From IMG/VR virus record IMGVR_UViG_3300021964_000077, positions 1 to 57,237 of that record: DNA of 57,237 nt; one strand, given 5' to 3'. The notes under the pieces are model-generated. The model did not search any database. It saw only the letters and a program-made list of their open reading frames with translations, and was not told the DNA's origin. The translations under genes and the position numbers were made by a program. This DNA comes from a virus. Below are positions 1-57,237 of this stretch, one piece after another; within the stretch, counting starts at the first letter, position 1, and every line of letters begins with the position of its first letter.

Positions 1-1137
1 GCTAAAGCTGCTTTAGAAGAGTCTATTACTCCTGAGTTGAAAGAACTTTTAGCTCAACGTCTCCAGGAAATGGAAGAAGAAGTTGAGGAAGAGGTAATCG
101 CTGAAGAGGAAGTTTCTGTTGAAGAAATTATTGAAGAGACTATTGAAGAAGCAGAAGAAGTAATTGACGAAGCTGACGAAGAGGAAGCAGAGGATGATTC
201 AGAAGAATCTGAAGACGAAGCTGACGAGGAAGAAGATGCAGAAGGTGAAGAGCCTGCTGGTGATGATGAGATCGCTGACAGTGATATGACTGTAGATGAT
301 CTTAAAGACATGATCCGTGACATTTTATCTCAAGAAATGGGAGACCACGAAGAGGAAGATGCTATGGAGGATGACATGGAAGCTGATGCAGAAGCAGATG
401 ATATGGCCGCTGGCGATATGACTGCTGCTGACGATGAAGAAATCAACTTAGAAGAGTTGATGGCTGAATTAGCTGACATGGCAAAAGAAGAAGTAGTAAC
501 TGAAGAAGAAGCTACTGAAGAAGAAGTAATCGCTGAAAACGAAGTGGAAGAAGGAGATTACGGAATGGAAGAAGAGGCAATAGACGAACTCGATCACGCA
601 GTGATGTCTGCCGGCGAAGTACTGGGTACTATCGGCGCAACAGGTGTTGGAATGGGTTTACTTTACAATGCTGATAGAATTGCAGCAGCTGTTAAAGCTC
701 TATTTGCAGCAGGTAAAGACGAAGAAGCACGTGCTTTAGCAGATTTTGACAAAGTACCACTAAAAGGTAAAGAGCAAAATGAAGCTGAATTAAACGAAGC
801 TTTAGAAACTGTTGAAACTCTTCGCAAAGAAATCAACGAGACTAACTTGTTGAACGCAAAATTGTTGTACGTAAATAAAGTATTCAAAACAAATACTCTT
901 TCTGAATCACAAAAAGCACATGTTCTTGCTGCTTTTGATAAAGCTGAGACAGTCAAAGAAGTTAAGTTGGTATTTGAAACAGTTAGTGAAAATATCCCTT
1001 CAGGTAAATCTGAGGTAGTGAAGGAAGCCAAAGGCTTTGCTTCTGCTGCTGTAGGAATTTCCGACAAACCAGAAGTGATTACTGAAGCTAACCAGGCTGT
1101 ATTACGTATGCAAAAACTTGCAGGAATTATTAAATAA
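1..1137 (+). CDS. Prohead core (scaffold) protein, T4 gp22-like, 5'-partial
   Basis: The reading frame is already open at base 1, so the true start lies upstream; 378 residues are visible. Roughly the first 190 residues are extremely acidic, built of Glu/Asp/Ala runs. The C-terminal ~130 residues form a predicted helical region with the pattern LLNAKLLYVNKVFK followed by AHVLAAFDKA and VKEVKLVFE, which I recognise from gp22-type prohead core proteins of T4-like marine phages. Such proteins form the internal scaffold around which the capsid assembles and are digested by the prohead protease; several LxE-type sites are present. It sits directly before the major capsid gene, as in T4. Identity rests on the C-terminal pattern and gene order. 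The acidic N-terminal half is low complexity and carries little family information. Confidence 0.8.
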   Translation, partial: AKAALEESITPELKELLAQRLQEMEEEVEEEVIAEEEVSVEEIIEETIEEAEEVIDEADEEEAEDDSEESEDEADEEEDAEGEEPAGDDEIADSDMTVDDLKDMIRDILSQEMGDHEEEDAMEDDMEADAEADDMAAGDMTAADDEEINLEELMAELADMAKEEVVTEEEATEEEVIAENEVEEGDYGMEEEAIDELDHAVMSAGEVLGTIGATGVGMGLLYNADRIAAAVKALFAAGKDEEARALADFDKVPLKGKEQNEAELNEALETVETLRKEINETNLLNAKLLYVNKVFKTNTLSESQKAHVLAAFDKAETVKEVKLVFETVSENIPSGKSEVVKEAKGFASAAVGISDKPEVITEANQAVLRMQKLAGIIK

Positions 1138-1158
1138 CATTTGTTAAAAAAACTAATC

Positions 1159-2742
1159 ATGGATTTAAACAATCTTTTAAACGAATCAGCAAACGGCTTC
1201 AAGAGCTTGCAAGCTGATGCGTCTCGTTTGGCTGAAAAGTGGACTGCTACCGGTCTTTTGGAAGGTCTTTCTAACGAGCAAGAAAAAAACTCTATGGCTA
1301 TGATTCTTGAGAATCAAGCTAAAGAATTGATCAAAGAACAATCACAAACTGGTACTGGTGCAATCGGTTCAGGTGCTGCTGGTGAGCAGTGGGCTGGTGT
1401 TGCTTTACCATTGGTAAGAAAGGTATTCGCTCAGATTGCTGCTAAAGACTTCGTATCTGTACAGCCTATGAACTTGCCTTCAGGTCTAGTATTCTACTTG
1501 GACTTCAAGTACGGTGTTGGCGCTGGCGCACAGCAAGACTTCTCAGGTAACATGTACGGTAACGTATCTAGTGCTGCTAACAAGATGACTGCTGCTGACG
1601 AAGTAGAAGGTGGTCTTTACGGTGCAGGTCGTTTCGGTTACTCTATCAATGAATCAGAAGTAACTCATGCTGCTGCAAAAGGTCAAGTAAGCGCTACTGC
1701 TGTAACTGATGCAGATATTAACTTCAACAACGCTTACGTCAAAGCTGATTACGATCTTTACCAAGTAACTGCTTCTTTACTATCAGAAGCTGACTTGAAA
1801 GGTGTTAGAGCTTTCGTACCTATGTCAGGTTCAGTACCTGCTAGATACTTAGCAGAATTTACTAAAGTAGTTGGTGACAAAGTAGTTTTCGTAGTTGACG
1901 ATGCTGACTCTGCTAACATCACTAAAGTAGTATACCACGTACAGCCTGCTGACAACTCAAGAGGTGACTTCGAAGATAGATCAGGTGCTCCTATCTCTAT
2001 CCCAGAAATCAACGTTGAGTTAGCTTCTGAAGCTATCGTTGCTAAGACTAGAAAGTTGAAAGCACAATGGACTCCAGAATTCGCACAAGATTTGAACGCT
2101 TACCACAGTGTAGATGCTGAGGCTGAGTTGACTTCTATCTTGTCTGAGTACATCTCAATGGAGATCGATCTAGAGATCTTGGATATGTTGATTCAAGACG
2201 CTGCTACTATCGAAAGATGGTCTGCTAAGAACAACGAAGTTTACTCTGGCGGATCATTCGGTCAAGGAGCTTCTACTTTCTTTAACACTCAAGGTCAGTG
2301 GTTCCAGACTCTTGGTACTAAGATGCAGAAAGTATCTAACAAGATTCACCAAAAAACTTTGAGAGGTGGTGCAAACTTCGTAGTAGTTTCTCCAGAAGTA
2401 GCAACTATCTTGGAAAGCATTCCAGGATTCGCTGCTGCAACTGACGGTGACAAAATGGACTTTGCAATGGGCGTACAGAAAGTAGGTTCATTGAACAGCC
2501 GTTTCAAAGTGTACAAGAACCCTTACATGACTGAAAACGTAATGTTGATGGGTTACAGAGGATCTCAGTTCTTGGAAACAGGTGCTGTTTACGCTCCTTA
2601 CGTACCATTGATGATGACTCCTCTAGTATACGATCCAGATACATTCACACCACGTAAAGGTATCATGACTCGTTACGCTAAGAAGATGATCCGTCCTGAA
2701 TTTTACGGTAAGATCGTAATTGCTGATTTAGACACTATCTAA
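1159..2742 (+). CDS. Major capsid protein, T4 gp23-like
   Basis: A 527-residue protein close in length to T4 gp23 (521). I chose the ATG at 1159, which begins MDLNNLLNES, over an in-frame TTG at 1141 because the ATG gives the normal gp23-type N-terminus. Recognisable stretches are GAIGSGAAGEQWAGVALPLV (near residue 70), the middle LDMLIQDAATIERW, and the C-terminal YAPYVPLMMTPLVYDP followed by RKGIMTRYAKKM, all typical of gp23 capsid proteins. Codon use is uniform and rich in GCT, GTA and AAC, suggesting high expression. The N-terminal LNE could be a prohead protease cleavage site. It follows the core gene by 21 bases and ends in a strong terminator, so core and capsid probably share a transcript. 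No separate gp24 vertex gene follows. Confidence 0.93.
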   Translation: MDLNNLLNESANGFKSLQADASRLAEKWTATGLLEGLSNEQEKNSMAMILENQAKELIKEQSQTGTGAIGSGAAGEQWAGVALPLVRKVFAQIAAKDFVSVQPMNLPSGLVFYLDFKYGVGAGAQQDFSGNMYGNVSSAANKMTAADEVEGGLYGAGRFGYSINESEVTHAAAKGQVSATAVTDADINFNNAYVKADYDLYQVTASLLSEADLKGVRAFVPMSGSVPARYLAEFTKVVGDKVVFVVDDADSANITKVVYHVQPADNSRGDFEDRSGAPISIPEINVELASEAIVAKTRKLKAQWTPEFAQDLNAYHSVDAEAELTSILSEYISMEIDLEILDMLIQDAATIERWSAKNNEVYSGGSFGQGASTFFNTQGQWFQTLGTKMQKVSNKIHQKTLRGGANFVVVSPEVATILESIPGFAAATDGDKMDFAMGVQKVGSLNSRFKVYKNPYMTENVMLMGYRGSQFLETGAVYAPYVPLMMTPLVYDPDTFTPRKGIMTRYAKKMIRPEFYGKIVIADLDTI

Positions 2743-2770
2743 GAAGTAAATCTTACAAAGATTATTGAGA

Positions 2771-2795
2771 GGGGCCTTCGGGCCCCTTTCTTTTT
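2771..2795 (+). terminator. Intrinsic terminator after the capsid gene
   Basis: A perfect six-base-pair stem, GGGGCC/GGCCCC, closes a TTCG tetraloop and is followed by TTTCTTTTT. It lies 28 bases after the capsid stop codon. Confidence 0.95.
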
Positions 2796-2798
2796 GTC

Positions 2799-2807
2799 CT
2801 ATTTATA
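2799..2807 (+). promoter_or_regulatory. CTATTTATA candidate late element
   Basis: CTATTTATA lies just after the capsid terminator and 22 bases before the phoH ATG, so it is placed to restart transcription. It is one copy of a motif found before most virion units in the window. Confidence 0.5.
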
Positions 2808-2829
2808 GTAAACGTAAAAGTTATTACAT

Positions 2830-3516
2830 ATGACTTCAAACCACCACGAAGACGACGTCTTCAAGGCGAAGAGAAAGCCCAAAGGGCCAATTAAGTTTAA
2901 GTTACAGCTCAACGAAGAGCAGAAAGTAGCCAAGTCTACTATTCTCGAAAATCCAATTACCGTACTTAAAGGGATGGCAGGCTCTGGAAAGACTCTGGTA
3001 GCAGCACAAGTTGGATTAGACTTACTATTCAGAAAAGAAGTAGATAAGGTTATTATTACTCGACCTACTGTAGCTAAAGAAGATATAGGATTTCTACCAG
3101 GCGACATCAGAGAGAAGATGGATCCATGGTTAGCTCCTATCTATCACAACCTATTCATGTTATACGATCAGACAAAGATAGAGAAAGAGATAGAGCTAGG
3201 TAATATCGAGATCGTACCCTTTGCCTTCATGAGAGGTAGAACCTTTGTCAATGCTTTTGTTATCGTAGATGAAGCACAAAATGTTACTCATACACAAATG
3301 GAGACTGTCTTAGGAAGATTAGGTAGAGACAGTAAGATGGTAATATGTGGAGATCTAGCTCAGATTGATTTAAAGAACAAAAGAGAGACAGGTTTCTCAT
3401 TCTTAACTAGGATTGAAGAGCATGTTGAAGGCTTTAAGTTGATTGCTTTAGAGAGAAATCATCGTCATGATATCGTTTCTCCTATATTAAAGGTATACCA
3501 GACCTTTAGGGATTAA
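2830..3516 (+). CDS. phoH: PhoH-like P-loop ATPase
   Basis: A 228-residue protein with Walker A GMAGSGKT at about residues 48-55, a Walker B-type VIVDEAQN near 145-151, and the PhoH signature TRPTVAKEDIGFLPGD between them. The C-terminal ERNHRHDIVSPIL matches the family end. PhoH proteins are cytoplasmic NTPases of the helicase superfamily; PhoH2 relatives are linked to RNA unwinding and cleavage. Their role in phage is unsettled although they are common in marine phages. The gene stands alone between the capsid terminator and the next candidate late element. Placement among structural genes rather than with replication genes is slightly unusual. Family assignment is secure; function in infection is not. 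Confidence 0.92.
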   Translation: MTSNHHEDDVFKAKRKPKGPIKFKLQLNEEQKVAKSTILENPITVLKGMAGSGKTLVAAQVGLDLLFRKEVDKVIITRPTVAKEDIGFLPGDIREKMDPWLAPIYHNLFMLYDQTKIEKEIELGNIEIVPFAFMRGRTFVNAFVIVDEAQNVTHTQMETVLGRLGRDSKMVICGDLAQIDLKNKRETGFSFLTRIEEHVEGFKLIALERNHRHDIVSPILKVYQTFRD

Positions 3517-3527
3517 AAGCCAAGCAG

Positions 3528-3538
3528 CTATTTATATA
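3528..3538 (+). promoter_or_regulatory. CTATTTATATA candidate late element
   Basis: CTATTTATATAAAAATC lies between phoH and the next gene, with the ATG 13 bases beyond the quoted element. The sequence is almost identical to the copy at 5739. Confidence 0.5.
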
Positions 3539-3551
3539 AAAATCTAGCTAC

Positions 3552-3953
3552 ATGGCCGCAGGAAGGTACGACTTTACTATAGAACAGGGAGCAACACTAA
3601 ACTTCCAGATCGATTATACAGAGAACTGTAAAACCCCTATAGACTTATCAGGATACAATGCACGTATGCAGGTAAGGCCTGTAATAGGTGATCCTACTTC
3701 ATACCTAACTTTATCTAGCAGCTTACAGCCTTGTGGTACTGGCTTAAACATGAGCGGTTCTAATGGAATCACCCCATTAGCATCAGGATCAATCGGAGTA
3801 TTTATTTCAGCTTATTCATCCTCTCTATTAGATTGGGATGGAAAAGCATCATACGATCTAGAGATATACTCAGGCAGTGATAATTGCGAATATGTAGTAA
3901 GGTTGTTAGAAGGTAGAGTAAAACTTAGTAAAGAAATAACCCTTATTCCCTAA
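3552..3953 (+). CDS. Small virion-associated beta protein (unknown)
   Basis: A 133-residue protein starting MAAGRYDFTIEQGATLNF. I know this opening, RYDxTIxQGATFxxxI followed by a PIDLSGY segment, from small phage structural proteins of the adaptor or receptor-binding beta-sandwich type, where it precedes fibre genes. No catalytic residues, signal peptide or membrane segment are visible. It overlaps the start of the downstream collagen-like gene at TAATG (its stop shares an A with the next ATG), so the two are probably translationally coupled, and a role in attaching that fibre is inferred. A function beyond a structural or adaptor role cannot be assigned. Confidence 0.7.
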   Translation: MAAGRYDFTIEQGATLNFQIDYTENCKTPIDLSGYNARMQVRPVIGDPTSYLTLSSSLQPCGTGLNMSGSNGITPLASGSIGVFISAYSSSLLDWDGKASYDLEIYSGSDNCEYVVRLLEGRVKLSKEITLIP

Positions 3954-5713
3954 TGGACTGTAATGTAAAAAAAGTAGTAGTACGTCCCGATTGTACTACA
4001 GTTAAAGTATCTAGCGTAGGAATACCAGGAAAGACTGGATTACAAGGTATACAAGGTCTTCAAGGATTACAAGGTATGCAAGGAACTACCGGCATACAGG
4101 GATTACAAGGTATTCAAGGAGAGAGTATTCAAGGTATCCAAGGGATACAGGGCATTCAAGGACTTCAAGGATTACAAGGACCTCAAGGAGTTCAAGGGCA
4201 GACAGGCGCTACAGGCGCTCAAGGCATTAAAGGAGACGAAGGAACACAGGGAATACAAGGAATACAAGGAATATCGGGTACTGGAGGATCTCAAGGTACA
4301 CAAGGGATTCAAGGCCCACAAGGTTTACAGGGACTTCAAGGATTAGAAGGTTTACAAGGAATACAGGGGTTAACAGGGATTCAAGGTATCCAAGGTGAAC
4401 AAGGACTTCAAGGTATAGCCGGTGAAGGAGCTCAAGGAATACAGGGGTTAACAGGTATTCAAGGAGCAGATGGTACTCAAGGCTTACAAGGAGAGGGTGC
4501 ACAAGGTATCCAAGGTACCACCGGTATTCAAGGATTAGATGGAGTTCAAGGAACAGATGGAGCACAAGGAGTGCAAGGACTAATCGGACTACAGGGACTT
4601 ACTGGTACTCAAGGTCTTATTGGTATACAAGGATCTGACGGTACTCAAGGAATACAGGGAATATCAATTCAAGGTATTCAAGGACTAACTGGTATCCAAG
4701 GACTTGAAGGTGCTCAGGGAATTACCGGAGTAGGAGCTCAAGGTATTCAAGGACTAACTGGTATTCAAGGCACAGATGGAGGAGGTGGAGACTTAGAAAT
4801 ACTAGACGAAGGAGTTCAACTTACTACTGCAGCATCTTCTCTTAACTTTGTAGGAAACGGTATACAAGCAACAAACTCAGGTAACGATGTAACTGTTACT
4901 GTAGAAGAGTCAATGGTAGATACCCAGTTCCTTTTAGACTTGGGTAAAATTGCCTACGGTTCCAACAGCAGCAACAGTAGTGCTATATTTAGCGGATCCG
5001 CTTACTTAGTACTATCTGGTAGCGATATAAATGAAGCAACCTTCAACCTTGCTTCTCCATCCGGTAAATACGGCGGCGAAGGAGTTTGGGGAGGAGTTAA
5101 TATATGGTACGTACACCGGGGACACGATACTCACATAGAGTTCTATGATGTCACAGTAAGTAACGGATACAACACAACAGGAGAACGGACAAACGTGTAC
5201 CTAAACGCAAACCCTAGTAGCATCTTCGGTCCTTGGGTAAACAGTCCTACCCGGATCGCAACCTTAAGAAAGACCGGCTACTACGCTTTCGATACGACTG
5301 CTACAGGCGGAGACGGACAGATGTTATATAGTAGCTACTCCCAGTACTACTCAGATCCTAGGATTGAGGACCAGCGATACATATTAAGCAGTGCTTACAA
5401 TAAGACATCAAACACTAGAGTACAGATTACCGGTAATACAACCTTCGAGCTAAACGAACCATATACGCGATTTGATCTTCAATGGAACGCCTCAGGATAC
5501 ACCATTGTACTTAATCAAGGTACATTACCGCTAGGTCAAATTGCAACAGTACATATAGATTACATCAACAACGGTACTACTGCTAACCTTAAGTACGAAA
5601 AAGTAAACGGAGGAGCAGATACAGAAATTGGCTCATTAGGACCAGGAGCAGGTACTATTACTTTAACTTTTATAGGATTAGTAAACGGCATCTTCTGTTA
5701 CGAACATCCTTAA
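3953..5713 (+). CDS. Collagen-like fibre protein
   Basis: A 586-residue protein in three parts: a short N-terminal segment with two cysteines (about residues 1-25), about 250 residues of G-x-Q/G-x-x triplets dominated by GIQ, GLQ and GTQ, then a non-repetitive C-terminal domain of about 300 residues rich in Tyr, Ser and Asn. Gly-X-Y repeats of this kind form trimeric triple helices in phage fibres; the C-terminal part would be the trimerising or receptor-binding head. Unlike animal collagen it has very little proline, and Q, T and I occupy X and Y positions. It overlaps the upstream small protein by one base. A tail, neck or head fibre role is inferred; which appendage it forms is not visible. 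Confidence 0.82.
   Translation: MDCNVKKVVVRPDCTTVKVSSVGIPGKTGLQGIQGLQGLQGMQGTTGIQGLQGIQGESIQGIQGIQGIQGLQGLQGPQGVQGQTGATGAQGIKGDEGTQGIQGIQGISGTGGSQGTQGIQGPQGLQGLQGLEGLQGIQGLTGIQGIQGEQGLQGIAGEGAQGIQGLTGIQGADGTQGLQGEGAQGIQGTTGIQGLDGVQGTDGAQGVQGLIGLQGLTGTQGLIGIQGSDGTQGIQGISIQGIQGLTGIQGLEGAQGITGVGAQGIQGLTGIQGTDGGGGDLEILDEGVQLTTAASSLNFVGNGIQATNSGNDVTVTVEESMVDTQFLLDLGKIAYGSNSSNSSAIFSGSAYLVLSGSDINEATFNLASPSGKYGGEGVWGGVNIWYVHRGHDTHIEFYDVTVSNGYNTTGERTNVYLNANPSSIFGPWVNSPTRIATLRKTGYYAFDTTATGGDGQMLYSSYSQYYSDPRIEDQRYILSSAYNKTSNTRVQITGNTTFELNEPYTRFDLQWNASGYTIVLNQGTLPLGQIATVHIDYINNGTTANLKYEKVNGGADTEIGSLGPGAGTITLTFIGLVNGIFCYEHP
4033..4785 (+). repeat. Collagen-like triplet repeat tract
   Basis: Nine-base units reading Gly-X-Gln or Gly-X-Y run almost without break, for example GGTATTCAA and GGACTTCAA. 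Synonymous codons vary from unit to unit, so the protein pattern is better conserved than the DNA. Confidence 0.9.
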
Positions 5714-5738
5714 CGAGTACTAATTAGCAGTACGGTTA

Positions 5739-5749
5739 CTATTTATATA
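5739..5749 (+). promoter_or_regulatory. CTATTTATATA candidate late element
   Basis: CTATTTATATAAAAATG stands between the collagen-like fibre gene and the neck gene. The TATTTATA core ends 13 bases before the ATG at 5761. Confidence 0.5.
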
Positions 5750-5760
5750 AAAATGTAACT

Positions 5761-6918
5761 ATGGCCGATATTGCAATCTGGGAAGGATCATCAACATTCG
5801 CTGCTGGTCAGACACCATTCGCATTTTACGATAACGACTCTGACTTTAGAACAGATGCTGATAAAGTAGCTAAATTCTGTGCTCAAAGACTCGGATATCC
5901 GCTAATGGATGTAGAGTTGCAGTCTGGATCTTTTTATGCTTGTTTCGAAGAAGCAGTCACTACTTACGGTAACGAAGTATTCCAGTATAAGGTTAGAGAG
6001 AACTACCTTACAATGGAAGGAGCTTCTAATCAAGATACTTTTAACAGTAAGTTAATACAGCCAAACCTTAGCCGTGTTATCAGAATCACAGAAGATTACG
6101 GTACAGAAGCCGGAGTAGGCGGTAAGGTGACTAAGTACACTGGTGAACTAAACGTAACTAGTGGAGTACAGGAGTACGATCTAAATGCATGGGCTGATGA
6201 GCAATGCATAGACGGAGGTATTGAGATCAGAAAAGTATTCTACGAATCACCCCCAGCAATCTTACGTTACTTTGATCCTTATGCAGGTACCGGTACAGGT
6301 ATTCAATCACTAATGGATGCTTTTGATTTCGGATCGTATTCACCAGGTGTTAACTTCTTATTGATGCCTGCATCATTTGATATGTTAAAAGTACAAGCTA
6401 TTGAATTCAACGATCAGATAAGAAGATCAGCATACTCCTTTGAAGTAATTAACAATCAGCTTAAACTATTCCCGATTCCAACTAGAACAGGGAAGATTTT
6501 CTTCGAGTACTATAAAACTGCTGAGAAAGATTCACCAACAGGATCTTCAGATTGTATTGTACCTAAAGCTAATATTATAACTAACGTAGGAGAAGTACCT
6601 TATGAGAATATGGAGTACACCACAGTTAATTCTGTAGGTCGTCAATGGATCTACAGGTATACGTTAGCATTATCAAAAGAGCTATTAGGGTACATCAGAG
6701 GGAAGTACCAACAAATACCAGTACCTGGATCTAATACAGGACTTAACCAAGCTGACCTACTAACTGACGCTAGATCTGAAAAGACTACTTTACTAACTGA
6801 GCTAAGAGAGATGTTAGATCAGACTACAAGAACTGCTCAACTAGAAAGAAAAGCAAACGAAGCAGATAGTTTAAAAAGAATCACCACAGAGGTGCCAATG
6901 ACAATATTCATAGGATAA
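5761..6918 (+). CDS. Neck protein, T4 gp13-like
   Basis: A 385-residue protein. The early segment LGYPLMDVELQSGSFYACFE near residues 48-67, followed by a helical stretch and YLTMEG, matches the N-terminal region of gp13-type neck proteins of T4-like marine phages. T4 gp13 is 309 residues, so this version is longer. The C-terminal 60 residues are helical and charged. In T4, gp13 and gp14 form the head-tail connector that closes the filled head. A gp14-like gene lies one small gene downstream, which supports the call. It begins after a candidate late element and its stop overlaps the next ATG. Sequence similarity is moderate and the call relies partly on gene order. Confidence 0.65.
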   Translation: MADIAIWEGSSTFAAGQTPFAFYDNDSDFRTDADKVAKFCAQRLGYPLMDVELQSGSFYACFEEAVTTYGNEVFQYKVRENYLTMEGASNQDTFNSKLIQPNLSRVIRITEDYGTEAGVGGKVTKYTGELNVTSGVQEYDLNAWADEQCIDGGIEIRKVFYESPPAILRYFDPYAGTGTGIQSLMDAFDFGSYSPGVNFLLMPASFDMLKVQAIEFNDQIRRSAYSFEVINNQLKLFPIPTRTGKIFFEYYKTAEKDSPTGSSDCIVPKANIITNVGEVPYENMEYTTVNSVGRQWIYRYTLALSKELLGYIRGKYQQIPVPGSNTGLNQADLLTDARSEKTTLLTELREMLDQTTRTAQLERKANEADSLKRITTEVPMTIFIG

Positions 6919-7232
6919 TGAAGTTACGTAATTTAATACTAGAGGAAGAGTACAAAATGTTTAAGACATTTTTCTATTTTGAATTCGACGATTCAAACAT
7001 GGATGTATCTACTTTAGCTAATATTGTTAGAGCAGTAGATTTAGTTGCTGTAGTGAATAACAAATCAGATAAAGACGATCCTCGTCCAAGAGCATTATTT
7101 CAGATTAAGATTGCTACTACTAAGCCTCCTAAAGAATCATTTGACCAAGTCAAGCAAGAGTGCATGACAAAGATTTCTCAAGTAAAGAAATGCCAGTTCT
7201 CAGAAAGACATATTGAAGAAGTTAATCTGTAA
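6918..7232 (+). CDS. Unknown small protein between neck genes
   Basis: A 104-residue protein beginning MKLRNLILEEEYKMFKTF. Its ATG shares one base with the stop of the gp13-like gene (TAATG), and the gp14-like gene starts 3 bases after its stop, so it belongs to the neck operon. The body alternates strands and helices (KTFFYFEFDD, then a helix around ANIVRAVDLV, then RALFQIKIAT), suggesting a small alpha/beta fold with no visible catalytic residues. The leader contains ILE at residues 7-9, which would fit a (L/I)xE prohead protease site, so it could be a head-packaged or neck component. No family was recognised. Confidence 0.7.
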   Translation: MKLRNLILEEEYKMFKTFFYFEFDDSNMDVSTLANIVRAVDLVAVVNNKSDKDDPRPRALFQIKIATTKPPKESFDQVKQECMTKISQVKKCQFSERHIEEVNL

Positions 7233-7234
7233 TT

Positions 7235-7792
7235 ATGAGTATATTCGGAAGTAAAAAGGACTTTGCGCTCATCACTAAGATGAACCGTGCACTGCTTCGA
7301 GATATAATCGAGCAGGAGGTTGGGTACTACAAAATATCTCTAGAAGATACTTTTGCTAATATCTACGGAGAATCTTTAGAGAAAGTTTATAACGACCCAG
7401 TATTACTTCAATGTATATTAACCAGAGGAGATCAAGTAGTAACTTCTGATGATTTTGGACCAGATCTACAACGTAACGTATCTTTTGCTTTTTTACGTCA
7501 AGATCTAGTAGATACTCAATTAGTACCAGAGGTAGGTGATATTATTATGCTTAATGAAGATTACTACGAAGTAGATTTAGTAAGAGAAAATCAATTCTTC
7601 TTTGGGAAAGATACGAATTATAACTACGGTAGAAGTGGAGCTCACGGCTCTAGTATTTCTATTGTATGTGATGCTCATTTAACAAGAGTAGAGAGGTTGG
7701 GCTTAACTCAAAATCAACCTGCTACACCTCCTATTGCAAGAGAAAGCAATTATGTTAAGAATCAATTCACTGGAAACGATTACGTAGACTAA
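7235..7792 (+). CDS. Neck protein, T4 gp14-like
   Basis: A 185-residue protein. The central segment LVPEVGDIIMLNEDYYEVD near residues 103-121 and the following NQFFFGKD are typical of gp14 neck proteins, where a short beta-hairpin sequence of this type recurs. The visible C-terminus VKNQFTGNDYVD closely resembles that of a second, otherwise different protein at 54982-55296. T4 gp14 is 256 residues, so this is a shorter form. In T4 it joins gp13 to complete the connector below the portal. It lies in a tight cluster with the gp13-like and gp15-like genes. Similarity is moderate; order and motif together make the call likely. Confidence 0.7.
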   Translation: MSIFGSKKDFALITKMNRALLRDIIEQEVGYYKISLEDTFANIYGESLEKVYNDPVLLQCILTRGDQVVTSDDFGPDLQRNVSFAFLRQDLVDTQLVPEVGDIIMLNEDYYEVDLVRENQFFFGKDTNYNYGRSGAHGSSISIVCDAHLTRVERLGLTQNQPATPPIARESNYVKNQFTGNDYVD

Positions 7793-7793
7793 T

Positions 7794-9041
7794 ATGGCAG
7801 CTCCTAGAAAAAATAAACCAAGAGCAAAAACTCAGTCAGACTTGACTAGAGACCAGATTACTGCGTACGGTGCAAGCGCTGGTGTACCTCCTGCTTCAAC
7901 TAAGCAGAACAGAGAGAATCAAATCTCAGTAAAAGACGATAACACTAAGCTTCCAGTAATTGGAATAAAGGATATTGATGAAGCTGTATTCTATTACTTC
8001 AATAATGTACTAAAGCCAACAGTATCTCAAAACGGTTCAGAAATACCGGTACCTGTTTTATACGGCAACCCGGAAAGATGGTCTGCTGTACAGAAAGACG
8101 GATTCTATAGAGATAGAAACGGTAAGGTACAGGTACCGTTAGTAATGTTTAAGAAAAACACTATTGAGAAGGATCGTAGCTTAAGTAATAAGTTAGATGG
8201 TAATGAGGTAAATAATTTTGTTGTTTACGAAAAGAAGTACTCTCGTAAAAATATATACGATAGATTTTCAATCTTAGGAAACAGAAACCCAGTAAAAGAG
8301 TTATACGGAGTAGTTGTACCTGATTATGTGACAGTAAATTACTCTTGTGTAATATTCACAGACTATGTTCAGCAATGCGATAAGATTATTGAAGCTATTA
8401 ATTTTGCATCAGATTCATACTGGGGTGATAAAAACAGGTATAGATTTAGAGCATCTGTAGATACTTTCTCAACAGCTGTAGAAATGTCTCAAGGACAAGA
8501 TAGAGCAGTGAAGGCGTCTTTTAATATTAAGCTTCACGGATATATTATAGCAGATAGCTACAATAGGGATTTAGCTAATATGAAAAAATTCTATTCTAAA
8601 TCTCAATTAAACTTCCAGATGGAAACAACTGGTACTTTAGAGGAATTAGAAAACAAAGTAAAAGCTGATTCAACCCCAACAGCTACTAGGTTCGCAGATA
8701 ATGAATTAAACAAGCCTCAAGTATTTAGAGAAGGTATGGAGATAGAAGAAATCATATACCTTTCTACAAACAGTACTGCTATAGCAAGCTCACTATCAGG
8801 AACTGTAGCTACTTTTACCGGGTTCAACATACTGACTCCACCAGAAGACTTCCCAGCTATTACTAAAGATGATTTTGAAGTCTACTTAAACGGTAGAAGG
8901 TTCCCATCATCACAAATCAACTCAATCTCTCAACAAGGAACAGCAATCGAAGTAGATGTAGATTTATCAACATTCTTAGAAACACCTGGATCTATTTTCG
9001 AAGCAGATGATCAAATTCTATTAACCGGTAAATTCAAATAA
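7794..9041 (+). CDS. Tail terminator / sheath stabiliser (T4 gp15-like) with C-terminal appended domain
   Basis: A 415-residue protein. Residues about 50-285 follow the gp15 pattern: a PVLYGNPERW segment, a PLVMFKKNTIEKDRS segment, then YDRF, a strand NYSCVIFTDYVQQCDKIIEAI, and a final RAVKASFNIKLHGYI. T4 gp15 (272 residues) caps the tail tube and sheath and joins tail to head. After about residue 325 there is an added ~90-residue domain (NSTAIASS to ILLTGKFK) that is not part of gp15 and recurs as the core of the next two proteins. The first ~45 residues are basic and probably disordered. Its position directly after the gp13/gp14-like genes fits. The gp15 part is a likely call; the appended domain is unassigned. 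Confidence 0.65.
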   Translation: MAAPRKNKPRAKTQSDLTRDQITAYGASAGVPPASTKQNRENQISVKDDNTKLPVIGIKDIDEAVFYYFNNVLKPTVSQNGSEIPVPVLYGNPERWSAVQKDGFYRDRNGKVQVPLVMFKKNTIEKDRSLSNKLDGNEVNNFVVYEKKYSRKNIYDRFSILGNRNPVKELYGVVVPDYVTVNYSCVIFTDYVQQCDKIIEAINFASDSYWGDKNRYRFRASVDTFSTAVEMSQGQDRAVKASFNIKLHGYIIADSYNRDLANMKKFYSKSQLNFQMETTGTLEELENKVKADSTPTATRFADNELNKPQVFREGMEIEEIIYLSTNSTAIASSLSGTVATFTGFNILTPPEDFPAITKDDFEVYLNGRRFPSSQINSISQQGTAIEVDVDLSTFLETPGSIFEADDQILLTGKFK

Positions 9042-9043
9042 GT

Positions 9044-9355
9044 ATGGCAATGACAGCAGCTCAAAGAGCATACTTACAGCTAAACTCATCAGCAATCGCA
9101 GACTCTTTTACAGGATCGACAGCAATATTTCTAAACAAGACTATTATAACACCTCCAGAAGATTTTAGTAAGGCTAAAAAAGACCATTTTGGAGTATATC
9201 TTAATAACAGAAGACTTCCAGGAGAGTATGTAGACTCAATCTATCAGATTGGATCTAATATAGAAGTAACTGTTGATCTAGCTTCTTTTTTAGGATTACC
9301 TGAAGCAGAGATTGAAGAAGGTGACGAAATTTTACTAACTGGTAAATTTAGTTAA
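9044..9355 (+). CDS. Paralogous small structural protein, copy 2
   Basis: A 103-residue protein made almost wholly of the domain also found at the end of the gp15-like protein upstream and in the protein at 9393. Shared features are LNSSAIADSF, TPPEDF, DHFGVYLNNRRLPG and the ending ILLTGKFS. It starts 2 bases after the upstream stop, suggesting a joint transcript. The short predicted strands (VYLN, IEVTVDL, ILLTGKF) suggest a compact beta fold, perhaps a decoration or fibre-attachment module. Function unknown; evidence that it is a real gene is strong because the domain is retained three times. Confidence 0.78.
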   Translation: MAMTAAQRAYLQLNSSAIADSFTGSTAIFLNKTIITPPEDFSKAKKDHFGVYLNNRRLPGEYVDSIYQIGSNIEVTVDLASFLGLPEAEIEEGDEILLTGKFS

Positions 9356-9365
9356 TACAACTTAC

Positions 9366-9374
9366 CTATTTATA
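9366..9374 (+). promoter_or_regulatory. CTATTTATA candidate late element
   Basis: CTATTTATATATTG lies in the 37-base gap between duplicated-domain copies 2 and 3. The core ends 18 bases before the ATG at 9393. Confidence 0.45.
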
Positions 9375-9392
9375 TATTGAAAGATACCGGTA

Positions 9393-9788
9393 ATGGCGTA
9401 CAAAATAGGAGCAGTGCAATTTTCAGACGGAGAATTATACCGTCCTCAAGTAATAAGAACCACTCGAGTTGACGGGATGACCGCACAAGAGATTGCTTTT
9501 ACGCAACTTAACAATACTGCAGTCGCCGATCTTTTAGAACAGACTAAAGCGAAGTTCACAGGTAAAGTAATCGCCACACCTCCACCGGGATTTGCAGCAA
9601 TTACAGTTGACGATTTTGAAGTATACTTAAATGGAAGAAGAATACCTTCTTCTCAGATAAACAGCATACTTCAGCAAGCTACTCCGGTATTAATCGAAGT
9701 AGATATAAACATTTCAGCTTTCCTCGACATACCGAACTCAGTATTAGAGGAAGACGATGAAGTAGTACTAGTAGGAAAATTTAACTAA
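9393..9788 (+). CDS. Paralogous small structural protein, copy 3
   Basis: A 131-residue protein with an extra N-terminal segment of about 35 residues (MAYKIGAVQFSDGELYRPQV) followed by the duplicated domain: LNNTAVADLL, TPPPGF, DDFEVYLNGRRIPSSQINSI and the ending VVLVGKFN. The stretch FEVYLNGRRxPSSQINSI is nearly identical to that in the gp15-like protein, so these two copies are closest to each other. Its own candidate late element precedes it. The N-terminal segment, particularly ELYRPQVIR, resembles the linker just before the domain in the gp15-like protein (ELNKPQVFR), which implies that the duplicated unit included the linker. Function unknown. Confidence 0.78.
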   Translation: MAYKIGAVQFSDGELYRPQVIRTTRVDGMTAQEIAFTQLNNTAVADLLEQTKAKFTGKVIATPPPGFAAITVDDFEVYLNGRRIPSSQINSILQQATPVLIEVDINISAFLDIPNSVLEEDDEVVLVGKFN

Positions 9789-9791
9789 ACG

Positions 9792-10070
9792 ATGGCTAGA
9801 TTAAAACTTAGAGAGGTAAACCCCACAGGTGATTTTAACATCACCGGATCTCTTGGAGTATCTGGGAGCTTTGTAACCGTATTAGAAGCACCAGCAGTAT
9901 TCCAGACAAGAGACCCGGAAGTACCTGCATTAATTGTATCAGGTGCTTTAGAGATCGTAAAAGCAGAAATTCAAAACCGTGTAGTATCAGCTTCGTTAAC
10001 TATTGAAAACTTAGGAACTATGTCAGATAGATCTTCTGGGGATATAATCGATCTCGGAGGATTTTTCTAA
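9792..10070 (+). CDS. Small fibre-like protein (unknown)
   Basis: A 92-residue protein starting 3 bases after the upstream stop. It contains FNITGSLGVSGSF near residues 14-26, the same type of short beta repeat that fills the next, much larger fibre gene, and ends in SGDIIDLGGFF. The ending resembles the IDGGSF end of the downstream 782-residue protein. It may be a short fibre segment or the remnant of a longer fibre. No signal peptide or cysteine is visible. Assigned only as fibre-like. Confidence 0.65.
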   Translation: MARLKLREVNPTGDFNITGSLGVSGSFVTVLEAPAVFQTRDPEVPALIVSGALEIVKAEIQNRVVSASLTIENLGTMSDRSSGDIIDLGGFF

Positions 10071-10079
10071 TATAATTTA

Positions 10080-10087
10080 TATTTATA
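10080..10087 (+). promoter_or_regulatory. TATTTATA candidate late element
   Basis: TATTTATA lies in the 51-base gap before the 782-residue fibre gene, 34 bases from its ATG. It is followed by an A/T-rich leader with no Shine-Dalgarno sequence. Confidence 0.4.
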
Positions 10088-10121
10088 AACAAGTAATTAA
10101 TTAATTTACCAAACAAACAAC

Positions 10122-12470
10122 ATGGCACAAAAAATTCTTTTAAGAAGAGGTCCCGTTGGAAATATTTCTGCAGCAGCAGTATCCCAGGGTGAACTCTTAC
10201 TCGCAACCGGTTCGATCGGTGACTTGTCGGGGCCGTTTGTAACCATGGCCGGCACCGCCGGAACTGGTACATCCACGCTCTTAGGTAAGATCTACGAAGG
10301 TGCTGCCGCTCCTTCCGTAAATTCTACATTGACTGGTCTACCGTTCTACTCTACCAATGACTCAGCCTTATATAGGTTAAATCATTCAGGTAACGAAAAA
10401 CTAGATCTTTCCGGTAACTTGGAAGGAACTACTATCAACAGTATTACTGTTAGTGGTTCATTCTCTGGTTCATTCCAAGGTGACGGTTCAGGGCTGACTA
10501 ACATTCCTGCTGATAATATCATACTCTCTACTATTGTAGACGGTAACGGTATTGCAGATTTTAGCTACGACGGTACATCTAATGTAACCATCTCAGCAGA
10601 AATCAGTGGTTCTACATTAAGCTTAGGTGCTGCTGGTTTAGCAGTAGCTGCTTCTGGTATTAGTACTGTAGAGATCGCTGACGGAGCAGTAACTAACGCT
10701 AAATTAGCTGGTTCAATTGCTAACGCTAAACTTGTTAATTCCAAAGTAACTATCGGTACAACTGATGTTAATTTAGGTGACACAGTAACATCTTTCGCAG
10801 GTGTAACTCTAACAGGTGCTACAGCAACTGGTTCATTCAACGGTACATTCGTAGGTGACGGTTCTGCTTTAACTAACCTAAACTTAGGTAGCTTATCAGC
10901 TCCTGGTAGCTCAGGTGAGATTCTATACAACAATGCAGGTGCATTAGATGCTACTAGCGCTTTAACATTAAGCGGAACTAGCTTAACTGTTGCTGGTAAC
11001 ATCTCAGGATCTAGCTTATACTTGAGCGGTAACGCTAACATTGACGGTAACATCGTATTAGGCGGTAATATCACAATCGGTGATGCTAGCACAGATACGG
11101 TATCATTTGGCGGTGAGATCTCTTCTGATATTATTCCATCAGCTGACAATACTTACGATCTCGGTTCTACTGGAGATAAATTCGCTGAAGTACACGCTAC
11201 AGCGTTATATGGCGCCTTAACTGGTGATGTAACTGGTCAAGTTTCTGACATATCTAACCACGATACCGACGCATTATCAGAAGGCTCAACCAACCTCTAC
11301 TTTACTGATGGTAGAGTTAAATCCAAATTAAACGCAGATGGCGTAATCTCAGGTTCAGTACAGGTAGAAACTGGCGGTGACTTATCAGGTGATGCTACTA
11401 ACGTTACAGTAACAGCTGTTCAAGGTGTATCGGTAACATCTGGAGAGATCACTCAAATCGCTAACATCGGTACTACTACAATCTCAGGAACTCAATGGGG
11501 TTACTTGGGTGCTCTAGATCAAGATTTAGGTACTGTTAGTAACGTAACGTTTACTGACTTATCTCTAGACGGTAACTTATCGATTAACACTAATAAGTTT
11601 ATCGTTAACAATGCTACAGGTAACACAACTGTTGCAGGTACATTAGGAGTAACAGGCGCTGCTACATTATCTAGTACATTAGACGTATCTGGTGCATTAA
11701 CAGTTACTGCTGACATCGACGCTGACGATATCACAATCAACGATTGGGGTTCAGTTTCTGCTTCTTTGGCAGCTATCGAATCTGGTGCTAATGCATTGAG
11801 CTTGCAAGACGTTGTAACAGTAGGATCTACTTCAACTGATGCAATTACAGTAAGAGACTTGAGTATCGGCGGTGATGCTGCTAACGAAATCAGCACTACA
11901 TCAGGTAACTTAGTTATCGATTCTGCTGGCGGTACTGTAACTGTTGATGATAACTTAACAGTAGCCGGTAACTTAGTAGTTCAAGGTACTACAACAACTG
12001 TTGACTCTACAGAAATTAACATTGGAGATAGAATCTTAACATTGAACGCTGCAAGTACTGCTGACGACGGCGGTATCCAAGTTATTGATACTGTAGGTAC
12101 TGCAGGTACTGGTTCATTATTGTGGAGCGCAAGTAGCGATTACTGGTACGCAGGTGTAAGTGGATCTGCTCACTATAGATTAGCAACCTTTACTAACGCA
12201 TCACCATCTTCAAATGGTATCGTTAAGGTTGACGCTAACGGTAGATTAGTTGCTTCAAACATCTCAGACGATGGTTCTGCTGTAACAGTTTCTACAGGCT
12301 TAACTGCTGCTGGATTGACGGATAGTACATCTGCAGCTGCTACTAGATTCTCTTACATCAACGCTTCTAAGAAACACGCTTACGAAACACCAACTGCTGC
12401 TGGTCAAATCCTTCAATGGAACGGATCAGCGATGGTTGCTTCTAACGTAATCGACGGAGGTTCATTCTAA
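10122..12470 (+). CDS. Large fibre / structural protein with beta repeats
   Basis: A 782-residue protein. The N-terminus MAQKILLRRGPVG then QGELLLATGS is the attachment-type domain seen at the start of many T4-like marine phage fibres (RRG...GEL pattern). The body holds repeated Ser/Gly/Thr/Asn-rich short strands, including GSFSGSFQGDGSGLTNIP, GSFNGTFVGDGSALTNLN, NLYFTDGRVKSKL, and ADNTYDLGSTGDKFAEVHA, which recurs near the end of the neighbouring collagen-like fibre. These patterns fit a trimeric beta-helical shaft. Codon use resembles that of the capsid gene, suggesting strong expression. The same SGSFxGDGSGLT unit recurs in the fibre at 55311. Virion fibre is secure; which fibre is unknown. 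Confidence 0.8.
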   Translation: MAQKILLRRGPVGNISAAAVSQGELLLATGSIGDLSGPFVTMAGTAGTGTSTLLGKIYEGAAAPSVNSTLTGLPFYSTNDSALYRLNHSGNEKLDLSGNLEGTTINSITVSGSFSGSFQGDGSGLTNIPADNIILSTIVDGNGIADFSYDGTSNVTISAEISGSTLSLGAAGLAVAASGISTVEIADGAVTNAKLAGSIANAKLVNSKVTIGTTDVNLGDTVTSFAGVTLTGATATGSFNGTFVGDGSALTNLNLGSLSAPGSSGEILYNNAGALDATSALTLSGTSLTVAGNISGSSLYLSGNANIDGNIVLGGNITIGDASTDTVSFGGEISSDIIPSADNTYDLGSTGDKFAEVHATALYGALTGDVTGQVSDISNHDTDALSEGSTNLYFTDGRVKSKLNADGVISGSVQVETGGDLSGDATNVTVTAVQGVSVTSGEITQIANIGTTTISGTQWGYLGALDQDLGTVSNVTFTDLSLDGNLSINTNKFIVNNATGNTTVAGTLGVTGAATLSSTLDVSGALTVTADIDADDITINDWGSVSASLAAIESGANALSLQDVVTVGSTSTDAITVRDLSIGGDAANEISTTSGNLVIDSAGGTVTVDDNLTVAGNLVVQGTTTTVDSTEINIGDRILTLNAASTADDGGIQVIDTVGTAGTGSLLWSASSDYWYAGVSGSAHYRLATFTNASPSSNGIVKVDANGRLVASNISDDGSAVTVSTGLTAAGLTDSTSAAATRFSYINASKKHAYETPTAAGQILQWNGSAMVASNVIDGGSF

Positions 12471-12494
12471 GAGTAACTTTCTTATAATTTAGGG

Positions 12495-12516
12495 AGCCGG
12501 CTTTATGCCGGCTTTC
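12495..12516 (+). terminator. Probable terminator after the 782-residue fibre gene
   Basis: AGCCGGC, loop TTTAT, then GCCGGCT forms a seven-base-pair G/C-rich stem. The T-run afterwards is short (TTTCC), so termination may be partial. Confidence 0.7.
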
Positions 12517-12525
12517 CTATTTATA
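12517..12525 (+). promoter_or_regulatory. CTATTTATA candidate late element
   Basis: CTATTTATATAAG directly follows the terminator hairpin, 52 bases before the ATG of the giant collagen-like fibre. The terminator-then-element arrangement is the same as after the capsid gene. Confidence 0.45.
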
Positions 12526-12577
12526 TAAGTCCTATATAGGATACCTTGGTATATACCCTTAAATTAGTTCCATCCAT

Positions 12578-15500
12578 ATGGCTCAAAACATTAAACTGAA
12601 ACGCTCTGCGACTGCCGGTAAGGTACCGACTACAGCGCAATTAGATTCTGGAGAGTTAGCAATCAACACTAACGACGGTAAAGTCTACTTTAAAAGAGAC
12701 GATAATACTATCCAGACAATTCTCACTACAGATTCCGAAATTACCGGAAGTATCATTGTCAACGGCAATGTAACAGCATCTGCTTTTACCGGTACTTTAG
12801 ACGGTAATGCAGCAACAGCAACAACTGCTTCTTATGCAGTAACAGCTTCTTATGCAGCATTTGCAGCTACCCCTACAGTACAGGGAGCGCAGGGTACTAC
12901 TGGAGCTCAAGGAACACAAGGAACAACAGGTATACAAGGAACACAGGGTATTCAAGGAATCCAGGGTATTCAAGGAACACAAGGAGTCCAAGGTACTACT
13001 GGTATACAAGGTCTTACCGGTACCCAAGGTACCCAAGGAACCCAAGGAATACAGGGGACCCAAGGAATACAGGGATCAGAAGGATCAGAAGGAGGTTTAT
13101 CAATCGTATATGATGGTATTACTTTCGAAGATACAGCGTATGCTAATGTCAATCAATTAGTTCATACAGAAGCTTCTTCGTTTATATATGCTACAGGATC
13201 TACCGAAGAATGGTGGTTCTCTGATATTGCAGACGGTTTACAAGATGTAAACTACTTCAGCAACCTGTATGATAATATAGTTAACGATGGGTACGATAAG
13301 ATCTACGTTAAGATTGCTAGAAGAGGAGAACCTGAAAAATACCATCTATATGAAGGTACCAGCCCTAGCTTAGTAGCAGGGGACGACTTAAGGTTAGATA
13401 TGAAATATGCCGGAGGTAATTCTACATGGACTGGAGGTACCGGTTCAGTAGAACATATGACCTCTAAAGCCACTTCTTCTACATATAACGGTCAGATTAT
13501 CGTATCGTTTACTCCTGTAAAAGTAGGCTCACAAGGTACTCAAGGTATACAGGGTGTACAAGGTATTCAAGGTACGACTGGATCTCAAGGCACTACAGGT
13601 ATTCAAGGTGATACAGGCACACAAGGAACAACTGGAGCTCAAGGAATTCAAGGTGTTCAAGGAACAACGGGTATTCAAGGAGCCGACGGTACCCAAGGAA
13701 CAACAGGATCTCAAGGCACAACAGGGAGCCAAGGAACAACAGGATCTCAAGGAACTACTGGTACTCAAGGTACCACAGGTACTCAAGGTATCCAAGGAAC
13801 TACTGGTTCTCAAGGTACCACAGGTACTCAGGGTACTACAGGTACCCAAGGAGTACAGGGTACTACTGGTTCTCAAGGTACCACAGGTACTCAGGGTATT
13901 CAAGGAACTACCGGGATACAGGGTGACACCGGTGCCCAGGGAACACAGGGTACTCAAGGAACTCAAGGAATTACTGGTACTCAGGGAACACAAGGTATTC
14001 AAGGTATTAGCGGTGAATCAGCAGCAGTAGGCTTAACTAATAACACAAACAACTACGTCGTAACAGCTACTGGAGATGCTAACACACCTTTTAACGGAGA
14101 AGCTAACTTAGTATTTGATGGTGACTTCTTAGGGGTGGGAACTTCATCACCATTCTCAAGTATACATATTAAATCAGGATCTGACGCACAGTTCTTAATC
14201 GAAACAGATTCACCTTACGATGATGGAGAGGGGTACTCAGCTGGTATTCGATTTAAAGTAGAAGATACAGATACCTACGATCGAGCAAAAGGAGGTATTT
14301 TCTTCTTAAACACTGATGCTCAAGACTGGGGAAGAGGTGAATTGATACTAGCCACTCAAAACGGAGCTAGTAATAGTAACGTAACACCGAATGACTGGAG
14401 GTTAAAACTAACTTTAGATGGAAAGGTTCACACCAAAGGAGACCTCATTGTCAGTGGGTCAATTACAGGTAACGCTTCGTCTGCTACTAATGCAGATCAG
14501 TTAGATAATCAGCACGGTTCGTATTACTTAAATGCTTCAAACCTTAATGCAGGTACGATCAACGATGCTCGCTTACCAGGTACAATATCTTCAGATACTA
14601 CAGGCAACGCAGCAACAGCAACAGCATTAACAGCAGGTAATAAAACTATTACAGGAGACTTAACAGTTACAGGTAACGTAACTGCTCAAGAATTCCACAC
14701 CGAGTTTGTATCTGCTTCAATTGTATACCAATCAGGTTCAACAAAATTCGGTGATACATCAGACGATGTACATTCATTTACAGGTTCTTTAGAGGTAGAT
14801 GGATCTATAGTAGGAGACTTGACCGGTAATGCTGATACAGCAACCACCGCTTCCTACGCTTTATTTGCAGCTACTCCTACAGTACAGGGAGTACAGGGTA
14901 CTCAAGGTATCCAAGGTATTCAGGGTATACAAGGACTTAAAGGACTTCAAGGTACTACTGGCGCCCAAGGAACAACAGGTTCTCAAGGTACTACAGGTTC
15001 ACAAGGAACTACAGGCTCCCAAGGAACTCAAGGTACTACAGGTTCACAAGGTACCACGGGAAGTCAAGGTACTACTGGTACTCAAGGTATAACTGGATCT
15101 CAAGGAACTACGGGAAGTCAAGGTATAACTGGATCTCAAGGTATAACTGGATCTCAAGGTACTACTGGATCCCAAGGTACAACTGGTACTCAAGGAACAA
15201 CAGGGAGTCAAGGTACTACTGGTACTCAAGGTATAACTGGATCTCAAGGTACTACTGGATCCCAAGGTACAACTGGTACTCAAGGTATAACTGGATCTCA
15301 AGGAACAACAGGCTCTCAAGGTACTACTGGTACTCAAGGTATAACTGGATCTCAAGGAACTACGGGAAGTCAAGGAACAACAGGTTCACAAGGTACTCAA
15401 GGTATACAAGGTACTAATGCTACTACAAGTATTACTAACAACGTTAATAACTACGTAGTAACTGCGACAGGAGGTGCAACACCGTTTAACGGTGAATCAA

Positions 15501-16759
15501 ACTTAGTATTTGATGGATCTAAATTAGGTATTAATACCACTTCTCCAGACAATACATTACACGTACGCAACACATCAGGCGGCACTGCCTCGGGTATCTT
15601 AATTGAAACTGATGCTAACGGAATCGGTCAAGCAGGTCTATACTTTAGAGTAGAGGACAATGACGGTAACTTCTACAGAAAAGGAGCTCTTATCATGGAA
15701 AATGAAGGAGATACTTACGGTAGAGGTAAAATGCATATCACATTAGATAATAATGCCGACGCAAATAACGCCGACATCACAGACGCTGTACTTACAGCTA
15801 CCTCAGACAAACTAATTGGTATCGGTACGCAAGATCCTACTGCTAAATTAAACGTAGTAGGAGGAGCTGATGTATTGATCGTAGAAGGATCTGGTTCAAC
15901 AGCCAATACAACCATCTTTGCTATCGATGGAAATAACGGTAGATTATTTGAGATCTCCGATGATCTATCTGATTCTTTATTCTCGGTTAACACTATAGCT
16001 GGGCTACCGGTAATGGAAGCATTCTCCGATAATACAGTAGTGTTAGGAGCTTACAATCAGAATGATTTAGTAATTACAGGATCGTTAGTAGGTATTGGAA
16101 CAGCAACACCCTCTTATAAACTAGATATTAACGGTACAGGTAGATTTACTGGCAGACTTTACTTAGATACACTAGATACAAATACTTCTTCTACAGCAGC
16201 CCTTGTAATGAACGGTTCAGAGGTAGAGAAGAGAACGTTAGGATCTAATGCATTTACAAGTACAGGCTACCTACCACTAACTGGAGGTACTTTATCAGGA
16301 ACACTTACAACCAGACACGTTATCCCGAGTGCTGATAGGACTTATGATTTAGGTACTGATGCAGCAAGGTATAGAATCGTATTCTGTGAGACATTAGATT
16401 CTGCAGGTCTTCATGAAACTAATCTTGCTTCAGGAAGTGTTGCTGAATTAGCTACAGGAACAGTATTAGTTTGGCAAAACGGAGAGAACACACCATGTAC
16501 AGTAGAGGCTGATCACATGAGAATGGGTATAGCCGTGAATGGAAATGCATCTCCATTGATTCAAGGAGCAGAACCTGTACTATGTACCGGAGTAGTAAAC
16601 GAAGGGGATTACCTAATAACCTCCGCAGTAGAAGGTCACGCAAAAGGCATCTCTAGAGAGGAAATGCTACAGCGTAATTTATATGACTGTGTATTAGGAA
16701 AAGCATTGGAAGATGGTTCTGGAGAGAGCTATTTATTAAAGACGTGGATCACGATATAA
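12578..16759 (+). CDS. Giant collagen-like tail fibre with duplicated modules
   Basis: A 1393-residue protein. The N-terminal ~50 residues (MAQNIKLKRSATAGKVPTT, then SGELAINTNDGKVYFKRDD) are an attachment domain common to phage fibres. Then come three collagen-like tracts: about residues 102-171, 317-478 and 769-946. Two similar globular modules follow collagen tracts: NNYVVTATGxxxPFNGExNLVFDG with a later IxFKVED or LYFRVED. Both larger modules are preceded by TASY...FAATPTVQG, so an internal duplication built this protein. The last ~150 residues start at PSADRTYDLGTDAARYRIVF and include VVNEGDYLITSAVEGHAKG, resembling C-terminal fibre-tip domains. Host recognition is the likely role. It follows its own terminator/late-element pair. 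Confidence 0.85.
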   Translation: MAQNIKLKRSATAGKVPTTAQLDSGELAINTNDGKVYFKRDDNTIQTILTTDSEITGSIIVNGNVTASAFTGTLDGNAATATTASYAVTASYAAFAATPTVQGAQGTTGAQGTQGTTGIQGTQGIQGIQGIQGTQGVQGTTGIQGLTGTQGTQGTQGIQGTQGIQGSEGSEGGLSIVYDGITFEDTAYANVNQLVHTEASSFIYATGSTEEWWFSDIADGLQDVNYFSNLYDNIVNDGYDKIYVKIARRGEPEKYHLYEGTSPSLVAGDDLRLDMKYAGGNSTWTGGTGSVEHMTSKATSSTYNGQIIVSFTPVKVGSQGTQGIQGVQGIQGTTGSQGTTGIQGDTGTQGTTGAQGIQGVQGTTGIQGADGTQGTTGSQGTTGSQGTTGSQGTTGTQGTTGTQGIQGTTGSQGTTGTQGTTGTQGVQGTTGSQGTTGTQGIQGTTGIQGDTGAQGTQGTQGTQGITGTQGTQGIQGISGESAAVGLTNNTNNYVVTATGDANTPFNGEANLVFDGDFLGVGTSSPFSSIHIKSGSDAQFLIETDSPYDDGEGYSAGIRFKVEDTDTYDRAKGGIFFLNTDAQDWGRGELILATQNGASNSNVTPNDWRLKLTLDGKVHTKGDLIVSGSITGNASSATNADQLDNQHGSYYLNASNLNAGTINDARLPGTISSDTTGNAATATALTAGNKTITGDLTVTGNVTAQEFHTEFVSASIVYQSGSTKFGDTSDDVHSFTGSLEVDGSIVGDLTGNADTATTASYALFAATPTVQGVQGTQGIQGIQGIQGLKGLQGTTGAQGTTGSQGTTGSQGTTGSQGTQGTTGSQGTTGSQGTTGTQGITGSQGTTGSQGITGSQGITGSQGTTGSQGTTGTQGTTGSQGTTGTQGITGSQGTTGSQGTTGTQGITGSQGTTGSQGTTGTQGITGSQGTTGSQGTTGSQGTQGIQGTNATTSITNNVNNYVVTATGGATPFNGESNLVFDGSKLGINTTSPDNTLHVRNTSGGTASGILIETDANGIGQAGLYFRVEDNDGNFYRKGALIMENEGDTYGRGKMHITLDNNADANNADITDAVLTATSDKLIGIGTQDPTAKLNVVGGADVLIVEGSGSTANTTIFAIDGNNGRLFEISDDLSDSLFSVNTIAGLPVMEAFSDNTVVLGAYNQNDLVITGSLVGIGTATPSYKLDINGTGRFTGRLYLDTLDTNTSSTAALVMNGSEVEKRTLGSNAFTSTGYLPLTGGTLSGTLTTRHVIPSADRTYDLGTDAARYRIVFCETLDSAGLHETNLASGSVAELATGTVLVWQNGENTPCTVEADHMRMGIAVNGNASPLIQGAEPVLCTGVVNEGDYLITSAVEGHAKGISREEMLQRNLYDCVLGKALEDGSGESYLLKTWITI
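12883..15415 (+). repeat. Three collagen-like tracts within one fibre gene
   Basis: The tracts lie at about 12883-13092, 13528-14013 and 14884-15415. The second and third are built largely of GTTGSQ and GTTGTQ units, while the first has more GIQGTQ. In the third tract a longer unit around GTQGITGSQGTTGSQ recurs several times, with near-identical DNA in places, pointing to recent expansion. Confidence 0.9.
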
Positions 16760-16760
16760 T

Positions 16761-16767
16761 AAAGGAG
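16761..16767 (+). promoter_or_regulatory. Shine-Dalgarno-like site
   Basis: AAAGGAG lies 4 bases before the ATG at 16772. It is one of the few clear ribosome-binding sites in the window; most genes have none. Confidence 0.6.
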
Positions 16768-16771
16768 TAAT

Positions 16772-17230
16772 ATGGGATTTAGAATACACAGAGGAGTCTT
16801 TCAATTTTTGGATACAGGTAACAATACCTACAAAGGTAGATACAGGTTTAACGCAACCGGTAAACTGGTGGAGGTAAACGATAGCGATGATCGTGTAGCT
16901 GATGTCAGTGATACTACTCCTTTATCCGTAAGTAAGAATGGATCAAATGTATTTGTATTAGATTTAAATTCTCGAGCAAACTTTATACTAAGTGCTGCCG
17001 GTACATGGACTTTAAGCTTAACTGTAGGATCTGAAAACGTAGGTCAAACAGGAACCATTATTATAAACAATACAGCAGCCACCACACCAGGAGCTTTGCC
17101 ATCTAATGTTAAAACTCCTAATGGAGATTCAATATCTTGGCAAACAGATAATGGAGATGTTTCTATTTTATCTTATTTAGTAGTAGACACGTCAACAGTT
17201 TTAGTTAATTATATAGGGAACTTCGGTTAA
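16772..17230 (+). CDS. Small fibre-associated protein (unknown)
   Basis: A 152-residue protein lying between the giant collagen-like fibre and the Thr-rich repeat protein, 12 bases after one stop and 8 bases before the next ATG. The N-terminal part, RGVFQFLDTGNNTYKGRYRF, looks like a short beta module. The last ~85 residues, from RANFILSAAGTWTLSL to YIGNFG, resemble a common phage fibre-tip domain in which a strand, a GQTGTIIINN turn and a final VDTSTVLVNYIGNFG recur. It is likely a fibre tip or assembly partner for one of its neighbours. No enzymatic motif is visible. Confidence 0.72.
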   Translation: MGFRIHRGVFQFLDTGNNTYKGRYRFNATGKLVEVNDSDDRVADVSDTTPLSVSKNGSNVFVLDLNSRANFILSAAGTWTLSLTVGSENVGQTGTIIINNTAATTPGALPSNVKTPNGDSISWQTDNGDVSILSYLVVDTSTVLVNYIGNFG

Positions 17231-17238
17231 AAAATACC

Positions 17239-20200
17239 ATGAAGAGCATAGGTTTCTGGGACATATACGAATGGAACACATCCGCGAACACGAGTACTAC
17301 ACGTAATACTTCCCGTAGCACGTCTAGCAGTACTACTACCGTATGGAATACTGCCAAATCAACTACAACAACTTGGAATACCTCTCAATCAACAACTACA
17401 AACTGGAATACAACAGTTAGTACAAGTAAGAGTACTACCACAACCTGGAACACATCACAGAGTACTACCACAACCTGGAACACTACTCAAAACACAACTA
17501 CTACATTTAATACCAGTAGGTTGACAAGTAAATCTACTACGACCACGTGGAATACTACACAAAGTACAATAACAACCTGGAATACCACTAAAAGTACAAC
17601 CACAACATTTAATACTTCAGTATCAACTAGTAGAAACACCACCACAACCTGGAACACTACCAGGAGTACTACTACAACCTGGAATACTAGTCAAAGTACT
17701 ACAACAACTTTTATAACAAGTCAAAACACCACCAGGAGTACCACAACAACTTGGAGTACTTCTAAAAGCACTACAACTACATTTGCTACTAGTAGAAGTA
17801 CCACTACAACATTTAACACTAATACCAGTACCACTACAACATTTAACACTACTTGGAGTACATCAAAAAGTACAACAACAACATTTAACACCACCAGGTC
17901 AACCACTACTAGCTGGAATACAACTCAGAGTACTACAACTTCGTGGACAACATATTGGAACACTACAAGATCAACAGTGACTACTTGGAACACTACAAGA
18001 TCAACGGTGACTACATTCAACACGACCGCAAGTACAACAACAACATTTAATACAACCTGGAATACTACTAGAAGTACCACTACAACGTTTAATACGACTA
18101 GATCAACTACAACTACGTTTATAACAAGTCAAAGTACGACAACAACTTTTAATACAACTTGGAACACAAGTAAAAGTACTACTACTAGTTGGAATACGAC
18201 AAAGAGTACTACAACAACCTGGACAACTAGTCAAGGTACTTCTCACAGTACTACAACTACATTCAATACTACTAGAAGTACAACAACAGTCTACAATACG
18301 ACTAAGAGTACTACCACGACATTCAACACTAATGCAAGTACGACAACTACTTGGCTATCTTATTGGAATACTACTAAGAGTACAGTTAGTAGCTGGACAA
18401 CATCTACGAATACAACTACAACGTTTAATACTACATGGTCCACTTCTAGAAGCACAACTACTACTTGGACAACGAATACTACAGTAAGTACTACTAGAGC
18501 AACTACTACTAGTTGGAATACTACTAGAAGTACTACAACAACATTCAATACCTCTAAAAGTACAACAACAGTCTACCTAACTTCGAAGTCAACAGCGACT
18601 ACTTATGTAAGTTACTGGAATACTACTAGAAGTACAACAACAACATTCAATACTACAAGAAGTACGACAACGACTTGGGTAACAAACACTACAGCAAACA
18701 CTACTAGAAATACAACCACTAGTTGGAATACCACTAAAAGTACAACCACAACCTGGAACACATCACAGAGTACTACCACAACCTGGGTAACAACGTGGGA
18801 CACAACAACAGTTTACATAAGTTACTGGAACACAAGCCGTAATACGACTACATCGTTCAATACTACTTGGAATACTAGCTGGAATACGACAACCACCTGG
18901 GTAACAAACACTACAGTAAGTACATCACGAGCTACTACTACGACTTGGAATACCACTCAAAGCACAGTTACTACCTGGGCTACTTCTCGAACTACAACCA
19001 CAACTTGGACTTCGTATTGGAACACCTCTAGAGCAACTACAACTACGTTTAACACTACTAGGAACACCTCTACAACGTGGACTACATACTATAACACTAC
19101 CAGGAGTACTACAACAACATACAACACTGCCCAGAATACAACAACAACATGGGTTTCGTATTGGAATACTGGTAGGAGCACAACAACAACATTTAACACC
19201 ACAGTATCAACAAGTAGGTCAACTACTACTACATTTAGTACATCTATAGGAACAACTACTACGTGGTACACTAACTTAGGTCTCAATACAAGTAAGAATA
19301 CGACAACAACTTGGAATACTACAAGATCTACATCAACAAGTAGATCTACATCTAAGTCAACTGTCACAACGTGGATTACCTATAAAAATACAACTACTAC
19401 ATTTAATACAACCTGGAGTACTAGTAAGAGTACTACAACAACTTGGGTAACAACCTGGTCAACAACCTATACTGTCTCTACAGCAAACGCAACGACTACC
19501 TCATGGACAACGTATTTCAACACAACTAAAAGTACTACAACGACTTTTGGAACTACATGGAATACTACAAGATCTACATCTACTTCTAGAAGTACAACAA
19601 CAACATTTAACACTACATTTAACACTACTAAGTCAACCGTGACCACCTGGACAACAGGAGTATCAGACCCAGGATGTGATTGTTTCCAATTCTTTGTAGA
19701 TGCTTCTCCTTCAGGGACAGTAGAGTATTTTGATTGTGGCTCAGGAACAACAGTAACCGCAGATGTTCCTCGTGGGGGACTAATGATCTGTGCCTGCCCA
19801 AACTATGAAATTATTGGTCCTGAAGTAATTGAGGGTCCTCTGGAACCTTGTGGATCCATCCCACCGTCCGATACTACCTTTAATACTACCAGGAGTACAA
19901 CAACAACATATAACACTTCTAGAAGTACTAGCAAGAGTACAACAACAACGTTTAATACTACAACAACCTGGAATACTACTAGGAACACCACTAAAAGTAC
20001 TACCACAACCTTCCAAACATCAGCTTCTACACAGATAGAGACTACTACAACATGGAATAGTTACTGGAATGTGAACACAACCAGGGAAACATCTCAAAGT
20101 ACGACTACAGTATACAATACAACTGTTAGTACAAGTAGATCTACGAACACTGGCTTCAACACTACTCGAAACACCACTACTACATTTAATACGTCCTGGA

Positions 20201-22290
20201 ATACTACTACAACGTGGAACACATCACAAAGTACAACAACAACGTATATTAGTTCATGGAACACTACCAGGAGTACTACAACCGCATGGAACACCTCTAA
20301 AGCAACAACTACAACATTTAATACTACATGGTCCACTTCTAAAAGCACAAGTACTATTTGGACAACGAATACAACTGCAAGTACTATTAGATCAACTACA
20401 ACTACCTGGAACACTACAAAAAGTACAACAACAACCTGGGAGACAAGTATAAACACCGGTAGGAGTACTACTACAACCTGGGCGACTACCCAGAGTACAA
20501 CTACAACTTGGGTAACTAATACAACTGCAACTACTTCTAGAAGCACAACAACTACCTGGAACACTACAAGAAGTACAACAACTACCTGGAACACTACAAG
20601 AAGTACAACCACCACCTGGACTTCATACTGGAATACTACTAGAAGTACAACAGAAAATAGGAATACTACGAGAGGTACAGGTAGATCAACCACCACCACC
20701 TGGATAACTAACACAACAGGAAGTACTCAGAAAATTACAAGTACAACTAGAAGTACTAATAGAAATACAACAACTACCTGGAACACTTCAAAAAGTACAA
20801 CAACTACATTTGTTACTTCAAAGACTACAGCTACAACATGGATTTCATATTGGAACACTACAAAAAGTACAACAACAACATTTAATACTACTAGAAGTAC
20901 CACTACAACGTTTTCAACTTCAGCGGTAACAAGTACTGTACGTAATACTACGACGACTTGGAACACTTCTCATGCAACTACAACTACATGGAACACTTCA
21001 AAAAGTACAACGACTACCTGGATTACTAGTCAGAGTACAACTACAACATGGACTTCATACTGGAATACTAGTAGGAGTACTACTACAAGCTGGAACACTT
21101 CACAGAGCACTTCACGTTCAACGGTAACTTCCTATATAGTAAATACTTCAACAACAACAACGTGGGTAACTAGCGGAGTAGCTAATACTACTAAGAGTAC
21201 AACAACAACCTGGAACACCAGTAAAAGTACGACGACGACTTGGAACACTTCTCATGCAACTACAACTACATGGAACACTACTAAGTCAACTACAACTTCC
21301 TATACCACGTATTGGAACACTTCAAAAAGCACAACAACTACTTGGATTACCAGTCAAAGTACTACTACAACGTTTAACACAACAGTTAGCACCAGCAGAG
21401 CTACAACAACAAATTGGAATACCAGTAAAAGTACTACTACAACATTTGCAACTACTAAGAGTACTACTACAACTTTTGCTACAACAGTAAGTACTAGTAG
21501 AGCTACTACAACTACGTGGAACACTACTAAGAATACAACAACTACTTGGAACACTACACAAAATACGACTACTACATGGACTACTAGTCAAGGTACTACT
21601 AGGAGCACCACTACCACATGGAGTACTAGTCAAAGTACAACTACTACATTTAATACGAGTCAATCTACTACAACAACGTTTAATACGACTATTAGTACAG
21701 ATAGATCTACTACCACAACTTGGGCTACAAGTAAATCAACAACTACCACGTTTAACACAACGAAATCAACGACTACTACATTTAATACGAATGCAAGTAC
21801 AACAACTACCTGGAGCACATCCTGGAACACTACTAGAGCTACAACAACTACCTGGAGCACTACTAGAGCTACAACAACTACCTGGAGCACTAACACAAGC
21901 ACCACAACTACATTTAATACAACATGGTCTACCAGTAAATTAACTACGACTACGTTTAACACTACGTACAGTACAGTAACAACCTGGAACACTACCCAGA
22001 GTACTACTACATCCTTTACAACAACCTTTAATACAACTAAGGTAACGGTTACAACCTGGAACACTACTAGAAGTACCGCCACGTACTGGAATACTACCCA
22101 GAGTACTACTACAACATTTAATACCACTTGGGTTACTTCAAGATCAACTACTACAAGTTGGAACACTACCAGAAGTACAACAACAACATTCCAGACTCAG
22201 ACAATCACCCTTACAACCTGGACTACTAGCTGGGTTACTTCTTGGAGCACAGGAACAACATGGTACACAGACTTTTACTATACTCCGTAA
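17239..22290 (+). CDS. Giant Thr-rich tandem-repeat protein
   Basis: A 1683-residue protein. After about 12 residues (MKSIGFWDIYEW) almost everything is a degenerate ten-residue unit, (R/K/Q)STTTT(W/F)NT(T/S), with inserted four-residue steps such as WNTT and occasional SYWNTT units. Around residues 806-876 the repeat is broken by a distinct insert carrying CDC, a lone C, CAC and one further C, with PRGGLMICACPNYEII and two Pro-rich flanks. The last ~30 residues are aromatic. There is no signal peptide or membrane segment. The spacing of Trp/Phe, Asn and basic residues suggests a fibrous or solenoid structure; the very high Thr content would also suit O-glycosylation. It follows fibre genes and precedes a sugar cassette. 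I know no named family; a virion fibre or surface protein is inferred. Confidence 0.8.
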   Translation: MKSIGFWDIYEWNTSANTSTTRNTSRSTSSSTTTVWNTAKSTTTTWNTSQSTTTNWNTTVSTSKSTTTTWNTSQSTTTTWNTTQNTTTTFNTSRLTSKSTTTTWNTTQSTITTWNTTKSTTTTFNTSVSTSRNTTTTWNTTRSTTTTWNTSQSTTTTFITSQNTTRSTTTTWSTSKSTTTTFATSRSTTTTFNTNTSTTTTFNTTWSTSKSTTTTFNTTRSTTTSWNTTQSTTTSWTTYWNTTRSTVTTWNTTRSTVTTFNTTASTTTTFNTTWNTTRSTTTTFNTTRSTTTTFITSQSTTTTFNTTWNTSKSTTTSWNTTKSTTTTWTTSQGTSHSTTTTFNTTRSTTTVYNTTKSTTTTFNTNASTTTTWLSYWNTTKSTVSSWTTSTNTTTTFNTTWSTSRSTTTTWTTNTTVSTTRATTTSWNTTRSTTTTFNTSKSTTTVYLTSKSTATTYVSYWNTTRSTTTTFNTTRSTTTTWVTNTTANTTRNTTTSWNTTKSTTTTWNTSQSTTTTWVTTWDTTTVYISYWNTSRNTTTSFNTTWNTSWNTTTTWVTNTTVSTSRATTTTWNTTQSTVTTWATSRTTTTTWTSYWNTSRATTTTFNTTRNTSTTWTTYYNTTRSTTTTYNTAQNTTTTWVSYWNTGRSTTTTFNTTVSTSRSTTTTFSTSIGTTTTWYTNLGLNTSKNTTTTWNTTRSTSTSRSTSKSTVTTWITYKNTTTTFNTTWSTSKSTTTTWVTTWSTTYTVSTANATTTSWTTYFNTTKSTTTTFGTTWNTTRSTSTSRSTTTTFNTTFNTTKSTVTTWTTGVSDPGCDCFQFFVDASPSGTVEYFDCGSGTTVTADVPRGGLMICACPNYEIIGPEVIEGPLEPCGSIPPSDTTFNTTRSTTTTYNTSRSTSKSTTTTFNTTTTWNTTRNTTKSTTTTFQTSASTQIETTTTWNSYWNVNTTRETSQSTTTVYNTTVSTSRSTNTGFNTTRNTTTTFNTSWNTTTTWNTSQSTTTTYISSWNTTRSTTTAWNTSKATTTTFNTTWSTSKSTSTIWTTNTTASTIRSTTTTWNTTKSTTTTWETSINTGRSTTTTWATTQSTTTTWVTNTTATTSRSTTTTWNTTRSTTTTWNTTRSTTTTWTSYWNTTRSTTENRNTTRGTGRSTTTTWITNTTGSTQKITSTTRSTNRNTTTTWNTSKSTTTTFVTSKTTATTWISYWNTTKSTTTTFNTTRSTTTTFSTSAVTSTVRNTTTTWNTSHATTTTWNTSKSTTTTWITSQSTTTTWTSYWNTSRSTTTSWNTSQSTSRSTVTSYIVNTSTTTTWVTSGVANTTKSTTTTWNTSKSTTTTWNTSHATTTTWNTTKSTTTSYTTYWNTSKSTTTTWITSQSTTTTFNTTVSTSRATTTNWNTSKSTTTTFATTKSTTTTFATTVSTSRATTTTWNTTKNTTTTWNTTQNTTTTWTTSQGTTRSTTTTWSTSQSTTTTFNTSQSTTTTFNTTISTDRSTTTTWATSKSTTTTFNTTKSTTTTFNTNASTTTTWSTSWNTTRATTTTWSTTRATTTTWSTNTSTTTTFNTTWSTSKLTTTTFNTTYSTVTTWNTTQSTTTSFTTTFNTTKVTVTTWNTTRSTATYWNTTQSTTTTFNTTWVTSRSTTTSWNTTRSTTTTFQTQTITLTTWTTSWVTSWSTGTTWYTDFYYTP
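17275..22200 (+). repeat. Thr-rich ten-residue coding repeats
   Basis: Units of about 30 bases run from 17275 to 19656 and from about 19871 to 22200, separated by the Cys-containing insert. All four Thr codons are mixed and synonymous choices change between adjacent units, so most neighbours are not identical at DNA level. A few longer near-copies occur, such as those at 17440-17490 and 18740-18786. Confidence 0.92.
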
Positions 22291-22306
22291 AAAAAAGCAT
22301 AAGTAG

Positions 22307-22337
22307 TTGTCTATTCAAAAAATTTATCGTAAATTAC
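22307..22337 (+). promoter_or_regulatory. Bacteroidota-like promoter, sugar cassette
   Basis: TTG at 22307-22309, 20 bases, then TAAATTAC at 22330-22337. It lies in the 77-base gap after the Thr-rich gene and 30 bases before the ATG at 22368. Confidence 0.6.
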
Positions 22338-22367
22338 AGTTATTAACTTTATAGTATAAGTAGGTAT

Positions 22368-23264
22368 ATGGAGATGTTCAACAAGAACGTGGCTAAAGAA
22401 CGCATTGGTCACTTAAAGAAAAGTAAAGCGTTAGATCCTCTAAGAGACGTAGAGAGGTATTTCTTAAAACAAATCAGGAAGTACAATATTGAGACAAGCT
22501 ATGATGTTCTTGCTCAAGAAATTCCGTACTTTAAAACAATGGCATACACAGAATTTGCTACATGTTTTATGATGCATCCTCTTAACCTAGATTTAAGGTT
22601 AACTCAAATAATGGAAGCAGCACAAGACGATGACTCTGAAGAAAAAGATTTTGTAAGTTATTTCCGTTCAAATATCGAAGGTAAGTTAGCAAATAAATAT
22701 CAAGATAGAGCAACAGATTTTAACGATTTTCACGAAGTAGACAACATTGTAGTACTTCCAGGATCTAATAAATTAAAATCAAACACCTGCTTGAATAAGT
22801 TACATTACATTAAAAAGACTCATGATGATAATGTATATTTTAAACCTCACCCAATCACAACACACCAGGTCATTGGAGAACTGAAAGATATGTTCGGCGA
22901 AGATTCAATTCTACCACGCGATATCGATATGTACCATTTCTTACAACAAGCTGATAAAGTTTACGGTACACACATTACAGAGTCTACAATTTATGCTGCA
23001 TCTCTAGGGAAGGAAATTGAACCAGTTGATGTATATAATGGAATCGAACGAGGATCATTCTATCATGTTAATAAATTCTTATTTGAGAATAGAGATAATC
23101 CTCAACCGTGGATTAATAAGACTCTATCTAGCCATAAATCGGGTATTATCTGTCCTCAAATAGAAGAAGATTGGAGAGAGAAGTTAGACGCTTACCTAGA
23201 GTACATGTACGAAAAAAGAGAGACGTACAAGAATTGGTTTATTGAAGGTAAAAAGAAGAAATAA
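22368..23264 (+). CDS. Capsule-synthesis / Kdo-transferase-like protein
   Basis: A 298-residue protein. The C-terminal half has the pattern of the capsule synthesis family (KpsC/KpsS-type, GT-B fold): VYFKPHPITT at about residue 161, then a helix, then a Rossmann-type DKVYGTHITESTIYAASLGK with a small residue before EPVDVY. In that family the KPHP and the ST/ES..E.. segment bind the nucleotide-sugar donor, CMP-Kdo in the Kdo transferases. The N-terminal half is helical and not recognised. It is the first gene after a host-like promoter, upstream of kdsB/kdsA, which make CMP-Kdo, so it could be the enzyme that uses it. It is short for a complete GT-B enzyme. The family match is suggestive, not proven. 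Confidence 0.55.
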   Translation: MEMFNKNVAKERIGHLKKSKALDPLRDVERYFLKQIRKYNIETSYDVLAQEIPYFKTMAYTEFATCFMMHPLNLDLRLTQIMEAAQDDDSEEKDFVSYFRSNIEGKLANKYQDRATDFNDFHEVDNIVVLPGSNKLKSNTCLNKLHYIKKTHDDNVYFKPHPITTHQVIGELKDMFGEDSILPRDIDMYHFLQQADKVYGTHITESTIYAASLGKEIEPVDVYNGIERGSFYHVNKFLFENRDNPQPWINKTLSSHKSGIICPQIEEDWREKLDAYLEYMYEKRETYKNWFIEGKKKK

Positions 23265-23267
23265 GTT

Positions 23268-23615
23268 ATGCATATACAAGGAAAAGTCTGGGGACAAACA
23301 CAAGCAATCTTCCAGAAACCTAATTTTGAAATCCACCGCATTGAGATCAAAAAAGGCGGATTTTGTTCTACTCATAAACATAATAATAAGTTTAACGCTT
23401 TTTACATGGAGAGTGGAAGCCTTAAGATTTTTATTGAGCAACAGGACTACGATTTAATAGATGAGACAGTAATCACTACCGGAGAACTATCGATAGTAAA
23501 ACCAGGATTGTACCATTCATTTGAAGCATTAACAGACTGTGTTTGTTATGAAATTTATTGGACTGAACTAAACCATAATGATATCGAACGTCGTACCGTC
23601 GGCGGTTCTAAGTAA
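23268..23615 (+). CDS. Cupin-fold small protein
   Basis: A 115-residue single-domain cupin. The first cupin motif reads GGFCSTHKHNNKFNAFYM at about residues 30-47, giving metal ligands His36 and His38, although the usual Glu a few residues later is replaced. The second motif reads KPGLYHSFEAL near residue 80, supplying a further His. It resembles phosphomannose isomerase/dTDP-sugar-type cupins that act on sugar nucleotides or sugar phosphates. It starts 3 bases after the upstream gene and its stop shares one base with the next ATG, so it belongs to the sugar cassette. The missing Glu leaves catalysis uncertain; sugar epimerase, isomerase or binding protein are all possible. Confidence 0.72.
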   Translation: MHIQGKVWGQTQAIFQKPNFEIHRIEIKKGGFCSTHKHNNKFNAFYMESGSLKIFIEQQDYDLIDETVITTGELSIVKPGLYHSFEALTDCVCYEIYWTELNHNDIERRTVGGSK

Positions 23616-24145
23616 TGTATACAAAAGGCAGTACTCACGATTACTTTATTGAGCAATACAAGCAGCTTCATGAAGGAGGGTATACTCAAGGTTACCGCAT
23701 AAGTCCCACTTACGGAACTAGAGATACGTTGAAAGTTCTTTTAGAAAAGTACAACTGTAAATCTTTGTTTGATTTTGGATGTGCTTCAGCAGCACACTGG
23801 ATTGAGACAGACCTACAGGAATACCTGGGAATAGGAGAACTATACTTATACGATCCAGCTATTGAAAAGTACAACACCTATCCAGCTGAACAATTTGACG
23901 CATCCTTTTGTATAGATGTAATGGAACATATACCTGAAGACAGTATAGATTATATTGTGAATAGGGTTTTAGATAGAACAAAAAAACTAGCAATCTTTAG
24001 AATTGCAATATGTGAAGCATCCACTTTACTACCGGATGGTCAAAATGCTCACGTTACTGTGCAGAACTCACAGTGGTGGAGAGAGCGTATTGCTCAACAT
24101 AAGAGAGATGGTATCGCAATTGAAGTTAATAGAGTAATAGTATAA
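23615..24145 (+). CDS. Class I SAM-dependent methyltransferase
   Basis: A 176-residue protein with the Rossmann-type motif I SLFDFGCASAAHW near residue 50, motif II-like LYLYDPAIEKY, and motif IV/V-like ASFCIDVMEHIPED near residue 108, where DVMEHIP is typical of small-molecule methyltransferases. It is shorter than many such enzymes (about 200-250 residues), having a reduced C-terminal cap. It overlaps the upstream cupin stop by one base and is followed directly by the oxygenase gene, so the three are translationally linked. A sugar, lipid or polyketide-like acceptor is possible; a role in modifying a glycan is inferred from context only. Confidence 0.8.
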   Translation: MYTKGSTHDYFIEQYKQLHEGGYTQGYRISPTYGTRDTLKVLLEKYNCKSLFDFGCASAAHWIETDLQEYLGIGELYLYDPAIEKYNTYPAEQFDASFCIDVMEHIPEDSIDYIVNRVLDRTKKLAIFRIAICEASTLLPDGQNAHVTVQNSQWWRERIAQHKRDGIAIEVNRVIV

Positions 24146-24712
24146 ATGGAAATAGTAGAATTAGAACACTCATCACCTTCTTTTATTTTAGCAGGAGTTA
24201 TTAATCACGATCTATGTGATGAAATCATAGCAGAGATAGATAGTAATTCTGAAAAAGCTAGGTACGACAAAGTAAGAGGTTACCATAGGTTAACCGATAA
24301 GGAAGTTAATCAGGATTTAATGAAAAAGTATTTACGGGAACTTAATCGAGTTTTCGAAAAATACAAAAAAGAGTTTCCCTGGGTTGAAGATCGCGGATCA
24401 AACTGGGGTGTTATGTCTCCTTTTAATTTACAGAGGTACGACCCAGGAGACTGTTACCGACCTGTACACATTGAACAAGGCGGTCCCAGAGAAGGTAAGT
24501 TAATTAGGAACTTAGCTTTTGTTACGTATCTTAATGATATTGAAGACGGTGGTGAAACAGAATTCCCTCAACAGAATATGATGATAAAACCTCAAAAAGG
24601 GTTAACAACGATATTCCCAGCAGGATGGACTCACCCTCACCGAGGCTACCCCGCAGTAAGTGAAGATAAGTACATTGTAACAGGTTGGGCTAGTTATTTC
24701 CATCGTTGCTAA
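24146..24712 (+). CDS. 2-oxoglutarate/Fe(II) oxygenase, prolyl-4-hydroxylase type
   Basis: A 188-residue protein matching the P4H-like double-stranded beta-helix fold. The usual HxD iron motif reads His108-Ile-Glu110 (RPVHIEQGG), an HxE variant. The distal His is in GWTHPHRGYP (His165), and Lys175 of DKYIVTGW fits the 2-oxoglutarate-binding basic residue. FVTYLNDIEDGGETEFP near residue 125 is the classic central signature. The family hydroxylates peptidyl proline or small molecules, using O2 and 2-oxoglutarate, and related genes occur in marine T4-like phages. It lies immediately after the methyltransferase and overlaps the kdsB ATG. The substrate is unknown: sugar, lipid or a virion protein. 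The collagen-like fibres here contain little proline. Confidence 0.88.
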   Translation: MEIVELEHSSPSFILAGVINHDLCDEIIAEIDSNSEKARYDKVRGYHRLTDKEVNQDLMKKYLRELNRVFEKYKKEFPWVEDRGSNWGVMSPFNLQRYDPGDCYRPVHIEQGGPREGKLIRNLAFVTYLNDIEDGGETEFPQQNMMIKPQKGLTTIFPAGWTHPHRGYPAVSEDKYIVTGWASYFHRC

Positions 24713-25413
24713 TGAAAGTAGTTGCGTTAATCCCTGCACGTTTACGTTCTACTAGATTACCGCGAAAACTTATTCAAAGCATTGGCGGTAAGAGTATCAT
24801 ACAGAGAACTTACGAAGCGGTAGAATCTACAGGTTTATTTGATTTAGTATTTGTAGTTACTGGAGATGAAGAGATTATAAAGAAGACTCAAGCTCCTGTC
24901 ATTAAGAGTACTACACATTACCTTTCCGGCAGTGATAGGATCGCCGCAGCAATCAAGAGTATATCTTGTGATGCCGTTATCAACGTTCAAGGTGATGAGC
25001 CATTTATTGATAGCACTTTGTTAGAAAGGCTTAGAGATGCGATAATTACAACTAAAGCGGATGTAGTATCTGCAGCTTTTCCTATTGAGAATGTTGATGA
25101 AATCAATAATCCAAATAACGTAAAGGTTTATTTTAATGAAGAAGGATTAGCTGAAAATTTCTCTAGAACCCCAATGACTGCTTCTAAGCATTATCAGCAT
25201 ATCGGTGTATACGCTTTTAAGAGATCAGCATTAGAGAGGTTTGGTAAACTAGAACCCAGTATGAGGGAAAAACAAGAGAAATTAGAAAACCTAAGATTCT
25301 TGGAAAACGGGATGAAAGTTCGTATATTGTTAACAAATGAACCAAGTATCGGAATCGATACTCAAGAAGACTTAGATAAAGCAAGAAAGTTATGGAGCTC
25401 TATGAACAGTTAA
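24712..25413 (+). CDS. kdsB: CMP-Kdo synthetase (3-deoxy-manno-octulosonate cytidylyltransferase)
   Basis: A 233-residue protein; E. coli KdsB is 248. The ATG at 24712 is chosen because it gives the canonical start MKVVALIPARLRSTRLPRKL; a TTG two codons earlier is unlikely. Family signatures: PARLRSTRLPRKL (CTP-binding loop), VINVQGDEPFID near residue 92 with the metal-binding Asp, SAAFPIENVDE, and QHIGVYAFKRSALERFG before the C-terminus. The enzyme joins CMP to Kdo, giving the donor for lipopolysaccharide or capsule Kdo transferases, in the cytoplasm. It overlaps the kdsA start by 22 bases, a bacterial-operon-like arrangement, which suggests that the pair was acquired together. Confidence 0.93.
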   Translation: MKVVALIPARLRSTRLPRKLIQSIGGKSIIQRTYEAVESTGLFDLVFVVTGDEEIIKKTQAPVIKSTTHYLSGSDRIAAAIKSISCDAVINVQGDEPFIDSTLLERLRDAIITTKADVVSAAFPIENVDEINNPNNVKVYFNEEGLAENFSRTPMTASKHYQHIGVYAFKRSALERFGKLEPSMREKQEKLENLRFLENGMKVRILLTNEPSIGIDTQEDLDKARKLWSSMNS

Positions 25414-26198
25414 CATCTCAAGATCGACTATTTTTAATCGCAGGACCTTGTGCTGTAGAAGATGAGAAGATGCCTCTACAAATAGCCAGGGATATTTCTG
25501 AGATTACTAAAAAGTTAAATATACCTTATGTTTTCAAAGCAAGTTATAAGAAAGCTAACCGCTCTCGATTAGACTCGTTTACAGGCATTGGAGATAAAAA
25601 AGCATTAAAAGCAATACATAAGGTAAAATCAGAATTAGGTATACCTGTAATTACAGATGTACACAGTGTAGATGAAGTTAAATTAGCAGCTAAATATGTA
25701 GATGTACTACAGATACCAGCTTTCTTAGCTCGGCAAACAGAGTTACTAATAGCAGCTGGTGAAACAGGTAAAATTGTTTCTATTAAGAAGGGACAGTTTA
25801 TGTCTCCTGAATCTATGCAATTTGCTGTTGAGAAAGTTAGATCTACAGGAAACCATAGAGTACTTATCACTGAACGAGGGACGATGTTTGGGTACGGAGA
25901 TCTAGTAGTTGATTACAGAGGTATTCCAATTATGCAGCAATATGCTCCAACAGTACTGGACATTACACATTCTCTTCAGCAACCTAACAACTCTTCAGGA
26001 GTAACCGGTGGACTTCCTCAATTAATCGAAACTATTGCTAAAGCCGGTATTGCAGTTGGAGTAGACGGTATCTTCTTAGAGACTCACCCTGACCCATCGA
26101 GAGCACTATCAGATGGTGCTAATATGTTACCGTTAGGAGAATTAGAAGACTTATTAACAAAGTTAGTTAAGCTTTATAACTTATCTAATATGTTATAA
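25392..26198 (+). CDS. kdsA: Kdo-8-phosphate synthase
   Basis: A 268-residue protein (E. coli KdsA 284). Family marks: FLIAGPCAVEDE near residue 15, VFKASYKKANRSR near 47 (the phosphoenolpyruvate-binding region), VLQIPAFLARQTELL near 106, and the C-terminal GVDGIFLETHPDPSRALSDG followed by NMLPL, which holds metal and substrate residues. It condenses phosphoenolpyruvate with arabinose-5-phosphate to Kdo-8-phosphate. A KdsC phosphatase is not seen here and the arabinose-5-phosphate isomerase is also absent, so the host would supply both. The gene overlaps kdsB and ends the cassette; a candidate late element follows. Confidence 0.94.
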   Translation: MELYEQLTSQDRLFLIAGPCAVEDEKMPLQIARDISEITKKLNIPYVFKASYKKANRSRLDSFTGIGDKKALKAIHKVKSELGIPVITDVHSVDEVKLAAKYVDVLQIPAFLARQTELLIAAGETGKIVSIKKGQFMSPESMQFAVEKVRSTGNHRVLITERGTMFGYGDLVVDYRGIPIMQQYAPTVLDITHSLQQPNNSSGVTGGLPQLIETIAKAGIAVGVDGIFLETHPDPSRALSDGANMLPLGELEDLLTKLVKLYNLSNML

Positions 26199-26205
26199 GT
26201 CGCTA

Positions 26206-26213
26206 TATTTATA
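26206..26213 (+). promoter_or_regulatory. TATTTATA candidate late element
   Basis: CTATATTTATAAG stands between kdsA and the next gene, with its core ending 18 bases before the ATG at 26232. It marks the switch from sugar genes back to virion-type genes. Confidence 0.45.
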
Positions 26214-26231
26214 AGAATAAACCATTATACT

Positions 26232-26576
26232 ATGAGTAGATTCCCCAACAGACGCTGGTTAGTTATACCAGTTAGTCAAGTTGAAAACATTAACTTTACC
26301 CAGGTACTAGAATCCTCAGCAGATTCCCTAAGGTACTCTGTAGACGGATCCCAGACCTTTGTAAAATACGAGGTAACAGTAGTTGAAGAGACATACTCAG
26401 AGACTCATACAGACCTAGAAACAAATGAAGAAGTAGTTAGTACAGTAGAGGCTGGTGTTTACGGAAGACCCGCTATCTACAACGGAACATACCCAGAATA
26501 TAACCACCAAGAGATTCTAGAGCTATTAGCAACAGAAGCTTGGACAGCACCTATGAACGATGAATTGGCCAGATAA
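26232..26576 (+). CDS. Unknown small protein
   Basis: A 114-residue protein starting MSRFPNRRWLVIPVSQVENI. It has alternating strand-like segments (RRWLVIPV, VKYEVTVVEET) and a helix near the end (HQEILELLATEAW), with no cysteine or catalytic motif. The stop overlaps the next small gene by 17 bases, and it follows a candidate late element, so it heads a cluster of small and LamG-type genes. The opening RRWxVIP, with later VKYE or similar, is familiar from short uncharacterised proteins next to fibre genes in Bacteroidota phages, which are likely structural or assembly factors. No function can be assigned. Confidence 0.7.
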   Translation: MSRFPNRRWLVIPVSQVENINFTQVLESSADSLRYSVDGSQTFVKYEVTVVEETYSETHTDLETNEEVVSTVEAGVYGRPAIYNGTYPEYNHQEILELLATEAWTAPMNDELAR

Positions 26577-26730
26577 ATCAGAAGGATTTGGAGATACAGT
26601 AGCAAAAGTAGCTCATGCTATCGGAGCAGATAAGATAGCAGATTCTTGGGCAGAAGCTACTGGCAAAGACTGTGGATGTAAAAAAAGACAAGAAACATTG
26701 AATAAGATGTTTCCTTACGATAACGAATAA
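26560..26730 (+). CDS. Small CGC-motif protein (unknown)
   Basis: A 56-residue protein starting MNWPDKSEGFGDTVAKVAHA. The frame overlaps the previous gene by 17 bases and its stop shares one base with the next ATG. Its signature, GFGDTVAKVAHAIGADKI, then a short stretch and DCGCKKRQETLNKMFPY, is a pattern I recognise from small uncharacterised proteins in Bacteroidota phages, where GLGDT...CGCxxRQxxLN recurs. The Cys-Gly-Cys followed by basic residues might bind metal or nucleic acid, but that is a guess. The conserved pattern and tight coupling on both sides support a real gene. Confidence 0.72.
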   Translation: MNWPDKSEGFGDTVAKVAHAIGADKIADSWAEATGKDCGCKKRQETLNKMFPYDNE

Positions 26731-27503
26731 TGGCACTACATCACGGTACATATACCCGCAATTTTAGAAGTTATGCTGAGCTAAAAGCTCATATACCTTC
26801 CCTACCGGATAGGGTGTATGCTTTATTTCCTAACGGAGCTAGAGGTCCTGCTTCCACTGCACACTGTGTAACATACGGAGGAGAGCACTACCAGGCAGTA
26901 TTTGCACAATGTGGAGGACCGCAGTATAGTACCTTCGGTACCAACGTAGCAAACTCTACATTACACGGTAACTTATCTACATACGATGGGATTATACAAC
27001 CTTTTAGTGTAGATGGTCAAATGTATTCTAGAGTAAATAAGGTAGGTTACGACTACTGGACTACTAAAACTGGAACAAAATGGTATAAAGCAACCAGATC
27101 CTACAACTCTTCCGGAACCTACCTATCAGCTTACTCTCAAGATGTTACATTAACATTAGATAATTCTATAACTTTTGCCGATATCTGGAACTCAGCAGCC
27201 AGTACAGAGTTACCAGGTTATGTAACTATGGAATTAAACGGATCTTCTTACGGGAGTACCAAGTATACAGCATGTTACGGTGACTGGAACAGTACTCGAG
27301 GATTTGCCAACGCACAGAATGGAGATGATAGCTGTGTACCTGCTGGAGAACCTAAGATGAATGACTGGAATGCACGCCACGTACTATCCTACGTTCATGG
27401 ATCTTCAGGATATAATGCAACCCGCTGTCAACCTACCTGCTGGAGTGGTACCGAAGATGTTGCTATGGAACAAATATGGTATGTTAAATTTGACAACGAA
27501 TGA
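26730..27503 (+). CDS. Unknown Tyr/Ser/Asn-rich surface protein
   Basis: A 257-residue protein. It opens MALHHGTYTRNFRSYAELKA and is rich in Tyr, Ser, Asn, Thr and Gly, with ten or so cysteine or histidine residues spread through the sequence (AHCVTYGG, FAQCGG, CYGDWNSTRG, CQPTCWSG). This composition resembles secreted or virion surface beta proteins. The first 30 residues hold no hydrophobic signal peptide. It lies in a chain of overlapping genes upstream of three LamG-type proteins and is preceded by the small CGC protein with a one-base overlap. A receptor-binding or decoration protein is inferred from context; no family was recognised. Confidence 0.65.
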   Translation: MALHHGTYTRNFRSYAELKAHIPSLPDRVYALFPNGARGPASTAHCVTYGGEHYQAVFAQCGGPQYSTFGTNVANSTLHGNLSTYDGIIQPFSVDGQMYSRVNKVGYDYWTTKTGTKWYKATRSYNSSGTYLSAYSQDVTLTLDNSITFADIWNSAASTELPGYVTMELNGSSYGSTKYTACYGDWNSTRGFANAQNGDDSCVPAGEPKMNDWNARHVLSYVHGSSGYNATRCQPTCWSGTEDVAMEQIWYVKFDNE

Positions 27504-27616
27504 TACTAATAGAAGATTTACAGAATAATCTATATATCGTTATGCAAGACGGTATAGATGTTGCATTATTTAACAGCAGAGAAGAAGCACAAAACTTTAT
27601 AGATAATGCCAACTAG
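27500..27616 (+). CDS. Very small protein (38 residues)
   Basis: MILIEDLQNNLYIVMQDGID leads into a 38-residue protein with the strand-helix shape typical of compact phage linker proteins: VALFNSREEAQNFIDNAN. Its ATG overlaps the preceding TGA (ATGA) and its stop lies 11 bases inside the following LamG gene, so it is coupled on both sides. The segment LFNSREEAQNFID is an amphipathic helix of the kind seen in small uncharacterised phage proteins. Only overlap and composition support it; no function is suggested. Confidence 0.55.
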   Translation: MILIEDLQNNLYIVMQDGIDVALFNSREEAQNFIDNAN

Positions 27617-28868
27617 TGTAGGACCAAATACAAAAGGAGAAGAGAATCTAGTCTTTGGCTATGATTTATCGGATAACTATAACTCGTATATAGGAGAACC
27701 TGCTACGAATTCTCAAGCTTATAGCCATTCTGCTATGACTCAAGCAGGGTTTGATGCCTGGGGATGTTACGATGGTAATAACAGCTCCCCTGCTTACCAC
27801 TCCTGGGGTAACGCACAATCTAAAACTCTAGTCAGTATAACAGGTCCTAACGGTAAATATGTTAACGCAATGTTATACCATAATTTTACTGGAGGCTTTC
27901 ACGGACCTACAAACTGGAGTGGAGTAGCTGCTTCTTTGTTAACTAATGGTAGTAAGATAACTGTGCAAGGATGGGTAAAAGCAGCAGACGCAGCAAGTGT
28001 TGGAAAAACAGTAACACCGTATTTGTATTATAGTAAAGTTGGAGGAGGGTCTTATAGCACCGGTACTGGTTATACACTAACAGCAAACTGGCAGCTAGTC
28101 TCACATTCCTACACGGTACCTGAAGGCTCTACAGGAACAGGTACAATGTACTTTTTTACAAGCGGTGGTACAGATATTAAAATGTATTTAACAAATACAG
28201 CGATTGTAGGAGGAAAGCTCCATGCTGTACAATGGCTTCCAGGAGGAACAACAAGATCAGCCACCCAAGGCTTACTAGATCTCACAGGCAATTCAACAAT
28301 CGATCTATCAAACGTATCATTTGACAGTAATGCACAAATGACTTTTGATGGTACGAGTGACTATGCAACAATTCCACATAACACAGTAATGCGAGATACA
28401 GAAACACTTGCCATAGAGACTGTATTTCAAGTATACTCCCAGTTTGGATATTATGGAGGAATTATAGGAAAAGGTACAAGTGATACAGATGAAGAATATT
28501 TCTTAGGAATACAACCTAGCGGTAATAGGATTTATTTTGATGTAGGTATAGGAAGCGGACCTTACGTAAATGCTGTACAAACTATCAACTCTAATCAATA
28601 CTACCATGTAGTAGCAATGCATCAGAGAATAGGAAGTACATCAGTATGCTCTATTTACGTTAACGGAGAATTTGCATCTAACACAACATCAGGCGCAACA
28701 AATAGTGTCAATACTAATACAACTGATATCACAGTAGGAGCTAGGTGGAGTAATGGAAGTAGCTCTTTCAACGGAGCTATACCTCTATTGAAGATGTATA
28801 ACAGAATACTATCAGCCGAAGAGATCAAATCAAACTTTAACGCCATCAAAGGCAGATTCGGGATTTAA
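27606..28868 (+). CDS. LamG-type (concanavalin-like) surface protein 1
   Basis: A 420-residue protein with a Ser/Thr/Tyr-rich N-terminal half (NLVFGYDLSDNYNSYIGEPA) that contains a carbohydrate-binding-like segment, TVQGWVKAADAASVGKTV, and a C-terminal LamG-like jelly roll of about 160 residues: MTFDGTSDYATIPHNTVM, YYHVVAMHQR, SIYVNGEFASN, and the closing helix KMYNRILSAEEIKSNFNAIK. LamG-type domains bind carbohydrates or proteins and in phages occur on adhesins and fibres. It is the first of three tandem relatives. Its end carries a 34-base sequence identical to the end of the next gene, evidence of recent duplication or conversion. A host surface glycan-binding role is inferred. Confidence 0.82.
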   Translation: MPTSVGPNTKGEENLVFGYDLSDNYNSYIGEPATNSQAYSHSAMTQAGFDAWGCYDGNNSSPAYHSWGNAQSKTLVSITGPNGKYVNAMLYHNFTGGFHGPTNWSGVAASLLTNGSKITVQGWVKAADAASVGKTVTPYLYYSKVGGGSYSTGTGYTLTANWQLVSHSYTVPEGSTGTGTMYFFTSGGTDIKMYLTNTAIVGGKLHAVQWLPGGTTRSATQGLLDLTGNSTIDLSNVSFDSNAQMTFDGTSDYATIPHNTVMRDTETLAIETVFQVYSQFGYYGGIIGKGTSDTDEEYFLGIQPSGNRIYFDVGIGSGPYVNAVQTINSNQYYHVVAMHQRIGSTSVCSIYVNGEFASNTTSGATNSVNTNTTDITVGARWSNGSSSFNGAIPLLKMYNRILSAEEIKSNFNAIKGRFGI

Positions 28869-29613
28869 CATTTATAGTTATGTCATTACACCATAATCCT
28901 AGAATAACCACAAACGGGCTTATAACTGCCTTAGATGCTGCAGATCCAAATTCATACCCAGGATCCGGAACTACATGGTACGATATGTCAGGTAATGGCA
29001 ATCACGGCTATATCTCAAGCGGAGAGTTTGTAGCTGGGGACAAATACCTAAGGAATTTAAACAATACCTCAAATTTCTTCACTGTAACTGTAAATCATTC
29101 TTCTGTAATTAACGATGCTTTTACTACAATTACCGGTGGATGGACAATAGAAGAAGTTATCTGGACTAACTCAACCACATACCCAGAAGCAGACGGAGGC
29201 TCAGTAGTAAGTAGTAACGCATATAGTTCTGGTCAAACTGGTTTTGACTGGAATCACGGACAAGGATCTTTATCTAGCTTTCAGTTTGGTATGAGCAGTA
29301 ACTCAGGCGGTTCTTATGAAGATCGTGTTTACATTTCTACCGGTAACTATAATTCATTAAATACCTGGAGAGTAAGAACAATGATATGGGATAGAGGAGC
29401 AGACCAGGTAAAGCTCCATATGAATGGAGAGTACATGGGAGCACAGAGTATACCCAATACATCTGGAACTTCTATCTATGATGGAGGTGGAATACTTTTT
29501 GGAAGCCTGTACGGATGGAAGCATTACGGAAGACGTGCAAGTATAAAAATATACAACAGAGTATTAACAGCCAAAGAGGTCAAATCAAACTTTAACGCCA
29601 TCAAAGGCAGATT
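28825..29613 (+). repeat. 34-base perfect direct repeat at the ends of two LamG genes
   Basis: The copies are at 28825-28858 and 29580-29613 and read TCAAATCAAACTTTAACGCC, then ATCAAAGGCAGATT. They encode the same peptide in the same frame (KSNFNAIKGRF), while the rest of the two genes differ widely. A third gene has a diverged version near 30770. Confidence 0.9.
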
Positions 29614-29623
29614 TAATATTTAG
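28880..29623 (+). CDS. LamG-type surface protein 2
   Basis: A 247-residue protein consisting mainly of one LamG-like domain. It opens MSLHHNPRITTNGLITALDA then ADPNSYPGSGTTWYDMSGNG, a pattern very common in phage and bacterial surface LamG proteins, and closes KIYNRVLTAKEVKSNFNAIK. TGGWTIEEVIWTN and WDRGADQVKLHMNGEYMG are the jelly-roll strands. It lacks the additional N-terminal half seen in proteins 1 and 3. A weak late-type element (CATTTATA at 28869) lies immediately before its start. Likely a glycan-binding fibre or decoration protein. Confidence 0.8.
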   Translation: MSLHHNPRITTNGLITALDAADPNSYPGSGTTWYDMSGNGNHGYISSGEFVAGDKYLRNLNNTSNFFTVTVNHSSVINDAFTTITGGWTIEEVIWTNSTTYPEADGGSVVSSNAYSSGQTGFDWNHGQGSLSSFQFGMSSNSGGSYEDRVYISTGNYNSLNTWRVRTMIWDRGADQVKLHMNGEYMGAQSIPNTSGTSIYDGGGILFGSLYGWKHYGRRASIKIYNRVLTAKEVKSNFNAIKGRFNI

Positions 29624-29629
29624 TAAGTT

Positions 29630-30814
29630 ATGGCAGTAAGACACGGATACGGAAAGATAGCAGGTGCTGATGCATTAGTATTTGCATACGATACTGGAGA
29701 TACTAGAAATAGTTATAGGGGTGAGCCTACTGAGAATCTAGTATACACTAACTCAAATGTTTATACATTAGGTGCGTCTACTTTTCCTATTGATCCACCA
29801 GTCAAAGAAGTTTTCAACGGCAGTACTCAAGCTAATTTAAGTTGGACAGATCACTTAAGATGGTATAACGAAACAATTCCTTCTGGAACTACAATTACTA
29901 TTTCCGGGTGGTACATGGTCTACCATATAAATCCTACTACAGCATGGCAAAGTAGCGCTAGATTAATTATATATTCTTCTGCAGGATATGGAGGTACAGT
30001 ATGTAATCCTGGAGCTTGGAATACTTGGAAATATTTTGAAGTAACTTATACTGTACCCTCTGACACAACTAGTTTTAGACTAGAAGATGCTGGGTATGAC
30101 TATTATAATGACGCAGATAAAACCAATACAACAGCTTATGGATGTAATTATCAGCTTGAACTAAAGTCTCACGCTACTCAATTTGTAAACGGAACAAGAT
30201 CAGCCACAGAAGGATTAAAAGATTTGACAGGAAATACTTCTGTTGATTTATCTAACGTATCATTTGATTCTGATGCAATAATGACTTTCGACGGTACAGA
30301 TGATTATATGAGCATTGCATCCTCTAATACTATTACAGATTACTCACAACCTTTTACAATGGAAACCATCTTTAAGGTAGACACAAATGCTACCTGGGAT
30401 AACGGGTACAGAAGTAATATATTTAGTATAGCAGGCTCGTATGGAGGAATGTACGGTTTATTTAAGTACAACAACACAGATGTGGGTATTCAGTTGAGAG
30501 ATGGAGATAGCACAACCTACGCAGTAGCTACAAACCTATCCAAAGGAGGATATTACCATTTAGTAGGAACTAGTAACGGATTAGGTACAGTCTCTTTATA
30601 TTTAAATGGAGTATTAACACAAGACAACGTAGGAACATTAACAGGCGCTCCTGACTCTCAAGGCCTATTCATAGGAGGATCTAGGGCGTTTGGTGGAGCT
30701 TACGGTAATCACTATCAAGGAGAAATACCAGTAGCTAAATATTACAACAGAGCACTCACAGCCGCAGAAGTGAAAAACAATTTTAACAATTATAAATCAA
30801 GATTTAACTTATAA
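29630..30814 (+). CDS. LamG-type surface protein 3
   Basis: A 394-residue relative of protein 1: a similar N-terminal start (MAVRHGYGKIAGADALVFAY then DTGDTRNSYRGEPTENL), a middle segment with SGWYMVYHIN and FRLEDAGYDYYND, and a LamG-like C-terminus with IMTFDGTDDYMSIAS, YYHLVGTSNG, VSLYLNGVLTQ and YYNRALTAAEVKNNFNNYKS. The sentence-like core VDLSNVSFDSxAxMTFDGTxDY is shared almost word for word with protein 1 but not protein 2. It ends before a host-like promoter. The same glycan-binding role is inferred. Confidence 0.8.
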   Translation: MAVRHGYGKIAGADALVFAYDTGDTRNSYRGEPTENLVYTNSNVYTLGASTFPIDPPVKEVFNGSTQANLSWTDHLRWYNETIPSGTTITISGWYMVYHINPTTAWQSSARLIIYSSAGYGGTVCNPGAWNTWKYFEVTYTVPSDTTSFRLEDAGYDYYNDADKTNTTAYGCNYQLELKSHATQFVNGTRSATEGLKDLTGNTSVDLSNVSFDSDAIMTFDGTDDYMSIASSNTITDYSQPFTMETIFKVDTNATWDNGYRSNIFSIAGSYGGMYGLFKYNNTDVGIQLRDGDSTTYAVATNLSKGGYYHLVGTSNGLGTVSLYLNGVLTQDNVGTLTGAPDSQGLFIGGSRAFGGAYGNHYQGEIPVAKYYNRALTAAEVKNNFNNYKSRFNL

Positions 30815-30817
30815 AAG

Positions 30818-30848
30818 TTGACGTTCTAAGAAAAGGTTCTTATATTAA
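30818..30848 (+). promoter_or_regulatory. Bacteroidota-like promoter, beta-propeller/TPR genes
   Basis: TTG at 30818-30820, 20 bases, then TATATTAA at 30841-30848. It starts 3 bases after the stop of LamG protein 3 and ends 5 bases before the ATG at 30854, leaving almost no leader. Confidence 0.55.
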
Positions 30849-30853
30849 AGTTT

Positions 30854-31840
30854 ATGCTAGTAAAGAAAGTTTTAGATAACGGAGGCATGATTAAGCCTCT
30901 TTTAGTTCCGAGTAATCTTACCGAAGGTACCGGGTTATGCAACCCATCTATATTAGTAGATGGAGATAAGATACTGGTTAACATACGTCATGTAAAGTAC
31001 AACCTATATCATTCAGAGTTTAAACAAAAGTTTCCTTCTCGCTGGGGACCTCTAAGCTACTTACATCCAGAAGACGATTTAACCTTGCGAACAGTTAATT
31101 ACTTTGGCGAGTTAGATGAGAATCTAGATCAGAAGTGGGTATCTGCTATTGACACATCTAAACTAGATGTAGAACCTATCTGGACATTTATCGGATTAGA
31201 AGATGGTCGATTAGTCAAATGGAATGATAAGATCTATCTAATCGGAGTACGTAGGGATACTACAGATAATGGAGAAGGTAGAATGGAATTCTCTGAATTA
31301 GATATTAAAGGTACTGAAGTAAAAGAAGTTACTCGTACTAGAATAGAACCGCCAGAATGGTCATATTGCGAGAAGAACTGGATGCCTATCTTAGATACTC
31401 CTAACCAGTTCGTTAAATGGTGCTCCCCTACAGAAGTAGTCGAAGCTAATCTAGAAGATAAGACCTCTTCCTCAGTTGCATTAGAACCTCACGAACACAA
31501 ACTACCAAGAGACCTTAGAGGAGGTTCTCAGGTAATAAAGGTAGGTAAGTATTATTTTACGATTACTCATGAAGTAGACCTCTGGCACAACGAAGCTGAT
31601 CAAAAAGATGCCCAATACTACCATAGAGCAGTATTATGGAACGAAGACTGGGAGATGGTAAAAGTTGGAAAAGAGTTTAAGTTTATGGACGGCTATATTG
31701 AATTCTGTACAGGTATAGCAGAACTTGGCGATGACTTCCTAATCACCTTCGGATTCCAGGATAATGCTGCTTATGTGTTAAGAGCTAATAAAGAAACAGT
31801 TTTAAATTACGTATTTGATGGACAAACTATTGAACAATAA
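30854..31840 (+). CDS. GH130/GH43-like five-bladed beta-propeller protein
   Basis: A 328-residue protein. Motifs fit the five-bladed propeller of GH130-type mannoside phosphorylases and related enzymes: LCNPSILVDGDKILVNIRHV near residue 28, a central GLEDGRLVKWNDKIYLIGVR near 119, EKNWMPILDTPNQFV near 176, RGGSQVIKVGKYYFTITHEV and IEFCTGIAELGDDFLITFGF at the end. In this clan Asp/Glu residues in such positions act on the glycosidic bond. In phages, proteins of this type are often next to glycosyltransferases or TPR proteins, as here. Its product may trim or modify a glycan. It is placed after a host-like promoter, separate from the LamG genes. Enzymatic activity is inferred from fold-level resemblance. 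Confidence 0.6.
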   Translation: MLVKKVLDNGGMIKPLLVPSNLTEGTGLCNPSILVDGDKILVNIRHVKYNLYHSEFKQKFPSRWGPLSYLHPEDDLTLRTVNYFGELDENLDQKWVSAIDTSKLDVEPIWTFIGLEDGRLVKWNDKIYLIGVRRDTTDNGEGRMEFSELDIKGTEVKEVTRTRIEPPEWSYCEKNWMPILDTPNQFVKWCSPTEVVEANLEDKTSSSVALEPHEHKLPRDLRGGSQVIKVGKYYFTITHEVDLWHNEADQKDAQYYHRAVLWNEDWEMVKVGKEFKFMDGYIEFCTGIAELGDDFLITFGFQDNAAYVLRANKETVLNYVFDGQTIEQ

Positions 31841-32369
31841 GTTACTAGCTTACGCTAATAACCCTCAAGACGCCTTTGTAAACTTTGAACTAGGAGTCCG
31901 TTATATGCAATTAGGACAGAGAGCATCCGCAATCTCATATATCTTAAGAGCAGCAGAATTAACTGACGATAATGATCTAGCGTATACCTGTCTTTTACTT
32001 AACTACGAAAACTTAAACGTTCAAGTGGGTCGTTCACATTCAGCTAAAGGTCAACTTCTGCATGCGATAACGCTACAACCTAACCGCCCAGAGGCTTATT
32101 ATATGTTAAGTTTGTATTTTGAAATAAAACAGCAATGGCAGGAAGCCTATACAGTCGCTTCTATTGCAGAGACATTAAAACCAGGTACGACTTACGCAGA
32201 GGTTAATTATCCTGGAGAGTACGGACCTATGTTACAGAAAGCAATCACAGGATGGTATCTAGGATACGGTCAAGAATCTAGACGTTTATTTAGAGAGTTG
32301 ATTGAAGATACTACTGTTCGAACAGATCACCGAAGAGTTATTGAAAATAATATAAAAAACCTTGGGTAG
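31818..32369 (+). CDS. TPR-repeat protein
   Basis: A 183-residue helical protein with tetratricopeptide-like repeats: NFELGVRYMQLGQRASAISY near residue 20, LLHAITLQPNRPEAYYMLSL near 78, and QEAYTVASIAETLKPG near 108. I chose the ATG at 31818; it overlaps the upstream propeller gene by 23 bases, so they are translationally coupled. TPR proteins mediate protein-protein contacts and, in glycan pathways, often accompany glycosyltransferases. The last ~40 residues form a basic helix (RTDHRRVIENNIKNLG). With the propeller gene it probably forms a functional pair; the partner is unknown. Confidence 0.78.
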   Translation: MDKLLNNKLLAYANNPQDAFVNFELGVRYMQLGQRASAISYILRAAELTDDNDLAYTCLLLNYENLNVQVGRSHSAKGQLLHAITLQPNRPEAYYMLSLYFEIKQQWQEAYTVASIAETLKPGTTYAEVNYPGEYGPMLQKAITGWYLGYGQESRRLFRELIEDTTVRTDHRRVIENNIKNLG

Positions 32370-32372
32370 AAG

Positions 32373-32403
32373 TTGCTCAATTGAGAAACTATTCATATAT
32401 TAA
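32373..32403 (+). promoter_or_regulatory. Bacteroidota-like promoter, coiled-coil gene
   Basis: TTG at 32373-32375, 20 bases, then TATATTAA at 32396-32403. It starts 3 bases after the TPR gene's stop, and the ATG at 32439 follows 35 bases after the box. Confidence 0.55.
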
Positions 32404-32438
32404 TATAATAATTAACAAAACAGTTAAATTTTAATTAG

Positions 32439-32714
32439 ATGGCAAATCAGAAGATGACACCAGAAGAGCTCGGAACGATCCGCGCTTTACAAGAAGGTAA
32501 TCAATCAGTTATCCGTGAACTAGGAGAAATTGAAGTGATCCGATTAAATTTAGATGCTCGTAGAGCTAACGCTCTTCAGACAATGGAGAATTTAAAAACA
32601 CAGGAAACAGATCTTGGAAAAGAGCTTTCTGAGAAGTATGGTGACGGTACCGTAGATTTAGGTACTGGGGAATTTATTCCTAACGAACCACAAGAAGAAA
32701 TTACAGTAGAATAA
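32439..32714 (+). CDS. Small coiled-coil protein (unknown)
   Basis: A 91-residue protein, almost all predicted alpha-helix: MTPEELGTIRALQEGNQSVI then REL...IEVIRLNLDARR, LQTMENLKTQETDLGKELSE, closing in a short acidic tail. Heptad-like leucine spacing suggests a coiled coil. I have seen similar small helical proteins in Bacteroidota T4-like phages; no biochemical role is known. It has its own host-like promoter before and a terminator after, making it a one-gene unit, likely an early gene. Confidence 0.75.
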   Translation: MANQKMTPEELGTIRALQEGNQSVIRELGEIEVIRLNLDARRANALQTMENLKTQETDLGKELSEKYGDGTVDLGTGEFIPNEPQEEITVE

Positions 32715-32740
32715 TTATTTAGTAGTTTCTATTAGAACAG

Positions 32741-32762
32741 AGAGGGTTTCGGCCCTCTTTTT
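32741..32762 (+). terminator. Terminator after the coiled-coil gene
   Basis: AGAGGG, loop TTTCGG, CCCTCT, then TTTTCT. Further pairing inside the loop is possible. A candidate late element follows at 32764. Confidence 0.85.
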
Positions 32763-32763
32763 C

Positions 32764-32771
32764 TATTTATA
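32764..32771 (+). promoter_or_regulatory. TATTTATA candidate late element (distal)
   Basis: CTATTTATATAAG directly abuts the terminator's T-run, 95 bases before the sheath ATG. It is the first of two copies in this gap. Confidence 0.4.
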
Positions 32772-32832
32772 TAAGAGGATTTACATTTCCCCAATAGACA
32801 ATTTCCGATAGGTTTTTTGTATATTAGTGACA

Positions 32833-32840
32833 TATTTATA
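32833..32840 (+). promoter_or_regulatory. TATTTATA candidate late element (sheath)
   Basis: ATATTTATATAAAG lies with its core ending 26 bases before the tail-sheath ATG at 32867. A TATATTAG just upstream (32820) lacks the matching TTG at 20 bases. Confidence 0.5.
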
Positions 32841-32866
32841 TAAAGACTAATTAACCTTCAACTAAG

Positions 32867-34594
32867 ATGGCTGAAAGAATTTTATCACCGGGTGTATTCT
32901 CAAGAGAGAATGACCTATCATTTTTAACACCAGCTCCAGCTGAGATCTCTACAGCAGTAGTAGGTCCAGCGGTAAAAGGACCTATCGACATTCCTACGGT
33001 AGTACGTTCTTACGGAGAATACAAAAACGTTTTCGGAGAAACTTTCCTATCAGGAAGTGACTACTACGTACACTTTACTGCAATGGCAGCAGAAAGATAC
33101 TTCGACCAAGGCGGTTCATCACTGCTCGTAACAAGAGTATCGGGTGATAGCTTTACCGCTGCATCTGCTACAGTAGCTAACGATACATTAAGTAACGACT
33201 TATTCAAACTCGTGACCTTAGCAGAAGGCGAGATCATGAACAATAACGGCGGTACTGGAACTAACAACGCTTTAACAGACGGTACAGTAGATAACATCAG
33301 ATGGGAGATCACTTCAGTAAATGCTGTATTGGGAACTTTCTCACTCGTTATCAGAAGAGGTGATGACAATGATAAGAACAAAGTCATCTTAGAATCTTTC
33401 TCTAAGTTGTCATTAGATCCTAAATCAGAGAACTACATCAACAAAGTAATTGGTGACCAGGTAGAGAGTAACTCTAACGGCGTAATTACAATGACTGGTG
33501 ATTATCCAAACAGATCTAGATACGTAAGAGCGGCAGCCATCTATAAAATGCCAGACTACTTCGACAACAACGGAGTAGCTAAAACAGCTTACTCAACAGT
33601 ATTAGCAGATCTATCAGCTACAGACGGAGCATTCTCAGGAGCAACAGGAGCATTATTCCAAACAGGAGTGGCAGCTTCTTTCTATCAAGATGCACCACAC
33701 CCAAGCTCTGAAGACAGCCAAGGTATTGATGTAAGTCTTACAAGCACTGCTTACAGCAACGCTCTTGCAGCATTAGCTAATAAAGACCAATTTAGATTTA
33801 ACGTATTGATGACTCCCGGTATCAACCAAGACCTTAACGGAGCACTTGTTGGTTCATTCATTGATATGGTTGAAGATAGAGGAGATGCAATCTACGTTGC
33901 CGACTTAGTGGGTCACGGTGCTCCTTCAGTATCAACAGTAACTGCTGAAGCAGGATATGCTAATTCATCTTACGCTGCTGCTTACTGGCCATGGGTTAAA
34001 GTATACAGCCAAGGATTAGGAAAAGATGTATGGGCTCCTGCTTCTACAGTAATGGGAGGTGTTTACGCCTTCAACGATAGAGTAGGCGCTGAATGGTTCG
34101 CACCTGCAGGTCTTATGAGAGGTGGTATTCCTGGAGTAACTGCTGCAGAAAGAAAACTTTCACAAGCCAATAGAGATGAGCTTTACTTAGGTAAGGTTAA
34201 CCCAATCGCTACATTCCCAGGTTCTGGTATCGTAGCATACGGACAAAAGACATTACAAACTAAAGCTTCTGCACTTGATAGAGTAAACGTTAGAAGACTT
34301 CTTATTAGTCTTAAGAACTTCATCGGCGATCAAGCAAACAACTTAGTATTCGAGCAGAATACAATTGCTACTCGTAACAAGTTCTTGAGCTTAGTCAACC
34401 CATATCTTGAAACTGTAGTACAGAGACAAGGTTTATACGCTTACAGAGTAGTAATGGACGACACCAACAACTCTGCTGATGTTATCGACAGAAACCAATT
34501 GGTAGGTCAGATTTACATCCAACCAACTAAAACTGCTGAATTCATCGTTCTTGACTTTGTTGTACAACCAACAGGTGCAAGTTTTGGAGCGTAA
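32867..34594 (+). CDS. Tail sheath protein, T4 gp18-like
   Basis: A 575-residue protein (T4 gp18 659). The N-terminus MAERILSPGVFSRENDLSFL and VVGPAVKGPIDIPTVV near residue 30 are typical of contractile sheath subunits, which begin with a PGVxxxE segment. The C-terminal sheath domain includes LDRVNVRRLLISLKNFIG near residue 470, VNPYLETVVQRQGLYAYRVV, and the final GQIYIQPTKTAEFIVLDFVV, the most conserved part of the family. The variable middle domain is shorter than in T4. The gene follows two candidate late elements and is directly followed by the tube gene, as in T4 (18-19). A contractile, myovirus-like tail is therefore secure. Confidence 0.93.
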   Translation: MAERILSPGVFSRENDLSFLTPAPAEISTAVVGPAVKGPIDIPTVVRSYGEYKNVFGETFLSGSDYYVHFTAMAAERYFDQGGSSLLVTRVSGDSFTAASATVANDTLSNDLFKLVTLAEGEIMNNNGGTGTNNALTDGTVDNIRWEITSVNAVLGTFSLVIRRGDDNDKNKVILESFSKLSLDPKSENYINKVIGDQVESNSNGVITMTGDYPNRSRYVRAAAIYKMPDYFDNNGVAKTAYSTVLADLSATDGAFSGATGALFQTGVAASFYQDAPHPSSEDSQGIDVSLTSTAYSNALAALANKDQFRFNVLMTPGINQDLNGALVGSFIDMVEDRGDAIYVADLVGHGAPSVSTVTAEAGYANSSYAAAYWPWVKVYSQGLGKDVWAPASTVMGGVYAFNDRVGAEWFAPAGLMRGGIPGVTAAERKLSQANRDELYLGKVNPIATFPGSGIVAYGQKTLQTKASALDRVNVRRLLISLKNFIGDQANNLVFEQNTIATRNKFLSLVNPYLETVVQRQGLYAYRVVMDDTNNSADVIDRNQLVGQIYIQPTKTAEFIVLDFVVQPTGASFGA

Positions 34595-34595
34595 C

Positions 34596-34603
34596 TATTT
34601 ATA
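34596..34603 (+). promoter_or_regulatory. TATTTATA candidate late element (tube)
   Basis: CTATTTATAATAAAG begins at the base after the sheath stop, and the core ends 20 bases before the tube ATG at 34624. Confidence 0.45.
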
Positions 34604-34623
34604 ATAAAGTAAACTAAAGTAAC

Positions 34624-35109
34624 ATGCCAGTACTAGATCCAAATGAAATCATGTTTACCGCCTTCGAACCGAAGGTAGCTAACAGGTTTATTATGTACAT
34701 CGATGGAATTCCATCATACATGGTTAAGAGCGCATCATCTCCATCTTTCACAGATAATGTAATCAAACTCGACCATATCAACAGCTACAGAAAGCTACGC
34801 GGTAAGAGAGAGTGGCAAAACATGACACTCAGCTTATACGATCCAATCACTCCTTCTGGCGCACAAGCTGTAATGGACTGGGCTAGATTGGGCTACGAGT
34901 CAGTAACGGGTAGAGCTGGATACTCAGATTTTTATAAAAAAGACGTAACGTTAAACATCTTAGGTCCTGTCGGCGATATCGTCGGTGAGTGGATCATCAA
35001 AGGTGCATTCGTAGCTTCTTCAAACTTCGGTCAATACAACTGGTCAACTGATGAAGCAATTAACGTTGAATTACAACTCGCAATGGATTATTGCGTACTA
35101 AACTTCTAA
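34624..35109 (+). CDS. Tail tube protein, T4 gp19-like
   Basis: A 161-residue protein, nearly identical in length to T4 gp19 (163). PKVANRFIMYIDGIPSYMVK opens the beta-barrel, followed by WQNMTLSLYDPITPSGAQAV and a DVTLNILGPVGDIVGEWII segment, all typical of tube subunits in T4-like and related contractile tails. It immediately follows the sheath gene. It polymerises into the inner tail tube through which DNA passes. Confidence 0.9.
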   Translation: MPVLDPNEIMFTAFEPKVANRFIMYIDGIPSYMVKSASSPSFTDNVIKLDHINSYRKLRGKREWQNMTLSLYDPITPSGAQAVMDWARLGYESVTGRAGYSDFYKKDVTLNILGPVGDIVGEWIIKGAFVASSNFGQYNWSTDEAINVELQLAMDYCVLNF

Positions 35110-35116
35110 TTAAGTT

Positions 35117-35596
35117 ATGGATAATTTTGATTTAAGAAAATTTTTAGCAGAAAGTAAGCAGCCAATCCAAGAAATGGAAGCTGTTGAAGAGACAATCGAA
35201 GAGACTGCTGCAGAAGCAATGGAAGAGATTGTTGCAGAGTATGTAACAGAAGCTCTAGGCTGTTCTGATATGAAAGAAGTAGCTAACATCATCGAAGGTC
35301 GTTGTAACAGAGCAGCGATGGAAATGAAGATGGAAACTATTGCTGAAGTATTAGATGCTTACGAAGGTAGATTAGCAGAGATTAAAGGCAGTCAGTACTT
35401 TAAGGAAATGGCTGACGAAGCTAAAGTAGGTACTCAAGAAGGTATGATTAAAGAACTTCACGAGATGGCAATGTCTATCAAGGAAGAGTACAAAAAAGCT
35501 TACATGCCAGAAGAAATGAAAGAAGAGGAGAAAGTAGAAGAGAAAAAAGCTCCTAAAAAAGAGAAGGAAGATAAGGAAGAGAAAGAAGAAAAATAA
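35117..35596 (+). CDS. Charged helical protein (unknown), possible head-packaged protein
   Basis: A 159-residue protein starting MDNFDLRKFLAESKQPIQEM. It is helical with a highly acidic first third and a C-terminal Lys/Glu tail (about residues 130-159). The start FLAE resembles the (L/I)xE sites cut by T4-type prohead protease, and the N-terminal amphipathic segment is like capsid-targeting sequences of T4 internal proteins. It starts 7 bases after the tube gene and is followed by a terminator, so it completes the sheath-tube unit. A tail role is equally possible given its neighbours. No family recognised. Confidence 0.7.
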   Translation: MDNFDLRKFLAESKQPIQEMEAVEETIEETAAEAMEEIVAEYVTEALGCSDMKEVANIIEGRCNRAAMEMKMETIAEVLDAYEGRLAEIKGSQYFKEMADEAKVGTQEGMIKELHEMAMSIKEEYKKAYMPEEMKEEEKVEEKKAPKKEKEDKEEKEEK

Positions 35597-35618
35597 ACCT
35601 CGCCCTGTCAAGCAATAA

Positions 35619-35655
35619 AAAACCCGGATCTTAGTTGGTTCGGGTTTTCTTTTTT
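35619..35655 (+). terminator. Terminator after the tail tube unit
   Basis: AAAACCCG, a 14-base loop, then CGGGTTTT, followed by CTTTTTT. The stem is perfect over eight pairs; the loop is large. Confidence 0.88.
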
Positions 35656-35659
35656 CATA

Positions 35660-35667
35660 TATTTATA
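35660..35667 (+). promoter_or_regulatory. TATTTATA candidate late element
   Basis: ATATATTTATATATAAATTG follows the terminator, with its core ending 29 bases before the ATG at 35697. This copy also contains the near-inverse TATAAATT. Confidence 0.45.
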
Positions 35668-35696
35668 TATAAATTGAGTTACAACTAATTAAGTAT

Positions 35697-36437
35697 ATGG
35701 AATCAAAGTACAAATTACCTACCGAACAGGTAGATCTACCATCAAAAGGACTTCTATACCCAGAAGATCATCCATTAGCCAGCGGTACAATTGAAATGAA
35801 ATACATGACCGCTAAGGAAGAAGATATCTTAACCAATCAGAACTATATTACAAAAGGTACGGTTATTGATAAGCTCTTACAGTCCTTAATTGTTACTGAT
35901 GTAAATTATGATGAGATCTTAATCGGCGATAAGAATGCTATTATGATTGCTGCTCGTATACTATCTTACGGTAAAGAGTATGTATTTAACTACAACGGAG
36001 TAGAGCAAACAGCAGATCTCTCTACATTTGAGCATAAGGTAATCGACGAAAGTGAATATACTAGAGGTCAGAATGAATTCTCCTTTCAACTTCCTAATAC
36101 AGATAACTTAGTTACTTTTAAACTACTCACACACGGTGATGAGAAGAAGATTGAACAAGAAGTAAAAGGCCTTCAAAAGATTAATAAAGATAATATTGCA
36201 GAAGCGACCACTCGCCTAAAGTACTTACTTACATCTATCAACGGATCTGCAGAAAGAAAAGATGTTAGGGAGTTTGTAGATTACGGACTATTAGCCAGAG
36301 ATGCAAGAGCGTTGAGAGAAGAGTACAATAGAGTATCACCAGATGTCGACCTTACATACGAGTATGAAGACTATAACGGAGTAGAGCAGGAGGCTACTCT
36401 GCCGATTGGAATCAACTTTTTTTGGCCTGACGCCTGA
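35697..36437 (+). CDS. Tail assembly / baseplate hub-type protein, T4 gp26-like
   Basis: A 246-residue protein. LPSKGLLYPEDHPLASGTIE then MKYMTAKEEDILTNQNYI near residues 14-51 is the signature of the T4 baseplate-protein family that includes gp26 (lP S.G..Y....g.I.m+.mta.eEd.L). T4 gp26 is 208 residues. High-resolution T4 baseplate structures did not show gp26 as a structural component, and its place directly before the tape measure gene is that of tail-assembly chaperones. The C-terminus runs through TTT TTT TGG at a seven-T run and stops 14 bases later, inside another open frame. A fused product by frameshifting is likely (next entries). Confidence 0.72.
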   Translation: MESKYKLPTEQVDLPSKGLLYPEDHPLASGTIEMKYMTAKEEDILTNQNYITKGTVIDKLLQSLIVTDVNYDEILIGDKNAIMIAARILSYGKEYVFNYNGVEQTADLSTFEHKVIDESEYTRGQNEFSFQLPNTDNLVTFKLLTHGDEKKIEQEVKGLQKINKDNIAEATTRLKYLLTSINGSAERKDVREFVDYGLLARDARALREEYNRVSPDVDLTYEYEDYNGVEQEATLPIGINFFWPDA

Positions 36438-36711
36438 GTATAGAACTCTACTCTTCCAGCAGATACATGAAATCTGCTTTCACGGCCAAGGCGGTTATGA
36501 CTGGCATACAGTCTACAACATGCCTATATGGCTAAGAAGGTACACTTCACAGACCATCCGTGAATTCTACGAAAAACAAGCTGAAGCTCAAAAAGAAGCT
36601 ATGGAGAAATCTCAAGGTATTGAAAGAGCTCAACCAAGTACTTCTTCAGTAAGTATTCCAGATGCAGTAAAAAAAGCAAGTTACACAACAAAAGCGTCTA
36701 AAAAACAGTAA
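36406..36711 (+). CDS. Downstream overlapping frame, probable frameshift extension of the tail chaperone
   Basis: This frame overlaps the gp26-like gene by 32 bases and is offset by +1 (or -2). Its only upstream start is a TTG at 36406; no ATG occurs until well inside (MPIWLRR). Conserved-looking content follows the overlap: FFGLTPEYRTLLFQQIHEIC then FHGQGGYDW and VYNMPIWLRRYT, a pattern typical of the second, frameshift-made part of tail assembly chaperones, where W/Y-rich helices link to a charged C-terminus. Fusion with the upstream protein would give 337 residues (+1) or 338 (-2). AGGAGG at 36388-36393 might alternatively serve the TTG, 12 bases away. The next gene is the tape measure, the lambda gpG/gpT arrangement. 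Confidence 0.7.
   Translation: MESTFFGLTPEYRTLLFQQIHEICFHGQGGYDWHTVYNMPIWLRRYTSQTIREFYEKQAEAQKEAMEKSQGIERAQPSTSSVSIPDAVKKASYTTKASKKQ
36417..36423 (+). other. Seven-T slippery run, candidate programmed frameshift
   Basis: In the upstream frame the run reads AAC TTT TTT TGG. Skipping one T, or stepping back two, continues into GGC CTG ACG of the downstream frame and avoids the TGA at 36435. The overlap of the two frames spans only 36406-36437. Confidence 0.6.
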
Positions 36712-36716
36712 TAAAC

Positions 36717-36724
36717 TATTTATT
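36717..36724 (+). promoter_or_regulatory. TATTTATT candidate late element (tape measure)
   Basis: CTATTTATTACTATACC has one mismatch to the commonest form and ends 17 bases before the tape measure ATG at 36742. Confidence 0.35.
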
Positions 36725-36741
36725 ACTATACCTATGTAACT

Positions 36742-39120
36742 ATGGCTGACGGACAATTCGGAGATATTTCAGGAGATCAATTTAGAGAGATTCGAGATCA
36801 AGCATCTGAAGCGATTGCTAATATAAAAGCATACCGCCAGGAGCTTAATTCGTTTGGTGACGATGCTTTTAAAGGATTAGCCAGTACTCTACAAGATCAA
36901 GTTAATCTTGCAAAATCTTTATCGAGTATTAATAAAGATAATATTGCAGACGAAGTTAAGAAGAAGAGCTTTCAGGATAATCTTTCAAAAGCTAAAGCTA
37001 AAGAAGCAGATTTAGCAAAACAGATTGCCAAAGTAGACTCAGAGCGAAAACAACTATCTGGAGATATTGCAAAAAAAGTAGAAGAAGGGTACAGTCTTAA
37101 TAGTAAGGTAGTACGAAAACTCCGCGAACAGTTAAGGTCACGTCAATCCGAACAAGAAGTCTTACTATACACTAAAGAGACTACTGGTGATTTAGTTAAG
37201 AACGCTGAAGCATTAGCTAAAGCAGTCGCGGAAGCAGGATCCAAGACAAAGCTTTTTGATAATATGTTATCTGCCGTCCGAGAGTTACCGGTTCTCGGTA
37301 GGTTCTTAGAAGGACCTTTCAGGAAAGCCGCTGAAGCAGCAGGAGAAGCAGCTAAGGAAGGAAAGGGAAGGTTAAATACGTTCTTACAAGGTTCTTTAGG
37401 ATTAGCAAAAGGACTACTAGCACAGCTAGGACCAGCAGCAATCTTAGGAGCAATCTTAAAGGTAAGTGAACAAGCAGGAAACCTTAATAAGCAATTAGGG
37501 TTAGGGATGGAAGCTTCACGTAGAATGCGTGATAGGTTTGCCGAAGTAGGTCAAAATTCCGGATCTGCAAGATTTAACACAGAGAAACTTGTTAAAGCTA
37601 ATGTAGAATTAAATGCTCAATTAGGAACTAGCATCGAATTCAGCGGTCAAATGCTACAGGACTTTGTTCAGATGACAGAGTATATGGGCTTATCTGCTGG
37701 AGCAGCCGGTAAACTAGCCACATTAGGTAAGATTACCGGACAAGAATCTAGCGAATTCGCAGGAAATATTGCTGAATCTGTAGTATCGGCTAATAAAGCT
37801 AACGGAGTATTTATATCAACCAGTAAAGCTTTAGAAAAAGTAAAAGATCTATCAGGAACTACTCTCTTAAACTTAAGAAGAAACCCTGAAGCAATAGCTG
37901 AAGCTATCGTAGCTACTGAAAAACTAGGTATGAGCTTCCAGCAGTTAAGAAATACTGCTAATAGTTTATTGGATTTTGAATCATCTATATCTAATGAACT
38001 AGAAGCTGAGTTACTAACTGGTAGAGAGCTTAATCTAGAAAGAGCTAGAGCTGCAGCATTAAGAGGTAACGACTTAGAGTTAGCTAAAGAATTAGCCAAT
38101 CAGGTTGGAACATTAGCTGATTACGAAAGCATGAACGTTATTCAACGCGAATCCTTAGCAAAGGCATTCGGTATGAATTCCGACGCAATGGCTGATATGT
38201 TGATCAAACAAGAATTGATGAATAAGCTCGGAAAAGAAGCCAAAGACTTATCATCAGAACAAGCTAGAGAGATCAATCAGTTAGTCAAGGATAATCCTGG
38301 AATGACTCCTCAACAAGCTCTATTAGAGTTGCAGTCTCAAGAAACAGCTACTAAGAAATTCCAAGATGCCGTCGCAAAGCTTAAAAACGTTTTTACTGAT
38401 ATAGTATCTTTCTTAGAGCCTTACATTCAAAAATTCGGAAACTTTATAGAAACTATATCATCCTCGGGAATCGCTAAGACCTTAATGGGCGGCGGAATGA
38501 TGGTTGCAGCAGGTTTAGCTTTAAAAAACTTAGCTTTCCCTCGCGGTACTATGTTAAATCCCATGGTTACTCGTCCGGTAGGTGTTGGAAGCGCCGGCGG
38601 AGGAATGATGTCTACATTGCCCGGAGGTTCAAGATATGCTGCTGCAATGCGAGCTAATAGTATGGGAAGATTTGGTATGTCTAGAGCAATGGGTGCAGGA
38701 GCAGGATTAGGTTTTGGAATGGGCGGCGCACTCGTTCAAATGGGTGGAAACGCTCTAGCGAGTAAGTTCGAGGAATCAGGAAACATGGCAGCAGCACAAA
38801 CTACAGACATAGTATCGGGAGCTGGCCAAGGAGCACTATACGGTGCAGCTTTAGGATCTGTTGTACCTGTAATAGGAACGGCAGCAGGAGCAGTAATCGG
38901 AGGAGCAATTGGATTAATCTCCGGAGGAATTGAAGCTTCTAATAGAAGAGCAGAAGAGCAGGCTAAGAAAGACGAAGAGAACAAGAAGTTAGAAAAAAAC
39001 CACTACGCACAGATGGTAGATCAACTCAGAGTCATCGCTAAGAAAGAATCAGAGATTTATATGGATGGGAACAAAGTTGGTTTAGGTTTAGTACAAAGTA
39101 ACCCTCAATTAGGAGATTAA
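36742..39120 (+). CDS. Tape measure protein
   Basis: A 792-residue protein, the longest non-fibre helical protein here, just after the tail-assembly pair. The first ~190 residues are helical and coiled (QLSGDIAKKVEEGY, LRSRQSEQEVLLYTKETTGD). Then come ASRRMRDRFAEVGQNSGSAR and FSGQMLQDFVQMTEYMGLSA, patterns known from tape measure-like proteins. The C-terminal third holds Gly/Ala-rich hydrophobic segments (SGIAKTLMGGGMMVAAGLAL; GMGGALVQMGGN; AAGAVIGGAIGLISGG) that could insert into the host membrane. T4 gp29 is 590 residues, so a longer tail is expected if length scales. Tape measures set tail length inside the tube. Order and helical content make this a strong call. Confidence 0.85.
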   Translation: MADGQFGDISGDQFREIRDQASEAIANIKAYRQELNSFGDDAFKGLASTLQDQVNLAKSLSSINKDNIADEVKKKSFQDNLSKAKAKEADLAKQIAKVDSERKQLSGDIAKKVEEGYSLNSKVVRKLREQLRSRQSEQEVLLYTKETTGDLVKNAEALAKAVAEAGSKTKLFDNMLSAVRELPVLGRFLEGPFRKAAEAAGEAAKEGKGRLNTFLQGSLGLAKGLLAQLGPAAILGAILKVSEQAGNLNKQLGLGMEASRRMRDRFAEVGQNSGSARFNTEKLVKANVELNAQLGTSIEFSGQMLQDFVQMTEYMGLSAGAAGKLATLGKITGQESSEFAGNIAESVVSANKANGVFISTSKALEKVKDLSGTTLLNLRRNPEAIAEAIVATEKLGMSFQQLRNTANSLLDFESSISNELEAELLTGRELNLERARAAALRGNDLELAKELANQVGTLADYESMNVIQRESLAKAFGMNSDAMADMLIKQELMNKLGKEAKDLSSEQAREINQLVKDNPGMTPQQALLELQSQETATKKFQDAVAKLKNVFTDIVSFLEPYIQKFGNFIETISSSGIAKTLMGGGMMVAAGLALKNLAFPRGTMLNPMVTRPVGVGSAGGGMMSTLPGGSRYAAAMRANSMGRFGMSRAMGAGAGLGFGMGGALVQMGGNALASKFEESGNMAAAQTTDIVSGAGQGALYGAALGSVVPVIGTAAGAVIGGAIGLISGGIEASNRRAEEQAKKDEENKKLEKNHYAQMVDQLRVIAKKESEIYMDGNKVGLGLVQSNPQLGD

Positions 39121-39122
39121 TT

Positions 39123-40373
39123 ATGCCGTTAATAGATTTAAAGACAAATTTAAAATCGCTTAAATTTACAGGAGCGGCACCTTATGTAACTAAAGACATA
39201 AACAATCCTCCAGTATACGGAGCTTTAAGTAATGAAATTAGCTCTCGTGTTGATGATGTATCTAGGCTAGTTAAACTTTTAGCAGATACTCCTGGCGTTA
39301 AATTCATATCTCATCAAGCATTGCTCCAAGCTAGCGACCCTGCGAATGCTTCTGATAAGCGGACAGTAATAGGTCGAGCTATAGATGTAGCAGGAAACGT
39401 ATTAAAAAATACAGCTAGAACAGTAGGTACAGCATTAGCACAAGCAGGTGTAAATGGAACCGGCACACACTTTATACAACCCTCACCAGAGTACTACTAC
39501 ACAGCAGGTTCCGCCGCACAAATAGCCTCAGTAAATTCAGAAGTTACACAGACAGCTGAATCGCCATTACTATTAAAAAACAAAGTAAGTAGGTATAATC
39601 TAAACGGCGATAAACCTAGTGAAGTATACAACGATAAAATATGGACTTCTGCATCCCTTGCAGCATACAACGATGGATCAGTTATTATACCCACTGGTAA
39701 GAAAGGTACTAAATCTTTAGAAAGTAAATACGGATTTGCACAAGTCTCAGGATCTGATAGTGTAGGATTGACTGACATATACAGCTCTGGAAGCTCTGAA
39801 GAAATAAGTAATCTTAAGAAGGACCTGGTGCCGATTATATTCGGTAAATACCCAGACTTAGAATATAAACTCTTTAGAGGATTTATCGGAAGTATTACAG
39901 ATAACTTTCAAGCAAATTGGAATTCTCAGAAGTACGTCGGTAGAATGGAAAACTTTTTCATATACACAGGCTTTAATAGGACAATAAGCTTTAACCTAAC
40001 TATACCTATTTTCTCAGAAGAAGAACAACCAATCGTATATAATAAAGTTAATGCGCTTGTTTCACATACAGCTCCTGAATACAAAAACGGAACAGGAATA
40101 CCTTCAGGAATCATAACTCATTTAAGAATAGGAGATTACTTAGACACTCCAGGAGTACTTAATAGCGTAGGTATTACTGTAGATAATAATATACCTTGGA
40201 GCGCAGGACCAGGAACATCACCTATGTTGCTCCCTCAGGTACTTCAAGTAGCTGTACAATTTACCCCAATTCACACAGAAACTCCGCAATACCATAACTC
40301 AGCTTTATCGTCAACTGAGCAACAACTTCCATATATCGGTAATACTCAAAAAGTAAAATCTAATAAATTATGA
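39123..40373 (+). CDS. Baseplate/tube junction protein (possible gp48/gp54-type tube initiator)
   Basis: A 416-residue protein beginning 2 bases after the tape measure stop. The C-terminal ~190 residues run FGKYPDLEYKLFRGFIGSIT, YVGRMENFFIYTGFNRTISF then NLTIPIFSEEEQPIVYNKVN, SGIITHLRIGDYLDTPGVL and MLLPQVLQVAVQFTPIHTET. This arrangement, of tube-like strands with a final LLPxVLxVxxxFxPI, resembles baseplate proteins that initiate the tail tube. The N-terminal ~200 residues contain helical and disordered parts. The stop overlaps the LysM baseplate gene by 4 bases. The assignment is inferred from position and these patterns; baseplate membership is more certain than exact equivalence. Confidence 0.5.
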   Translation: MPLIDLKTNLKSLKFTGAAPYVTKDINNPPVYGALSNEISSRVDDVSRLVKLLADTPGVKFISHQALLQASDPANASDKRTVIGRAIDVAGNVLKNTARTVGTALAQAGVNGTGTHFIQPSPEYYYTAGSAAQIASVNSEVTQTAESPLLLKNKVSRYNLNGDKPSEVYNDKIWTSASLAAYNDGSVIIPTGKKGTKSLESKYGFAQVSGSDSVGLTDIYSSGSSEEISNLKKDLVPIIFGKYPDLEYKLFRGFIGSITDNFQANWNSQKYVGRMENFFIYTGFNRTISFNLTIPIFSEEEQPIVYNKVNALVSHTAPEYKNGTGIPSGIITHLRIGDYLDTPGVLNSVGITVDNNIPWSAGPGTSPMLLPQVLQVAVQFTPIHTETPQYHNSALSSTEQQLPYIGNTQKVKSNKL

Positions 40374-40669
40374 GCAGGTACGGGTCAATAGAACGTAGAG
40401 TAGTTGAAGGTAAAATTGTAAAAGAGACCTCAATCTATCCAGAAGTTGCCACTTCGGAAGAAGATTACTATATTATAACTTCTATGGGGGACAGGTATGA
40501 TATATTGTCAAAGCAGTTTTACGGAACTTCAGACTACTGGTGGGTTATTGCATCTAGTAATCCTCATGCTAAAAGGGATACTCTTTTTTTAGAACCAGGT
40601 ATACAGTTAAGGATTCCACCTTACAGACAAGTCACTAAGCAATATGAAGATTTAAATGAATCTCGATGA
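40370..40669 (+). CDS. LysM-domain baseplate protein (gp53/gpX-like)
   Basis: A 99-residue protein. Residues ~31-85 form a LysM-type domain: YYIITSMGDRYDILSKQFYG, then SDYWWVIASSNPH and LFLEPGIQLRIPP. This layout (YxIxxGDxxdxlAxxxYGxxxxWxxIAxaNp...G..LxIP) occurs in P2 gpX and T4-like gp53 wedge proteins, which sit in the baseplate near the hub. It overlaps both neighbours by 4 bases (ATGA), so all three are coupled. The family is clear; exact T4 counterpart is likely but not proven. Confidence 0.75.
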   Translation: MSRYGSIERRVVEGKIVKETSIYPEVATSEEDYYIITSMGDRYDILSKQFYGTSDYWWVIASSNPHAKRDTLFLEPGIQLRIPPYRQVTKQYEDLNESR

Positions 40670-43600
40670 GCAGTTATCAAGCAAAAGATTTTAAAGTAGG
40701 AGAACCTATAGACGGTAACGTAGCTAGTCATATTAAACAGCTACAGAAAGTTTTCGGCGAACAATCTTCTCGTTCAGAGTACATAGAACTACAATCTTCC
40801 ATACCATGGATCAAGATGCAGTCCGGTGTAATCTTGGATGCAAAAGCAGCTGTTGAGTATGGAACTACCTCTGGGAATCAGTTAGCTAAAGATAATATTT
40901 TATTTGGGCTTAACAGTAGGGCAGTTATTACTGATGAAAACGGTAATAAGGATATTACATATAGCCCTAATACCGGAGGGCTACCCGGATATCAAAAGAC
41001 TAGCGCCCTGGGTTACAGACCAAAACCAGGTATTACAAGCCTGGGAATTAGATCTCACAACAGATTCGGATCTCTAAGAACTGCTACAATAAGCTTTCAG
41101 TGCTGGTCAAAAGAGCAGATGGATACTATCGAAGTACTTTACATGCGACCTGGAATGACTGTACTACTGGAATGGGGACACAGTAAAGTATTAAAATCTT
41201 CAGACAAGGTAGAACCATCAGACTACGGTATAGATTACTTTACAGCAAGTGATAAGATGTCTAAGGTCATTTCAAAAATAGATAGTAAAAGAAAAACATC
41301 TAATTATAGCTATGACGGTATTGTTGGTATAATTAAAAACTTCTCTTGGAAATTCAGACCAGATGGAGGGTACGACTGTCAAGTAAGTTTAGTTACTGCT
41401 GGAGATCTTATAGAATCCTATAAAGCGAGTTTTTACGTAGAGCAGAGCGTACTAACACAGGAGTACCAAAGCCAGGTGAGTAGTTATCAACAAAACCAAG
41501 CATCTGGAAGTGCCGCCACAATTACATTCCCTTACACTGCAATCGACTATGATATAACAAGTGGTTCTGCTGCTCTAAACGGTATCCCGAATTTAGCAGA
41601 CACTTATACTCAATTTTGTGGTTCTGTAGAATCTACACTAAGTGATCTTGGAGGGTTATTTGGCGAGTACATCAACGCACGCGCTCAAGGAACCGCTCAA
41701 GAAGACCCATTTATTGCCGCAGGCTTTGATACATCCACAAACTCTATCGAGGTACTTACCAACCGCGTGCAGGATTTGATAAAGTCTTTAAAAGTTGTAA
41801 AAGGAGGAGACGTAATTGGAACAATTCAGCGGTACTATTCTCTCGGTAGAGTACGTCAATTTGGAGAAGAAGAAAAACTTAATCTCACGGTAGATACTGC
41901 GTGGTCGAATGGGATCGTTAACTTTAATGTACGTGAGAACGACCTAACCGCAGGCACTTATGAAGCAGGCTTTATTAGCTTACTGCCGATGCAGAATCCG
42001 TATCCAACTACACCTGAATTTGTAAAAGGAATACAGGATTACCAGACAAACAAAAGTAGAGACGCTGTAGAATGTATTGACGCCTTCTTTAATCTAATTT
42101 GCAAAACACCAGTAACCTCAGGTAATACAACTACGCAATTGTTTGAAAACCCAGTGTCCGTATTGAACATTCCTTTTACCGGCGGAACACGTGTTTTAAC
42201 TGAAGCAGAATATAAAAAAGCACATCAAGGTAGATTCTACGACCCAGGCCGAAATTCCGTAATAAGTAATTATTATGAATTGGAAGAGAAATCACCCGGA
42301 AAAATAATCGACCAAAACCTCAACGAGGTCCCTGAACTATGGAAGTATGATTTTGAAAGTCCATCTAATTCAAATACAAGGGAGCGCTTGAATCCGTATT
42401 TTGTAGGACCTGCTTTTTTCTTCAGTGTAAAATATGTAGGCTTTCAAACAATGTTAGCACAGCAAGGATCTAACGCACAAGTAGTAAATGCAGGAGCTGA
42501 TGATTCATATATAGATCCAAATGATGACAACTTATCAAAGTTACATTATCACCTACGATCAAAATTTGACAATCCATATGTTGCTGCGTATTTAAAAGAC
42601 TCTTTTATAGGTCAGCAATTCACCGATGTATTTAAGTACAGGTACCTATGGGATCTGGTGGATGGATCTACCGGGACTTTTAAACCTTCTGATAGAGTTA
42701 AAGAACTTTTTGGCTCTGATGAAACATCAGAACGTGTTGCAAACTTAATGATGTACGATAGTGATCCGTATTTTAATACATACGAAAAACAGTTGCTATC
42801 TTGGAGCTACCTTTTAGGAGGTAGGTTTGTTTCGACGAACAACGAACCTGTACGTAACACGGTATACATTAAGTTAGGAGCATTATTAGAGTTACTAAAC
42901 AGACACGTACTGCAGAGCGACTCAGGGTATTTCTTTCTCTTCAAATCAATGTACAAAAATGAATTAAGTACTCCTTTATACAGAACTCAAGATGATCATT
43001 TATCTGTAAATCCTGAAATATGTATACTACCAAACAGCTTATCCAAACTTAATATTAGTAGATCTGCAACCTTTGTTGTAGATTATCAAGCACCTATAAT
43101 TCTTAATATAGAGTTAGGTATTAACTTTATATTAGATACCCTAAATAAGTATATTGATGATCAAGGACAGGTAACAATTCTTACTTTTGTACAAGAAGTT
43201 TTAGATGAAATCTCTAGAGTATGTGGCGGAATTAATAACCTACAGTTACAATACCGCGAAGATTCTTCATTATTCCATGTAGTGGATAGAAATGCAGTAA
43301 CACCGATCGCTGAAGCTGAATATCCAGAACTTGAAGTGTTCGGATTAAGTAGTATTATCAAAGACATAAACATGGTTAGTAAGATTACTCCTAAGATGTC
43401 TTCCATGATCGCTATTTCTGCACAAGATACTGCTTTCACTTCCACTCAAGACGCTACAGGCTTTGGAGCACTTAATAGGGGTATCACAGATAGAATTTTT
43501 ACTGATCGATACGACGAAGATCGTAAAGAAAGAGAAGATCTTACAGACTATGATTCAATTCGAGACCGGTTAATAGAGGATATTGTTGATCTCCGTACAC

Positions 43601-44508
43601 ATATACTCTTATATTACCGAGCTAGAACAATTCCAAGAATTGGGAAAGATACTCAAGTAGGAGTATACCAGAACTACTGTAACTACCTAGCCGGCGCAGA
43701 TAGTGTTTACAATCACAACAAGGTACCTACATACAACTTTATAATACCTTTCCAGGTTGGATTAAGTTTATATGGAATATCAGGATTACAAGTAATGGAT
43801 GCTTTTAGATTGAGTAAAGATGTACTACCGAAGACATACGGAGGACGTTCTGATTCAAACATTGCTTTTTTAATAACCGGAATTGAACATACAATAAACA
43901 ATGGAGACTGGGTCACTCAACTGAACACTCAAATATTCAATGTTGATAAAAAAATAAGCGGGTTATACCCGAGTATTAGTTTTGATATAGATAGAATGCC
44001 GCCAGGCTTTGACGATCTACTAAACGGCGAACCGAAATTAGATATTTCAACTGTGAACTGGACAGGAAGTTATCCGTTAACAACGTTAACTAGACATCCT
44101 AGTACACCTAACGCAGATAATAGACCTACTCAAAGTATATTAGACGCACTCCTATTACTAGATAAGAATATTCTAATCCCGATTACTACTCTGTTCGGTA
44201 CAATAGGGATAACCAGTGCATACAGAAGCCCGTCAGTCAACTCAGCTATAGGCGGCAGCACCACTTCACAGCATTTAAGAGGTGAAGCTGTAGATTTTAC
44301 TAGTGTCGGTAACGGATCTAGCTTAGCTACAGTATTCAAGTGGATTGCAGAAAACTTAGCTTTCGGTCAGTTAATCTGGGAAAAAGGTAACGACACAAAT
44401 CCGCATTGGATTCATGTAAGCTTCTCATCTAATAGAAACGCTCAGGAATTATTACGCTACGACGGATCCTCTTACAAAGACTGTGATAAATTTGGAAAGT
44501 ATGTATAA
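40666..44508 (+). CDS. Giant baseplate/hub protein with C-terminal M15 peptidase domain
   Basis: A 1280-residue protein. The first ~250 residues include YMRPGMTVLLEWGHS near 165 and NFSWKFRPDGGYDCQVSLVT near 225, patterns of hub-like tail proteins with a strand-loop-strand layout. The central ~850 residues are not recognised. The C-terminal ~125 residues match the M15 D-Ala-D-Ala carboxypeptidase/endopeptidase fold: ITSAYRSPSVNSAIGGS, SQHLRGEAVD (the SxHxxGxAxD zinc motif), FGQLIWEK and HWIHVSF (the second His). All zinc-ligand positions appear present. Such domains cut peptidoglycan peptides. Fusion to a baseplate component would let the tail locally breach the cell wall, as the gp5 lysozyme does in T4. 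It is the largest baseplate gene and overlaps its neighbours. Confidence 0.8.
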   Translation: MSSYQAKDFKVGEPIDGNVASHIKQLQKVFGEQSSRSEYIELQSSIPWIKMQSGVILDAKAAVEYGTTSGNQLAKDNILFGLNSRAVITDENGNKDITYSPNTGGLPGYQKTSALGYRPKPGITSLGIRSHNRFGSLRTATISFQCWSKEQMDTIEVLYMRPGMTVLLEWGHSKVLKSSDKVEPSDYGIDYFTASDKMSKVISKIDSKRKTSNYSYDGIVGIIKNFSWKFRPDGGYDCQVSLVTAGDLIESYKASFYVEQSVLTQEYQSQVSSYQQNQASGSAATITFPYTAIDYDITSGSAALNGIPNLADTYTQFCGSVESTLSDLGGLFGEYINARAQGTAQEDPFIAAGFDTSTNSIEVLTNRVQDLIKSLKVVKGGDVIGTIQRYYSLGRVRQFGEEEKLNLTVDTAWSNGIVNFNVRENDLTAGTYEAGFISLLPMQNPYPTTPEFVKGIQDYQTNKSRDAVECIDAFFNLICKTPVTSGNTTTQLFENPVSVLNIPFTGGTRVLTEAEYKKAHQGRFYDPGRNSVISNYYELEEKSPGKIIDQNLNEVPELWKYDFESPSNSNTRERLNPYFVGPAFFFSVKYVGFQTMLAQQGSNAQVVNAGADDSYIDPNDDNLSKLHYHLRSKFDNPYVAAYLKDSFIGQQFTDVFKYRYLWDLVDGSTGTFKPSDRVKELFGSDETSERVANLMMYDSDPYFNTYEKQLLSWSYLLGGRFVSTNNEPVRNTVYIKLGALLELLNRHVLQSDSGYFFLFKSMYKNELSTPLYRTQDDHLSVNPEICILPNSLSKLNISRSATFVVDYQAPIILNIELGINFILDTLNKYIDDQGQVTILTFVQEVLDEISRVCGGINNLQLQYREDSSLFHVVDRNAVTPIAEAEYPELEVFGLSSIIKDINMVSKITPKMSSMIAISAQDTAFTSTQDATGFGALNRGITDRIFTDRYDEDRKEREDLTDYDSIRDRLIEDIVDLRTHILLYYRARTIPRIGKDTQVGVYQNYCNYLAGADSVYNHNKVPTYNFIIPFQVGLSLYGISGLQVMDAFRLSKDVLPKTYGGRSDSNIAFLITGIEHTINNGDWVTQLNTQIFNVDKKISGLYPSISFDIDRMPPGFDDLLNGEPKLDISTVNWTGSYPLTTLTRHPSTPNADNRPTQSILDALLLLDKNILIPITTLFGTIGITSAYRSPSVNSAIGGSTTSQHLRGEAVDFTSVGNGSSLATVFKWIAENLAFGQLIWEKGNDTNPHWIHVSFSSNRNAQELLRYDGSSYKDCDKFGKYV

Positions 44509-44911
44509 GCCATCATTTAAAGGTACCATAGAACCTACAGTACAAAATCAAACTCCATCAAGTGGAGAACCTGATTTCTCTCCAAAAGCACCTCCGGAAA
44601 TTAAGCTTAGCGAAAAAAGACAATCAGGAAGATTCTCTAGATACTTTATACAACATAAGTCTGATAGGATTATTTACGAAGTCTCATTAAAGACTTATGA
44701 AGAATTACTTAAGCAATCAGAGAGATATGACTTTAGGTTGTATAATCTCGCAAAATTAGAATGGGACGCTACATTACCCGGAGAAGATACATACTACGGG
44801 AAGTATAAAAGGGAAGGGTCTAATACTAGAAATATGAGAGAGGTGAATTTAGCAGAAGAGAAAATGTCTGGTTTACGAGACTATTTAAAACCTGTAGAAA
44901 GGTTGTTTTAG
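44501..44911 (+). CDS. Unknown protein at the end of the baseplate operon
   Basis: A 136-residue protein. The ATG at 44501 overlaps the upstream stop by 8 bases (ATGTATAA) and is preferred over an upstream GTG. The N-terminal ~50 residues are Pro/Ser-rich and probably disordered; then FSRYFIQHKSDRIIYEVSLK and YEELLKQSERYDFRLYNLAK form a compact helix-strand region, with an acidic/basic end. Tyr and Arg are frequent. It might be a short baseplate wedge or attachment subunit; no family is recognised. The next promoter begins inside its last codons. Confidence 0.65.
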   Translation: MYKPSFKGTIEPTVQNQTPSSGEPDFSPKAPPEIKLSEKRQSGRFSRYFIQHKSDRIIYEVSLKTYEELLKQSERYDFRLYNLAKLEWDATLPGEDTYYGKYKREGSNTRNMREVNLAEEKMSGLRDYLKPVERLF

Positions 44912-44933
44912 AATAAAATCTTTCGTATATTAA
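44903..44933 (+). promoter_or_regulatory. Bacteroidota-like promoter, DNA polymerase
   Basis: TTG at 44903-44905, inside the last codons of the baseplate operon, 20 bases, then TATATTAA at 44926-44933. The polymerase ATG is 22 bases further at 44956. Confidence 0.6.
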
Positions 44934-44955
44934 TAGAGGTTATGAATAATAAGTT

Positions 44956-46296
44956 ATGTTTTACATCGTTGAAAGCGATAGTCAATTAAAATACCTTTGT
45001 AATTTAGGACGAAATGGAGGTTATGTTGAGGTAGTTAGATCTAACGACCGCTATCATCCTATGCTTTCTTCTGCAGTCGCACTATATATTAGACCTTTAG
45101 ATCATAAGGAAGGTTATATTATTCCTATTGATCATGAGGAAGGACTAAATCTCTCAAAGAAAGAGGTACAAGAGGTATTAAAATGCTTCGAAACACTATA
45201 TACATATAATAAGAAGACCTTCTTATACTATTTCTCTCACGGTAACATCAACGATATCAACCTAATGTACTCAATGATCGAGTACGATACCCTAAAACTT
45301 CCCGATCCTCCCCAGACCATACAGTGGTATTATAACAGGATGTCCGAGAAAGAGGATCTAAACCGTATCATTCCTTTATCTAAACTGCACGAAGCTTGCG
45401 AAAGGAATTATAACAGTCTTGTAGAGATCATACAAGATTACATAAACACCACAAAAGACCCTAGCTGGCCATTTTACAATAACTTAGCTACCGGAGTATT
45501 CTATTTATCAGAACATAACGGAGTAAGAATTACTTATGAAGAATTTATTGACAAGTTTAAACCGAATAACCCTAGCTTCAGTATTGCAGATAATATTTGT
45601 TATACAAGCTATAATCTTTATAATCCCACTAGTCGTCCTACTAGTGCCTTTAATAGCGTTAATTTCGCCGCCATCCCAAAGAAAGAGGAATTCAGAAGAG
45701 CCATCATTCCAAGGAACGATCGATTTATAGAATTCGATTTCGACGGATATCACATCAGGCTGATCGCTGAAGTAGTGGGTTACGAGTTTACTTCTGAGAG
45801 TGTACATACTCAGTTAGGTAGAATGTACTTCAATAAAGAAGAGCTAACCGAAGAGGAATACAAGCAATCTAAACAGAACACCTTTCAGATCATGTACGGT
45901 GGTGTTCCGGACAAATACAGACACATAGAGTTTTTTGATAAAGTAGCCTCCTACATAAATGAGATGTGGACTAGGTTTACTGTTGACGGAGTCGTTAGAG
46001 CTCCTATATCAAACAAGCCGTTCTACTCTAACCTCAAGGATATGAATCCTCAAAAACTTTTTAATTATGTTATACAAAGTTTGGAGACCTCAAGAAATAT
46101 TCTTATCTTAAAAGAAGTATTAGGTTATTTAAGAAATAAGAAATCTGGAGTAGCATTGTACACATATGATGCAATATTATTTGATTTTGATTTAACTGAC
46201 GGTAAAGAGACGTTAGAAGAGCTTAAACGGTTATTAGAAACATCTGGGAAATACCCAGTGAAATTTAAAAGCAATACAAATTTAGTTTTGGATTAA
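44956..46296 (+). CDS. Compact family A DNA polymerase
   Basis: A 446-residue protein with the family A order: YNPTSRPTSAFNSVNFAAIP near residue 222 (the TGR-like segment); motif A EFDFDGYHIRLIAEVVG near 259 (Asp261 aligns with E. coli Asp705, while Glu710 is replaced by His266); motif B/O-helix QSKQNTFQIMYGG near 304 (Lys306, Phe310, Tyr314 correspond to the K, F and Y of the O-helix); motif C LYTYDAILFDF near 401 (HDE is replaced by Tyr-Asp-Ala, keeping Asp405). Residues 1-210 loosely follow a 3'-5' exonuclease domain but lack its catalytic DxE, so proofreading is probably absent. Very short compared with Pol I (928) or T7 (704). Motif changes raise doubt about rate or fidelity. Confidence 0.75.
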   Translation: MFYIVESDSQLKYLCNLGRNGGYVEVVRSNDRYHPMLSSAVALYIRPLDHKEGYIIPIDHEEGLNLSKKEVQEVLKCFETLYTYNKKTFLYYFSHGNINDINLMYSMIEYDTLKLPDPPQTIQWYYNRMSEKEDLNRIIPLSKLHEACERNYNSLVEIIQDYINTTKDPSWPFYNNLATGVFYLSEHNGVRITYEEFIDKFKPNNPSFSIADNICYTSYNLYNPTSRPTSAFNSVNFAAIPKKEEFRRAIIPRNDRFIEFDFDGYHIRLIAEVVGYEFTSESVHTQLGRMYFNKEELTEEEYKQSKQNTFQIMYGGVPDKYRHIEFFDKVASYINEMWTRFTVDGVVRAPISNKPFYSNLKDMNPQKLFNYVIQSLETSRNILILKEVLGYLRNKKSGVALYTYDAILFDFDLTDGKETLEELKRLLETSGKYPVKFKSNTNLVLD

Positions 46297-46303
46297 TAAA
46301 ATC

Positions 46304-46311
46304 TATTTATA
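46304..46311 (+). promoter_or_regulatory. TATTTATA element abutting a start codon
   Basis: CTATTTATA directly touches the ATG at 46312. If this copy is a promoter it could not act like the others on this gene without a leaderless or downstream start, so it may be chance. Confidence 0.25.
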
Positions 46312-46764
46312 ATGGAAGTTACGACACAAGAATTCGGTTACGATTTTATCACCGACAACAGCATTTGGAACGACGATATGAGCAATAAATTATTCTGTAC
46401 ATTTACTACGGAAGAGAATCTTGATACTCTAATTGAAGAGATTAAAGGCAAGTACGATATTATGTACAACAAGATCTTCGTACTATACTCTAAGAGCAAT
46501 CAAGAGTACATCTGTACATATAATGTTGATTTCGGCAATGTTGCTAACTTCCTAGACAATACTATCTTAGTACATAGAAAGAAAGAATCCAACACTTTAT
46601 ATACTATCAACGCACTAAACACTCTAATTAAGGAACTCAACGGAGGAATACCGGATCCTAGGTATAGAGTTAACTGGAGCGATTTTCGCAACTGTATCCT
46701 ACTCACTAGAGGCCCAGAGTTAAAGCGTATCAATACTCGATTACATCAAATAATCGAACTTTAA
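46312..46764 (+). CDS. Unknown protein next to DNA polymerase
   Basis: A 150-residue protein beginning MEVTTQEFGYDFITDNSIW. It has alternating helix and strand (NLDTLIEEIKGKYDIMYNKI, FVLYSKSNQEYICTYNVDFG) and a Leu-rich middle helix (YTINALNTLIKELNGG), then RYRVNWSDFRNCILLTRG. It starts 15 bases after the polymerase stop and ends before the SSB promoter, so it is probably co-transcribed with the polymerase. Partner or accessory role is inferred from place only. Two cysteines are separated widely and do not form a recognisable metal site. Confidence 0.7.
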   Translation: MEVTTQEFGYDFITDNSIWNDDMSNKLFCTFTTEENLDTLIEEIKGKYDIMYNKIFVLYSKSNQEYICTYNVDFGNVANFLDNTILVHRKKESNTLYTINALNTLIKELNGGIPDPRYRVNWSDFRNCILLTRGPELKRINTRLHQIIEL

Positions 46765-46765
46765 G

Positions 46766-46796
46766 TTGTCTCTTAAAGATACATTTCGTATCTTTA
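46766..46796 (+). promoter_or_regulatory. Bacteroidota-like promoter, SSB/recombination operon
   Basis: TTG at 46766-46768, 20 bases, then TATCTTTA at 46789-46796. It starts 1 base after the upstream stop and lies 45 bases before the ATG of the single-strand-binding gene. This copy matches the TAnnTTT form. Confidence 0.65.
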
Positions 46797-46841
46797 TATT
46801 CGAAAGATAATACAAACAGTTATAATTAAATTAGTTTTTCT

Positions 46842-47654
46842 ATGGATTTATCCGCTATCAAGCAGAAACTTCAGGCTCAACAGTCAAACGGACGTGAGCG
46901 TGAAAAGATCGATTACGAAGCTACATTTTGGAAGCCCTCAGTAGGTAAGCATCAGATCCGAATTGTACCTTCTATGTTTAACCCTGAAATGCCTTTCAGT
47001 GAACTCTACTTCCATTACGGAATTGGTAAGTATCCGATGATTGCATTGACTAACTTTGGAGAGCAAGATCCTGTTGTTGATTTTGTAAACGAGTTGCGTA
47101 AGACTTCTGACCGTGATAACTGGTCATTGTCTGGTAAATTGGCTCCAAAGATGCGTGTTCATGCTCCTGTCGTTGTTCGTGGTGAAGAAGATAAAGGAGT
47201 TCGTTTATGGGGCTTCGGTAAGCAAGTTTACAACACATTGTTGCAACTAGCTGCTGACGAAGATATCGGTGATTTTACCGATGTTATGAATGGCTTTGAT
47301 ATCGTGATAGAAGTAGTTCAAGGTAACCCTTACCCGCAAACTTCTGTACGTGTTAAGCCTAAGCAAACTCCTTTGAGTGATAATAATAATCAGGTAGAGA
47401 CTTGGCTAAAGACTCAACCGGATCCATTAAAGTCCTTTTCAAAGTACGACTTTGCATTCATTAAAAAGCAACTAGAAGGTTGGTTATCAGGTAACGAAGA
47501 CGGAGCAGATGGAGCACCTGTTGCAGCAGCACCAGCAGCTACTCAAGCACCCGCCAATAATTTTACTGTAGAAACTCAAGCTCCTAAGAAAGCTGATACA
47601 GTAAGTCAGTTTGACGATTTGTTTGGCGACTCTTCTAACGACTTGCCGTTCTAA
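46842..47654 (+). CDS. Single-stranded DNA-binding protein, gp32-like
   Basis: A 270-residue protein. The start DLSAIKQKLQAQQ then FWKPSVGKHQIRIVPSMFNP near residue 30 follows the gp32 family (an N-terminal basic helix, then fWkP..G...vRilP). The usual Cys/His zinc cluster of gp32 is absent; no cysteine is visible. KYDFAFIKKQLEGWLSG near 206 and an acidic end FDDLFGDSSNDLPF complete it. T4 gp32 is 301 residues. The final DLPF resembles the bacterial SSB tip (DDDIPF), which recruits host repair proteins. It heads the replication/recombination operon with uvsX, exonuclease and helicase genes directly after it. Confidence 0.83.
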   Translation: MDLSAIKQKLQAQQSNGREREKIDYEATFWKPSVGKHQIRIVPSMFNPEMPFSELYFHYGIGKYPMIALTNFGEQDPVVDFVNELRKTSDRDNWSLSGKLAPKMRVHAPVVVRGEEDKGVRLWGFGKQVYNTLLQLAADEDIGDFTDVMNGFDIVIEVVQGNPYPQTSVRVKPKQTPLSDNNNQVETWLKTQPDPLKSFSKYDFAFIKKQLEGWLSGNEDGADGAPVAAAPAATQAPANNFTVETQAPKKADTVSQFDDLFGDSSNDLPF

Positions 47655-47656
47655 GT

Positions 47657-48742
47657 ATGGCTAAGAGAAAAGGAGTATCGGAGACCGCTAAGGCGGCTAT
47701 TAAGAAGGGATTTGATCTCAATAGTTTTAAGAAGAATAAAGGACTAGCTTCTACGAGCATTAAGTTTAAGGAGCAAAGCTGGATACCACTTTCTAAGTCA
47801 TTTCAAGAGATCACTTCTATTCCAGGTATTCCCGAAGGTCATATTACTCTCTTACGTGGTCATTCGGATACCGGTAAAACTACAGCACTCCTAGAGGCTG
47901 CAGTTAACGCTCAGAAGATGGGCGTACTACCGGTATTCTTGATCACTGAGATGAAGTGGTCTTGGGAGCATGCTAAGGAAATGGGACTAGAAGTCCAAGA
48001 GGTTGTTGATAAAGATACTGGAGAGATTTACGATTACGAAGGATTCTTTATTTATGCCGATAGAGGTAACTTGCATACCATTGAGGATGTAGCTACTTTT
48101 ATTATGGACTTGATTGATGAGCAGAAGAAAGGTAACTTACCTCACAACATGTGTTTCTTCTGGGACAGCATTGGTTCAGTACCTTGTGAACTATCTGTAC
48201 GTTCAAATAAGAATAATAACGAATGGAATGCCGGAGCAATGTCTACTCAGTTTGCTAATAATGTAAACCAGAAGATCTTGCTATCAAGAAAAGAAGGTAA
48301 TCCATATACGAATACTTTAGTTGCAATCAACAAGGTATGGACGATGAAGCCTGAATCCCCTATGGGACAGCCTAAACTACAGAACAAAGGAGGAATGTCT
48401 ATGTGGTATGATGCTACGATGGTAGTAACATTCGGTAACATTACCAACCCAGGTACTAGTAAGATCAAGGCTATTAAAGACGGCTTACAGGTAGAGTTTG
48501 CCAAACGTACTAATATTCAGATTGAAAAGAACCATATTAATGGTATTCAATCTCGAGGTAGAATTGTTATGACTCCTCACGGGTTTATCGACGATGAGAA
48601 AAAAGCTATCGACAAGTATAAAGATGCGCATAAAGACCGCTGGTTGACGCTCTTAGGATCGGTAGAGTTTGATCTCGTAGAAGAGGGATCTATGGAGGAA
48701 GATATCCGAGATATCGGAGTAGAATTAACACCAAACTTTTAA
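47657..48742 (+). CDS. uvsX: RecA/UvsX-like recombinase
   Basis: A 361-residue protein (T4 UvsX 391). Walker A GHSDTGKT at residues 68-75; a Walker B-type CFFWDSIGS near 168-176; GAMSTQFANNVNQKIL then LVAINKVW near 220, and LQNKGGMSMWYDATMVVTFG near 240, matching UvsX-type recombinases. The final ~20 residues are acidic, common in this family. It forms helical filaments on ssDNA for strand exchange and recombination-dependent replication. It begins 2 bases after the SSB gene, and its stop overlaps the exonuclease ATG by one base, so the proteins likely act in one complex. Confidence 0.85.
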   Translation: MAKRKGVSETAKAAIKKGFDLNSFKKNKGLASTSIKFKEQSWIPLSKSFQEITSIPGIPEGHITLLRGHSDTGKTTALLEAAVNAQKMGVLPVFLITEMKWSWEHAKEMGLEVQEVVDKDTGEIYDYEGFFIYADRGNLHTIEDVATFIMDLIDEQKKGNLPHNMCFFWDSIGSVPCELSVRSNKNNNEWNAGAMSTQFANNVNQKILLSRKEGNPYTNTLVAINKVWTMKPESPMGQPKLQNKGGMSMWYDATMVVTFGNITNPGTSKIKAIKDGLQVEFAKRTNIQIEKNHINGIQSRGRIVMTPHGFIDDEKKAIDKYKDAHKDRWLTLLGSVEFDLVEEGSMEEDIRDIGVELTPNF

Positions 48743-49767
48743 TGGGAAAATACGACTCGCTATTAAGTAGCATTCAGCAGTCGGCACCCCGTAAAGTTAA
48801 CGATCACATCCTGGTTATCGACGCGATGAATACTTTCATCCGTAGTTTTACCATGATCAATATGATGACTCCAGAAGGAGTACACGTAGGAGGCATGGTA
48901 GGATTTATGAAGTCGTTGGGATTCCTAGTGAGAACTATGAACCCGACCAGGGTAGTGATTGTCTTTGACGGACCGGCTTCTTCACAAGCAAGAAAGAATA
49001 TAAACTCAGATTACAAAGCTAACCGAGATATCACCAGGATTACCAACTGGGAGGTATTTGATAAGAAAGAAGACGAGTACGACTCTATGTCCGCTCAAAT
49101 CGGTCGATTAGTTGAGTACCTTAACATGCTGCCGGTAGATATGATATCTATGCCTAAGGTAGAAGCTGATGATGTGATGGCTTACATCGCTCAACAGTTC
49201 GGCAAAGACAACAACAGAGTAACCTTAATGTCTTCTGATAAAGACTTCTTACAGATTGTCGATGATAACGTAGAGGTATACTCTCCTATTAAGAAGAAAT
49301 TCTACGGTCCTAAAGAAGTAAGAGAAGAGGTTGGTGTTCTTGCTGAAAACTATTTAGTAATGAAGTCGCTTTTAGGGGATAACTCAGACAATCTCCCAGG
49401 AGTAAAGGGACTCGGTCCTAAGGGTATCTTTAAACACTTCCCAGATCTGATGGATAAATCAGGTACTGATTTGGATTATGTTTTCGATATCTGTGAAGCA
49501 GGGGTTGAGAAGGTTAAAGTATTTCAAAAAGTACTTACAAACTACGACCGAGTATGGCAAAATTACGATTTAATGAATTTAATGGAGCCAAGGTTGTCTG
49601 ATCCCCAAAAAGTTCTTATATTGGACTTAATGGATAACTGTCCAGGTCAATTGAACGTTACAGCGTTTATGTTGATGCTAAAGCAGGATAACATCCAACA
49701 CGGTATTACAAAGAATACAGAAAGCTGGTTAGAAAATTTTAGATATTTACTCACAATTAAGAAATAG
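48742..49767 (+). CDS. 5'-3' exonuclease / flap nuclease (T4 RNase H-like)
   Basis: A 341-residue protein (T4 RNase H 305). Metal-binding motifs of the FEN/PIN nuclease family are present in order: ILVIDAMNTFIRSF near 22, RVVIVFDGPASSQARKN near 72, KVEADDVMAYIAQQF near 137, MSSDKDFLQIVDDNVEVY near 161, and LGDNSDNLPGVKGLGPKGIF near 211 with the helix-hairpin-helix DNA-binding loop. It would remove RNA primers and 5' flaps on the lagging strand. The ATG overlaps the recombinase stop by one base and the helicase gene starts 5 bases after its stop. Confidence 0.88.
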   Translation: MGKYDSLLSSIQQSAPRKVNDHILVIDAMNTFIRSFTMINMMTPEGVHVGGMVGFMKSLGFLVRTMNPTRVVIVFDGPASSQARKNINSDYKANRDITRITNWEVFDKKEDEYDSMSAQIGRLVEYLNMLPVDMISMPKVEADDVMAYIAQQFGKDNNRVTLMSSDKDFLQIVDDNVEVYSPIKKKFYGPKEVREEVGVLAENYLVMKSLLGDNSDNLPGVKGLGPKGIFKHFPDLMDKSGTDLDYVFDICEAGVEKVKVFQKVLTNYDRVWQNYDLMNLMEPRLSDPQKVLILDLMDNCPGQLNVTAFMLMLKQDNIQHGITKNTESWLENFRYLLTIKK

Positions 49768-49772
49768 GTTAT

Positions 49773-51137
49773 ATGACTCTTCACAAACTCTCACAATACG
49801 GAAAGCCTTTCCAAGTCAAGGTACTTGGTTCGCTTCTAACTGACAAAGGATTTCTATTAACTGTAAGAGACACTTTACAAGAAGAATACTTTGATGCTGA
49901 TGCACATAAGTGGATTCTAAAAGAGATTGTGAATTACTTTGATAAGTATCACACTACCATTACGATGGATGTTATCAAAATTGAATTAATCAAGATTGAG
50001 AACGATGTACTAAAGACTGCAATTAAAGAAGAGCTGAGGAACTCTTATCAAGCATCCCAGCAGGATTTAGAGTACGTACAAGAAGAGTTTACAACTTTCT
50101 GTAAGAATCAAAAGCTTAAACAGGCTTTGATGGATTCAGCTGATCTGCTTAATCAAGGTGACTACGATTCTATTCGTGGTATGATTGAACAGGCATTGAA
50201 AGCTGGTATGGATAAGAATATCGGTCACGAATATCTTAAAGATGTTGAAAGCCGATACAGAGAAGATTACCGGCCTACTATTCCTACTCCATGGAAAGTA
50301 ATGAATGAAAACTTCCAAGGAGGAATGGGACCTGGAGACTTAGGTATTATATTCGGTAATCCCGGAGGAGGTAAATCATGGATGATGGTTGCTATGGGAG
50401 CTCATGCCGTGCAGCAAGGATTTAACGTCATCTACTATACTCTTGAGTTAGGTGAAGATTATGTAGGTAAGCGCTTTGACTGTTACTTTACTGGGTACTC
50501 TATTGATGAGGTCAACAACCATAGAGATAAAGTAGAAGAAGTAATGGAGAAGCTACCCGGTAGACTTATTGTGAAAGAGTACCCTCCTAAGCAAGCATCA
50601 GTTACTACTGTTAAATCTCACATCCAGAAATGTGAAGATATGGGCTTCAAAGCTGATATGGTTATTATCGACTACGTAGATTACTTGAGAGGACCTTCAA
50701 AGAAATTCGCTGAACGTAAGGATGAGATTGATGATGTATTCGTAGGTGTTAAAGGATTGGCTAAGGATCTGAAAATACCTATCCTAACACCTTCCCAAGT
50801 AAACAGAATGGGTGCTAAGGATCAGATTATTGAAGGAGACAAAGCAGCAGGCTCTTACGACAAGTTAATGGTAGCAGATTTCGCAATCTCACTCTCCAGA
50901 CAGAAAGAAGATAAAGTAAACGGTACCGGCCGTATTCATATTATGAAGAATAGGTACGGTATGGACGGTATGACATACAACGCTCTTGTAGATACCAACA
51001 ATGGTCAGATAGATATCTCAGACGATATCATGACCGAGGATTTATCACCAGTACAACCAACTAATGTACCAGGTGTTGATACCCATGATAGGGCAATTTT
51101 AGCAAAAAAGTTCTTCGAATTAACGCAGAAGAAGTAA
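49773..51137 (+). CDS. Replicative DnaB-type helicase (T4 gp41-like)
   Basis: A 454-residue protein, near the length of DnaB/gp41 (471-475). A helical N-terminal domain of ~150 residues is followed by the RecA-like motor: MGPGDLGIIFGNPGGGKSWM (Walker A GNPGGGKS at 195-202), a Glu-containing segment YYTLELGEDYVGKRF near 223, Walker B DMVIIDYVDYLRG near 298, then PILTPSQVNRMGAKDQI and the arginine-finger region HIMKNRYGMDG. A ring helicase unwinding the fork is clear. A separate primase is not seen in this window. It ends before a possible attenuator and nrdB. Confidence 0.9.
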   Translation: MTLHKLSQYGKPFQVKVLGSLLTDKGFLLTVRDTLQEEYFDADAHKWILKEIVNYFDKYHTTITMDVIKIELIKIENDVLKTAIKEELRNSYQASQQDLEYVQEEFTTFCKNQKLKQALMDSADLLNQGDYDSIRGMIEQALKAGMDKNIGHEYLKDVESRYREDYRPTIPTPWKVMNENFQGGMGPGDLGIIFGNPGGGKSWMMVAMGAHAVQQGFNVIYYTLELGEDYVGKRFDCYFTGYSIDEVNNHRDKVEEVMEKLPGRLIVKEYPPKQASVTTVKSHIQKCEDMGFKADMVIIDYVDYLRGPSKKFAERKDEIDDVFVGVKGLAKDLKIPILTPSQVNRMGAKDQIIEGDKAAGSYDKLMVADFAISLSRQKEDKVNGTGRIHIMKNRYGMDGMTYNALVDTNNGQIDISDDIMTEDLSPVQPTNVPGVDTHDRAILAKKFFELTQKK

Positions 51138-51139
51138 TA

Positions 51140-51193
51140 GGGCCTTATTTATTAAACACGGCCCGAGAGTATAATAACTCAAGGGCTGTTTTT
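51140..51193 (+). terminator. Terminator with a competing hairpin (attenuator-like) before nrdB
   Basis: GCCC-GAG (51161-51167), loop, CTC-AA-GGGC (51078-51086 equivalent: CTC at 51178-51180 and GGGC at 51183-51186), then TG and TTTTT form a terminator. GGGCC at 51140-51144 can instead pair with GGCCC at 51160-51164, which would block the terminator stem. Confidence 0.55.
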
Positions 51194-51222
51194 GTCTAAT
51201 AGTTTACCAAATATATAAGTAT

Positions 51223-52206
51223 ATGAGTATATTACAAGAGCGAGTGGTTTATAAGCCATTTGAGTACCCCGCCGCACATGAATTCTGGTTAAAGCAACAA
51301 CAGGCACATTGGATACATACTGAAGTACCGATGGCTAACGATGTTACTGATTGGAAGTCAAATTTAAAGGATCATGAGAAAAATGTTGTAGGTGGGATCT
51401 TGAAAGGATTCGCTCAAACAGAAACAGTAGTGAACGATTACTGGACTGGCCTTGTAACAAAATGGTTCCGTAAGCCTGAGATCATTATGATGGCTACAAC
51501 CTTTGGAGCTTTTGAAACTATCCATGCTGAAGCATACTCTTTATTAAATGAGCAGTTAGGATTGGATAACTTTGCGGAGTTCTTAGAAGATGAGAGTACA
51601 GCAGCAAAGATTGAGAATCTTATGGAAGTGAGAGATGGTCACAATGGTGAGATTGATTACCACGAAGTTGCCCGTAGCCTTGCTATCTTCTCAGCATTCA
51701 CAGAAGGAGTAAACTTATTCTCTTCATTTGCAGTATTGTTATCATTCAAGATGAGAAACAAACTCAAAGGAGTAGGTCAGATTGTTGAGTGGTCAGTACG
51801 TGATGAATCACTCCACAGTAATGCAGGTTGCTGGCTGTTTAAGACTCTCATGGAAGAGCATCCAGAATTAAAGACTGATAGACTGATTACAGAAATCAGA
51901 GAAGCAGCTCAAGCAGCATTAGATCTAGAATTCAACTTTATCGATAAGATCTTTGAGATGGGTGATTTAGAAAATCTTTCTAAAGACGATCTAAAGAACT
52001 TCATTAAGCATAGAGTAAATACTAAGATGGGTGATTTAGGACTAAAGCCTTTAATCCCTTCTAGTGAGATTGATCAAGGAGCATTAAAAACTATGTTATG
52101 GTTCGACTCAGTAATTGCAGGAAAGCAACACACAGACTTCTTTGCAGGAAGAGTTACGAATTACTCTAAAGGTCATATGGAATGGGACGCAGCATCAATG
52201 TTCTAG
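51223..52206 (+). CDS. nrdB: Class Ia ribonucleotide reductase, small subunit
   Basis: A 327-residue protein. Iron and radical-site residues can be followed: GFAQTETVVNDYW near 65-77 (first Glu), FGAFETIHAEAYSLL near 100-115 (the ExxH with the tyrosine four residues after His, matching the radical Tyr122 of E. coli), EGVNLFSSFAV near 165, and VEWSVRDESLHSNAGC near 190 (second ExxH). The protein binds the di-iron/tyrosyl radical cofactor and feeds NrdA. The A/T-rich gap before it contains the attenuator-like element. It is followed by a small gene and nrdA, and produces deoxynucleotides for phage DNA. Confidence 0.94.
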   Translation: MSILQERVVYKPFEYPAAHEFWLKQQQAHWIHTEVPMANDVTDWKSNLKDHEKNVVGGILKGFAQTETVVNDYWTGLVTKWFRKPEIIMMATTFGAFETIHAEAYSLLNEQLGLDNFAEFLEDESTAAKIENLMEVRDGHNGEIDYHEVARSLAIFSAFTEGVNLFSSFAVLLSFKMRNKLKGVGQIVEWSVRDESLHSNAGCWLFKTLMEEHPELKTDRLITEIREAAQAALDLEFNFIDKIFEMGDLENLSKDDLKNFIKHRVNTKMGDLGLKPLIPSSEIDQGALKTMLWFDSVIAGKQHTDFFAGRVTNYSKGHMEWDAASMF

Positions 52207-52346
52207 AAGAAGATCACAACTTGCAGAAAGAGCTAGCTTACTGGAGCTATCAAAAGAAAGCATCTATAATGGAAGGCGACCTACAGGGAGCATTAGAGAG
52301 CGATAAAAATATACAACAATTATTACAAAAGAGAGACAATGTCTAG
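52182..52346 (+). CDS. Small helical protein between nrdB and nrdA
   Basis: A 54-residue protein opening MGRSINVLEEDHNLQKELAY and continuing with WSYQKKASIM, then GDLQGALESDKNIQQLLQKR. It overlaps the end of nrdB by 25 bases and the nrdA ATG by 8 bases, so translation is coupled through all three. The sequence is a charged amphipathic helix. A linker role or small regulator of the reductase is possible, but only the gene position suggests it. Unlike random overlaps it uses no rare stop and bridges the whole 132-base gap. Confidence 0.6.
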   Translation: MGRSINVLEEDHNLQKELAYWSYQKKASIMEGDLQGALESDKNIQQLLQKRDNV

Positions 52347-54057
52347 TATTAATGTAGATTACACTGAGTGGGTAGCAGGTAAAGATTACCCAGAATGGAT
52401 GAGTGAAATATCCTTAGCAACTATATCTAAAGGGTATATGATGCCAGGAGAGACTCCAAAGAAGGCTTATAAGAGAGTCGCAGATACGGTAGCTATGCGA
52501 TTAGGTAAGCCGGAATTGTCATCCAAGTTTCAGAGGTACATGTGGAAAGGCTGGTTAAACCTAGCCTCTCCCGTCCTCTCGAACACAGGAACTGATAGAG
52601 GACTTCCTATCTCATGCTTTGGTATTGATACACCGGATAGCATTAGAGGAATAGGTCTAACAAATGCAGAGCTAATGAAACTTACCTCTGTAGGAGGAGG
52701 AGTGGGTATCTCACTTTCACGTATTAGAGGAAGGGGTAACAGCATCGGCAAAGGCGACATGGGACAATCAGAAGGTGTAGTGCCGTGGGCTAAGATTTAC
52801 GATTCTACAATCATTGCAACCAATCAAGGAGCAGTACGTAGAGGAGCAGCTTCTGTTAATTTAGATATTGACCACGTTGATATTAAAGAGTTCTTACAGA
52901 TTAGACGTCCTAAAGGTGACCCAAACAGACAATGTTTGAATCTACACCAAGCAGTAATGGTGAGTGATGACTTCATGCACAGACTAGAAAGAAGAGATCC
53001 AGAAGCAATGGAGCTATGGGTTGAGATCTTAAAGTCTAGAGTTGAGACTGGTGAGCCGTATTTGATGTTTAAAGACAACGTTAACAACGCTAACCCTTTA
53101 GCCTACACTAAGAACAATCTTAACGTTACTATGACTAATATCTGTTCAGAGATTACTTTGCATACTGATGAAGAGCATAGTTTTATCTGCTGTCTATCTT
53201 CTTTAAACTTAGCTAAGTATGATGAGTGGAAGGATACAGATTTAGTAGAAACTTCAGTTTACTTCCTAGACGGAGTAATGGAAGAATTTTTATACAAAAC
53301 AGAAGGAAAGGAATCAATGGCAAGAACATACCGCTCAGCTAAGAAAGGTAGAGCGTTAGGTTTAGGAGTATTAGGATGGCATACATTCTTACAACAAAAA
53401 GGATTGCCATTTAACTCCATAGCATCAACTTCATGGACTAATAAGATCTTCTCTCAGATCAGAACTGAAGCAGAAGCAGCATCTAGAAAATTAGCAGAGG
53501 AGTACGGTGAACCAGAGTGGTGTAGAGGAACAGGAATGCGCAATACCCACTTAATGGCCATTGCTCCTACAGTATCCAACTCAACTATCTCAGGAGGCGT
53601 ATCTGCTGGTATTGAGCCTATCCCAGCCAACATCTATACGTTTAACTCTAACAAGGGTACGTTCATTCGTAAGAACCCTGTTTTAGAGAACTACTTAGAA
53701 GAAAAGGGTCACAATACAGATGAGGTATGGAAGCAGATCTTACAAGATAGAGGTTCAGTAGCTAACCTTCCTGAAGATATTATGCCTACTGAAGATAAAG
53801 AAGTATTCTTAACCTTTGCGGAAATCAATCAATTAGGATTGGTAGAACAAGCCGGGATACGTCAAAAGTATATTGACCAGGCAATGAGTTTAAATTTAGC
53901 TTTTGATCCTACAGATAGTCCTAAGTTTATCAACTTGGTACACCAAACAGCTTGGAAGTTAGGAATCAAAACTCTATACTACCTAAGAACTGATAGTGTA
54001 ATCAATGGAGATATAGGCTCAAGAACATCAGAAGATTGTTTATCTTGTGACGGGTAA
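52339..54057 (+). CDS. nrdA: Class Ia ribonucleotide reductase, large subunit, compact
   Basis: A 572-residue protein, shorter than E. coli NrdA (761), lacking the N-terminal ATP-cone. Catalytic parts are present: NLASPVLSNTGTDRGLPISC near 72 (first active-site Cys), TSVGGGVGISLSRIRG near 115, NICSEITLH near 268 (Asn, Cys, Glu of the radical site), LMAIAPTVSNSTISGGVSAG near 404 (phosphate-binding region), KTLYYLRTDSV near 550 (paired tyrosines of the radical path) and a C-terminal CLSC redox pair. It reduces ribonucleotides with NrdB. Absence of the cone suggests loss of dATP feedback control. Confidence 0.93.
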   Translation: MSSINVDYTEWVAGKDYPEWMSEISLATISKGYMMPGETPKKAYKRVADTVAMRLGKPELSSKFQRYMWKGWLNLASPVLSNTGTDRGLPISCFGIDTPDSIRGIGLTNAELMKLTSVGGGVGISLSRIRGRGNSIGKGDMGQSEGVVPWAKIYDSTIIATNQGAVRRGAASVNLDIDHVDIKEFLQIRRPKGDPNRQCLNLHQAVMVSDDFMHRLERRDPEAMELWVEILKSRVETGEPYLMFKDNVNNANPLAYTKNNLNVTMTNICSEITLHTDEEHSFICCLSSLNLAKYDEWKDTDLVETSVYFLDGVMEEFLYKTEGKESMARTYRSAKKGRALGLGVLGWHTFLQQKGLPFNSIASTSWTNKIFSQIRTEAEAASRKLAEEYGEPEWCRGTGMRNTHLMAIAPTVSNSTISGGVSAGIEPIPANIYTFNSNKGTFIRKNPVLENYLEEKGHNTDEVWKQILQDRGSVANLPEDIMPTEDKEVFLTFAEINQLGLVEQAGIRQKYIDQAMSLNLAFDPTDSPKFINLVHQTAWKLGIKTLYYLRTDSVINGDIGSRTSEDCLSCDG

Positions 54058-54059
54058 GC

Positions 54060-54067
54060 TATTTATA
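54060..54067 (+). promoter_or_regulatory. TATTTATA candidate late element
   Basis: CTATTTATAATAAATC begins 2 bases after the nrdA stop, and its core ends 14 bases before the ATG at 54082. The layout matches the copy before the tail tube gene. Confidence 0.45.
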
Positions 54068-54081
54068 ATAAATCTTTCTTT

Positions 54082-54498
54082 ATGAAATTAATTGACGTCC
54101 TTTTAGAAAACGTAGATTTATCTAGCGCAGTACCTGAAGATACTAGTTATAGAGACTTTGCTAAAGCAGTAGCTAAGATGCTAAGAGAAGACTACGGAGA
54201 GCACAACTTCGGTCCTTTTATGGAAGTATTGCATGCTGAGTTAGGAATGAATGAAGCTATTAACGAAGAGGCAGGTGAGTTAGAATCTATCAAAGCTAGG
54301 TTAGAAGCAGACCCAGAAAATAAGTACCTAACCTTTACCATAGCTAGAGATAAGGATGAAATCAGAGTAGGTGGAAGAGAGTCGGAAAAGTTTTACTTCG
54401 CCCAGAGAAACGAAGAAGAAGATTTTGGGAACTATAGAATTTTTGATGTCGACGATGATGACAGAGGTACTCTAGTTTATATCACAAGAAAGAAGTAA
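54082..54498 (+). CDS. Unknown acidic protein, possible head-packaged protein
   Basis: A 138-residue acidic protein starting MKLIDVLLENVDLSSAV. The leader has LLE, fitting a (L/I)xE prohead-protease site, and the MKLxxLLxE form recalls T4 capsid-targeting sequences. Then FAKAVAKMLREDYGEHNF is helical, and the last half alternates strands (YLTFTIARDKDEIRVGG, SEKFYFAQRNEEED, RGTLVYITRKK). The preceding candidate late element fits a virion protein expressed late. No family or enzymatic motif is recognised. It is followed 15 bases later by a nuclease-like gene. Confidence 0.7.
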   Translation: MKLIDVLLENVDLSSAVPEDTSYRDFAKAVAKMLREDYGEHNFGPFMEVLHAELGMNEAINEEAGELESIKARLEADPENKYLTFTIARDKDEIRVGGRESEKFYFAQRNEEEDFGNYRIFDVDDDDRGTLVYITRKK

Positions 54499-54513
54499 GT
54501 AAACTAAACAGTT

Positions 54514-54936
54514 ATGATTTTTACATTTGTACTATCGATGCTTGCCATCGTAATGTTCTCTATATGGAGTTTTAATAAGCAGCTAAGTAGATTAAAGCAG
54601 GAACACGAGATTGAACTTAAAAAAGCAACCGCTGCTGCTCGACAAGATGGTAAGCAGAGAAGTGCAGCCGTACAATGGGGTAAGAGTATCGAACACTTCG
54701 TACCTTTTATGAAAGACTTCCCAGTACCTGTAGAAGATGTAACATTCTTAGGTATGCCTATTGACTACATAGGTTTCACAAACTCAGGTAGTAAGACTAA
54801 ATGCGAAGTGCATTTTATAGAAGTTAAGAGTGGTTCTTCGTTCTTAATGGGTAAGCAGAAAAATATCAAAAAAGCTATTCAAGAAGGTCGTGTTTTCTGG
54901 CACGAGATGTCCGTAGAAGGAAACTTTGAGAAGTAA
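54514..54936 (+). CDS. Membrane-anchored PD-(D/E)xK nuclease, Holliday-resolvase-related
   Basis: A 140-residue protein. Residues 1-20 form one transmembrane segment (FTFVLSMLAIVMFSIWSF), followed by a charged helix (KQEHEIELKKATAAARQDGK) and a nuclease-like core: FPVPVEDVTFLGMPIDYIGF near 70 (Asp candidate), then HFIEVKSGSSFLMGKQ near 101 (ExK). This combination of N-terminal helix, VEDVxFLGxPIDYIxF and the ExK signature matches the predicted endonucleases distantly related to archaeal Holliday junction resolvases. It may act on recombination intermediates or on host DNA at the membrane. Activity is predicted from the motif. Confidence 0.75.
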   Translation: MIFTFVLSMLAIVMFSIWSFNKQLSRLKQEHEIELKKATAAARQDGKQRSAAVQWGKSIEHFVPFMKDFPVPVEDVTFLGMPIDYIGFTNSGSKTKCEVHFIEVKSGSSFLMGKQKNIKKAIQEGRVFWHEMSVEGNFEK

Positions 54937-54957
54937 TCGTTTTATTAGGTTCCCTTA

Positions 54958-54965
54958 TATTTATA
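54958..54965 (+). promoter_or_regulatory. TATTTATA candidate late element
   Basis: TTATATTTATATGTATAATT, with the core ending 16 bases before the ATG at 54982. It separates the nuclease gene from a fibre-related pair. Confidence 0.4.
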
Positions 54966-54981
54966 TGTATAATTGGAACCT

Positions 54982-55296
54982 ATGGACGATCTACTCAGCA
55001 AGTATTTAAAGAGCAATCAGACTATTCGCAAACCTAAGCAACCAAACTTAGGTGAGATGAATCGTGATTTAAAAACCTCTACATCAAAAATTCCTGCACC
55101 TATCACAAGTGTGCCAACTAAGTCTGTATACGAACCATCTACAACCATAGTAAGATACTCAGATGTAGTATCACCACTACCAACAGGAGATGATATTTTC
55201 AGATCAGGAACACCAGGTAGTAATCCAAATCCAAAGGATACCAGACAGACAACTTATGTAAACAACAACTACGCTGGTGACGACTACGTAGATTAA
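54982..55296 (+). CDS. Unknown small protein sharing a neck-type C-terminal tail
   Basis: A 104-residue protein. The ATG at 54982 (MDDLLSKYLKSNQTIRKPKQ) is preferred over a TTG nine bases earlier. The sequence is basic, Pro/Ser/Thr-rich and mostly disordered, with no recognised domain. Its end TTYVNNNYAGDDYVD closely matches the end SNYVKNQFTGNDYVD of the gp14-like neck protein at 7235-7792, although the rest is unrelated. The tail may be a docking peptide for a shared partner. It is followed by a fibre gene 14 bases on, suggesting a virion role. Function unknown. Confidence 0.68.
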   Translation: MDDLLSKYLKSNQTIRKPKQPNLGEMNRDLKTSTSKIPAPITSVPTKSVYEPSTTIVRYSDVVSPLPTGDDIFRSGTPGSNPNPKDTRQTTYVNNNYAGDDYVD

Positions 55297-55310
55297 TTCA
55301 ATTTAAGACC

Positions 55311-56846
55311 ATGGCAATAACATTAAGAACACTCAAAGGTTCGAGACTAACTCACAAAGAGTTAGATGACAACTTCAGACATTTCACAGGATCCCACACT
55401 GTAGATGGAACGGTAACCGCTACAGGATTTGTAGGTGACGGTTCAGGATTAACAGGAGTAACAGCAGCTGCTGACTTAACAGGTACAACAGTAATCTCAG
55501 GATCAGTTCAGATCGCTGAATTAGGAGCAGGTATTATCTCTGGTTCAGTTCAATTAGACGGACAGAGACTCGGATTCACTTCTGACATCGAAGCAACCGG
55601 TTCATTTACAGGATCATTTGTAGGTGACGGATCTGGCTTAACAGGTATCGGCGGAGGTGCTTCAGCAATCTCAGGCTTAACTGACGTAAACTTAAACACA
55701 TTATCAGACGGAGAATACTTATCTTACGATGCAGCGACTAGCAGATGGTTAAATGTTGCTGCTCCTACTGTTGACCTAACAGGTACTGCAGTCATCTCAG
55801 GTTCAGGTTTAGAGTATAACTTAGCACAGACAAGCTGGGACTTCTCTAACACAATTGTGAACAGTGAAGGTTCTCATTTTGGAGAAAAACTCTCAGTTTA
55901 CGCTACGAATACCCTTTATAATAACGAAGGTGCTAAATGGAGAGACACAAACATCGGACACGAGGATGTTGCTTTGAAGTTTTACACATTTGGATCTAAT
56001 AACAATGATATCGAAATTAACGTTGTTCAAGGTCATATCTCAGCATCAGCGTTCTCAGGCTCATTCTCAGGCTCATTTGAAGGTGACGGTTCTGGTTTAA
56101 CTGGAGTAACAGCAGTAGCCGACTTAACAGGTACAACAGTCATCTCAGGTTCAAACCTATCTTATGATAGTAATGGTGGATCTCTATGGAATTTCGAGAG
56201 TAATGTACAGGTAACACTAGATGCCCAAGAAATAATCGGAGTATTACCAGTAGGTGGTAATAGATACACTGCCATGATAGAACCATCTGGTAAAGGAAAC
56301 TTCACATCACTTTCTATAATTGATGTTACTACTACGCCAGCAACAACAGAAGCACAAATTGACGCAAACGGAAGCGCCCAGTTTAGATCTCTTACTGTTA
56401 ATTATGCTGCAGCAATTAACGGAGATATAATTAGTCTCAAGAATGTAAATCACAGCATTGCTTCCGGGGAAGTATTCAAAGTTACCGCAGGAAACACAAC
56501 CTCTGAGATCTTTAGAGTAAACGGAGATAAGGAGATGGCAGTTAATGCCACCATAGTAGTTTCTGATTTTGATGGAAACACTCCTGCTTCAGCAGACTTT
56601 ACCGGTGCAACCGAAGGTGTCAGTGGTTCATTCTCAGGATCATTTGAAGGTGACGGATCTGGTTTAACTGGCTTGCCAGCAGGTAATGTTCCTGTAGTTG
56701 TATCACTTCCAGCAGTAGTAAATTCAGTCACCGGGTCAATGGTACTTTTTGATACTACAGTTGCTCAAGGCGCTACCGAACTTGCACTTCATGTATTTAC
56801 AGGAGAATCGGGAACAAACGGATGGAGAAAGATTCAATTCGCGTAA
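55311..56846 (+). CDS. Fibre protein with GDGSGLTG repeats
   Basis: A 511-residue protein. The N-terminus MAITLRTLKGSRLTHKELDD then NFRHFTGS is a common attachment region of T4-like marine phage fibres (KGSxLTHxELDxNF). Four copies of a short unit (TGFVGDGSGLTGV, GSFVGDGSGLTGI, GSFEGDGSGLTGV, GSFEGDGSGLTGL) and three copies of LTGTTVISGS or LTGTAVISGS divide the shaft. The C-terminal ~70 residues (VPVVVSLPAVVNSVTGSMVL...) look like a short tip with VNSVTGSMVLFDTTVAQGA. Similar units occur in the fibre at 10122-12470. Virion fibre is a firm call; its receptor is unknown. Confidence 0.78.
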   Translation: MAITLRTLKGSRLTHKELDDNFRHFTGSHTVDGTVTATGFVGDGSGLTGVTAAADLTGTTVISGSVQIAELGAGIISGSVQLDGQRLGFTSDIEATGSFTGSFVGDGSGLTGIGGGASAISGLTDVNLNTLSDGEYLSYDAATSRWLNVAAPTVDLTGTAVISGSGLEYNLAQTSWDFSNTIVNSEGSHFGEKLSVYATNTLYNNEGAKWRDTNIGHEDVALKFYTFGSNNNDIEINVVQGHISASAFSGSFSGSFEGDGSGLTGVTAVADLTGTTVISGSNLSYDSNGGSLWNFESNVQVTLDAQEIIGVLPVGGNRYTAMIEPSGKGNFTSLSIIDVTTTPATTEAQIDANGSAQFRSLTVNYAAAINGDIISLKNVNHSIASGEVFKVTAGNTTSEIFRVNGDKEMAVNATIVVSDFDGNTPASADFTGATEGVSGSFSGSFEGDGSGLTGLPAGNVPVVVSLPAVVNSVTGSMVLFDTTVAQGATELALHVFTGESGTNGWRKIQFA

Positions 56847-56876
56847 CAGTAAGGCAACTTACTTAAATAGAAAAAG

Positions 56877-56903
56877 AAAGGGCCTTAATTGGCCCTTTTT
56901 TTT
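56877..56903 (+). terminator. Terminator after the fibre gene
   Basis: AAAGGGCC, loop TTAATT, GGCCCTTTTTTTT. The A-run before and T-run after also pair, so it could act in both directions. Confidence 0.93.
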
Positions 56904-56951
56904 GTTAGTAAGTTAGAAAATTACCAAAACTTAACTTAGTATACAAAAAAG

Positions 56952-56982
56952 TTGGATAGTAGGCAACTAATTCGTATATTTA
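56952..56982 (+). promoter_or_regulatory. Bacteroidota-like promoter before short early-type genes
   Basis: TTG at 56952-56954, 20 bases, then TATATTTA at 56975-56982. The ATG at 57000 is 17 bases beyond the box. It follows the terminator at 56877. Confidence 0.65.
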
Positions 56983-56999
56983 GTAGTTAATGTTAGAGT

Positions 57000-57179
57000 A
57001 TGAGAAGATTAGACTTATTAATTCAGAAGAGGGATGAACTAGTTAATCAGCTTATAGAGCTAAGGGTATGGCAAATAAACAACCCATCAGCTAAAGCAGA
57101 CGAATCAATTAAGCAACTAGACGATCAATTAGATGAACTCCAAGAAAAAATCGAAAGACTTAGAATGGATCTCCGATAA
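57000..57179 (+). CDS. Small coiled-coil protein (59 residues)
   Basis: MRRLDLLIQKRDELVNQLIE, then LRVWQINNPSAKAD, then ESIKQLDDQLDELQEKIERL. Leucine spacing over two helices separated by an NNPSAKAD turn fits a helical hairpin. It follows a host-like promoter with a 17-base leader and overlaps a downstream frame by 47 bases. The composition is typical of small early phage proteins; no function can be assigned. Promoter, leader and well-formed heptads make a real gene likely. Confidence 0.7.
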   Translation: MRRLDLLIQKRDELVNQLIELRVWQINNPSAKADESIKQLDDQLDELQEKIERLRMDLR

Positions 57180-57237
57180 GGAGTGGGACTACTATTCAGG
57201 ACTTCCAAACCCAAAATTTTATGAACAGAGCGATAGT
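57133..57237 (+). CDS. 3'-partial small protein (unknown)
   Basis: An open frame starting at the ATG at 57133, MNSKKKSKDLEWISDKEW, and continuing past the window end with DYYSGLPNPKFYEQ. It overlaps the previous gene by 47 bases. The frame stays open to the edge and the sequence after 57160 has protein-like composition, with aromatic residues well spread, but only 35 codons are visible. The start codon is uncertain: translation could also begin after 57179 in the missing sequence. No family recognised. Confidence 0.4.
   Translation, partial: MNSKKKSKDLEWISDKEWDYYSGLPNPKFYEQSDS

Follow-up and report, generated by a model that had tools for sequence, protein, structure and literature searches.

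Gene content and repeat architecture at the locus

The window, that is, the whole stretch of 57,237 nucleotides analysed here, encodes a head-tail adaptor, a tail sheath and collagen-like fibres, and among these genes lies an open frame for a long threonine-rich protein, the array gene. The features relevant to this work are the following:

12578..16759, + strand: collagen-like tail fibre protein (PF01391, 5.6e-61; phrog_5073, tail fibre)
16772..17230, + strand: 152-aa ORF between the collagen-like fibre gene and the array gene, without Pfam or PHROG match
17239..22290, + strand: array gene, an ATG-started open frame for a Thr-rich two-arm protein of 1683 aa, with relatives in ~150 viral loci
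17239..17283, + strand: conserved N-terminal motif MKSIGFWDIYEWNTS (GF..I..WNT class), recurring at the N-termini of fused and split "A" proteins
17239..19656, + strand: N-arm, residues 1-806, in strict parity and complementary by sequence to the C-arm when this is read antiparallel
19657..19866, + strand: central 70-aa domain, residues 807-876, which breaks the repeat; relative L106 carries a comparable Cys domain in the same position
19867..22287, + strand: C-arm, residues 877-1683, ending in FYYTP; its register mirrors that of the N-arm, with all three His opposite Tyr
22368..23264, + strand: conserved partner gene, 298 aa, phrog_26179, a family found directly downstream of arrays

Upstream of the array gene, the structural module encodes two collagen-like proteins with GXQ/GXT repeats (3953-5713 and 12578-16759). 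According to the tail sheath, the nearest named phages are the Flavobacterium phages "immuto" (55% over 95%), a kinship that suggests a Bacteroidota host for the window. No array was found in 150 of the 160 kb of one "immuto" phage, indicating that the array gene lies outside the fixed gene set of that lineage.

The partner family occurs directly downstream of the array in 97 of the 103 loci with enough downstream sequence, and was also found in Vibrio phage KVP40, Caulobacter phages and Stenotrophomonas phage DLP6; this unannotated family is also represented in loci L179, L178 and L177. Its members display conserved K-P-H-P and S-E motifs, which recall HP-motif glycosyltransferases and allow a motif-level guess at that function. 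A search with 12 members gave one weak polysialyltransferase match below the cut-off (E 0.019), and the partner gene had no Pfam or NCBIfam match above the cut-off and no PDB match.

The array protein is composed of 47% Thr and 14% Ser, and its autocorrelation reaches 0.48 at lag 10 over a background of ~0.2-0.28, with further peaks at lags 14, 24, 34, 44, 48 and 58. All repeat modules are of even length, combining [WFY]-N-T-[TS] (4 residues) with [KRQ]-S-T-T-T-T (6 residues); consequently, [WFY]xT motifs are spaced by 4, 6, 10, 14, 16, 20, 24, 26 or 34 residues and never by an odd number, the sole exception being the 77-residue jump over the insert. Apart from a few residues, one parity is taken by W, F, K, R, Q and H and the other by N and S throughout both arms, the pattern expected of an uninterrupted beta-strand whose two faces differ. 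The insert sits exactly in the middle of the chain (806 / 70 / 807 residues), and all six Cys of the protein are confined to it. A sequence-only reading had proposed a 1683-residue frame of ~10-residue Thr-rich units at 17239-22290, interrupted by a Cys-containing insert; frame, composition and lag-10 autocorrelation agree with it, and the insert is placed at residues 807-876. Residue parity and the exact mid-chain position of the insert are features that this reading missed.

The same reading knew no characterised family with this unit, and this holds for Pfam, PHROGs, PDB and the papers searched. The whole protein had no match in Pfam, PHROGs, PDB or a tblastn search of phages, the last of these being a negative weakened by the low-complexity filter; the insert and the N-terminus, each searched by itself, likewise gave no phage match. 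The best PDB matches of the array protein were antibody chains (E 0.006-0.16), which we judged compositional and rejected. With 24 Gly in 1683 residues, the protein has no collagen Gly-X-Y repeat, and a C-terminal Peptidase_S74 domain is absent.

Fused and split relatives in viral genomes

A degenerate DNA pattern retrieved 42 stretches from viral contigs in a first scan and at least 120 in a second, and 191 array ORFs from 151 viral loci were extracted among the matches listed. The same pattern, searched in one genome each for 84,980 prokaryote species (GTDB), gave 19 single matches and no array; thus, the arrays appear to be viral. In one group of relatives both arms are fused, with an axis at mid-length, and in another they are encoded by two adjacent genes of matched length. 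Fused members carry a central domain or a turn, which in L067 is merely NLPGKGGGSQ. Split A proteins consist of the conserved N-terminal motif, an arm and, at the C-terminus, a domain that may be S74-like, Hint-like or of another kind; split B proteins often start with MPNTS, followed by the arm. The A protein of L135 bears an S74 chaperone domain (26.2 bits, cut-off 22), and such domains on relatives suggest trimers.

Diversity was also observed at the chain ends and inserts. The A-protein C-termini of L001, L005, L010, L012, L016, L017 and L101 display a Hint/intein-like domain (ECIVEGTLVHI ... FFANGILTHN) in the position of the S74 chaperone, with Pfam Intein_splicing (1.2e-4) and Hint_2 (0.004) matches both below the cut-off; self-processing or crosslinking is a possible function of these ends. 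Larger inserts of ~150-190 aa, central or late, occur in the L030, L024, L132, L165 and L172 arrays, and the one tested had no Pfam match. In a fused group including L066, L087 and L116, the chain opens with MAIYVNDSGTLRQ, and its C-terminal end displays ERITASAAGTIFDTEVSS and, some residues further on, FWDGSQWSE; both ends thus carry small domains that presumably sit at the base. Further, L151:8212-9300 is a near copy of the L095 protein with a stop codon within the central domain.

Antiparallel complementarity between the arms

For the register search one arm was reversed, and the aromatics W, F and Y, taken as one class, were placed opposite the class K, R, H and Q. Every arm pair of comparable length displayed a single best antiparallel aromatic-basic offset, located near the tip, with z values of 6.8-33.6 among pairs that are not all independent, several fused and split sequences being related. 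Parallel pairing was rejected, since no tested pair gave a comparable peak. In the window protein, 791 positions were aligned, with 129 of 186 aromatics opposite K, R, H or Q, three aromatic-aromatic and no basic-basic facings; this count includes nine small register shifts, one single register giving 84 of 186. The gapped antiparallel score was 744, against 637±15 in a module-shuffle null (maximum 676, n=300) and only 363 in the parallel direction. In the split pair L001, aromatics face a basic residue in 88 of 102 and 99 of 113 cases.

Shuffling the order of the modules (n=200) keeps the local repeat, yet it destroys the pairing effect in the longer pairs, for which all shuffles fell below the true partner; some short arms were reached by shuffles. 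When arms were swapped between phages (median 6), nearly all swaps fell below the own partner, the highest ones being between close relatives. An unbiased axis scan placed the axis at 0.50-0.53 of the length in strong fused cases. A search for a second register, the signal expected of a six-stranded bundle, gave satellite peaks that correspond only to the repeat periods. In these alignments, the two arms run in opposite directions and correspond to each other one residue at a time.

The pairing also displays residue specificity. Among 237 pairs of His with an aromatic, Tyr is the partner in 233 (Trp in 3, Phe in 1), versus 102±6 (maximum 124 of 2000) in a stratified permutation with partners shuffled within each protein; this preference is not imposed by the register search, which lumps W/F/Y and K/R/H/Q. 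Gln stands opposite Trp or Phe 251 times and opposite Tyr 19 times. Asn faces Ser 732 times versus 225 expected, in stretches preselected for good aromatic-basic pairing and with an expectation that parity by itself already raises. Only three His occur in the 1683 residues of the window protein, and all of them stand opposite Tyr (H336-Y1355, Y352-H1339 and Y446-H1245), sharing one register with a position sum of 1691.

Insertions and deletions are mirrored between arms. Comparison of L092 with L147 revealed indels of 2, 10, 12, 8 and 14 residues at 111, 209, 226, 274 and 389 residues from the tip in the A gene, and the same series at 111, 210, 226, 274 and 382 in the B gene, in addition to two 1-residue gaps in the A gene without match in B. 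Five indels are likewise mirrored between the arms of the fused proteins of L066 and L087, and one (30 and 30 residues) between L104 and L127. Since an indel of 10 residues can be placed in more than one way where the repeat is regular, it is the irregular sizes that carry weight. These compensated indels constitute the strongest evidence for arms that run next to each other over their whole length. Arm lengths agree as well: among fused ORFs that are complete and whose insert can be recognised, most have two arms, of 63 to 816 residues, within ~15% of each other, with L030 and L172 as exceptions, and the A and B arms of split pairs are mostly matched (L001, 968/974; L077, 1136/1139; L092, 553/554; L147, 527/528). 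A correlation of arm lengths was given no weight, its fused set having been filtered for similar arms. Equality of arm length by itself could be caused in part by a common duplication.

A candidate out-and-back fibre and its alternatives

We consider it quite likely that the protein forms a virion fibre whose two arms pair as one antiparallel beta-hairpin. The chain would leave the base at its N-terminus, where the conserved motif MKSIGFWDIYEWNTS would act as the anchor to the virion, reach the central Cys domain after ~800 residues of beta conformation, and return for ~800 residues alongside itself; the Cys domain would constitute the tip and may bind the receptor. Register and arm length would be set by the sequence, with aromatics opposite Lys, Arg, His or Gln (Tyr with His; Trp or Phe with Gln), Asn opposite Ser and Thr opposite Thr, and the even length of all modules would follow from the alternation of side chains between the two faces. 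Other phages would have this hairpin divided at its tip, with two genes encoding products of matched length and register. With ~0.33 nm for every residue, an arm would measure roughly 250 nm, and several hairpins are probably bundled, three as in T4 gp37. Further, we hold it to be rather probable that this represents a natural sequence-coded protein duplex, in which each strand, sometimes encoded by a separate gene, specifies its partner, register and length by a residue rule, and both must evolve together.

The sequence-only reading had offered a fibrous or solenoid virion protein. Its fibrous part is favoured by the structural gene module, the trimeric-fibre chaperone domain in relatives and the out-and-back architecture, and its solenoid part is not, given the antiparallel arms and irregular indels. 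A single-chain beta-solenoid with a 10- or 34-residue unit per coil would indeed account for the periods of 10 and 34, the near-invariant Thr ladder and the solenoid-like units; however, the number of residues per coil is not constant, and a coil predicts neither mirrored arm pairing, nor the His-Tyr rule, nor equal arms. Indels between related arms span 2-44 residues (including 2, 6, 8, 12, 14, 22, 24, 30, 32 and 44), those between close relatives are not multiples of any coil, and this variety argues against any fixed coil, making a solenoid highly improbable. A mucin-like O-glycosylated coat, in which the threonines serve as sugar acceptors and the fold is of little weight, is suggested by a Thr+Ser content of 61% and by the almost obligate downstream gene, a candidate glycosyltransferase according to its motifs and weak polysialyltransferase match. 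We regard it as very unlikely, since a disordered chain could do without parity, a set register, His-Tyr pairs and compensated indels, and the partner gene has no Pfam or NCBIfam match above the cut-off. The Bacteroidota O-glycosylation motif is D[ST][AILVMT], and it occurs only twice in the window protein. Glycosylation of an ordered zipper is possible.

An origin of the mirror complementarity in nucleic acid, as an inverted repeat or a long mRNA hairpin, has almost no probability: a hairpin gene would show antiparallel complementarity, but Thr codons ACN opposite ACN set C against C, and the Tyr-His and Asn-Ser pairs are not codon-complementary. A DNA inverted repeat was rejected, the repeats in the gene being short (<=29 nt, 72-89%) and away from the mirrored places. 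A real zipper could alternatively have a role other than adhesion, for instance as a filament for crosslinking, a scaffold, a decoration of the capsid or a ruler of length, given that matched lengths could measure or span, and that some relatives end in Hint-like domains instead of a tip. We regard such a role as unlikely, since the array gene lies among tail fibre genes, and relatives carry the S74 chaperone and variable central domains, as in receptor-binding fibres.

The out-and-back fibre finds a parallel in gp37, the tip of the T4 long tail fibre, whose chain passes outward to a receptor-binding head, a central segment, and then returns, forming a six-stranded antiparallel beta needle (Bartual et al. 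2010, as described in PMC9659904 and PMC7291167). The window protein shares, in its sequence, a central domain between two arms of antiparallel register. The gp37 needle is contained within ~215 residues and three chains, whereas array proteins reach up to 1136 residues per arm and differ in their two-residue Thr repeat, their aromatic-basic and His-Tyr rule, and their two-gene versions. Among PDB chains, no solved structure matched by sequence, and neither gp37 nor any other fibre tip of known structure showed meaningful homology to the window protein. Two AlphaFold2 attempts gave no confident arm structure (pLDDT ~30-40 for the L104 arms and 28 for a tight-turn segment), results that, being based on single chains and 7-9 aligned sequences, weigh little either way. 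Some split A proteins share an S74-like end with S74-chaperone fibres and tailspikes (PF13884, endosialidase type), whereas the window protein has GF..I..WNT and FYYTP at its ends and no S74. Collagen-like phage tail fibres (PF01391), two of which are encoded nearby, are likewise built of repeats, but the window protein has no Gly-X-Y triplets and its putative pairing is antiparallel and residue-coded. Designed cation-pi or aromatic-Lys beta-hairpin peptides are short and contain cross-strand aromatic-basic pairs; the arrays share such pairs, but their rule is natural and extends over hundreds of residues and between two genes.

A phage-fibre role is of a known kind. For the repeat class, together with a readable strand-to-strand pairing of compensated lengths, the libraries and open-access papers searched gave no precedent, nor did they describe a protein whose two beta-strands, hundreds of residues long, pair according to a legible residue code and offset each other's indels even between genes; no proteomics or microscopy on array phages was found. 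If true, this reading provides a rule that leads from sequence to structure for a large group of virion proteins which lack annotation and which repeat filters hide from standard searches, explains how phages may build ~250 nm fibres from one or two genes, and points to addressable two-strand protein filaments.

Small versions appear to exist in cultivated phages, Caulobacter phage Lullwater being a possible further case. An axis scan of Lullwater gp41, BL199 gp042 and Cr30 AGS81089 revealed a convincing axis in none, nor was a clear one seen in the Thr-rich neighbours from Caulobacter phages, and miniatures are therefore claimed only for KVP40.0254 and its relative in phage VS2. The small version in KVP40, and the possible one in Lullwater, open the fibre reading to testing now. 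KVP40.0254 is a 197-residue Thr-rich protein encoded two genes upstream of the KVP40 partner-family gene; around an axis at VTKGSY it displays nine aromatic-basic pairs and zero clashes, and the VS2 relative displays ten, also with zero clashes.
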